This document shows, piece after piece, positions 1-36,258 of a DNA stretch of 36,258 nt. The number at the start of each line of letters is the position of its first letter. The first letter of the stretch is position 1. The position numbers and the translations under genes were made by a program. The notes under the pieces were generated by a model. That model worked only from the letters and a program-made list of their open reading frames with translations, searched no databases and was not told the DNA's origin. This stretch comes from an uncultured Muribaculaceae bacterium. GTDB taxonomy: Bacteria; Bacteroidota; Bacteroidia; Bacteroidales; Muribaculaceae. The stretch spans positions 1 to 36,258 of the forward strand of contig CANQRV010000026.1 in NCBI GenBank assembly GCA_947626355.1, given 5' to 3'.

Positions 1-1017
1 AAGGACCTCGACGAGTATATCCGCTTCACCATGCTTACAGGCGTGAGCCGCTTCAGCAAGATGACCATCTTCAGCGGACTCAACAACCTTGATGACATAT
101 CACTCGACGATGAATATGCCGCGATCTGCGGTATAACGGAAGAGGAGCTGCTCTCCGATTTCCGCGACGGGATATCGGAACTCGCAAAGAAAGGCGATAT
201 AGACCAAGAAGAGGCCGTCGGCAATCTCAAGCTTAACTATGACGGCTACCACTTCACGGAGGAAAGTCCCGACATCTACAATCCTTTCAGCCTGCTCAAC
301 GCCCTTAAAAAGAGAAAAATAGGAGCATACTGGTTTCAGAGCGGCACACCGGAGTTCCTGATACGGCGGATACGGAACGGCGGCGGTTTCCTGCCGGAGA
401 TGTTTGACGAGACCGTCGAAGGCACGACGCTGTCGGCAAGCGACATCCTCAACGACAACCCTACGGCGCTCCTTTACCAGACCGGCTACCTCACCATCAA
501 GGCCTATGAGAGGCCCGACCGGTACCGCCTCGGCATTCCCAACCTCGAGGTGAGGAAAGGCCTTTTCGAGAACCTTGCCGTCCGGTATCTCGAAAAGGAC
601 AACAACTACATATATAACCATGTCAGGGAGGTCAGGAAGCTGCTCGAGAAGCGGAGGGTCGACGAGGCGATGGAGCGGCTGAGGACGTTCATGGCGGGCA
701 TACCGTATGAGTTCGCCGACAAGGCCACGGAGCTGCACTACGAGAACAACCTCTTCATCATCTTCGTGCTGGTGGGAGTCGACGCCCGTCCGGAATGGCA
801 CACCTCGCAGGGGCGCATCGACCTGCTGCTGAGGATGCGCAACTTCATCTACGTGATCGAGCTGAAGCGTGACGGCACCCCGGAGGAGGCCCTGGAGCAG
901 ATCCGCGAGAAGGACTACACGCGCCAGTTCACGGGCGACCCGCGCCCGGTGGTGGAGCTCGGCGTCACATTCTCCACCGAGACCCGCAACATCACCGCCT
1001 GGAAAGTCAGGGAATGA
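1..1017 (+). CDS. AAA-ATPase_like / PD-(D/E)XK nuclease family protein, 3' part (5' end outside window)
   Basis: The reading frame is open from base 1 and ends at TGA 1015-1017, so the N-terminal ATPase part with its Walker motifs lies upstream. What remains begins in the conserved FTMLTGVSRFSK / FSGLNNLDDISL stretch typical of AAA-ATPase_like (PF09820) proteins and ends with a PDDEXK_9 (PF08011) domain: HTSQGRIDLLL supplies the Asp and VIELKRDG the E-x-K of a PD-(D/E)XK active site, followed by EALEQIREKDY. These genes are multicopy in Bacteroidales and their biological role is not established; nuclease activity is inferred from the fold. The nuclease motifs look complete, unlike the broken relative at 23329-24926. 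A 99-base gap separates it from parE, which has its own promoter, so it is probably a separate transcription unit. The family call is firm, the function is not. Confidence 0.88.
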   Translation, partial: KDLDEYIRFTMLTGVSRFSKMTIFSGLNNLDDISLDDEYAAICGITEEELLSDFRDGISELAKKGDIDQEEAVGNLKLNYDGYHFTEESPDIYNPFSLLNALKKRKIGAYWFQSGTPEFLIRRIRNGGGFLPEMFDETVEGTTLSASDILNDNPTALLYQTGYLTIKAYERPDRYRLGIPNLEVRKGLFENLAVRYLEKDNNYIYNHVREVRKLLEKRRVDEAMERLRTFMAGIPYEFADKATELHYENNLFIIFVLVGVDARPEWHTSQGRIDLLLRMRNFIYVIELKRDGTPEEALEQIREKDYTRQFTGDPRPVVELGVTFSTETRNITAWKVRE

Positions 1018-1036
1018 TGCCGCCCGGAGAGCTATA

Positions 1037-1068
1037 TTTGCTGCTTCGCGGGATTTTTTGTAATTTTG
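1037..1068 (+). promoter_or_regulatory. Bacteroidota-type promoter of the parE run
   Basis: TTTG at 1037-1040, 20 bases, then TAATTTTG at 1061-1068 match the -33 and -7 elements of the Bacteroidota primary sigma factor. Transcription would begin near 1073-1076, about 40 bases before the parE ATG. This also excludes the longer in-frame TTG start at 1066, which lies inside the promoter. Confidence 0.7.
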
Positions 1069-1116
1069 CAGTTGGCGGCCACCGACATCACGGCCACGAC
1101 AGAAGGAAGCAGCTAT

Positions 1117-3156
1117 ATGGCAGACAACAATCTTTTCCAGTTTGACAATTACGAGGAGACGGCAGAGAACGAGACCCCGAAAGAGGTAGCGTCAGAACCC
1201 GCGCAAGAACCGGAGACGCCCCCGGTGCGGGAAGCCGTCTACGACGACGAATCGATACAGCATCTCGAATGGAACGAGCACATACGCCGACGCCCGGGCA
1301 TGTATATAGGCAAGCTCGGCGACGGCTCGCATGCCGAAGACGGCATCTACGTGCTCGTAAAGGAGGTGGTGGACAACAGTATCGATGAGTTCAACATGGG
1401 CGCGGGCAAGCGCATCGACATCACCGTGGCCGACGAGGGGGAGGTGACCATACGCGACTACGGGCGCGGCATACCACTCGGCAAGGTGAAGGAGGTGGCC
1501 TCCGAAATCAACACCGGAGGCAAATTCGACAGCAAGAGCTTCCATAAATCGGTGGGCCTCAACGGCGTGGGCCTGAAGGCCGTCAACGCGCTCTCCTCCT
1601 ACTGCACCGTCAGGAGCGTACGCGACGGCAAAGCCGTGACCGTCTGCTTCGAGAAAGGGGCGCTCGTGAGCCAGTCGCAACCTGAAGACACCACGGAGCC
1701 CAACGGTACGATGGTGAGATTCCTGCCTGACAACACCCTCTTCCGCGACTTCGCATTCCGCAGCGAGTATCTGGAGACGATGGTCAACAACTACACATAC
1801 CTCAACGCCGGCCTGCAGATATACTACAACGGGCGACGATACCTCTCGCGCCACGGGCTGCTCGACCTGCTGCGCGAGAACATGACCAGCAATCCCCTCT
1901 ACCCAATCATACACCTTCAGGGCGACGACATAGAGGTCGTGATCACCCACACCGACCAGTATGGCGAGGAATATTACTCCTTCGTCAACGGACAGCATAC
2001 CACCCAGGGGGGCACCCACCTCTCCGCCTTCAAGGAGTGGGTGGGCCGCACCATCAAGGACTACAGCGACAAGGGCTATGAATACAGCGACATCCGCAAC
2101 GGCATGGTGGCCGCCGTGAGCGTCCGAATCCAGGAGCCGGTGTTCGAGAGTCAGACCAAGACCAAGCTCGGCTCGAAGGAAATAGCCCCCGACAGCACCG
2201 TCACCGTCAACAAGTTTATCGGCGACTTCATAAAGAAGGAGCTCGACGACTACCTCCACAAGCACACCGACACGGCCGACACGATGATGAAGAAGATCGC
2301 GGCCAGCGAGAAGGAACGCAAGGCGATGGCCGGCGTGGCCAAGCTCGCCCGCGAGAAAGCCAAGAAGGTGAGCCTCCACAACCGCAAGCTCCGCGACTGC
2401 CGCATCCACTACAACGACCCGCAGAAAAACAGCGCGAAAAGCGACGGCAAGCCCGACCTCCGCGAGGAGTCGTCGATATTCATCACCGAGGGAGACTCCG
2501 CGTCGGGCACCATCACCAAGGTGCGCAACGCCGAGACGCAAGCCGTATTCTCGCTGCGCGGCAAGCCCCTCAACTCCTACGGAATGACGCAGGAGGTGGT
2601 GTATAAGAACGACGAGTTCAACCTCCTCCAGGCGGCCCTCAATATCGAGGAGGGTATCGACGGACTGCGCTACAACAAGGTGATCATCGCCACCGACGCC
2701 GATGTCGACGGCATGCACATACGCCTGCTCGTGCTCACGTTCTTCCTGATGTTCTTCCCCGACCTGGTGAAAAAGGGACACGTCTACATACTCCAGACCC
2801 CCCTCTTCAGGGTGAGAGACAAGAACGCCGTGAAACGAAGCCGCAAGCGAAAGGCACAGAAAAGCGAGACACCCGCCGAACGAGACACCTTCTACTGCTA
2901 TACCGACGAGGAGCGCGAGAAGGCAATAGCGCGTCTGGGCACCAACGCCGAGATCACCCGCTTCAAGGGCCTCGGCGAGATCAACGACGTGGAATTCGCC
3001 GACTTCATAGGCCCGGAGATGAGGCTCGACCCGGTGACGCTCCGAAAGGAGGACACCGTGGAGAAGATCCTCGAGTTCTATATGGGAAAGAACACCATGG
3101 AGCGACAGAACTTCATTATCGACAACCTCGTGGTGGAAGACGACTCTGAGATATGA
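1117..3156 (+). CDS. parE: DNA topoisomerase IV subunit B (ParE)
   Basis: Encodes 679 aa, the ATPase subunit of topoisomerase IV, which decatenates daughter chromosomes together with ParC (not in this window). Visible in order: an acidic, low-complexity leader of about 45 residues; the GHKL ATPase with RRPGMYIGKLGDGS and the Mg-binding EVVDNSIDE (from residue 83); the DYGRGIPLG ATP-lid motif; the transducer region; the Toprim motifs EGDSASG (about 458) and DADVDG (about 527); and the C-terminal FKGLGEIND motif. The EHIRRRPGMYIGKLGDG wording fits Bacteroidota ParE rather than GyrB. The ATG at 1117 is chosen because AAGGA lies about 10 bases upstream and the promoter sits at 1037-1068. Its stop overlaps the coaD start by 4 bases (ATGA), so the two are translationally coupled. 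Confidence 0.95.
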   Translation: MADNNLFQFDNYEETAENETPKEVASEPAQEPETPPVREAVYDDESIQHLEWNEHIRRRPGMYIGKLGDGSHAEDGIYVLVKEVVDNSIDEFNMGAGKRIDITVADEGEVTIRDYGRGIPLGKVKEVASEINTGGKFDSKSFHKSVGLNGVGLKAVNALSSYCTVRSVRDGKAVTVCFEKGALVSQSQPEDTTEPNGTMVRFLPDNTLFRDFAFRSEYLETMVNNYTYLNAGLQIYYNGRRYLSRHGLLDLLRENMTSNPLYPIIHLQGDDIEVVITHTDQYGEEYYSFVNGQHTTQGGTHLSAFKEWVGRTIKDYSDKGYEYSDIRNGMVAAVSVRIQEPVFESQTKTKLGSKEIAPDSTVTVNKFIGDFIKKELDDYLHKHTDTADTMMKKIAASEKERKAMAGVAKLAREKAKKVSLHNRKLRDCRIHYNDPQKNSAKSDGKPDLREESSIFITEGDSASGTITKVRNAETQAVFSLRGKPLNSYGMTQEVVYKNDEFNLLQAALNIEEGIDGLRYNKVIIATDADVDGMHIRLLVLTFFLMFFPDLVKKGHVYILQTPLFRVRDKNAVKRSRKRKAQKSETPAERDTFYCYTDEEREKAIARLGTNAEITRFKGLGEINDVEFADFIGPEMRLDPVTLRKEDTVEKILEFYMGKNTMERQNFIIDNLVVEDDSEI

Positions 3157-3626
3157 CGACAGCACTCTTCGCAGGGAGTTTCGACCCCTTCACCATCGGA
3201 CACCTCGACATCGTGGAGCGCGGTCTGCGACTCTTCGACCGAATCGTCGTGGGCATCGGCCACAACGAAAACAAGCCCGGCGACTGGACACCGGCAGAAC
3301 GCCTCGCCGCGATAAAGATATTATTCCAGGATCAACCACGGGTGGAGGCAGCCGTCTACACGGGACTGACAACCGACTTCGCAGCCCGATGCGGCGCCAC
3401 GGCGCTGCTCCGCTCCGCCAGAAACGAGGCCGACTTCGGATATGAGCGCAACCTCGCTGACGTAAACCGCAACATAGCCGGCATAGAGACCGTTATACTG
3501 ACGGCCCGCCCGGAGCTCGCATTCATATCAAGCTCGATGGTGAGGGAGCTGACCCACTTCGGCAAAGACCCATCGCAATACATAGCGGGACCCTTCCAGA
3601 CTCCACAGAAATACAGAAAACAATAG
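3153..3626 (+). CDS. coaD: Pantetheine-phosphate adenylyltransferase (PPAT)
   Basis: A 157-aa cytoplasmic enzyme catalysing the penultimate step of coenzyme A synthesis: 4'-phosphopantetheine plus ATP gives dephospho-CoA and pyrophosphate. Length is that of the family. The nucleotidyltransferase signature GSFDPFTIGH is at residues 8-17, with Thr14 and His17 as the T-x-G-H phosphate-binding pair. RSARNEADFGYE is the conserved mid-protein motif and ISSSMVREL the second ATP-binding signature. The ATG overlaps the parE stop. The next gene starts 17 bases after the stop, so CoaD sits in the middle of the cotranscribed run. Confidence 0.96.
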   Translation: MTTALFAGSFDPFTIGHLDIVERGLRLFDRIVVGIGHNENKPGDWTPAERLAAIKILFQDQPRVEAAVYTGLTTDFAARCGATALLRSARNEADFGYERNLADVNRNIAGIETVILTARPELAFISSSMVRELTHFGKDPSQYIAGPFQTPQKYRKQ

Positions 3627-3643
3627 AACAGCAATCGAAAAAA

Positions 3644-5260
3644 ATGAATAGACTACCGATATACCTCATCGCGCTGCTTACGCTCGGAATGGCAACTGCA
3701 CGCGCCTTCGACCAGACCATGACCGAGAACGCCAAGCTGCGGCTCGCCGAGGCCGCCATCGCCCAGCTTTACGTCGACAGCGTCGACGAGACAAAACTCG
3801 TGGAAGACGCCATAAAGGGGATGCTCGAGGGGCTCGACCCGCACTCATCCTACAGCAACGCCGAGGAGACCAAGGAGCTCAACGAGCCCCTCACAGGCAA
3901 CTTCAGCGGCATCGGCATCACCTTCAACATGAATCAGGACACGCTCTACGTGATACAGACAGTGAGCGGAGGTCCCTCCGAACGAGTGGGCATTCTCGCC
4001 GGCGACCGCATAATCAGAGTCAACGACACCATCGTGGCCGGAGTGAAGATGAAAAACACCGACATCATGAAGCGCCTGCGCGGGCCAAAGGGCACCGATG
4101 TCGACGTCAGGGTGCTCCGACCCTCCGGCGCACGCTACGACAGCATCGACTTCACCATCACACGCGCCGACATACCAATCTACAGCGTCGACGCAGCCTA
4201 TATGGCCGATCCAAAGACGGGATACATACGCGTCAACAAGTTCGCGGCCGAGACCGCCAATGAGTTCGCCAAGGCCGTGAACGACCTCAGGAAACAGGGT
4301 ATGGAGCAGCTGATCCTCGACCTCGTGGACAACGGCGGCGGATACCTCAACGCCGCCGTGGAGATGCTCGGAGAGCTTCTCCCACAGGGAAGCCTCGCAG
4401 TCTACACCGAGGGCACCAAGAGCCCGCGCATCAACAACCATACACAGCCCTCAGGCCGCGAGCCACTCTTCAGCGACGGGCGACTCGTAGTGATGGCAAA
4501 CCAGTATTCGGCATCCGCCTCCGAAATCACCTCCGGCGCCATCCAGGACTGGGACCGAGGTCTGATCGTGGGGCGACGCACCTTCGGCAAGGGCCTCGTG
4601 CAGCGTCCCATCCCTTTCCCCGACGGTTCGATGATGCGCCTCACGGTCGCCCACTATTACACTCCATCCGGCAGAGACATCCAGAAGCCATATGAGAAGG
4701 GCGACCAGAAAAGCTATGACCTCGACATTCTCGACCGCTACAACCGCGGCGAGCTGATGCACGCCGACTCCGTGCACTACATCGACTCGCTGCGCGTCAA
4801 CACCCTGCGTCTCGGAAGGCCGATCTACGGAGGCGGGGGCATATCCCCCGACAGGTTCGTGCCCCTCGACACCACGGCATTCACGAAATACTACCGCAAT
4901 GTGGTGGCCAAAGGGCTCATCAACCGATACGCCATTTCGTATGTAGACGCCAACCGCAAGGCCATAAAGGCCCAATATCCCACCGACACCGACTTCATCG
5001 CCGGATTCGAGGTGACTCCCGAGATGATCGACGCCCTGCTCCGGAGCGCCGACAAGGAGGGCGTGGAACGCAACGACGAGGAAGCCGCCAAGAGCCGGGA
5101 GCTCTTCGAGATGGTGATAAAGGGGCTTATAGGACGCGACGTCTACGACAACGCCACTTATTTCAAAGTCTACAACAACTACGACCCGATATTCCGCGAG
5201 GCGCTCCGGATCATCAACTCCGACGACTACGACCGGCTGCTCAGCGCCCCGAAAGAATAA
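3644..5260 (+). CDS. S41 family C-terminal processing peptidase, exported
   Basis: A 538-aa serine protease of the CtpA/Prc family, expected in the periplasm. Residues 1-22 form a signal peptide ending in ATARA. A short N-terminal helical part with the GLDPHSSY motif is followed by a PDZ domain at roughly residues 80-165 (NFSGIGITF, GDRIIRVND) and the S41 core. The Ser-Lys dyad is visible: Ser291 in YSASASEI and Lys316 in RTFGKGLVQ, 25 residues apart as in other tail-specific proteases. The C-terminal 150 residues, past the core, are of unknown role. It follows coaD by 17 bases and precedes a DUF3078-like gene by 28 bases. A parE-coaD-S41 order is familiar from Bacteroidales genomes. The substrate is unknown. 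Confidence 0.93.
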   Translation: MNRLPIYLIALLTLGMATARAFDQTMTENAKLRLAEAAIAQLYVDSVDETKLVEDAIKGMLEGLDPHSSYSNAEETKELNEPLTGNFSGIGITFNMNQDTLYVIQTVSGGPSERVGILAGDRIIRVNDTIVAGVKMKNTDIMKRLRGPKGTDVDVRVLRPSGARYDSIDFTITRADIPIYSVDAAYMADPKTGYIRVNKFAAETANEFAKAVNDLRKQGMEQLILDLVDNGGGYLNAAVEMLGELLPQGSLAVYTEGTKSPRINNHTQPSGREPLFSDGRLVVMANQYSASASEITSGAIQDWDRGLIVGRRTFGKGLVQRPIPFPDGSMMRLTVAHYYTPSGRDIQKPYEKGDQKSYDLDILDRYNRGELMHADSVHYIDSLRVNTLRLGRPIYGGGGISPDRFVPLDTTAFTKYYRNVVAKGLINRYAISYVDANRKAIKAQYPTDTDFIAGFEVTPEMIDALLRSADKEGVERNDEEAAKSRELFEMVIKGLIGRDVYDNATYFKVYNNYDPIFREALRIINSDDYDRLLSAPKE

Positions 5261-5288
5261 AACAAAAAACACACAGAGCAAACGCCCA

Positions 5289-6806
5289 ATGAGAGCGACT
5301 ACAGCATTGATTCTCGCAATCTGCATCTGCGGATGCGCCGCTGCCGGCGCATCCATGCAAAGGAAACCAAAATTCCGACATGTCGACACCCCCAGGGAGG
5401 AGACGGAATACATCCCGGTGTATGTGGAGACGCCACTCCCATTCGACTCCACACGCCTACGCGTGAGAGACCCGTGGGAAATACTCGACTCGCTGCCGTC
5501 GAAGCCACTGAAGCCCTGGCAGGTCAACCTCATCGACGCTCCCTGGATCTTCTCCGGCTACCGCCAGCTTCTCGACAAGGACTTCGTCATAAAGCTCCCC
5601 TCGGGAGCAAAGGGGGTGGCCGTGATATGCGGCGACACCATAGCGGCAGCAGGACAGCTCGCTTTCGAGGAGACCCTGACTCCCGATACACTCGACATCA
5701 CCACGGCGCGACTTCCGGAGCTCGACCGCTCCGGCGGCATCGACATACTCAACGGCGACGTCATGCCCAACTGGCTCCACGAGGCGCTGACCTTCAACCG
5801 CCTCCAGCAGGACTTCATCTACAGATACATGATGTCGCATCCGAAGGCCATCGAGGTGGCTTACTGGGATCTTCCAGAGCCCCCGCGACTCCCGGAGGAA
5901 GACCGCAGCTACGCCTCCTACCTGAAGAAGCTGAACCTCCCGGAAGTGGATGTGGAGAAAGCCATAATCCCGGAGCAGGAGATGGAGAAGCGCCACTGGC
6001 TACACAACCTGAACGCCGGACTACAGTTCTCGCAGGCTTTCCTCAGCACCAACTGGTATCAGGGCGGCAACAACCATATATCCGGAATCGGCAATTTCTA
6101 CTGGAAGGTGACCCTGAACAAGGTGTATCACCCCAACCTCCTCTTCGAGAGCACACTCCAGTATAAGCTCGGACTTTACTCCAACCCTAAGGAGGAGGTG
6201 CATTCCTATTCCATTTCCGAAGACCTCTTCCAATATAACCTCAATGCCGGCCTCAAGGCCGTCCACAACTGGTTCTATTCTTACAACCTCCTGTTCAAGA
6301 CCCAGTTTCTCAACAACTACGAGCGCAACAGCGACAAGCGCAAGGCTGCCTTCCTCTCTCCCGGAGAGCTAAACATGGGTCTCGGTATGACATACTCCAA
6401 GCAGAACGAGAAGAAGACGATGCAGCTCAACGTATCCATGTCGCCCATCTCATACAACCTCAAGACATGCATCAACAAGTATGTTGACCCGGCACAGTTC
6501 AACATCAAGGAGGGACACAAAACCATCAGCGAGATAGGTAGCAACTCGGAAGTGACCGTCAACTGGAACGTGACGGGCAACATCAACGTGAAGTCGCGCC
6601 TGTTTCTCTTCACCGACTACGACTACTTCCAGGGCGACTGGGAAAACACCATCTCCTTCGCGATAAACCGATTCCTCTCAACACAGATCTACGCCCACCT
6701 ACGCTACGACAGCTCTTCCGAGATCACCAGCGAGTCGTGGAAGCACTTCATGCTGAAGGAAATCTTCAGTTTCGGACTCTCCTACACGTTCTCCACCAAA
6801 CCATAG
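5289..6806 (+). CDS. DUF3078-like outer-membrane barrel protein
   Basis: A 505-aa exported protein. The N-terminus has a hydrophobic signal with cysteines (ICICGCAAAGAS): either a signal peptidase I site after GAS or, less likely for a barrel, a lipobox ending at the second Cys. Residues about 60-230 have no motif I recognise. From about 235 on the sequence alternates polar and aromatic residues as in a beta-barrel, beginning with the FLSTNWYQGGNNHISGIGNFYW stretch (NW..GG.N..S) I associate with DUF3078, and it ends SFGLSYTF. Biological role unknown. It lies between the S41 protease and a small secreted protein whose ATG begins only 2 bases after its stop, so all are probably one transcript. 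The family name is from memory of the motif and should be treated as likely, not certain. Confidence 0.75.
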   Translation: MRATTALILAICICGCAAAGASMQRKPKFRHVDTPREETEYIPVYVETPLPFDSTRLRVRDPWEILDSLPSKPLKPWQVNLIDAPWIFSGYRQLLDKDFVIKLPSGAKGVAVICGDTIAAAGQLAFEETLTPDTLDITTARLPELDRSGGIDILNGDVMPNWLHEALTFNRLQQDFIYRYMMSHPKAIEVAYWDLPEPPRLPEEDRSYASYLKKLNLPEVDVEKAIIPEQEMEKRHWLHNLNAGLQFSQAFLSTNWYQGGNNHISGIGNFYWKVTLNKVYHPNLLFESTLQYKLGLYSNPKEEVHSYSISEDLFQYNLNAGLKAVHNWFYSYNLLFKTQFLNNYERNSDKRKAAFLSPGELNMGLGMTYSKQNEKKTMQLNVSMSPISYNLKTCINKYVDPAQFNIKEGHKTISEIGSNSEVTVNWNVTGNINVKSRLFLFTDYDYFQGDWENTISFAINRFLSTQIYAHLRYDSSSEITSESWKHFMLKEIFSFGLSYTFSTKP

Positions 6807-6808
6807 CC

Positions 6809-7405
6809 ATGAGCAACCCTCTCCTCCGCATAATGACCCCAATTCTCGCTGCCGCCGCATTGACCGCGGCCGCCTCTGTCACGGCTGAGGCCCAGACCGT
6901 GGCCTACGACATAGACATGGCGGAGGAGATATGCGCCGCCAGGGCGCTCGACGCCCTGGAAGGGGTGTGGATCTACCCCGACGACAACGTCACCGTGATG
7001 ATACTGCGCTCCGACGACTCCGCCCCCGGGGCTTTCCGCGAATATGACATCACGGTGGTGGCCTCTACCGACTGCCTCCTATCCCCGGGCGAAAGGATAG
7101 GATCCCTGTCGGCCGGCGCCGATCCGAAGCAATACAGGCTGACCCTCAATACCAGACGCGGCGCCGAGGGGCTCACAGGACCACGCGAATGTCTCGCCAC
7201 ACTCGACAAAGGCAACGACGCGCTGTTCGTGAAAGGAAAGAAGCTGAAATGGCGCCTCAACCCATTCACGCTCCTCCCCCGCTTCTGGCGCATCGCAAGG
7301 GTATCAGTCGACAATCCGCTCGACAAGATGCAGCCCGGCATGCTCAGGATATTTCCATCATACGACGGCAACGGCTCCTCCCGCCGTGAGCCCAGATACC
7401 TCTGA
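6809..7405 (+). CDS. Secreted protein of unknown function (198 aa)
   Basis: I do not recognise a family. The ATG at 6809 lies 2 bases after the preceding stop; a longer in-frame GTG start would sit inside the upstream gene and is unlikely. Residues 1-29 form a clear signal peptide (hydrophobic run ending VTAEAQ), so the product is periplasmic or surface-located. The mature part opens with YDIDMAEEICAARALDALEGVWIYPDDNVTVMILR, which resembles the start of a lipocalin-like or DUF-type beta domain (a G-x-W turn then a hydrophobic strand), and ends in a basic, disordered tail. Position in the parE-coaD-S41-barrel run suggests an envelope role, but nothing in the sequence proves it. Confidence 0.75.
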   Translation: MSNPLLRIMTPILAAAALTAAASVTAEAQTVAYDIDMAEEICAARALDALEGVWIYPDDNVTVMILRSDDSAPGAFREYDITVVASTDCLLSPGERIGSLSAGADPKQYRLTLNTRRGAEGLTGPRECLATLDKGNDALFVKGKKLKWRLNPFTLLPRFWRIARVSVDNPLDKMQPGMLRIFPSYDGNGSSRREPRYL

Positions 7406-7410
7406 CAGCC

Positions 7411-7890
7411 ATGAGACGCCACACTCTGCCAACCATCCTACTCGCGCTGCTCTGTATTGCCGGCGCCGCACGAAAGACCACCATCAAGCTGAAGGTGCCA
7501 CCTGAGCGGACAGCTACGGCCGACGCCCCCGAGACCCTGACTCCCGACAGCATCGGCAAGACCTCCTGGCCCGGCGACTCCATTGTGCTCGCCGGCTACG
7601 ACAAGAAGGCCACATCGGCCACCGAGTCGCTGTTCGTGACCAACAACAGCGGAGCCGACGTGGAGCGGATGACAATACGCCTCACCTACTACGACATGAG
7701 GGGGCGCCAGCTCCACTCCAGAGAGGCAACGGCCGACACGAGAGTGCCCCGAGGAGAGACTCGCAAAATCGACATTCCCTCCTGGGACAGGCAGAAATCC
7801 TTCTACTACCATAAAAGCGGAACCCCACGAAAGGCGGCCACGCCTTATGACGTGACCACGACAATCGTGGAGCTCGTGATTGCCCGCTGA
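7411..7890 (+). CDS. Small secreted protein of unknown function (159 aa)
   Basis: Starts 5 bases after the previous stop and ends the plus-strand run. Residues 1-20 are a signal peptide (TILLALLCIAGAA). The mature chain has a short Thr/Ala/Pro-rich linker, then a compact beta-rich domain from about residue 62 (SLFVTNNSGADVERMTIRLTYYD ... GETRKIDIPSW), which looks like an immunoglobulin-type, FxLYD-like fold that could sit on the periplasmic side of the outer membrane. No catalytic residues are evident. It converges on the cysteine desulfidase gene, with 35 bases between the two stops and no convincing T-tailed hairpin. Confidence 0.72.
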   Translation: MRRHTLPTILLALLCIAGAARKTTIKLKVPPERTATADAPETLTPDSIGKTSWPGDSIVLAGYDKKATSATESLFVTNNSGADVERMTIRLTYYDMRGRQLHSREATADTRVPRGETRKIDIPSWDRQKSFYYHKSGTPRKAATPYDVTTTIVELVIAR

Positions 7891-7925
7891 CGGCTGTTTC
7901 CGCACCGCCGGATCCGGATCGATCT

Positions 7926-9218
7926 TTATTTATTGGTCATGATATGGAGCACGAGGCGGTCGGTCTCGCGCATTGCCTCGCGTCCGATGGAGGTGAGGTT
8001 ATGGATCGTGGCGTCGACATCGTCGCTGACTATGCCTTCGGTCTTGGTGACGCATTTGCCGTTCATGGCAAGCATCGCCGACATCATGGCGGTGGAGACA
8101 CCCGACGATATCTTCATGGAGCAGGAGGGCTTCGCGCCGTCGCAGATCATGCCGGCGAGGTTGGCCACCATGTTCTTGACTGCGGCCGAGACGCGGCTGA
8201 AATCGCCGCCCATCAGATAGACGAGGCCGCTGGCGGCGCCTGTGGAGGCCACCACACAGCCGCAGAGGGCCGAGAGGCGTCCGAGGCTCTGCTTGATATA
8301 GATGCTGGTGAGGTGGGAGAGCATGAGGGCCCGGGCCGTCTGTTCCTCGGTGGCTCCTGTATCCTCGGCGAAGCTCACCACCGGCATCGTGGCGGTGATT
8401 CCCTGGTTGCCGCTGCCGGAGTTGGACATCACGGGCACCGTGGCGCCACCCATGCGGGCGTCGCAGGCGGCCGACGTATAGGATATCATGTGCTCGAGAG
8501 GAGTGTCGCCGAAATATTTCATACCGCAATTGCGGATCGTGAGGCCGAGGGCATGCCCGTAGTTGCCCTCCAGGGCCACGAGGGCGGCTGCCTTGTTGAG
8601 GCGACGGGCCTCGAGTATGAAGTCGATCTCGTCGAGGGGTGACTCGGTGGCATACTCATACACCATCTTCAGGTCGAGCCGGATGTCATCGTCGGTGTTG
8701 GCGGCGGAATCTCCCTGGTTGCCATTGGACTCCTTGGAGAACACCACGTTGTCATTGACGGCGAGATAAACGAAATTGGTGTGCTCCTCGGAGATGACGG
8801 CGCGTGTCATGTCGAGATCGGCCACCGCCGAAACCTCGATATGGAGATTGGAGGGGGCATCCGGGAACAGTTTCACCTCGATGCGCCCTTCATCGATATA
8901 GCGGCGACCGAGCGCAACTGCCTCCGGTGTGACGTCGCGGAGTACCTCAAGACCATATTCCGACTTGCCGACGATAGCGCCGAGGGCGATGGCGATCGGA
9001 AGCCCGATCATGCCTGTGCCGGGAATGCCGACTCCCATGGCGTTTTTCAGGATATTGGCGCTGAGCCTGACGAGAATCTTCTCGGGCATCTTGCCGAGCA
9101 TCTCCGTGGCTTTGGCGACGCATAGCGCCACTGCAACCGGCTCCGTACAGCCGATAGCCGGCACCACCTCCCGATGGACGAGGGCGGCGATTCGGTCTCT
9201 TTGTTCTTTGGAAAGCAT
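7926..9218 (-). CDS. L-cysteine desulfidase family protein (UPF0597 / CyuA type)
   Basis: 430 aa, the usual length of the UPF0597 family, whose studied members break L-cysteine down to pyruvate, ammonia and sulfide with an oxygen-sensitive iron-sulfur cluster; related to the serine dehydratase alpha fold. Seen: VVPAIGCTEPVAVAL near residue 23, the Gly-rich MGVGIPGTGMIGLPIA, NCGMKYFG, SGSGNQGI, and a Cys cluster near the C-terminus (LCGCVVAST, MICDGAKPSCS) that can ligate a cluster. Without a cytosolic signal sequence it should be soluble. It lies 48 bases downstream of tdk on the same strand with no obvious promoter between, so cotranscription is plausible. Substrate (cysteine or serine) cannot be settled by sequence alone. 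Confidence 0.88.
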   Translation of the reverse strand: MLSKEQRDRIAALVHREVVPAIGCTEPVAVALCVAKATEMLGKMPEKILVRLSANILKNAMGVGIPGTGMIGLPIAIALGAIVGKSEYGLEVLRDVTPEAVALGRRYIDEGRIEVKLFPDAPSNLHIEVSAVADLDMTRAVISEEHTNFVYLAVNDNVVFSKESNGNQGDSAANTDDDIRLDLKMVYEYATESPLDEIDFILEARRLNKAAALVALEGNYGHALGLTIRNCGMKYFGDTPLEHMISYTSAACDARMGGATVPVMSNSGSGNQGITATMPVVSFAEDTGATEEQTARALMLSHLTSIYIKQSLGRLSALCGCVVASTGAASGLVYLMGGDFSRVSAAVKNMVANLAGMICDGAKPSCSMKISSGVSTAMMSAMLAMNGKCVTKTEGIVSDDVDATIHNLTSIGREAMRETDRLVLHIMTNK

Positions 9219-9266
9219 GATATTTGAAATGTTTAAGGTTGATAATCTATTTATATCTGCTGAGAT

Positions 9267-9893
9267 TCAGGAGCTGAAGGGAAGACGCGACAGGGAGTCC
9301 CTGCTCTGCTGGCGGTCGCGCCAGCACTTGCGGCAGAGGGCTACATAGCGGTCGTTGCCGCCGATCTCCACCTGACGCCCCTGCGTCACGATGAGCCCTG
9401 AACTGTCGATGCGGGCGTTGACCACCGTCTTGCGGCCACACGAGCATGTCGACTTAATCTCGTCGATGGAATCGGCGAGCTCGAAAAGACGGCGCGACCC
9501 CTCGAAGAGCCGTGAGCGGAAATCGGTGCGCAGGCCGTAGCATATCACGTTGATATGGAAGTTATCGACAGCCATGGCAAGCTGATCGACCTGCACGGCA
9601 GAGAGGAACTGAGCCTCGTCGACGAGCACCCATTCCGGCAGCGTGGCGCCGCTCTCCACGATGTCGGAAAACATCCGGTAGAGGTCGGTGTCCTGACTGA
9701 TCATGACACACTCGCGCTCGATGCCGATGCGGCTGCGGATCACGCTGCGCTTCTCCCGCGTGTCGGTGGCCGGCTTGAGACACATGTAGGCCATGCCGCG
9801 CTCCTCGAAGTTGTAGGCTGTGGTCAGCAGGATGGCGGTCTTGGCCGACCCCATGGTGCCGTATCTGAAGTAAAGTTTCCCTATTCTATTCAT
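9267..9893 (-). CDS. tdk: Thymidine kinase (type II, Tdk)
   Basis: 208 aa, matching E. coli-type thymidine kinases, which phosphorylate thymidine with ATP in the salvage pathway. The P-loop is GTMGSAKT at residues 12-19 (Ala in the usual Gly/Ser position), VLVDEAQF is the Walker B/catalytic region, YGLRTDF the lasso-side motif, and two Cys pairs, CSCG and CRKC, form the structural zinc site. The start at 9893 is chosen because the upstream in-frame extension reads through the promoter at 9957-9988 and lacks family sequence. Expressed divergently from the small membrane protein gene at 10152. Confidence 0.94.
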   Translation of the reverse strand: MNRIGKLYFRYGTMGSAKTAILLTTAYNFEERGMAYMCLKPATDTREKRSVIRSRIGIERECVMISQDTDLYRMFSDIVESGATLPEWVLVDEAQFLSAVQVDQLAMAVDNFHINVICYGLRTDFRSRLFEGSRRLFELADSIDEIKSTCSCGRKTVVNARIDSSGLIVTQGRQVEIGGNDRYVALCRKCWRDRQQSRDSLSRLPFSS

Positions 9894-9956
9894 TCCATTG
9901 ATGTTAAGTTGCGACCTACAGAACATGGAGTCCTGGCCACGACCGGAAATACAACG

Positions 9957-9988
9957 CGAAGATACAACGAAATCAGGCATTATGCAAA
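9957..9988 (-). promoter_or_regulatory. Promoter of tdk
   Basis: On the minus strand TTTG (9985-9988), 20 bases, then TATCTTCG (9957-9964), a one-base variant of TAnnTTTG. The start of transcription would fall near 9950, giving a leader of roughly 55 bases ahead of the tdk ATG at 9893. Confidence 0.6.
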
Positions 9989-10151
9989 CCTTGAGAGGTA
10001 ATAATTTGGAAATACGGAGGAAAAAAGAGGGCGTCCCGCAAGGTCCCGAAAGAGGCGGGAATCTGTAGAAAAAGCATGCAAATCTCTATAATACAAAAAC
10101 TAAAGTGGTCTGACCGTTGTTATAGAGGCATATACCAAACAACGAGTCGCT

Positions 10152-10757
10152 ATGAACGCCAGCAATGTCATATCAATAGATCCGGGGCAGAAGACGCTTG
10201 GCACGCTGAACATGCAGGGCGCTCCCACCTTCCTCCGCAAGCACGTCATCACCGAACAGGCAGCCGGAAAGCGCGGCAAGCGTGTGCTGCTCAACACCCT
10301 CTTCGCGCGCTGCGGCATCAGCAGCGGGGCACGTTCGCTTCGTCTGGTGATCATGAGGGTCGTGTTTGCAGGGTTGCTCACGATATGCGGCATAATGCGG
10401 CTGACGAGCGTAGACGAAGTGATCTACGACATGTCGCTGCCTCATATAGCGTCGATCATCATGTTTGTGGTCGCGGGCTCGCTGGCCACCGGCTTACTGG
10501 TGAGGCCCGTGAGCTCCATCGCCACGCTGCTGTGGGGCATTCTGGGCGTGATGCAGCTTCTCGTCGGTGAATTTGTACCAGAGATATGGTTCTGCGCGTT
10601 CGGCACTCTGGTGTTCGCCGTGTCAGGTGCCGGCCGATACAGTCTTGACGGGCTGGCCCGCCATCTGCTGTCGCGGAAGCGACGGGAGGGGAGAAAGAGC
10701 AGAAAGCTGGCGTCGAAGCGCATGAGCTACGAGGCTTTCAAATACGCCAACCGCTGA
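10152..10757 (+). CDS. Small multi-pass membrane protein, unknown function
   Basis: 201 aa. The first 55 residues are hydrophilic and basic (KRGKRVLLNTLF), then four hydrophobic segments follow at roughly residues 66-83, 98-118, 122-140 and 142-160, and the tail is strongly basic (SRKRREGRKSRK), so both ends are probably cytoplasmic. The layout recalls DoxX/DoxD-like four-helix proteins, but I see no diagnostic motif and do not assign a function. The ATG at 10152 lacks a Shine-Dalgarno site, as is common here. No clear TAnnTTTG promoter is present; a short inverted repeat (CTCTATAA 10084-10091 / TTATAGAG 10120-10127) lies just upstream. Confidence 0.7.
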   Translation: MNASNVISIDPGQKTLGTLNMQGAPTFLRKHVITEQAAGKRGKRVLLNTLFARCGISSGARSLRLVIMRVVFAGLLTICGIMRLTSVDEVIYDMSLPHIASIIMFVVAGSLATGLLVRPVSSIATLLWGILGVMQLLVGEFVPEIWFCAFGTLVFAVSGAGRYSLDGLARHLLSRKRREGRKSRKLASKRMSYEAFKYANR

Positions 10758-10781
10758 CAATCATCGGGAGTTTGAGAAAAA

Positions 10782-10813
10782 TTTGGCGGTTTGGGAATTT
10801 TTGAGTAATTTTG
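10782..10813 (+). promoter_or_regulatory. Promoter of rplU-rpmA
   Basis: TTTG at 10782-10785, 20 bases, TAATTTTG at 10806-10813. Start of transcription near 10820; leader of about 85 bases to the rplU ATG at 10905. Confidence 0.75.
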
Positions 10814-10904
10814 TGCCGCTTATTCCGCCATGGCCAGAAAAAGCGCCGGCGCTGACAGTCGGCCGCCCAACGGATTCAACTCAACAACAATCGTTTACCC
10901 AACA

Positions 10905-11228
10905 ATGTACGCTATTGTAGAAATCAAGGGACAGCAGTTCAAGGCCGAAGAAGGCAAATACCTGTATGTCCACTATCTCGGCGAAGAAGTGAAGGAAGGG
11001 GATGCAGTGACATTCGACAAAGTGCTTCTTCTTGATGCCGACGGCGACGTGAAGGTCGGCGCTCCTGCCGTGGAAGGAGCGAAAGTGAACTGTGAGGTGC
11101 AGCTTCCTCTCGTAAAGGGGGAAAAGGTGATCGTCTTCAAGAAGAAACGCCGCAAAGGCTATCGCCGCAAGAACGGCCATCGCCAGTGCTTCTCCAAAGT
11201 GTTAGTTAAATCTATCGTTAACGCATAA
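10905..11228 (+). CDS. rplU: 50S ribosomal protein L21
   Basis: 107 aa, usual length. Begins [13 protein letters not shown], the universal L21 start, and contains the basic [16 protein letters not shown] 23S rRNA-binding segment near the C-terminus. An upstream in-frame ATG at 10830 would add 25 residues with no family similarity and is rejected. Followed after 18 bases by rpmA, the standard L21-L27 pair. The leader of about 85 bases contains no obvious L21-type regulatory fold that I can name. Confidence 0.97.
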
Positions 11229-11246
11229 TCACTCAACAGACAAGAT

Positions 11247-11510
11247 ATGGCTCATAAAAAAGGTGTCGGTAGTTCGAAGAACGGCCGTGAATCAGAAAGC
11301 AAACGACTTGGAGTGAAGATATTCGGCGGCAGCAACTGCCGTGCCGGCAACATCCTGAAGCGTCAGCGTGGCACTGTGCACCATCCCGGTCTCAACGTGG
11401 GCATGGGCAAAGACCACACCCTCTTCGCCCTCATCGACGGAGTGGTGGTTTTCACCACCGGCAAGGAAGGCCGCAAGTTCATTAACGTGCGTCCCCACGA
11501 GGCAAACTGA
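11247..11510 (+). CDS. rpmA: 50S ribosomal protein L27
   Basis: 87 aa. Starts [16 protein letters not shown], the conserved N-terminal tail that reaches toward the peptidyl-transferase centre, with [17 protein letters not shown] and [17 protein letters not shown]. There is no N-terminal propeptide of the Firmicutes type. Cotranscribed with rplU and closed by the hairpin terminator at 11551-11592. Confidence 0.97.
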
Positions 11511-11550
11511 TAACGACGGAGCCCGAAGGCTCCGGCAAGGCGATATACGG

Positions 11551-11592
11551 CGCCGGCGACATTGAAGTCAATGTCGCCGGCGTTTAATTTTG
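11551..11592 (+). terminator. Terminator of rplU-rpmA
   Basis: A 13-bp perfect stem (CGCCGGCGACATT at 11551-11563 and its complement at 11571-11583, slight trimming possible) with a 6-7 base loop, followed by TTTAATTTT. The T-rich tail overlaps the -33 element of the next promoter. Confidence 0.8.
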
Positions 11593-11619
11593 CCGCTTGA
11601 AAAAATTTGGCTAATTTCG
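11589..11619 (+). promoter_or_regulatory. Promoter of the formimidoyltransferase gene
   Basis: TTTG at 11589-11592, 19 bases, TAATTTCG at 11612-11619 (TAnnTTTG with C in the seventh position, the same variant as ahead of tdk). The ATG follows 31 bases later. Confidence 0.6.
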
Positions 11620-11650
11620 CGTCATAAAACAACAATAACGAAATCAATCC

Positions 11651-13345
11651 ATGAACACACGGATTATTGAATGCGTGCCCAACTTCAGCGAGGGACGCGA
11701 CCAGGCCAAAATCAAGGCCATCACCGACGCCATCAGCGCCGTGAAAGAAGTCAGAATGCTCGATGTAGACCCCGGAGAGGCCACCAACCGCACGGTGGTG
11801 ACCTTCGTTGGCAGCCCGGAGGATGTGGTGGAAGCCGCTTTCCAGGGAATAAAGAAAGCCGCAGAGGTAATCGACATGCGCGAACACCACGGCGCACACC
11901 CACGTATGGGCGCCACCGATGTCTGCCCGCTAATCCCGGTGGCCGGCGTGACGCTCGAGGAATGCGCGGAGCTGTCGCGCAAGCTCGCCGAGAGAGTGGC
12001 CGACGAGCTCGGCATCCCTACCTACTGCTATGAGGCTGCCGCCTTCCGGCCGGAGCGCAAGAACCTTGCGGTCTGCCGCGCAGGCGAATACGAGGCGCTT
12101 CCCGAGAAGATGGGGTCCCAGGAGAAAGGCCCCGACTTCGGCAACCGACCGTTTGACGAGAATGTGGCAAAGAGCGGCGCCACAACCATCGGCGCCCGCG
12201 ACTTCCTCATCGCCGTGAACTATAACCTCAACACCACCTCCACCCGCCGAGCCAACGCAATAGCGTTCGACGTCAGGGAGAAGGGACGTCCCGTAAGGGA
12301 AGGCGGCAAGGTCACAGGCAAGCCGATGAAGGACGAGAACGGCAAGACCATCATGCAGCCCGGAACCCTCAAGGGCACCAAGGCCATCGGATGGTATATC
12401 GACGAATACGGCATCGCCCAGGTGTCGATGAATATCACCGACATCGCCACCACTCCCCTCCACGTGGCCTTCGACGAGGTCTGCCGTGCGGCTGCCGCAC
12501 GCGGGGTCCGCGTCACAGGCACCGAGATCGTGGGCCTCGTGCCTAAGCGCACACTCATCGATGCCGGCAAGTATTTCCTGCGCAAGCAGCAGCGTTCGGC
12601 CGGTATTCCGGAGAGCGAGATCATCAAGATGGCGGTGCGCTCTATGGGTCTTGACGAGCTCAAGCCTTTCGACCCCAAGGAGAAGGTAATCGAGTATCTC
12701 GTAGCCGATGAAGGGGGCAACAGGCTCGTAGACCTGACGGCGCGCGGACTCGCCGAGGAGACAGCAAGCGAGTCGCCGGCTCCCGGCGGCGGCAGCATCT
12801 CCGCTTACATGGGAGCGCTCGGCGCGGCTCTCGGAACGATGGTGGCCAACCTCACCGCCCACAAGGCCGCCTACGACGACTGCTGGGAGAAGTATTCCGA
12901 TGCTGCCGAGAAAGGTCAGGACATCATGGAGCGCCTGCTCCACCTCGTCGACGAGGACACCGAGGCCTTCAACCGCATTATGGACGTATTCGCGATGCCC
13001 AAGGGCACCGACGCCGAGAAGGCAGCCCGCAAGGCCGCTCTCGAGGGCGCCACGCTCTACGCCACAAAGGTGCCCCTCCGCACGATGGAGACCTCGGCCG
13101 AGGCATTCGACCTCCTCGCCGACATGGCAGCCAACGGAAATCCCTCGTCGGTGACCGACGCCGGCGTAGGCGTCCTGGCCGCACGTGCCGCCGTCAGAGG
13201 CGCGTTCCTCAACGTCAGGATCAATGCCGCCGGGCTGAAAGACCGTGAGAAGGCGGAGGCCCTTATAGCCCGCGGTGCAGAAATCGAGGCCGAGGCCGAA
13301 CGACGCGAAAAGGAAATCCTCGACATCGTCAACTCCAAGATCTAA
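11651..13345 (+). CDS. ftcD: Glutamate formimidoyltransferase / formimidoyltetrahydrofolate cyclodeaminase
   Basis: 564 aa bifunctional enzyme of histidine degradation: it moves the formimino group of formiminoglutamate to tetrahydrofolate, then releases ammonia to give methenyl-THF. The N-terminal transferase (about residues 1-300) starts [13 protein letters not shown] and has [19 protein letters not shown], the His and Arg-rich active region; AITAYNLN-type motif is seen as VNYNLNTT. The cyclodeaminase domain (about 350-560) has the signature [20 protein letters not shown]. The length is that of the fused animal and Bacteroidota protein. No other hut genes lie in the window, so it stands alone here between two terminators. 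Start ATG 11651 fits the promoter distance and family N-terminus. Confidence 0.95.
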
Positions 13346-13385
13346 GCCACACGATTTCCGCTTAAAGCGGCGACCCCATACTGAC

Positions 13386-13424
13386 GCGGGCGCATATCCC
13401 TGGGATATGCGCCCGCGCTTTTCT
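13386..13424 (+). terminator. Terminator of ftcD
   Basis: A 15-bp perfect stem, GCGGGCGCATATCCC (13386-13400) paired with its complement at 13402-13416, followed by GCTTTTCTT. Also between convergent genes, but the T tail is on the plus-strand side only. Confidence 0.8.
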
Positions 13425-13448
13425 TATGACACTGACACGGCTCTGAAA

Positions 13449-14366
13449 TCAGAGCAGGAATAACAAGCCCACCGTGAGCGGCCGAAAGTTTACCGGGCTG
13501 CTCTTGAAAGCCTTCATCGGGGAGTAGCGCACGTATAGGCCACACCCTTTCCATACCGTAAAGGCGCCAAAGAGGTCGAGCGTGAACTTGCGCTGCCCGA
13601 GCGACTTATTGAAGATGCGGTGGTCGTGACCCTCGGCATCGGTATAATTGGTCTTGAGCGATGAATATGTGTTGAAGCTGAACACGGGGCCGAGAGTCAG
13701 GGCGAGTGTGGTCGAGGGGATGCGATAGGTGTAGAGCAACGGCAACCCGAGGCTGAAGATCTTGAGGGTGGAGTTGCCTTTCACCGCACCCTGCGGATAA
13801 TCAGTGGTCATAATGCCGCCGCCGGGAGCCGGCGTCAGGCAGCGGGAGAGAGTGGTCTTATAGTTGCGCCAGTCGAATCCGATGCCGAAAGTGATTCGTG
13901 AATAGCTGAAGTTGCAGGCGACAGCCAAAGCGTTTACCCACGACACGTCAAACGACTTGCTCCATTGCAGCGAACCGTTGCCCGACTGTCCGGAAGCATT
14001 GTCAAGTCCTATGCCGAGACCGCTTGTGATGACAGAGAAACCCGCCTTTTTCCTGCGGTTGCGGTCGCCGAGGCCAAGAGCCGGGATAAGGCCGTAATCC
14101 GATTTCATCTCGCGTTGCGAGGTGTTCACCACCGCATCGTCGTCATATTCGGAGACATAGAGCGCCTTGAACGTCGAATCGGACTCACAGCCTTCGACCG
14201 AAACCTGAAGGGAGTTGCCACACTCCACCACTGTCACTTTGGAAGGCGCCGTGACATTGAGTACGGTATCCGGAGCCTCGGCTGCATGTGTGGTGAGGGA
14301 GAGGGCGAGGAGCGGCACTATCATCAACGGAAGTGCCGCCAATATCCTGTTGTATCTGGAAATCAT
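13449..14366 (-). CDS. Predicted outer-membrane beta-barrel protein, fifth gene of the ECF operon
   Basis: 305 aa, unknown function. Signal peptide at residues 1-29 (hydrophobic run ending LTTHAAEA). Residues about 38-75 form a small beta domain (SKVTVVECGNSLQVSVEG ... YVSEYDDD). From about residue 105 onward amphipathic strands rich in Gly, Tyr and Ser suggest an 8- to 12-stranded barrel, ending with the hydrophobic LTVGLLFLL. Clearly paralogous to the neighbouring protein at 14395-15249: both have L-[GN]-Q-R, then T-x-D, then G-x-G-x-Y-x-R-[YW]-S-P-x-x-AF and a closing VGL. The 28-base gap to that gene on the same strand argues for one operon with the sigma factor at 16228-16731. Confidence 0.78.
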   Translation of the reverse strand: MISRYNRILAALPLMIVPLLALSLTTHAAEAPDTVLNVTAPSKVTVVECGNSLQVSVEGCESDSTFKALYVSEYDDDAVVNTSQREMKSDYGLIPALGLGDRNRRKKAGFSVITSGLGIGLDNASGQSGNGSLQWSKSFDVSWVNALAVACNFSYSRITFGIGFDWRNYKTTLSRCLTPAPGGGIMTTDYPQGAVKGNSTLKIFSLGLPLLYTYRIPSTTLALTLGPVFSFNTYSSLKTNYTDAEGHDHRIFNKSLGQRKFTLDLFGAFTVWKGCGLYVRYSPMKAFKSSPVNFRPLTVGLLFLL

Positions 14367-14394
14367 AGCTTATGGAATGTTTTGAGGAGAGAAC

Positions 14395-15249
14395 TTAGAA
14401 ATTAAGTGACAGACCGACCGAGACAGAGCGGAATGCCGGGCCATACGCGCCCTGGAATGCCGTGACAGGACTCCAGCGGCAATACACGCCGATTCCCTCC
14501 ACAAGGCCTGCGGTAGCGATGAAATCGACAGTGAGAAGACGCTGGTTAAGTCCCTTGTGGGTGACGGTCGACGACTGTTCGCCGGCGGTCAGCTTGGTAG
14601 ACGCCGTAGCATAAGTGTTGAAATTGACAGTCGCGCCGAGCGAGAATCCAAGGTCCTTATATACCTTCTGCGTGAAGACGAACGGCACGCTGCACGTCCA
14701 GCTGTCGAGACGCGAGTGCTCCACCTTGCATCCTTCGGGAGCACCTGTGAAGGCAAGGGCGTCACCCTGTCTGGAATACACTGTTCCCTCCCGGGCCAGA
14801 TAGCGCTGCATACCGAATCCGAGCCCGATCCTGAACCTCGTGGCCGGTCCCCACGGTCTGAACTCCACGCCGATCACGTCGGAGACGCCAAGCTCGAAGC
14901 CGTTTTTCACCATCCCTTTGTCGGAGTAATTGAAGCGCCAACCCCAGTACATGCCGCGCATCACCGTGGGCACCACCTTGCGCATATCGCCCGAACCTCC
15001 CGAGAACGGGAAGTCGAGATTCCACCTTCCCGGCGAGAACGAAGAGCTGTCGACATTCGAGACATAGACGTAGTCGAGGTCGCCGTTGTCTGAAGGCATC
15101 GTGACCGTGACGGCCGTGGAGCCACCCTCCTTGGTCACGACTACGCAGCGCGCGTCGGTGATCACCTTCACGGTGTCGGCCTCGACCGGCATGGCGGCAT
15201 GCGTCAGCTGCGCCGCCATGACAAAAAGCAATAAACCAATAAGTCGCAT
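14395..15249 (-). CDS. Predicted outer-membrane beta-barrel protein, fourth gene of the ECF operon
   Basis: 284 aa, unknown function. Signal peptide 1-19 (LLLFVMAAQLTHAA). The mature N-terminus repeats the small domain of the paralogue (ARCVVVTKEGGSTAVTVTMP ... YVYVSNVDSSSF). Then a Gly- and aromatic-rich barrel begins at MYWGWRFNYSDKGM and closes with SVSVGLSLNF, a typical terminal strand ending in Phe. It shares LNQRLLTVDF and GIGVYCRWSPVTAF with the next gene downstream, evidence of tandem duplication followed by strong divergence. 24 bases separate it from the small secreted protein gene upstream. An envelope-stress output or a surface sensor are both possible; the sequence does not decide. 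Confidence 0.78.
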   Translation of the reverse strand: MRLIGLLLFVMAAQLTHAAMPVEADTVKVITDARCVVVTKEGGSTAVTVTMPSDNGDLDYVYVSNVDSSSFSPGRWNLDFPFSGGSGDMRKVVPTVMRGMYWGWRFNYSDKGMVKNGFELGVSDVIGVEFRPWGPATRFRIGLGFGMQRYLAREGTVYSRQGDALAFTGAPEGCKVEHSRLDSWTCSVPFVFTQKVYKDLGFSLGATVNFNTYATASTKLTAGEQSSTVTHKGLNQRLLTVDFIATAGLVEGIGVYCRWSPVTAFQGAYGPAFRSVSVGLSLNF

Positions 15250-15273
15250 ATTGTTGTAGATAAAATTAACCAG

Positions 15274-15708
15274 TTAGAATTTCTGCATCATCTTCTTTAC
15301 CTCTTCGGGCGACGCGTCGCCCACCATATATATGAGCATCGCCTTCGGATCGACATCCGTGCCGGAATTGAGGAAGACGATAAAGCGGTTGCAGTCTTTC
15401 CCCTTGAGGGCGTAGAAGCCGAAATGTAGGCGCCCCTTGCGGAACGCCGTCTGCTTGTCGTAGGCCTTGGCGCCGTCGGCCTTAACCGCCTTCTCCATCG
15501 AGGAGATGATGGCGTTGTCGACAACTGTCACGCTCTTATACAGGTCAAGACCGAACTTCGCCGCGGAATTGCCTGAGAGGGTGACCGACGACACCTTTCC
15601 GCTTTTAGAGAAGTCCTGACTGAAATATTTGGCTATATTCAGTCCCTCCTGCGCCGAAGCCGTGATGAACGCTGCCAGCAGCATCAAAATTAAAATCAAC
15701 CTTTTCAT
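15274..15708 (-). CDS. Small secreted protein, third gene of the ECF operon
   Basis: 144 aa with signal peptide 1-19 (ILILMLLAAFITASA). The mature protein starts QEGLNIAKYFSQDF and contains VSSVTLSGNSAAKFGLDLYKSVTVVDN, then basic/acidic alternation and FGFYALKGKDCNRFIVFLNSG. It is reminiscent of the small Bacteroides proteins of the DUF4252 or DUF6108 type that occur in sigma-factor operons; I cannot choose between these from sequence alone. No lipobox, so it is likely free in the periplasm. It lies 43 bases downstream of the putative anti-sigma gene. Confidence 0.72.
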   Translation of the reverse strand: MKRLILILMLLAAFITASAQEGLNIAKYFSQDFSKSGKVSSVTLSGNSAAKFGLDLYKSVTVVDNAIISSMEKAVKADGAKAYDKQTAFRKGRLHFGFYALKGKDCNRFIVFLNSGTDVDPKAMLIYMVGDASPEEVKKMMQKF

Positions 15709-15751
15709 ATTCTGAGCAATGATATTATCTTAACCGAAATAATGTGACGCG

Positions 15752-16231
15752 TTAGAGGAAATCAGACATCCGGCCTATCTCGCCCATTGCGCTCTCCACC
15801 TCCGAGTCGAGCTCGCCCGAGGCTACTGCCGCCTCATGGAGCTGCTGCCTCATGAGGTCGGCCACAAGCGTCTCGTCGTGGACGGGCCGTCCGTCGATCC
15901 AGGCGGTGCATTCATCCGTCCCTGTCAGGAAGCCGGCCACACCGGAGTGGCGGGCCGTGAAATAGGAGACGGCGAAGAAAGCCGCGAGCAGCCCGGCGGC
16001 TGCCGTGGAGAGCCAGAGGCGCATGCGGGGCAGCCGGCGCCGCCTGCGCGAGGCAGAGGCGGGAGCCTGGAAACGCCCGAAAGTCATCACGGCGAGCGCC
16101 TCGGCTTCGAGAGAGCCCGGCTCAGGCCTGCGCTCCAGTAGCTCCCGGAGGAGCAGCCGCTCCTCCTCCACTGTGGTGTCGCCCGCGAAATAGCGGTTTA
16201 TGAGGACTTTATATTCACTGTCTGTCATCAT
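15752..16231 (-). CDS. Putative membrane-anchored anti-sigma protein
   Basis: 159 aa. An N-terminal cytoplasmic region of about 60 residues (EYKVLINRYFAGDTTVEEERLLLRELLE, a pattern seen at the start of many Bacteroidota anti-sigma and FecR-like proteins), a basic stretch RRRRRLPRMR, one transmembrane helix at about residues 72-92 (LWLSTAAAGLLAAFFAVSYF), and a periplasmic tail of about 65 residues. No FecR domain is present. Its ATG overlaps the sigma stop by 4 bases, the coupling expected of a sigma/anti-sigma pair. The role is inferred from this arrangement, since the sequence has no zinc-binding ZAS motif. Confidence 0.7.
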   Translation of the reverse strand: MMTDSEYKVLINRYFAGDTTVEEERLLLRELLERRPEPGSLEAEALAVMTFGRFQAPASASRRRRRLPRMRLWLSTAAAGLLAAFFAVSYFTARHSGVAGFLTGTDECTAWIDGRPVHDETLVADLMRQQLHEAAVASGELDSEVESAMGEIGRMSDFL

Positions 16232-16731
16232 CGTCTGTATAGTTTAAGGTATGTGTCTCTCACCGTGCGGCGCGTCCTGGCCACAATCTGGCGTGCGTTG
16301 CTCTCCGAGATGGAGAAATGCCCGGCGATTTCGGAATATTCCCAGCCGTCGCGCTCGCGGCGGAAGAAGATGTCGCGGTCGCGCGGAGAGACGGAGAGGT
16401 CTATTATATGGCTGACACGCGAGAAGGTCTCGTCGGCTTCGCTATCAGAGGAAGGCTCTTCGCCCAGCTCGGCCTCGGCATCCTCCACAGGTGTCTCCCG
16501 ATGTCGCGCCCGCGAGCGGAGCGCGTCTATGCCGGCGTTTCTGACTGCCGTCAAGGCGAGCGCCTCGGCCGCCGACTCGTCGCCGGGCTGACGGGGCGAC
16601 GACCATAAGCGGCAGAATGCCTCCTGCACCAGATCCTGGGCTTCCGCATCGGAGTCGACGATAGCAGCCGCGCGCCTCAGAAGGCGCTCTCTGGCCCTGA
16701 TGAATACCGTTGTCAGAAATTCCTTTTTCAT
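16228..16731 (-). CDS. RNA polymerase ECF-type sigma-70 factor
   Basis: 167 aa. Region 2 is seen as AAAIVDSDAEAQDLVQEAFCRLWSS (core binding and -10 recognition) and region 4 as LSVSPRDRDIFFRRERDGWEYSEIAGHFSISESNARQIVARTRRTVRD, a helix-turn-helix for the -35. There is a short acidic linker and no region 1 or 3. I place the start at ATG 16731 (MKKEFLTTVF); the longer in-frame option begins inside the terminator hairpin at 16791-16811 and has no family similarity. The gene leads a minus-strand operon with a membrane protein, a small secreted protein and two barrels. A possible self-recognised ECF promoter lies at 16746-16773. Confidence 0.9.
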   Translation of the reverse strand: MKKEFLTTVFIRARERLLRRAAAIVDSDAEAQDLVQEAFCRLWSSPRQPGDESAAEALALTAVRNAGIDALRSRARHRETPVEDAEAELGEEPSSDSEADETFSRVSHIIDLSVSPRDRDIFFRRERDGWEYSEIAGHFSISESNARQIVARTRRTVRDTYLKLYRR

Positions 16732-16745
16732 GTGTCTGTATCCCA

Positions 16746-16773
16746 TACACGAGACGATCCGCCGTTTGTGACA
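16746..16773 (-). promoter_or_regulatory. Possible ECF-dependent autoregulatory promoter
   Basis: Minus strand: TGTCAC (16768-16773), 16 bases, CGTGTA (16746-16751). The spacing and the CGT core resemble ECF sigma promoters, and no TAnnTTTG with a -33 partner is present in the 60 bases between terminator and ATG. The predicted start would leave a leader of only about 8 bases, which is a weakness. Confidence 0.35.
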
Positions 16774-16783
16774 GAAATTATTG

Positions 16784-16816
16784 AAAAAAACTCCGGCCAA
16801 TCCGGCCGGAGTTTTT
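16784..16816 (-). terminator. Terminator of the OPT transporter gene (bidirectional form)
   Basis: An 8-bp stem CTCCGGCC (16791-16798) / GGCCGGAG (16804-16811) with loop AATCC. A run of seven A on the left becomes the T tail for minus-strand transcripts, and five T follow on the right. It separates the OPT gene from the sigma operon. Confidence 0.8.
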
Positions 16817-16863
16817 CCATCAATTATAAATTACTGATTTCCAATTATCAATTGAGGTATAAA

Positions 16864-18837
16864 TCACTTGCGGAGAGGCTTCACGCGGCGGCTGTCCCAG
16901 ATGAAATAGCCTATCAGCAGCGCGTATGCCACGCAACCGAGTATCTGCGTCGTCTCGTAGGAAGCGGGGTTCACATACTCGAAGCCTGCGAAGCGGGTGA
17001 TGGCGGCGAAGACACCGAAGAGGGCGCCGCCGGCGATCAGACCGGAAGCCAGGAGCGTGCCGCGGTCGCGGCGGGCGTCGTTGACGGCCTGGTCGTTCGA
17101 TGAGTTGCTGACGAAATAGGAGACGGCACCGCCCACCAGCATCGGGGTGTTGAGCTGCAGCGGAATGAACATGCCGAGGCAGAAGGCCAGCGCGGGCACG
17201 CCGAGCCAGTTGAGGATGAGGGCGAGGATAGCGCCCACCATATATAGTATCCAGGGTGTGTCGCCACCCATCATCAGGGGCTCGATCACCTTGGCCATGG
17301 CGTTGGCCTGCGGAGCCACGAGGGCGTTGTCGCCCGAGAAACCGTAGACCTGGTTGAGCACCATAATCACGCCGCCGACGGTGGCTGCCGAGACGAGGGT
17401 GCCGAGGAATTTCCAGCTCTCCTGCTTGCGGGGTGTGGATCCGAGCCAGTAGCCGATCTTGAGGTCGGTGACGAATCCGCCGGCCATAGAGAGTGCCGTG
17501 CAGACCACGCCGCCGATCACCATGGAGGCCACGATGCCCGAGGTGCCGTTGAGGCCGATGCCCACGAAGATCGCGGAGGCGATGATCAGGGTCATAAGCG
17601 TCATGCCGCTCACGGGGTTGCTGCCCACGATGGCGATGGCGTTGGCGGCCACGGTGGTGAAGAGGAAGGCGATGAGGGTCACCACAAGCCATGCCACGGC
17701 GGCCTGCCAGAAGGTGGAGATCACGCCACACCAGAAGAAGATGAGCACTGCCACCAGGGCCAGCACGATGAAGAACACCACCTGCTTCATGGAGATGTCG
17801 AGCTGCCAGCGCACTTCCTTCACGCTCGACGACTTACCCTTGAGCTCACGGCCCGCGAGGCCTACGGCCTGGCGGATGATGGGCCATGACTTGATAATGC
17901 CGATCACGCCGGCCATGGCGATGCCGCCGATGCCGATCATGCGTGCGTAGTCCTTGAAGATGGCGTCGGGAGCCATAGCCTGGAATTCAGGCGAGCCGTA
18001 GGTGCCCAGCAGAGGAATCACGATCCACCACACGAAGATGGAGCCGGCGAAGATCACGAAGGCGTATTTGAGCCCCACGATGTAGCCGAGGCCCAGCAGC
18101 GCCGCGCCTGTGTTGCAGCTGAGCACGAGGCGCGTTTTCTCTGCAAGCGCCTGACCCCAGGCCGAGGCGGTGCTGGTGACTGTCTCGGCCCACCAGCCGA
18201 AGGTGGCCACGAGATAGTCGTAGACGCCGCCTATCAGAGAGGCGACCACCAGGGTCTTGGCCTGCCCACCCGTGTCGTCGGAGCCCTGTCCGGAGATCAG
18301 CACCTGCGTGGTGGCAGTAGCCTCCGGGAACGGATACTTGCCGTGCATGTCCTTCACGAAATATTTCCTGAACGGGATGAAGAACAGGATTCCGAGGATG
18401 CCGCCGAGCAACGAGCTCAGGAAGATCTGATAGAACTGCACGGTGATGTCGGGATACTTGGCCTGCAGGATGAAGAGCGCCGGCAGGGTGAAGATGGCGC
18501 CCGCCACGATCACGCCAGAACAGGCGCCGATGCTCTGGATGATGACGTTCTGCCCGAGGGCGTTCTTCTTGCCAAGGGCGTTGCTGAGGCCCACGGCGAT
18601 GATGGCGATTGGAATGGCCGCCTCAAACACCTGGCCCACCTTCAGGCCCAGATAGGCGGCAGCCGCACTGAAGATGACGGCCATCAGAAGGCCCGTGCCC
18701 ACGGAATAGGGAGTGACCTCCTTCTGGTCGTGGGCCGGAGACATCACGGGCACATACTGCTCGTCGGCCCCCAGCTCGCGGAAGGCGTTCTCGGGCAGCC
18801 CGGTGCCTGTGGTAAGGTTTTCTTCGGTTTCTTTCAT
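16864..18837 (-). CDS. OPT family oligopeptide transporter
   Basis: 657 aa inner-membrane secondary transporter, length typical of prokaryotic OPT proteins. The N-terminal 45 residues are polar (PENAFRELGADEQYVPVMSP), then about 14-16 hydrophobic helices follow. Family stretches visible are SAAAAYLGLKVGQVFEAAIPIAII, ALGQNVIIQSIGACSGVIVAGAIFT, the KYPFPEATATTQVL loop and a C-terminal YFIWDSRRVKPLRK. Studied OPT proteins carry small peptides or metal chelates with protons; substrate here is unknown. The gene stands alone: terminator downstream, a 279-base divergent region upstream shared with the receptor gene at 19117. Confidence 0.93.
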   Translation of the reverse strand: MKETEENLTTGTGLPENAFRELGADEQYVPVMSPAHDQKEVTPYSVGTGLLMAVIFSAAAAYLGLKVGQVFEAAIPIAIIAVGLSNALGKKNALGQNVIIQSIGACSGVIVAGAIFTLPALFILQAKYPDITVQFYQIFLSSLLGGILGILFFIPFRKYFVKDMHGKYPFPEATATTQVLISGQGSDDTGGQAKTLVVASLIGGVYDYLVATFGWWAETVTSTASAWGQALAEKTRLVLSCNTGAALLGLGYIVGLKYAFVIFAGSIFVWWIVIPLLGTYGSPEFQAMAPDAIFKDYARMIGIGGIAMAGVIGIIKSWPIIRQAVGLAGRELKGKSSSVKEVRWQLDISMKQVVFFIVLALVAVLIFFWCGVISTFWQAAVAWLVVTLIAFLFTTVAANAIAIVGSNPVSGMTLMTLIIASAIFVGIGLNGTSGIVASMVIGGVVCTALSMAGGFVTDLKIGYWLGSTPRKQESWKFLGTLVSAATVGGVIMVLNQVYGFSGDNALVAPQANAMAKVIEPLMMGGDTPWILYMVGAILALILNWLGVPALAFCLGMFIPLQLNTPMLVGGAVSYFVSNSSNDQAVNDARRDRGTLLASGLIAGGALFGVFAAITRFAGFEYVNPASYETTQILGCVAYALLIGYFIWDSRRVKPLRK

Positions 18838-19116
18838 TTTGTTTCTATGATTTTAGGTTGATTGTCAATTCGTTGCAACAGTCATGCAGGCCAGACAGGC
18901 GTCACGTTGACGCCTCCGGCGGTGAGCTTCTCATGGTTGCATCTGCGAATTTAATATTTTTTTTGCAATACAGGGCATATTTGCATATCAATAATCGACA
19001 TATAATCTTAGAAGCCCAAACCTGAGAAAATGCCCGTCCCGATTAAACCTTGCATGGATATAAGGGTCAGTAATGACGGACAACAACGATAACAATCCGC
19101 GATCACAACTAAGACA

Positions 19117-21579
19117 ATGACTCGAAAGATACTGTATGCCCTGCTGCTCGGCGTGATGCCGGCGGCGGCGTTGGCCGACGGCGTGATTACCGGCCAGATC
19201 ATTAGCAAGGAAAGCGGCGAGCCCCTCGATTTCGTGAACGTGCAGCTCGCCGACGCCAACGGCAAACGGATGGCCGTCGGCACCAGCTCCGATGAGAACG
19301 GCCATTTCGCCCTCCCGAAGGTGAAGGACGGCGACTACACCGTCATAATCTCCAATATGGGAAGCGTTACCCAGGAGCGCCCCGTGAAGGTGGCGGGTGC
19401 CAATGTCGACATAGGCACTGTGAAGCTCGCCGAAGACACCAAGATGCTTCAGGAAGTGGTGGTGGAGGGCGTCAGGAGCCAGATGCGCTTCGAGCTCGAC
19501 AAGAAGGTCTTCACTGTCGACGCCAACATCTCGGCGGCAGGCATCAGCGCCAGCGAGCTCCTCGAGTCGATTCCCTCGGTGGAGGTGGATCAGGACGGCG
19601 AGGTGTCGCTGCGCGGCAACAGCTCCGTGACCGTATGGATCAACGGCAAGGACTCCGGCCTCACCGCCGACAACCGCGCCCAGATCCTCGAGCAGATCCC
19701 CGCCGAGAGCATCGAGCGCGTGGAGGTCATCACCAATCCCTCCGCCAAGTTCAGCCCCGAGGGCACCGCCGGAATCATCAACATCGTGCTCAAGAAGGAC
19801 ACGCGCGCCGGATATTTCGGCAGCACGGAGCTCTCCGCCAACAGCCGCGGCGGAGGCAATCTCGGAGCCAACGTCAATTTCAATTCCGGCCGCTGGGAGA
19901 CTTTCGCCGGCCTCGGCCTCCGAATGCGCCACCACAACGGCGGCTCGACGATGGAACGTGACTACGCCGACGGCTTCTTCACCGACTCCCGCGGCGAGAG
20001 CCGCAACCACGGCAACAACATATTCCTCCGCCTCGGTGCCACCTACCACCTCACCGACCGCGATGAGTTCTCCCTCTCCGGGTTCGGCATGCTCGGCCAC
20101 CGCTGGGGCCACAACTCCACCCTCTATACCTCCGACCTGCCGGGCCAGTGGACGCTGAACCACAACCTCACCCGCGAGCGCGGCGACATGCGCGGCACTC
20201 ACGCCGAGCTCGGCTATATCCACCGCTGGACCGACGACCACCACCTCGACCTCTCCCTGGCCTACAACCACTGGGGAGGACCCAACCACAATTCATATCT
20301 CCAGGAGATGGAATACGCCGACGACAGCGGCGAGAGCCTGCTCCGCGACCAGACACAGGACATCGGCGTCAACTCCATCGAGGCAAAGGCCGACTACACC
20401 CTCAAGATCGCCAAGGCCTACCGGCTCGAGGCCGGCTTCAACGGCAACTACAACCACGAGAACACCCCCGTCAGCGTCATGCAGTCGATCGACGGCTCAC
20501 AGCCCGCCATCAATCCCGACCTCTACAACCGGTTTATCTACAACAACAATATCTCGGCGCTCTACGCCACATTCGGAGGCACGGTGGGCAAGCTCAGCTT
20601 CTCGGGCGGCATCCGCAGCGAGGCGTGGCAGGTGCGCACCCGCTCGCTCGCCTACGGCCAGAGCGAGGCCGAGGTGCCTCTCTACAGGAAGAACTTCTTC
20701 GCCCTCTTCCCCTCGGCCTACATCTCCTACAGCCTCCCCTGCGACAACGAGCTGCAGGTGAACTACACCCGCCGCATCCGCCGTCCATGGGGGGGCCAGC
20801 TCAACTCCTTCCACGACATCTCCGACCCCACCAACGTTTCCTTTGGTAATCCCGAGCTCCAGCCGCAGTATTCCAACTCCTTCGAGCTCAACTACATCAA
20901 GACCTGGACCTACCACATGCTCAGCGTCTCGGCATACATGCGAACCACATCCAACATGATGAACCGCATCCGATACCTCGACGGCGGCGTGATGTACAGC
21001 ACTTTCGCCAATATCGCCGACGAGAACAATTCCGGTTGCGAGATTGTGTCGAAAAACTCCTTCGCAGGCGGAAAGCTCGACGTCACAACCACCGTAAACC
21101 TCTACAACAACCACATCAGCGGCTGGCACTACGACTTCACGGCCGAGAGCGGCAACATCATACCCCTCGACGGCAAGTCGCAGAACAGCTTCGCGTGGGA
21201 TGCCCGCGTGATGGCCAGCGTGCGTCTCCCCTGGGGTCTCGGCCTCCAGGCCTCCGGCAACTACCGCTCGAAGCAGCTCGAGGCCCAGGGTTCGCGCCAG
21301 GGCGGCTGGAGCGTCGACGCCGGAGTCCGCAAAGCCTTCGGCAACTGGACTGTAAGCCTCAACTGCCGCGACATCTTCGACTCCCGCAAGTTCAGGAACA
21401 CAATCTCCGGCACCGACTATACGGAGCGCAAAGAGAGATGGCGCAACGGTCGTACGCTGCGCCTCACTGTGAAATACTCTTTCGGCAACATGAAGAGCAA
21501 GATGCCCAAGGAGCGCCCCGGCGGCGACGGCGATGACTCCTTCGACGGCAGCGGCTACAGCTCCGAAGGCATGGAGTGA
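19117..21579 (+). CDS. TonB-dependent receptor-like outer-membrane protein (CarboxypepD_reg + OMP_b-brl type)
   Basis: 820 aa. Signal peptide 1-20 (LLLGVMPAAALA); a carboxypeptidase-regulatory-like beta domain at about 23-105 (GVITGQIISKESGEPLDFVNVQLADANGK, then GHFALPKVKDGDYTVIIS); a plug domain at about 115-230 (SELLESIPSVEVDQDGEVSLRGNSSVTVWINGK, NPSAKFSPEGTAGIINIVLKK); and a large barrel of the OMP_b-brl family. A glycine/aspartate-rich acidic tail of about 25 residues follows the last barrel strand KYSFGNMK. No SusD partner is nearby, so it is unlikely to be a classical SusC glycan importer. Ligand unknown. Its stop abuts the stop of the convergent gene at 21580. Confidence 0.9.
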   Translation: MTRKILYALLLGVMPAAALADGVITGQIISKESGEPLDFVNVQLADANGKRMAVGTSSDENGHFALPKVKDGDYTVIISNMGSVTQERPVKVAGANVDIGTVKLAEDTKMLQEVVVEGVRSQMRFELDKKVFTVDANISAAGISASELLESIPSVEVDQDGEVSLRGNSSVTVWINGKDSGLTADNRAQILEQIPAESIERVEVITNPSAKFSPEGTAGIINIVLKKDTRAGYFGSTELSANSRGGGNLGANVNFNSGRWETFAGLGLRMRHHNGGSTMERDYADGFFTDSRGESRNHGNNIFLRLGATYHLTDRDEFSLSGFGMLGHRWGHNSTLYTSDLPGQWTLNHNLTRERGDMRGTHAELGYIHRWTDDHHLDLSLAYNHWGGPNHNSYLQEMEYADDSGESLLRDQTQDIGVNSIEAKADYTLKIAKAYRLEAGFNGNYNHENTPVSVMQSIDGSQPAINPDLYNRFIYNNNISALYATFGGTVGKLSFSGGIRSEAWQVRTRSLAYGQSEAEVPLYRKNFFALFPSAYISYSLPCDNELQVNYTRRIRRPWGGQLNSFHDISDPTNVSFGNPELQPQYSNSFELNYIKTWTYHMLSVSAYMRTTSNMMNRIRYLDGGVMYSTFANIADENNSGCEIVSKNSFAGGKLDVTTTVNLYNNHISGWHYDFTAESGNIIPLDGKSQNSFAWDARVMASVRLPWGLGLQASGNYRSKQLEAQGSRQGGWSVDAGVRKAFGNWTVSLNCRDIFDSRKFRNTISGTDYTERKERWRNGRTLRLTVKYSFGNMKSKMPKERPGGDGDDSFDGSGYSSEGME

Positions 21580-22080
21580 TTAGAGGTTGAAGTAGTAGGT
21601 GCCTGTCGACAGGACGGTGTAGAAGTCGAATGTCGATCCGTTGAGGTAGTAGGTCGTGTTGTAAGCCGGCTGGTCAACTCCGCGGTCCCACATGTCGGTC
21701 CAGGGGTTCCAGGCATTGATCACCGTGACGTCGTAGTTGACGCCGTTGAAGGTGTATGCCACGTGGAGCGGCAGGGTGCGCCATATCCCCCTCGCGTCAT
21801 AGCCGCAGGCCATGACGTTGGTGGTGCCCTGGTTCTGCCAGTCGGGATACGAGTTGTTGATGATCACCGACGGGGAGTTATACCATCCGCCGGTGCCCCA
21901 CGGACTCCCCCACGCCGATGGTGGCGGAGGGCCCGGGTTCCACCCTATGCCGTTGGGCGCCGGATTGAAACTGCCTCCCGAGCCGGGAGCCGGAAGGCTG
22001 TTCTGGGCATTCACCGATGCCGTGGCCATGGCCGTCAGAAATATGGCCGCCATCACCCGCGTTATGACTCTGCTTTTCAT
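21580..22080 (-). CDS. Gly/Pro/Asn-rich secreted protein of unknown function
   Basis: 166 aa from the ATG at 22080. GGAG at 22088-22091 (within AAAGGAG) is 7 bases from this ATG and only 1 base from the alternative ATG at 22086, so the ribosome site favours 22080. Signal peptide ends about ATASVNAQ. The mature part begins with a flexible region rich in Gly, Pro, Ser, Asn and Trp (SLPAPGSGGSFNPAPNGIGW), then a beta-rich domain with repeated aromatic and Asn/Asp turns (VAYTFNGVNYDVTVINAW ... YYLNGSTFDFY), ending TGTYYFNL. No family recognised. Stop TAA lies immediately next to the TGA of the receptor gene, so no separate terminator fits between. Confidence 0.7.
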   Translation of the reverse strand: MKSRVITRVMAAIFLTAMATASVNAQNSLPAPGSGGSFNPAPNGIGWNPGPPPPSAWGSPWGTGGWYNSPSVIINNSYPDWQNQGTTNVMACGYDARGIWRTLPLHVAYTFNGVNYDVTVINAWNPWTDMWDRGVDQPAYNTTYYLNGSTFDFYTVLSTGTYYFNL

Positions 22081-22171
22081 TTTCATTCTCCTTTCTTTTA
22101 TACCTTATAAACAAAAACCGCCGGGATTGGTTTTATTAGCCGATTTTAAGAAATTTTATCTTGACAAGTCA

Positions 22172-22201
22172 TTGCGGTACCATAGAAAATTGCTAACTTT
22201 G
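22172..22201 (+). promoter_or_regulatory. Promoter of mdh
   Basis: TTG at 22172-22174, 19 bases, TAACTTTG at 22194-22201, close to consensus. The ATG of mdh follows 31 bases later. Confidence 0.75.
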
Positions 22202-22232
22202 AAACCAGAAACAAACCCTTAAAAATTTAGAT

Positions 22233-23246
22233 ATGGAATTTCTCACAGAGGATAAACTCGTGATCGTCGGCGCTGCCGGCATGATCGGCTCCAACATGGC
22301 TCAGACAGCTGCCATGATGCACCTCACCCCCAACATCTGCCTGTATGACGTCTTCAGCGCCGAAGGCGTGGCAAAGGAAATGCGTCAGTGTGGTTTCGAC
22401 GACATCAACTTCACCAGCACCACCGATGCCGCAGAGGCTTTCAAGGATGCTAAATACATCATCTCCTCCGGTGGCGCACCCCGTAAGGAGGGCATGACCC
22501 GCGAGGACCTTCTCGCCGGCAACTCCAAGGTTGCCGAGGAGCTCGGCCAGAACATCAAGAAATACTGCCCGGATGCTAAATTCCTCGTGGTCATCTTCAA
22601 CCCCGCCGACATCACCGGCCTCGTGGCCCTCATCCACAGCGGCCTCAAGCCCAACCAGGTCGCCACTCTCGCCGCCCTTGACTCCACTCGTCTCAAGGAG
22701 GCTCTCGCACAGCACTTCGGCGTCAGCCAGTCGGTTGTGAAGAACGCCTACACCTACGGCGGACACGGCGAGAAGATGGCCGTATTCGCAAGCCCGACGA
22801 CTGTCGACGGCAAGAAGCTCACCGACATCATCGCCGCCAAAGAGACTGTCAACGGCCGCGGCCTTTCCCAGATCGAATGGGAGCAGATGCAGAAAGAGGT
22901 CACCCAGGGTGGTGCCAAGATCATCGAGCTCCGTCGCCGCAGCTCATTCCAGAGCCCCGCTTATCTCTCCGTGGAGATGATGGCCGCAGCTATGGGTGGC
23001 AAGGAGTTTGAGTATCCTGTAGGAACATACGCCGACACAGCCCGCTTCAACCACGTGATGATGGCCATGCCTTCAGTGATCAACGCCGACGGCGTCTACA
23101 CAAAGGCTATCGCCGGCACTCCCGAGGAGATGGCTGCCCTCCAGGCCAGCTACGAGCACCTCTGCAAGATGCGCGACGAAGTCATCGCCATGGGCGTGCT
23201 TCCTCCCGTTGAGAAGTGGCACGACCTCAACCCCAACCTCGACTGA
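22233..23246 (+). CDS. mdh: Malate dehydrogenase
   Basis: 337 aa NAD-dependent enzyme interconverting malate and oxaloacetate, central to the reductive succinate pathway of Bacteroidales. The Rossmann dinucleotide motif GAAGMIG is at residues 13-19; the mobile-loop arginines appear in GGAPRKEGMTREDLLAGNS; FNPADITG is the conserved Asn region; the catalytic His is in YGGHGEKM. Length and N-terminus are those of the Bacteroides-type enzyme, which is lactate/malate-dehydrogenase-like but lacks the lactate-type Gln pattern. The gene is monocistronic, between its own promoter and the hairpin at 23287-23312. Confidence 0.93.
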   Translation: MEFLTEDKLVIVGAAGMIGSNMAQTAAMMHLTPNICLYDVFSAEGVAKEMRQCGFDDINFTSTTDAAEAFKDAKYIISSGGAPRKEGMTREDLLAGNSKVAEELGQNIKKYCPDAKFLVVIFNPADITGLVALIHSGLKPNQVATLAALDSTRLKEALAQHFGVSQSVVKNAYTYGGHGEKMAVFASPTTVDGKKLTDIIAAKETVNGRGLSQIEWEQMQKEVTQGGAKIIELRRRSSFQSPAYLSVEMMAAAMGGKEFEYPVGTYADTARFNHVMMAMPSVINADGVYTKAIAGTPEEMAALQASYEHLCKMRDEVIAMGVLPPVEKWHDLNPNLD

Positions 23247-23280
23247 TCGCTTTGCGGTTGTCAATACCGCCGTCACTCAT

Positions 23281-23312
23281 AAAAAAACGCCGCTCGGGAG
23301 CGGCGTTTTTTT
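23281..23312 (+). terminator. Terminator of mdh
   Basis: ACGCCGCT (23287-23294), loop CGGG, AGCGGCGT (23299-23306), followed by a run of seven T and preceded by seven A, so it can act in both directions. It stands between mdh and the 3' end of the convergent broken gene. Confidence 0.9.
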
Positions 23313-23328
23313 ATTCCACTATCCCGGT

Positions 23329-24926
23329 TCATTCAACTGTCCAGCTTACGATATTCCGCTCTGCCGACGAGAATTCCACGCCGACCCTGACGATTCTCCG
23401 TGAATCGCTGAGCTACCGGTCGGCATAATGTTTTTCCTCTATCTGCGACAGCGCGTTCTCCGCCGTGTGATCCACCTTGAATTCGATGACATAGATATAC
23501 CGGCTCGTCTCCACTGTCATATCGATCCGCCCCTGACTTGTGTGCATCTCGCAGTTGACGCTCATTCCCGTCAACCTGCATAATATATATATATGACGTC
23601 TCTGAATCTCCCCTCATGCACTTTCAGTCCGCTCTCGCTGTAAGGCACTCCGGCAATCAGCGATTTAAGGATTATCATGAACCGGTCCAGATTGCCTCGC
23701 TCAAGCTACTCGACACATTCTGTGACCACCCTTACATTCTCGGCGCTCTCATCACGGTTGACGTAGAACGGGAACAGCGCTTCAGCGAAGGCATCTGCCA
23801 CTTCCTCGTTAGGAAAGCCCAGCTTGTAGACCGTTCGCCTCCCTTCCCGTCCGGCATCCTTTATCGTGAGATATCCGCTTTGAAACAGCAGCGGGATAGG
23901 ATCCTTGAATGCCGGATCAAGACCGAGCAGCTCGCTTTCCGTGCGTACGGATCCCTCAATGGTGGAGAGATTCACCTGGTGGTCGCGGAGCAGTTCGACA
24001 AGCATCGTCGGTGTACCGGTCATAAACCAGTAGTCGGCGAAGCGCTCCGACTCCATCACGCTGAGAAGACTGAACGGATTGTAGATTCCCTCCGTCTTCC
24101 TTTCTGAAAACCGGTAGCCGTCATATTTGCGCTTCAGCATGCCGCACGTCTCCTCCCGTGTCATACCCTCGCTCTCCGCCAGCCGCTCTATCCCCTCGCT
24201 CATATCCGACATAAGTTCCGATTCCGTGATGCCGCAGATAGAGTTGTAGGCCGGCTCGAGCGTGATGTCGCGTAGGTTGTTGAGATCGGAGAATACGCTC
24301 ACTTTGCCGAATTTGGTGACACCCGTCAGGAACGCGAAGCGTATATACGGGTCGCAGCTCTTCAGCACCCCGTAGAATCCCTTGAGCATATCCCTGAATC
24401 TATTCAGCCGCTCGCTTCTTTCCTTGCCGAGATTCTGGAGCAGCGGTTTGTCATACTCATCTATCAGGATCACCACCTGACGCCCGGTCTGCTTCCAGAT
24501 AGACTTTATCACGGTCGCGAATCGGATACCGAGATCGGGAACCTGCGGCTCGACTCCATAAATAGTCTCCCATTCGCGGAGATAACTGTCAATCTGGGCA
24601 TAAAGAGACTCATCGTCCTGAGTGTAGTCCTGGGCATTCAGGTCCAGGTGTAGCACCGGATACTCCTGCCATTCCACATCTTCATGGCCATCTATGGCGA
24701 GACCCTTGAAAAGCTCACGCTTCCCCAGGAAGAAAGCCTCAAGCGTAGACAGAAACAGGCTTTTCCCGAAGCGTCGCGGACGGCTCAGAAAATAATAACC
24801 GCTCTTTTTGGCGAGGCGGTAGACAAATTCCGTCTTGTCGACATACAGGAAATTGTTTCGGATTATCTTCTCGAAGCTCTGTATGCCTATCGGATATTCC
24901 TTATGTTCACTCATGTTGATGGCCAT
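23329..24926 (-). pseudogene. AAA-ATPase_like / PDDEXK_9 family gene, disrupted by two TAG codons and a frameshift
   Basis: The full homologous frame runs from ATG 24926 (or 24914, MSEHKEYPIGIQ, which fits the family start better) to TGA at 23329. The first 406 codons are open: degenerate Walker A RPRRFGKS, Walker B VVILIDEYD, FLTGVTKFGKVSVFSDLNNL. Then TAG at 23706-23708 interrupts the sequence just after VVTECVE; the same frame continues LERGNLDRF ... SLIAGVPYSESG. In the alternating TA run at 23582-23594 the frame is lost; removing one TA unit restores VIYILCRLTGMS and then HTSQGRIDM, matching the intact relative at 1-1017. A second TAG at 23413-23415 falls in EKHYADR-stop-LSDSRR. Nuclease residues (RID, EFK) survive. 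The N-terminal 406 aa could still be made as an ATPase fragment. Confidence 0.9.
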
Positions 24927-24942
24927 TTGATTTATACTGCTG

Positions 24943-24950
24943 CAAATGTA
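24943..24950 (-). promoter_or_regulatory. Possible -7 element for the broken AAA/PDDEXK gene
   Basis: Minus strand TACATTTG matches TAnnTTTG, 17 bases ahead of the ATG at 24926 and 29 ahead of the one at 24914. No TTTG occurs at the expected -33 position, so the call is tentative. Confidence 0.4.
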
Positions 24951-25026
24951 ACCAAATTATTTGAATTTCCACTGCTTCACTATTCACTCTTAACCCTTCA
25001 CTCTTGCACGAAGTGTGCATAGCGCC

Positions 25027-25057
25027 TTGGCGCTTTGAAAAATAATTTTTACCTTTG
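25027..25057 (+). promoter_or_regulatory. Promoter of the glycyl-tRNA synthetase gene
   Basis: TTG at 25027-25029, 20 bases, TACCTTTG at 25050-25057. Leader of about 75 bases to the ATG at 25141. The -33 element lies just after a small hairpin repeat (GCACGAAGTGTGC, 25006-25018). Confidence 0.6.
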
Positions 25058-25140
25058 CATCGTAAATTACTGTCGGCATGCCGCCAATGGCCCACAAACT
25101 GGCGCCAACGCCCAGCCGACCCTCATTTTCAGTTCTAAAA

Positions 25141-26685
25141 ATGGCAAAACAGGAAGACGTCTTCAAGACAATAGTGGCCCATGCCAAGGAATATGGGTTT
25201 GTGTTTCAGTCGAGTGAAATCTACGATGGCCTATCCGCCGTCTACGACTACGGCCAGAACGGCGTAGAGCTAAAAAACAACATCAAGCGCTACTGGTGGG
25301 AAGCGATGACCATGCTCCACGACAACATCGTGGGCATCGACTCCGCCATCTTCATGCACCCCACCATCTGGAAAGCCTCAGGCCACGTCGACGCCTTCAA
25401 CGATCCCCTCATCGACAACAAGGACTCCAAGAAGCGCTACCGCGCCGACGTCCTCATCGAGGACGAGATAGCCAAGTTTGACGACAAGATCAACAAGGAG
25501 GTGGCGAAGGCCGCCAAGCGTTTCGGCGACAGCTTCGACGAGGCCATGTTCCGCCAGACCAATCCTCGAGTGCTCGAGCATCAGAAGAAGCGCGACGAGC
25601 TCCATGAGCGCTTCAGCGTGGCCATGAACGCCAACGACCTCGCCGGCCTCAAGCAGATCATCCTCGACTACGAGATCGCCGACCCCATCTCCGGCACCCG
25701 CAACTGGACCGACGTGCGCCAGTTCAACCTCATGTTCAAGACCGAAATGGGCTCCACGGCCGACGGCGCAATGGAGGTATATCTCCGCCCGGAGACAGCC
25801 CAGGGCATTTTCGTCAACTATCTCAACGTGCAGAAGACCGGCCGCATGCGCGTCCCCTTCGGCATCGCCCAGATCGGAAAGGCTTTCCGCAACGAGATCG
25901 TAGCCCGTCAGTTCATCTTCCGCATGAGGGAGTTCGAGCAGATGGAGATGCAGTTTTTCGTGCGCCCCGGCGAGGAGCTCAAGTGGTTTGACTTCTGGCG
26001 CCAGACGCGCCTGAAATGGCACAAGGCCCTTGGCCTCGGCGACGCCAAATACCGCTTCCACGACCACGAGAAGCTCGCCCACTACGCCAACGCCGCCACC
26101 GACATCGAGTTTCAGATGCCTTTCGGCTTCAAGGAGGTGGAGGGTATCCACTCCCGCACCAATTTCGACCTCTCGCAGCATGAGAAGTTCTCCGGAAAGA
26201 AGATACAGTATTTCGACCCGGAGCTCAACGATAGCTACACCCCCTACGTCATCGAGACCTCGATCGGCGTCGACCGCATGTTCCTCAGCGTGCTCTGCTC
26301 CAGCTACGAAGACCAGCCGCTGCCCGACGGCGACCACCGCGTGGTGCTCCACATCCCCGCGCCCCTCGCTCCGGTGAAATGCGCCGTGATGCCCCTCGTC
26401 CGCAAGGACGGCCTCCCCGAGAAGGCTCTTGAGATCCAGCACCGACTCCGCTTCGACTTCAAGACCTCGATCGACGAGAAGGACTCCATCGGCAAGCGCT
26501 ACCGCCGCCAGGACGCCATCGGAACCCCCTACTGCATCACGGTCGACCATCAGACCCTCGAGGACAACACCGTCACACTGCGCCACCGCGACTCCATGGA
26601 GCAGGAGCGCGTCAACATCGACGACCTCGAGCGCATCCTCGCAGAGAAGGTAAGCCTCAACAGCCTCCTACGCAAGCTCGTCTGA
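25141..26685 (+). CDS. glyQS: Glycine-tRNA ligase, homodimeric type
   Basis: 514 aa class II synthetase charging tRNA-Gly. This is the single-chain, alpha2 form rather than the alpha/beta two-gene form. Visible: N-terminal SSEIYDGLSAVYDYGQNGVELKNNIK with motif 1; an insertion of about 70 residues after HPTIWKASGHVDAFNDP; YLRPETAQGIFVNY; motif 2 as FRNEIVARQFIFRMREFEQME; motif 3 in TSIGVDRMFLSVL; and a C-terminal anticodon-binding domain (VVLHIPAPLAPVKCAVMPL ... RRQDAIGTPYCITVD). The start at 25141 begins MAKQEDVFKT, as in relatives; the longer in-frame ATG at 25078 adds unrelated residues. LemA follows after 36 bases. Confidence 0.95.
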   Translation: MAKQEDVFKTIVAHAKEYGFVFQSSEIYDGLSAVYDYGQNGVELKNNIKRYWWEAMTMLHDNIVGIDSAIFMHPTIWKASGHVDAFNDPLIDNKDSKKRYRADVLIEDEIAKFDDKINKEVAKAAKRFGDSFDEAMFRQTNPRVLEHQKKRDELHERFSVAMNANDLAGLKQIILDYEIADPISGTRNWTDVRQFNLMFKTEMGSTADGAMEVYLRPETAQGIFVNYLNVQKTGRMRVPFGIAQIGKAFRNEIVARQFIFRMREFEQMEMQFFVRPGEELKWFDFWRQTRLKWHKALGLGDAKYRFHDHEKLAHYANAATDIEFQMPFGFKEVEGIHSRTNFDLSQHEKFSGKKIQYFDPELNDSYTPYVIETSIGVDRMFLSVLCSSYEDQPLPDGDHRVVLHIPAPLAPVKCAVMPLVRKDGLPEKALEIQHRLRFDFKTSIDEKDSIGKRYRRQDAIGTPYCITVDHQTLEDNTVTLRHRDSMEQERVNIDDLERILAEKVSLNSLLRKLV

Positions 26686-26721
26686 GACTCCACGCTTTAA
26701 TAAATCATTACAACCGAGAAT

Positions 26722-27303
26722 ATGATTAGAAAACTGTTATATATCATCGTGGCCATAGTGGCCATGTCGGGTCTTACCTCCTGCAACTACAACTCCCTCG
26801 TGGAGAAGCAGCAGACCGTCGACCAGGCCTGGGCCCAGGTCGAGAACCAGTATCAGCGCCGCGCCGACCTCATCCCCAATCTCGTGGCCACCGTGAAGGG
26901 ATACGCCACCCATGAGAGCGAGACCCTCGAGAAGGTGACGCTCGCCCGCGCCAAAGCGACATCGATCACCATCGACGCCGAGAACCTCGACGAGGAGACA
27001 CTGGCGAAATACCAGCAGGCCCAGGGCGAGCTCTCCCAGGCCCTCAAGTCGCTACTCGCCGTCACCGAGGCCTACCCCGACCTCAAGGCCAACGAGAACT
27101 TCATGAATCTCCAGACGCAGCTCGAAGGCACAGAGAACCGCATCTCCACCGAGCGCATGCGCTACACCGAGGCCGTCAAGGAATACAACACCAGCATCAA
27201 GAAGTTCCCGACGGTGATCTACGCCGGTTGGTTCGGCTTCAAGTCCAAGCCCCAGTTCAAGGCCGACGCCGGTGCCGAACGCGCTCCCGAAGTCAAGTTC
27301 TGA
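26722..27303 (+). CDS. LemA family lipoprotein
   Basis: 193 aa. Lipobox GLTSC puts the lipid-modified Cys at residue 21. The mature protein has the LemA pattern: NSLVEKQQTVDQAWAQVENQYQRRADLIPNLVATVKGYATHE, a long helical hairpin, and YPDLKANENFMNLQTQLEGTENRISTERMRYTEAVKEYN. LemA proteins are envelope-anchored helical bundles of uncertain role and are often beside a TPM-domain gene; here that partner is missing, and an FKBP-like lipoprotein gene follows 24 bases later. It is probably cotranscribed with the upstream glycyl-tRNA synthetase gene since no promoter is visible in the 36-base gap. Confidence 0.93.
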   Translation: MIRKLLYIIVAIVAMSGLTSCNYNSLVEKQQTVDQAWAQVENQYQRRADLIPNLVATVKGYATHESETLEKVTLARAKATSITIDAENLDEETLAKYQQAQGELSQALKSLLAVTEAYPDLKANENFMNLQTQLEGTENRISTERMRYTEAVKEYNTSIKKFPTVIYAGWFGFKSKPQFKADAGAERAPEVKF

Positions 27304-27327
27304 CCATCTTACCCTTCTGAATCTCTG

Positions 27328-27867
27328 ATGAAATATCTGAAATATATTCTTTTCGGGTCGTTGATGCCACTCCTCGCCTCCTGTCTCGGCGAAGACGAGA
27401 AGAGGGAGAACGACTACAGGGAATGGCGCGAGCAGAACACCAGCTACCTGCTCGCGCTCGAAAACGAGACCGTAGACGGCCGCAAGACCTACACCCGCTA
27501 CGTGCCGCCATGGGCGCCCGGCACTTTCGTGCTCATCAAGTGGCACAACGACACCACGCTGACAAGAAAGAACCTCTCGCCGCTCGACAACTCCACGGTG
27601 CAGGTGGTCTACGAGCTTTTCGACATCGACTCCGTGTCGAAGGACAACTCCTTCAGCCGCACCGACAGCGTATACACCACGCGCCCCAACCAGAATGTGG
27701 TGGGCTTCTGGGCAGCCCTCACCCGTATGCACGTCGGCGACAGCGTCACGATGGCGATGCCTTACACAGCCGGCTACGGCGTGTCGTCGTATAACTCGAT
27801 TCTCCCCTATTCGACGCTCATCTTCAATGTGAAGCTGAAGGCCGTCACGGCTTTCGAGCGTCCCTGA
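27328..27867 (+). CDS. FKBP-type peptidyl-prolyl isomerase-like lipoprotein
   Basis: 179 aa. Lipobox LLASC gives Cys19 as the anchored residue, followed by an acidic linker. The C-terminal 110 residues follow the FKBP fold order: GTFVLIKWHND, VQVVYELFD, NVVGFWAALTRMHVGDSVTMAMPYTAGYG and STLIFNVKLKAV, which match the active-site strand and the terminal beta-strand of FKBP proteins. It would catalyse prolyl cis-trans isomerisation of envelope proteins, although several aromatic active-site residues of FKBP12 are not obvious, so it may be chaperone-only. It is 24 bases downstream of lemA. Confidence 0.82.
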   Translation: MKYLKYILFGSLMPLLASCLGEDEKRENDYREWREQNTSYLLALENETVDGRKTYTRYVPPWAPGTFVLIKWHNDTTLTRKNLSPLDNSTVQVVYELFDIDSVSKDNSFSRTDSVYTTRPNQNVVGFWAALTRMHVGDSVTMAMPYTAGYGVSSYNSILPYSTLIFNVKLKAVTAFERP

Positions 27868-27886
27868 AAGGAATCCTGATCGAAAA

Positions 27887-27996
27887 CCGGCCCATGCCCC
27901 GGTCGGTCTGTAGGGACGCTTTTCAAAGCGTCCGCCTATCGGAAACCGGCGTTGCTCATGTCGGTGGGGAAACGTGCCGGAGGCACGTTCCTACAG
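27887..27996. repeat. REPIN-like inverted pair of hairpin repeats (modules A and B)
   Basis: CTGTAGGGAC at 27908 opens a hairpin (GGACGCTTT / AAAGCGTCC), and GTTCCTACAG ends at 27996 after a second hairpin (AACGTGCC / GGCACGTT, 27971-27989). The two modules point at each other, so the ends form an inverted repeat CTGTAGGnAC ... GTnCCTACAG, the layout of a REPIN. The prefix CCGGCCCATGCCCCGG (27887-27902) recurs ahead of the copy at 30978. The element lies between the FKBP-like gene and a small lipoprotein gene. Confidence 0.7.
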
Positions 27997-28035
27997 GATT
28001 ACATTACCTAAGTCAGCAATTCTTAAGATATAGCT

Positions 28036-28374
28036 ATGACTGTCAGAAATAAGATGATGCTTGCGGCCTGCGCCGCAAGCATCGCTGTTCTCGCCTCGGC
28101 ATGCTCCGGCACGGAGAAAGCCGAGGGCGTCGCCGCCGAGATGGAGGCGGCCCAGATGATGGGGCGCTCCGACGCGAAGCGCCTTCTCACCCGCGAATGG
28201 AGCGACTCCTCAGCCCTCGACACCGAGATAGATTCCATCAAGGCCGCCCGCGACAGGTGGGTAGCCCGCAATCCGGCGACATCGGGCGCCTACGATTCCA
28301 CTTACCTGCACACGGTAAAGGCGGTAGACCCGCAGCTCTACCGCCACATCAGGTCGCGCCTCGAAAGACGCTGA
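28036..28374 (+). CDS. Small lipoprotein of unknown function (112 aa)
   Basis: Signal sequence with lipobox ASAC, acylated Cys at residue 23, then SGTEKAEG. The mature chain of about 90 residues is predicted helical and charged (AAEMEAAQMMGRSDAKRLLTREW ... IDSIKAARDRWVARNP) and ends with RHIRSRLERR. I recognise no family. The start ATG at 28036 follows a REPIN-like repeat region with no clear TAnnTTTG promoter, and it converges on the TIGR02757 gene with 2 bases between the stops. Confidence 0.72.
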   Translation: MTVRNKMMLAACAASIAVLASACSGTEKAEGVAAEMEAAQMMGRSDAKRLLTREWSDSSALDTEIDSIKAARDRWVARNPATSGAYDSTYLHTVKAVDPQLYRHIRSRLERR

Positions 28375-28376
28375 CC

Positions 28377-29174
28377 TCACTCCCCCACTCCGATCCCGAA
28401 GAGGGCGTAGTCGTAGGCCACCGGGTCGTCGGGACGCAGCGTGCGAAGCACCGCCGTGAGCTCATCCACGCACTTCCGGTCGTTGGCCTTCCTTGTCAGC
28501 AGCCCGAGCTCGCGCGCCGTGTTCCCCACGTGTACGTCAAGCGGTATGTAGAGTTTGCTTTTCGGTATCGAGCTCCATACTCCCATGTCGACGATGCCGT
28601 CGTCGCGCACCAGCCAGCGCAGCGCCATGTTTATGCGCTTAAGCGCCGTGTTGCCGAGGTTCACGGGCAGGCAGCGGCTGCACGTCTCCCCGCCGTTGAC
28701 GTCACACATGATCTTCTGAAGCTCCCCGACGAGATGCCACGCCGGAGCTTCCTTCTCGCCGGCGCCCGTCGCTGCCGAAAAGGCGTCGAGCGAGCCGTAG
28801 CGGCGGTAGACCTCGTGCAGCCCGCGCAGGAAATAGCTGAAATGGCGCCCGAAAAACGTCCGGTGGATGTTCATCTCGGGGGGCAGGTCCTCATATCCCT
28901 CGTCCATGACGTAGGCATAGGGCTCGTGGTCCATAAGCGTGAGCATCTTCTCGCAGTTGCGGCATATCATCGTGCGGTTGCCCCAGGCGATGATGGCCGA
29001 GAGCAGCGCCGTGGTCTCGATGTCCTGGAGGCGCGTGAAGCGCCTTGGAAACTGCACCGGGTCGCTGCCGATGAATTCCGGCCTGTTGATGCGCAGCGTC
29101 TCCGCGTCGAGCAGCGCCGCCACGTCGGGAGCCACGGCCGGCCGGCATCCCGCTTTGAGATCTTCCCCTTTCAT
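28377..29174 (-). CDS. TIGR02757 family protein
   Basis: 265 aa soluble protein of a family common in Bacteroidota and a few other phyla, of unknown function, distantly like HhH-GPD DNA glycosylases in its helical layout. Motifs seen: DPVQFPRRFTRLQDIETTALLSAIIAWGNRTMI near the N-terminus; CSRCLPVNLGNTALKRINMALRWLVRDDGIVDMGVW; SKLYIPLDVHVGNTARELGLLTRK; and a C-terminal PDDPVAYDYALFGIGV. The start at 29174 overlaps the upstream glycosidase stop by 4 bases (ATGA), so the two are one operon. A much longer frame upstream is just the shadow of that gene. Confidence 0.9.
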   Translation of the reverse strand: MKGEDLKAGCRPAVAPDVAALLDAETLRINRPEFIGSDPVQFPRRFTRLQDIETTALLSAIIAWGNRTMICRNCEKMLTLMDHEPYAYVMDEGYEDLPPEMNIHRTFFGRHFSYFLRGLHEVYRRYGSLDAFSAATGAGEKEAPAWHLVGELQKIMCDVNGGETCSRCLPVNLGNTALKRINMALRWLVRDDGIVDMGVWSSIPKSKLYIPLDVHVGNTARELGLLTRKANDRKCVDELTAVLRTLRPDDPVAYDYALFGIGVGE

Positions 29175-30682
29175 TTCACTTTCAGCGTTACGGGCTGCGA
29201 CTCGCGGTTCATGCGGTCGAGCGATGTCACTATATATGTGTTTCCCTCCACGGTCTGCGCCGCATCGGCGTCGGCCACGCGCAGCCGCGTGTAAGGCGTC
29301 AGTGCGATGATCGCCTCCGCCAGCTCCGTGTCGGGACGCTCGCCGGGATAGAACTCGTAGACCACGTAGCGCACGGCGTCGGTGTCTTTCTGCCTCGGTC
29401 CTGCCGCCGGAGCCTCCCAGTCGATGAAGAGCCTGCCGTCTTCCTTCACGAGGCGCACGCCCGTCGGGGGCGCCGGGCGCCGCGTCTTGTCGCCGTAGGC
29501 CGGCGGCAGCGCGATGGTCGACTGGTATTTCATGGCCAGTGAGTCGGCCACGCCGCCGTAGTTGCCGGTCACCCAGTAGCCGTGCCACCACACGTTGCCC
29601 TTCACGTTGGGCAGCCTCCGCGAGAGCCTCACTTTGGTGTCGAGCTCGTTGCTGTCGTTGTTGTCCGGGTCGGCGGAGTCCATGGTGCGCTTCACGTCCT
29701 GGCCGATATAGACGTCGACGCCGTTGGCGTTGTCGTTCCACCACTCGGCGAGGTGCCGGCTCGGCGCCGCCCTCGTGTCGAGGCTCCAGTAGAGCTGCGG
29801 GGCCAGATAGTCGATCCAGCCTTTCTTCGCCCAGAGCAGAGGGTCGGCGTAGAGGTCGTCGTAGTTCTGCAGCCCCGAGCTGCGGCTGCCCCGCGGGTCG
29901 CTCGAGGAGTTGCGCCAGATGCCGAAGGGGCTCACGCCGAAGCGCACCCAGGGCTTGCGCCCCTTGATGGTGGAGTGGAGCTGCTCGATCAGCAGGTCCA
30001 CGTTGTGGCGCCGCCAGTCGTCGCGCCCCATCCCGTTGCCGAAGCGCGCGTAGCTCGCCCCGTCGCCGTCGAATTTCCTGCCGTTGGCCGGGTAGGGATA
30101 GAAATAGTCGTCGATGTGTATGGCGTCGACGTCATAGCGGCTCACTATGTCGTCTACCACCTTGCAGATGAAGTCGCGGTTCTCCTGATAGGCCGGGTCG
30201 AAGAATGTCTGGCCGTTGAATTTCACGAACCTTTCTGGGTGCTTCTTCGATGCGTGCGACGCCGGAAGCACGTCTTTCGGCGAGGAGGTCACGCGGTAGG
30301 GATTGAGCCAGGCGTGAAACTCCATGCCGCGGGCGTGCGCCTCGTCGAGGGCATACTGGAGAGGGTCCCACTCCGGCTGCGGCGCTTTGCCGCGCTTGCC
30401 CGTGAGCCATGCCGACCACGGCTCCAGCTCCGACTTATACAGCGCGTCGGCCGTGGGACGCACCTGGAAGATCACAGCGTTGCAGCCGGCGTCGGCCAGC
30501 AGGTCGAGCTGCTCACGGATGTATTGCTGCGCCTGGGCCGTCGACTTGTTCTGCCACTGCGTCTGGCCGATCACGTGTAGCCACGCCCCACGGAATTCCC
30601 GCTTCGGGTTCTCGCTCTGCGCGTTGGCCATAGCCGCCGCGAGCAGCATGAGGAGAAATGCGTATGTCTTGATAATATTCAT
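29171..30682 (-). CDS. Glycoside hydrolase-like family 10 (GHL10, DUF187-type) exported protein
   Basis: 503 aa. Signal peptide 1-22 (TYAFLLMLLAAAMANA) then QSENPKREFRGAWLHVIGQTQW, the family opening. A TIM-barrel of about 300 residues follows, with NAVIFQVRPTADALYKSELEPWSAWLTG, FHAWLNPYRV, YDVDAIHIDDYFYPYP (acidic residues in the putative catalytic strand), WVRFGVSPFGIWRN and DYLAPQLYWSLD. A C-terminal fibronectin-type or Ig-like domain starts around residue 410 (RPAPPTGVRLVKEDGRLFIDWEAP). GHL10 proteins are thought to act on peptidoglycan or related glycans; this is a family inference. Start ATG 30682 is chosen over an extension through repeat DNA. Confidence 0.9.
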   Translation of the reverse strand: MNIIKTYAFLLMLLAAAMANAQSENPKREFRGAWLHVIGQTQWQNKSTAQAQQYIREQLDLLADAGCNAVIFQVRPTADALYKSELEPWSAWLTGKRGKAPQPEWDPLQYALDEAHARGMEFHAWLNPYRVTSSPKDVLPASHASKKHPERFVKFNGQTFFDPAYQENRDFICKVVDDIVSRYDVDAIHIDDYFYPYPANGRKFDGDGASYARFGNGMGRDDWRRHNVDLLIEQLHSTIKGRKPWVRFGVSPFGIWRNSSSDPRGSRSSGLQNYDDLYADPLLWAKKGWIDYLAPQLYWSLDTRAAPSRHLAEWWNDNANGVDVYIGQDVKRTMDSADPDNNDSNELDTKVRLSRRLPNVKGNVWWHGYWVTGNYGGVADSLAMKYQSTIALPPAYGDKTRRPAPPTGVRLVKEDGRLFIDWEAPAAGPRQKDTDAVRYVVYEFYPGERPDTELAEAIIALTPYTRLRVADADAAQTVEGNTYIVTSLDRMNRESQPVTLKVK

Positions 30683-30759
30683 AATGTTGTGCTTAAATGG
30701 ATTCTTGTCAGATATCCCGGGCTTCTCTCGGTTCTCACTCTTGCGCGAAGCGCTGACAC

Positions 30760-30853
30760 GGGAGAGGCGGCGTCTCGCCGCCACCCACGAGTCCATAGGT
30801 ATCATTGCCGACGTAGCCTCGCTTCGCGAAGGCGGCGAGACGCCGCCACTCCC
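30760..30853. repeat. REPIN-like module C, paired copy 1
   Basis: The left arm GGCGGCGTCTCGCCGCC and the right arm GGCGGCGAGACGCCGCC are exact reverse complements, and the ends are GGGAG ... CTCCC. Between them lies GAGTCCATAGGTATC and CTCGCTTCGCGAAGG. Each arm alone folds to a 7-bp hairpin. A second paired copy is at 35402-35528 and a single arm at 33924-33948. Confidence 0.75.
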
Positions 30854-30921
30854 ATTATTGCGCGAAGCGCCCGCTAAATTACAAAAAATCCCCCATTCGG
30901 CGAAAAGAAAAAATTTTTTAC

Positions 30922-30929
30922 TAATTTTG
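30922..30929 (+). promoter_or_regulatory. -7 element of the valS promoter
   Basis: TAATTTTG preceded by an A/T-rich tract. A -33 TTTG is absent at the expected distance (TTCG at 30896-30899 is 22 bases away). The leader to the valS ATG would be about 130 bases and includes a module A repeat. Confidence 0.55.
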
Positions 30930-30949
30930 CAGTCTGTTACAACCCCTTA

Positions 30950-31006
30950 CCGGCCCATGCCCCGGCCATATCCCGGCCTGTAGGGACGTTTTTCAAAGCG
31001 TCCGCC
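30950..31006 (+). repeat. Module A repeat in the valS leader
   Basis: Prefix CCGGCCCATGCCCCGG (30950-30965), then CTGTAGGGAC from 30978 and a hairpin to CCGCC at 31006. Compared with the 27908 copy one stem C is T, giving a G-U wobble, so the fold is kept. Confidence 0.7.
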
Positions 31007-31064
31007 TGTCAGGAATCGTCCCGCCGGGCCTCTTTTATATACTGATCATAAAAATCATCGAAAT

Positions 31065-33698
31065 ATGAACGAATTAGCCACCAAATACGACCCCGCCGAA
31101 GTCGAGGACAAATGGTATGCCTACTGGATGGAGCACCGCCTGTTCCATTCCGAGCCCGACGACCGCGAGCCTTTCTGCATCGTCATCCCGCCGCCAAACG
31201 TCACCGGCGTCCTCCACATGGGCCACATGCTCAACAATACCATCCAGGACATCCTCACCCGTCGCGCACGCATGGAGGGAAAGAACGCCCTCTGGGTACC
31301 CGGCACCGACCACGCCGCCATCTCCACCGAGGCCAAGGTTGTGGCCAAGCTCGCCGCCGAGGGCATCTCGAAGAGCTCCCTCACCCGCGAGGAGTTCCTC
31401 GCCCACGCATGGGACTGGACACATAAGTACGGAGGCATAATCCTTCAGCAGCTCCGCAAGCTCGGAGCCTCCTGCGACTGGGAGCGCACGGCCTTCACTA
31501 TGGACGAGACCCGCTCCCGCAGCGTGATCGAGGTCTTCAACCGCCTCTACGAGAAGGGTCTCATCTATCGCGGCGTCCGCATGGTCAACTGGGACCCCAA
31601 GGCCCTCACCGCCCTCAGCGACGAGGAGGTGATATATAAGGAGGAGCAGAGCCACCTCTACCACCTCCGCTACAAGGTGGAGGATGACCCCGAGGGGCGC
31701 TATATCGTGGTGGCCACCACCCGCCCCGAGACCATCCTCGGCGACACCGCCGTCTGCGTCAACCCCGCCGACGAGCGCTACACCTGGCTCAAGGGAAAGC
31801 GCGTCATCGTGCCTCTCGTGGGCCGCTCCGTGCCTATCATCATGGACTCCTACGTCGAGATGGACTTCGGCACCGGTTGCCTCAAGGTCACTCCGGCCCA
31901 CGACGTCAACGACTACATGCTCGGCGACAGGTATAACCTCCCCTCCATCGACATCTTCAACGACGACGGCACCATCTCCGAGCGCGGCGGCATGTACGTC
32001 GGCAAGGACCGCTTCGTGGTCCGCAAGGAAATCATGGACGACCTGCAGAAGGCCGGCCTCGTGGAGAAGGTCGAGGACTACGTCAACAAGGTGGGCCACT
32101 CGGAGCGCACGGATGCCGTGATCGAGCCCAAGCTCTCCATGCAGTGGTTTGTGAGGATGCAGCCACTCGTCGGCCCCGCCCTCGACGCCGTGGAGTCCGA
32201 CTCCATCAAGTTCGTGCCCTCTAAGTTCAAGAACATCTACCGCCACTGGATGACCGGCATCAAGGACTGGTGCATCTCCCGCCAGCTCTGGTGGGGCCAT
32301 CAGATTCCCGCCTGGTATCTCCCTGACGGAGGCTTCGTGGTGGCACGCAATGTGGAGGAGGCCCTCCTCAAGGCCATAGAGAAGAGCGGCAACGCATCCC
32401 TCACTCCCGCCGACCTCAGGCGCGACCCCGACTGCCTCGACACATGGTTCTCCTCCTGGCTCTGGCCCCTCGCCCTCTTCAACGGCATCCTCGACCCCGA
32501 AAATAAGGAGTTTAAGTATTATTACCCCACCACCGACCTCGTCACGGCCCCCGACATCATCTTCTTCTGGGTGGCCCGTATGATCGTGGCCGGATATGAG
32601 TTTGCCGGCGATATGCCCTTCCGCAATGTCTACTTCACGGGCATCGTGCGCGACAAGCTCGGCCGCAAGATGTCGAAGTCGCTCGGCAACTCCCCCGACC
32701 CGCTGGAGCTCATCGCCAAGTATGGCGCCGACGGCGTGCGCATGGGCATCATGCTCGCCGCCCCGGCCGGCCACGACATAATGTACGACGACAGCCTCTG
32801 CGAGCAGGGACGCAATTTCTGCAACAAGATCTGGAATGCCTTCCGCCTCGTGAAGGGCTGGCAGGTCGACGCGTCCGCTCCACAGCCCGACTCCTCTAAG
32901 GAGGGCATCGAGTGGATGGGCGCCCGCATCAACAACACCCTCGCTGAGGTGGCCGACCTCATGGGCAAGTTCCGCATCTCGGAGGCCCTCATGGCCGTCT
33001 ACCGTCTCTTCTGGGACGAGTTCTCGTCCTGGTATCTCGAGGTCATTAAGCCCGCCTACGGCTCCCCCGTCGACGCCGCCACCTACGAGAAGACTCTCGA
33101 CTACTTCGACACGCTGCTCCGCCTGCTCCATCCTTTCATGCCTTTCATCACGGAGGAGCTCTGGCAGCACCTCCGCGACCGAGCCGAGGGCGAGAGCATA
33201 ATGTATGCCCGCCTACCGGAGGCCGTTGAGTACGACGACGCCATCCTCGCCCGCTTCGAGCATCTCAAGGAGGTCGTGGCCGGCATCCGCACCGTGCGCA
33301 AGCAGAAGCAGATACCCCAGAAGGAGCCCGTCAAGCTCTTCATCAAGGGCCCGCACGACGACGCCCTCGACGCCATCCTCATCAAGATGGGCAATCTCGA
33401 GATGATCGACCTCGTCGAGGAGAAGGTCTCTCCCTCCGCCTCCTTCATCGTGGGTGCCGTGGAATACAGCATACCCCTCGAGGGCAACCTCGTCGACGTC
33501 GACGCCGAGATAAAGAAGCTCGAGAAAGACCTCGCCTACTACGAGGGATTCCTCGCCACAGTGCGTAAGAAGCTCGGCAACGAGCGCTTCGTCTCCAGCG
33601 TCCCCGAGAAGGTCGTGGCAATGGAGCGCAAGAAAGAGAACGACGCCCTGGAGAAGATCGAGGCCATCAGGGCCTCCCTCGCCGCCTTCGGCAGATAA
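31065..33698 (+). CDS. valS: Valine-tRNA ligase
   Basis: 877 aa class I synthetase charging tRNA-Val. The HIGH motif is HMGH at residues 51-54 (after PPPNVTGVL), the KMSKS motif at 535-539 ([10 protein letters not shown]). The editing domain is between ([33 protein letters not shown]). The anticodon-binding helical region includes [16 protein letters not shown] sequence and YLEVIKP; the C-terminal 70 residues form the coiled-coil tRNA arm ([20 protein letters not shown] ... [18 protein letters not shown]). Length matches relatives. It is preceded by a long leader containing a hairpin repeat, with no T-box, and followed by the terminator at 33784-33817. Confidence 0.97.
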
Positions 33699-33783
33699 CG
33701 ATACATGGATCTTAAATTATAATCAATATCACACGAGCCGCCGCCTATCATAATCATCAGCAAGCCATAACAGGCGGCTCACC

Positions 33784-33818
33784 GGGCCGGATAATCGCGA
33801 GATTGTCCGGCCCTTCTT
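33784..33818 (+). terminator. Terminator of valS
   Basis: GGGCCGGATAATC (33784-33796) pairs with GATTGTCCGGCCC (33801-33813) with one G-U wobble and a 4-base loop, followed by TTCTT. Confidence 0.8.
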
Positions 33819-33923
33819 ATATAATAGCGGAATAAAGCGATACCTGTGGCCATAAACCCTAACTTTGCCCCCGGGAAACCTCCGAAAACTTTTTGAGCGA
33901 AGCGCCCTCCCGAATCCGACCCT

Positions 33924-33948
33924 CTGGGAGAGGCGGCGTCCCGCCGCC
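33924..33948. repeat. Module C, single arm
   Basis: CTGGGAGAGGCGGCG followed by TCCCGCCGCC, the same as the left arm of the 35402 copy, but with no partner arm within the region before the recombinase gene. It may be a degraded element. Confidence 0.6.
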
Positions 33949-34064
33949 ATTTCCGGCTCGAATCCGGCTGGTCCCCGGGATTCTCTCGGTTCTCGGGTTT
34001 CTTGAGATAATCTCGATATTCCCGATAATCGGGCTAATCGGGACCTTCCCGGCTCTTGACCCTT

Positions 34065-34082
34065 CACTCTTGCGCGAAGCGC
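34065..34082 (+). repeat. CACTCTTGCGCGAAGCGC motif
   Basis: One of four close copies in the right third of the window (24999-25018 with a compensated change, 30736-30753, 30858-30870 partial, and here). The core GCGC-GAA-GCGC-like arrangement can form a small hairpin. It lies 35 bases ahead of the recombinase ATG. Confidence 0.55.
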
Positions 34083-34116
34083 TTGACTCTTCACTCTTGA
34101 CTCTTAATTGAAAGCC

Positions 34117-35322
34117 ATGGCCACCATCAAACCCAAATTCCGCCCTTCCTCTGTCGCCGACCTCGAGGGCACAATCTACTATCAGATCATCCATGATCGC
34201 AAGGTGCGACAGCTGCTTACCGACTACCGCGTCTTCCCCTCCGAGTGGGACGAGCGCCGCTCGGCCGTCACCACCACCCAGCGCAGCGAGCGCAAGGCCC
34301 TCATCCTCTCAATCCGCGAGCGCATCCGCTGGGACATGGAGCGACTGTCGAAAATCGGCCGCCGTCTCGATGCCGTAGGCCTGGAATACTCCGCCGACGA
34401 CCTCATCGACGAGTTCAACCGCTATGAGCATGAATACTCCCTCTTCAATTTCATGGAGGGCATAATCGTCAGCCTCAAGCAGAACGGCAAGCTACGCACT
34501 TCCGAGACCTACCGATCCACCCTCAACAGCTTCAGGAAATTCAGGAGCGACGAAGACATCATGCTCGACTCCATCACCTCCCGCACCATGCAGGACTTCG
34601 AGGCCTGGCACCGCCGCCGCGGAGTCACCTCCAACACGATCTCCTTCTATACCCGGATCCTCCGGGCCGTCTACAACCGTGCCGTGGAAGACGATATAAT
34701 CGAAGACCGCTTCCCCTTCCGCCATGTCTACACCGGCGTCGACAAGACAGTGAAGCGCGCCCTCCCACTCGCCGTAATCAAGAAGATAAAGCTTCTCGAC
34801 CTCTCGATGACCCCGCAGCTCGACTATGCCCGCGACATGTTTCTGCTCAGCTTCTACCTCCGCGGCATGAGCTTCATCGACATGGCCTTCCTGAAAAAAA
34901 CCGACCTGAAAGGCGGCTACGTCACCTATTGCCGGCGAAAGACCGGCCAGCGCCTCATCATCGAGTGGACGAAGGAGATGCAGGGTATCCTCGACAAATA
35001 TCCCGAGAACAGCACCGACTACCTCCTGCCGATCATCCGAAGCACCGGCATCAACGAGCGGTGTTCCTACCGCAACACCGGCTACAACATCAACTACAGC
35101 CTGAAGCAGATCGCCGGGATGGTGGGCGTCGCCATCCCCCTGACGCTATACGTCGCCCGCCACAGTTGGGCCTCCGCCGCCAAAGCCAAGGGCATCCCTA
35201 TCTCCGTCATCTCGGAAGGCATGGGCCACGACAGCGAGTCGACAACCCGCATCTATCTGGCCTCACTCGACACCTCTGTCGTCGACCGCGCCAACAGCCT
35301 TATCCTCAAATCCCTGAAATAA
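34117..35322 (+). CDS. Tyrosine recombinase (phage-integrase family, SAM-like N-terminus)
   Basis: 401 aa from ATG 34117. The N-terminal arm domain (about 1-95), a SAM-like core-binding domain (about 100-205, SETYRSTLNSFRKFRS ... VTSNTISFYTRILRAVYNRAVED) and the catalytic domain follow the usual order of Bacteroidota site-specific recombinases. Catalytic residues: Arg249 (YLRGMSF), Lys275 (RRKTGQ), Arg348 (YVARHSWAS), His371 (GMGHDSE), Tyr380 (RIYLASL). The first His of the HxxR box is Tyr345 here, a substitution I associate with this clade. It ends 829 bases before a UpxY-like gene, the position of the recombinases next to capsule loci in Bacteroides, so promoter inversion is its most likely job. 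I see no sign of an integrated element around it. Confidence 0.92.
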   Translation: MATIKPKFRPSSVADLEGTIYYQIIHDRKVRQLLTDYRVFPSEWDERRSAVTTTQRSERKALILSIRERIRWDMERLSKIGRRLDAVGLEYSADDLIDEFNRYEHEYSLFNFMEGIIVSLKQNGKLRTSETYRSTLNSFRKFRSDEDIMLDSITSRTMQDFEAWHRRRGVTSNTISFYTRILRAVYNRAVEDDIIEDRFPFRHVYTGVDKTVKRALPLAVIKKIKLLDLSMTPQLDYARDMFLLSFYLRGMSFIDMAFLKKTDLKGGYVTYCRRKTGQRLIIEWTKEMQGILDKYPENSTDYLLPIIRSTGINERCSYRNTGYNINYSLKQIAGMVGVAIPLTLYVARHSWASAAKAKGIPISVISEGMGHDSESTTRIYLASLDTSVVDRANSLILKSLK

Positions 35323-35341
35323 CTGCGGCTCCATTAACGGT

Positions 35342-35370
35342 CTGTAGGGACGCTTTTCAAAGCGTCCGCC
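35342..35370 (+). repeat. Module A repeat after the recombinase gene
   Basis: Same hairpin repeat as 27908-27936, with the stem GGACGCTTT / AAAGCGTCC unchanged. It begins 20 bases after the recombinase stop and may serve as a weak transcript end. Confidence 0.7.
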
Positions 35371-35401
35371 CGGCAAGAATCCGGCCCGAATACGGCAAAC
35401 C

Positions 35402-35528
35402 CTGGGAGAGGCGGCGTCCCGCCGCCACCCCGCGAGTCCATAGGTATCCTCGCCGCCACCCTGTGAGTCCATAGGTATCCGTGCCGACGTAGCCTCGCTT
35501 CGCGAAGGCGGCGGGACGCCCCCACCCC
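35402..35528. repeat. REPIN-like module C, paired copy 2 with internal duplication
   Basis: Left arm GGCGGCGTCCCGCCGCC, right arm GGCGGCGGGACGCCCCC (one mismatch to perfect complement). The spacer GAGTCCATAGGTATC occurs twice (about 35434 and 35466), each preceded by CCGCCACCC, a local tandem duplication of about 32 bases. Confidence 0.7.
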
Positions 35529-35573
35529 CAATGGCTCCGTATCCACGGCACTTCTCCACGCAACCCCTATGAA

Positions 35574-35605
35574 AAATCCGGCACCCATACGGGCGCCGGA
35601 TTTCC
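35574..35605 (+). terminator. Hairpin terminator downstream of the recombinase gene
   Basis: AAATCCGGC (35574-35582) pairs with GCCGGATTT (35595-35603), with an inner CCC/GGG pairing across the loop. The T tail is short (TTTCCTAT), so termination efficiency is uncertain. Confidence 0.5.
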
Positions 35606-35723
35606 TATATAATAATGTGTCGTGTTAACCGGGATAATCGTGTTAATCAGTGCTCTCTCGCTTCTCTGGCTTGACAGCAGGTCGGTTGCTTGATCCAGCC
35701 GTAAGGGTGGAGCCTTAACCCTC

Positions 35724-35770
35724 CTGTAGGGACATGCCTCCGGCATGTTTCCCCACCGGCATGAATCCGG
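35724..35770 (+). repeat. Module B repeat
   Basis: CTGTAGGGACATGCCTCC followed by GGCATGTTTCCCCACCGGCATGAATCCGG. It matches, in reverse orientation, the right arm of the element at 27908-27996, with paired changes in the stem (GTGCC/GGCAC there, ATGCC/GGCAT here) that keep the hairpin. Confidence 0.65.
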
Positions 35771-35849
35771 CTTGAACCCCTCAAGCTTGACTCTTGACTC
35801 TTCACCCTTGACTCTTCGCCGAAGGCGTCTTTGTTTAGCAACTTTCCAA

Positions 35850-35866
35850 ATCTCTTCGGAAGAGAT
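35850..35866 (+). repeat. Left inverted repeat of a candidate invertible promoter segment
   Basis: ATCTCTTCGGAAGAGAT, 17 bp. It is the exact reverse complement of 36024-36040, and is itself nearly palindromic (8+1+8), like a recombinase crossover site with two binding half-sites. Confidence 0.7.
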
Positions 35867-35935
35867 CTGGATGACTCGCAAGTTATGGATATTGAGCACC
35901 TTAGCAAACCGGCGCAAGGCGATTTGCTAAACATT

Positions 35936-35958
35936 CCTCCGATCGGAGGTTCCTTTTT
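35936..35958 (+). terminator. Palindrome with T tail inside the candidate invertible segment
   Basis: CCTCCGATCGGAGG (35936-35949), a perfect 14-bp palindrome, is followed by TTCCTTTTT. In the present orientation it would stop transcripts entering from the recombinase side before the promoter at 36003. The stem has no natural loop, so efficiency is uncertain. Confidence 0.45.
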
Positions 35959-36002
35959 ATCAAAAATTATGTGAAAATGACCGCTTTTTCGGAATAAATT
36001 CG

Positions 36003-36010
36003 TATCTTTG
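36003..36010 (+). promoter_or_regulatory. -7 element pointing at the UpxY-like gene
   Basis: TATCTTTG followed by CAGC is the consensus Bacteroidota -7 element. There is no TTTG at the -33 position (sequence near 35980 is GACCG), so this promoter may be weak or need help. It lies inside the 157 bp between the inverted repeats, 12 bases from the right one. Transcription would begin near 36017 with a 135-base leader. Confidence 0.65.
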
Positions 36011-36023
36011 CAGCAAAATAAGT

Positions 36024-36040
36024 ATCTCTTCCGAAGAGAT
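36024..36040 (-). repeat. Right inverted repeat of the candidate invertible promoter segment
   Basis: ATCTCTTCCGAAGAGAT, complement of the left copy at 35850-35866. Here the palindrome is extended by GT/AC to 10+1+10 (36022-36042), so in RNA it would also form a strong hairpin at the very start of the leader. Confidence 0.7.
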
Positions 36041-36091
36041 ACCTGAACACGAGGCCCGCAGGGCCGACCCCACTTTTCGGAGATCTGACAC

Positions 36092-36132
36092 AAAACGATT
36101 TGCAATTGCCTGATTACCAATTGAAACGTTTT
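36092..36132 (+). other. Leader hairpin ahead of the UpxY-like gene
   Basis: AAAACGATTTGCAATTG (36092-36108) pairs with CAATTGAAACGTTTT (36118-36132) apart from two bulged bases, with a loop of about 9. It ends 20 bases before the ATG and is a candidate recognition structure for a UpxY/LoaP-type antiterminator, whose action in Bacteroides needs the 5' leader. Confidence 0.5.
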
Positions 36133-36151
36133 CGCCAGACCAGATAGAAAA

Positions 36152-36258
36152 ATGTCCGAAACCCAAATCCATATCTCTTCTCAGCCCCTCTGGTTCGTGC
36201 TAAACCACATCCCGCGCCCCGGCGAGCTCTCCGCCGAGCGTGAGGTGGCCCGATACAA
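36152..36258 (+). CDS. NusG/UpxY-like antiterminator, 5' end only (runs off the window)
   Basis: 35 codons and two bases are visible: MSETQIHISSQPLWFVLNHI then PRPGELSAEREVARY. The W-[FY]-V-L motif followed by a helix rich in Glu, Arg and Tyr is the N-terminal opening of NusG-like (NGN domain) proteins, and the extended polar start before it resembles the UpxY/LoaP group. In Bacteroides UpxY is the first gene of capsule operons and lets polymerase read through the long operon. With only 35 residues the assignment is tentative, though the setting (recombinase upstream, hairpin leader) supports it. Confidence 0.6.
   Translation, partial: MSETQIHISSQPLWFVLNHIPRPGELSAEREVARY

Follow-up and report, generated by a model that had tools for sequence, protein, structure and literature searches.

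The window (contig C26, 36258 bases, the whole stretch of DNA analysed here) carries a probable phase-variable promoter switch at positions 35850–36040, and we place the probability of this reading at about 0.87. In the proposed mechanism, the recombinase encoded at 34108–35322, or a close paralogue, would bind the ATCTC arms of two 17-bp sites. Strand exchange within the 7-bp centre, for which identity at both sites would be required, would then turn the 191-bp segment around. Two further copies of the segment, on contigs C48 and C53 of the same genome, would be served by this enzyme as well. In the sequenced orientation (ON), the promoter would read into a UpxY-like gene, and the antiterminator encoded there would let transcription through a surface polysaccharide operon presumed to lie beyond the contig end. 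After inversion, the promoter would face a hairpin and the recombinase gene from its 3' end, leaving the operon silent (OFF). From the sequence, we infer the inversion at this locus, the enzyme responsible, the operon beyond the contig end and the effect on the capsule.

The presumed invertible segment is supported by the repeats, the promoter box and the comparison with C48 and C53. The left site is ATCTCTTCGGAAGAGAT at 35850–35866 on the forward strand (ATCTC-TTCGGAA-GAGAT), and the right site at 36024–36040, on the reverse strand, is its exact reverse complement. All 17 bp match in inverted orientation with 157 bp in between, exactly as the initial annotation had described the repeats, their spacing and the 191-bp segment. 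No further copy of the 17-mer with up to three mismatches was found in the window, and the chance expectation of 17-mer matches in the window was 0.10 (shuffle mean). Each copy is a near-perfect palindrome, and the asymmetry is confined to the middle base. The 5-bp arms (ATCTC and GAGAT) flank a 7-bp centre, TTCGGAA in the window, which is the same at both ends. At the core site of a tyrosine recombinase, the enzyme binds the arms and exchanges the centre. Judged by this layout, the 5-7-5 palindrome is a site of the tyrosine-recombinase type.

The predicted promoter is marked by TATCTTTG at 36003–36010 on the forward strand, a match to the Bacteroidota −7 box TAnnTTTG, 13 bp ahead of the right site. 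The consensus is named in the accessible text of PMC3090145. This box is the sole TAnnTTTG of the segment and is directed at the ORF from 36152; the other strand of the 191-bp segment has none. Both statements of the initial annotation on this box were confirmed, and its proposal that the sequenced orientation is ON is consistent with the direction of the box. A short terminator-like hairpin with a T run (35936–35949, forward strand) lies in the segment, upstream of the promoter and codirectional with it; its fold is −7.7 kcal/mol, and the terminator scan found 3 sites of this type against 1.1 expected. Between the recombinase gene and the segment, a strong terminator-like hairpin is present at 35574–35603, according to an inverted repeat and a fold z-score of −4.07; it is absent from the list of the terminator scan.

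The tyrosine recombinase gene reported just upstream of the segment was recovered at 34108–35322 on the forward strand. According to the Pfam matches and the catalytic residues, it encodes a recombinase of 404 aa, the presumed invertase, with arm-binding, SAM-like core-binding and catalytic domains. The listed start is TTG, and an ATG lies three codons further in. The ORF is open, and the catalytic R, K, R, H and Y are kept in the window protein and nine relatives; the first His of the catalytic set is replaced by Tyr in the same proteins. Integrases of mobile elements are also composed of arm-binding, SAM-like and catalytic domains. The window recombinase, having the same domains, might therefore belong to a mobile element as its integrase, with the repeats as remnants of its attachment sites. 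An integrated element is bordered by attachment sites in direct repeat, whereas the window repeats are inverted, lie 174 bp apart (35850 to 36024) and enclose a promoter. ARAGORN detected no tRNA gene in the window, and other genomes have the same layout next to surface genes. An integrase with attachment-site remnants is thus scarcely credible here, and an invertase acting on a promoter segment is preferred.

Forty relatives of the recombinase with 58–83% identity were fetched together with their flanks. They comprise the 20 best-scoring ones (G290 was skipped for an internal stop) and 20 hand-picked further down; the site in L255 and the promoter match in L236 were known before the choice. 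A matched 5-7-5 pair lies within 1.6 kb downstream in 17 of the 40 relatives and upstream (up to 1.6 kb) in none of the 40, the upstream control stretches of several relatives being shortened by contig ends. The downstream pair is absent in the other 23, where some regions contain N runs or contig ends. The arms near these recombinases vary, with CACTC in L245 and TACTC in L252. Two tandem pairs with different centres lie behind one recombinase in L234, L236 and L238, and the nearer centre is often TAAAYAA. In the genome of the window, contig C22 (L163:2468–3673) encodes a paralogue 49% identical to the window recombinase, with a variant inverted pair, CTCTC-TCCTTAA-GAGAA, at +82 and +266 bp downstream. 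Genome G139 has five sites and no recombinase match at E ≤ 1e-40, which counts against a strict link between site and recombinase.

The site pattern ATCTCTTNNNAAGAGAT is present in 128 of 397 Muribaculaceae genomes, and the reversed control pattern in 3. Among the matches listed for this family, 20 adjacent inverted pairs were found, 164–415 bp apart; this set omits G039 and G003, where neighbouring codirectional pairs have identical centres. Across the loci, the central three bases differ (12 classes), and within a pair they are exact reverse complements in 20 of 20 cases. Shuffled pairing gave a mean of 2.1 and a maximum of 10 centre matches in 100,000 trials. Partners with one or two mismatches, found at sites initially taken for single ones (e.g. 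L167, L171, L177, L184, L194), also have matched centres. Such coupling is required for strand exchange through the centre. A recombinase relative lies directly beside the pair in six of the 20 loci (L200, L201, L202, L203, L205, L208). In this gut family, pairs of ATCTCTTNNNAAGAGAT with complementary centres provide a searchable signature of phase-variable surface loci.

The palindromes might instead be operators or RNA leader hairpins, and not recombination sites. In the sequenced orientation, the right site is predicted to fold into a hairpin of 9 bp close to the transcript's 5' end. The fold of 36017–36100 has −20.9 kcal/mol, and an equally good one was obtained in 3 of 200 shuffles. Each copy is palindromic and folds at the predicted mRNA 5' end, and single sites are found at the same place behind promoters, as an operator or a leader would have it. 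However, such a function gives no reason for centres that are variable between loci and yet matched in every pair, and it leaves the linkage to recombinases without a reason. We therefore consider it very improbable as a replacement for recombination; the palindromes may have a second role as operator or leader beside recombination.

In the order-wide set, where the own family makes up four of 295 genomes, ATCTCTTNNNAAGAGAT occurs in 18 of the 295 and the control in 4. Eleven of the 17 order-wide loci examined have no partner (fewer than three mismatches) and no promoter, so that most matches outside the family look like chance. Partners are present in L268, L272, L273 and L277; of the other two, L276 is at a contig end, and L279, close to one, adjoins a recombinase relative. 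The exact 17-mer of the window occurs in 113 stretches of the genome collection, with pairs in L053, L066 and L124 among the 80 matches listed. Of these exact-17-mer loci, 15 were viewed by eye, and L070 and L106 have one site beside a promoter-like stretch. L093 and L117 were considered as a split pair and rejected, as they represent one gene end present on two contigs. The remaining listed single exact 17-mers, many of them in unrelated bacteria, are taken for chance.

The ORF toward which the promoter is directed starts at 36152 on the forward strand and is cut by the contig end (36152–36258, MSETQIHISSQPLWFVLNHIPRPGELSAEREVARY, 35 codons). Its 35 residues, with a guessed 36th, match the N-terminus of a UpxY-like family of about 335 aa, of which 75 proteins were found, the query included. 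Against these 75 proteins, the best local match is 39% over 36 residues (E 2e-5), and the profile of the family gives 13.0 bits; the match is weak because the residues are so few. A full-length relative, L165:3516–4529, reaches 55.4 bits with the UpxY model NF033644. As this is below the cut-off of 100, the name UpxY-like is used. A UpxY search at E ≤ 1e-12 was negative for the own genome but gave matches in 141 of the 149 genomes covered.

The surroundings of the sites were compared in 25 pairs (the window, the 20 listed pairs, L165, L166, L053 and L066). The TAnnTTTG box is located 11–16 bp inside one site in 23 of the 25 and is absent in L205 and L066. A UpxY-class gene or fragment lies beside 14 of the 25 pairs. 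These are the window, L165, L197, L198, L200, L201, L202, L205, L208 and L214, and also L199 (a fragment), L204 (a fragment at a contig edge), L211 (a weak match) and L066, which was recognised by our own profile and not by NCBIfam and whose ORF is cut by the locus end. Five of the 14 are above the NCBIfam UpxY cut-off (L197, L200, L202, L201, L214). The capsule-type antiterminator named in the initial annotation is thus supported by the weak match of 35 residues to the family and by these neighbours. In the window, L200, L208 and L214 the promoter faces the UpxY-class gene, and in L165, L197, L201 and L202 it faces the other way. In L213:5100–7300, the promoter segment lies between two divergent polysaccharide export genes, and in L216:2767–9770 between two divergent SusC genes; by their gene arrangement, these segments look like an either/or choice instead of on/off. 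An extra codirectional site within 100 bp is present in L203 (sites 6102, 6194 and 6381) and in G003:C2 (sites 61698 and 61732), and such sites could give deletions or alternative inversions.

The two other copies of the segment in the own genome are both located at contig ends, at C53:21046–21178 and C48:1–87. Over 77 bases, C48 is identical to the window segment; outward from the site, its flank has 92% identity over 163 bp. C53 is 96% identical to the window segment over 123 bases, with a flank identical over 21 bp. In C48 and C53 the promoter is aimed at the shared outer flank, and in the window it points away from the shared flank; both contigs break within the segment, with one readable side each, and the arrangement may be an assembly artefact. 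This opposite orientation is what an inversion exactly at the 17-bp sites would produce. The nearest long ORFs on the readable side of C48 and C53, that of the shared flank, run opposite to the promoter, so that both copies are read as OFF. No recombinase is present on the readable side of either. The centre CGG is common to C26, C48 and C53, and the readable parts of the segments are 96–100% identical, which would permit exchange between the three. The centre rule predicts which loci of one cell could recombine together, and the three copies here share CGG.

The reversed copies also bear on whether the window segment is a locked relic, that is, a former inverton now fixed ON. In favour of a relic, single-site loci with the promoter 13–15 bp before the site do exist in relatives (L106, L169, L175, L288). 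On the other hand, both window sites are perfect and their centres are matched, the recombinase ORF is open with its catalytic residues kept, and C48 and C53 have the other orientation. A relic is thus unlikely. The invertible promoter proposed in the initial annotation is supported by the matched-centre pairs in relatives, the linkage to recombinases and the constant position of the promoter, and also by C48 and C53, in which the segment is reversed relative to the shared flank.

A group of fusion proteins and their association with the sites is more surprising than the switch. In the own genome, C31 (L162:3001–4542) encodes a fusion of 513 residues. Its N-terminal part resembles the core-binding and catalytic region of the recombinase, and its C-terminal part is UpxY-like. 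The search for this fusion gave at least 90 proteins, the query included, which, where named, are called phage integrase SAM-like domain-containing protein or hypothetical protein; the fusion is present in 28 of 198 Muribaculaceae genomes. No UpxY–integrase fusion was found in the titles or abstracts among the literature matches listed. According to the alignment of 12 fusions with ten active recombinases, the catalytic Tyr is lost in all 12 fusions (Phe in 10) and the Lys is also lost in all 12. The first Arg is kept in one fusion and is Gly in the other 11; the second Arg is kept in 4 of 12, and the His in 1 of 12. The UpxY-like half scores 37.8 bits (C31), 49.7 bits (L205R) and 54.5 bits (L208R) against the UpxY model, below the cut-off of 100. 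A profile search of solved structures with the fusion gave weak matches only. The best row is a chain labelled RaiA (E 0.00048, positions 23–185); Cre is matched at positions 53–178 (best E 0.0043), and uL24/KOW-type chains near 409–457 (best E 0.0087).

Fusion genes adjoin an ATCTC site pair in L205:6476–7951, L208:6573–7931 and L066:2–1516. An ATCTC-type site lies within 450 bp upstream of the gene in 11 of 30 fusion loci (seven as matched pairs) against 1 of 29 UpxY loci (Fisher p 0.0025). The comparison set is the top-scoring end of the plain UpxY genes (30 loci, one of them dropped for its short upstream sequence). As it is selected in this way and uneven in kinship, the difference is a lead and not proof. 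A leader site general to all fusion genes was rejected, because 19 of the 30 fusion loci, C31 among them, are without one. In L106:3629, L169:1501, L175:1501 and L288:1312, a single ATCTC-type site with no partner within 900 bp stands 13–15 bp behind TAnnTTTG. A fusion gene follows in L175 and L288, and an ordinary UpxY gene in L106 and L169. Thus, some of the sites upstream of fusion genes are single and not invertible. Purine-rich stretches (GGAGGGTCG or GGGGGAA-like) were seen by eye shortly ahead of the fusion genes in L281, L285, L288, L290, L298, L299 and L307.

The antiterminator RfaH uses an ops element. From the sites upstream of fusion genes and the single sites behind promoters, we put forward, tentatively and as a rather doubtful possibility, that the site also serves as a loading address, much like ops. 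With the promoter just ahead of it, the ATCTC site would lie right where transcription begins. The dead recombinase half might bind it there and so bring the antiterminator to RNA polymerase at the operon that encodes it. A site occupied in this way could also be protected from the active invertase, which would keep the switch ON, and the single sites ahead of fusion genes would be pure address sites. If the fusions read the same sites, they would be a direct protein link from a DNA switch to transcription antitermination.

Among the known systems, the Mpi serine invertase of the B. fragilis polysaccharides is an example of one recombinase that may act on several promoter segments with the same repeat. 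One enzyme for several segments may likewise hold for C26, C48 and C53; the adjoining enzyme in the window, however, is a tyrosine and not a serine recombinase. The large-capsule promoter of B. fragilis controlled by Tsr19 is inverted by a tyrosine recombinase encoded nearby, according to the accessible text of PMC3090145. The nearby tyrosine recombinase and the TAnnTTTG box are alike in the window, a likeness by description and not by repeat sequence. In the accessible text of PMC11892184, UpxY genes are enriched as regulatable neighbours, and site-specific integrases as non-regulatable neighbours, of some Bacteroidota inverton groups of the hCom2 community (126, 136 and 137). These groups share both neighbours with the window, as compared by description and not by motif. 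The same text reports previously unpublished repeat motifs of Bacteroidota, and the ATCTC arm class could be among its supplementary motifs.

The closest likeness is to the promoter repeats GTTAC-N7-GTAAC and GCTAC-N7-GTAGC of B. thetaiotaomicron, B. xylanisolvens and P. distasonis in the accessible text of PMC12118408. Like the window sites, they are 17-bp palindromes, 5-7-5 on our own reading of the printed sequence, and the printed consensus has variable centre letters, like the ATCTC class. The segments also lie upstream of UpxY or S-layer operons and beside integrase or tyrosine-type invertase genes. The sizes are about 280–290 bp in B. xylanisolvens and 164–415 bp between ATCTC sites. 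Unlike the repeats printed there, the ATCTC class is found mainly in Muribaculaceae, and its arms, ATCTC/GAGAT, differ from the GTTAC/GTAAC of B. fragilis and B. thetaiotaomicron, so that it is outside the GTTAC class. The open-licence literature gave no paper with the window 17-mer, which supplements may list, and none with both "Muribaculaceae" and "inverton" or both "Muribaculum" and "invertible". The new site family suggested in the initial annotation stands in part: the 17-mer is absent from the open-licence literature searched and the arms differ, whereas the 5-7-5 layout is already described in the accessible text of PMC12118408. As the layout equals that of the Bacteroides and Parabacteroides sites, the ATCTC sites form a new class by their arms and not a new kind of site.
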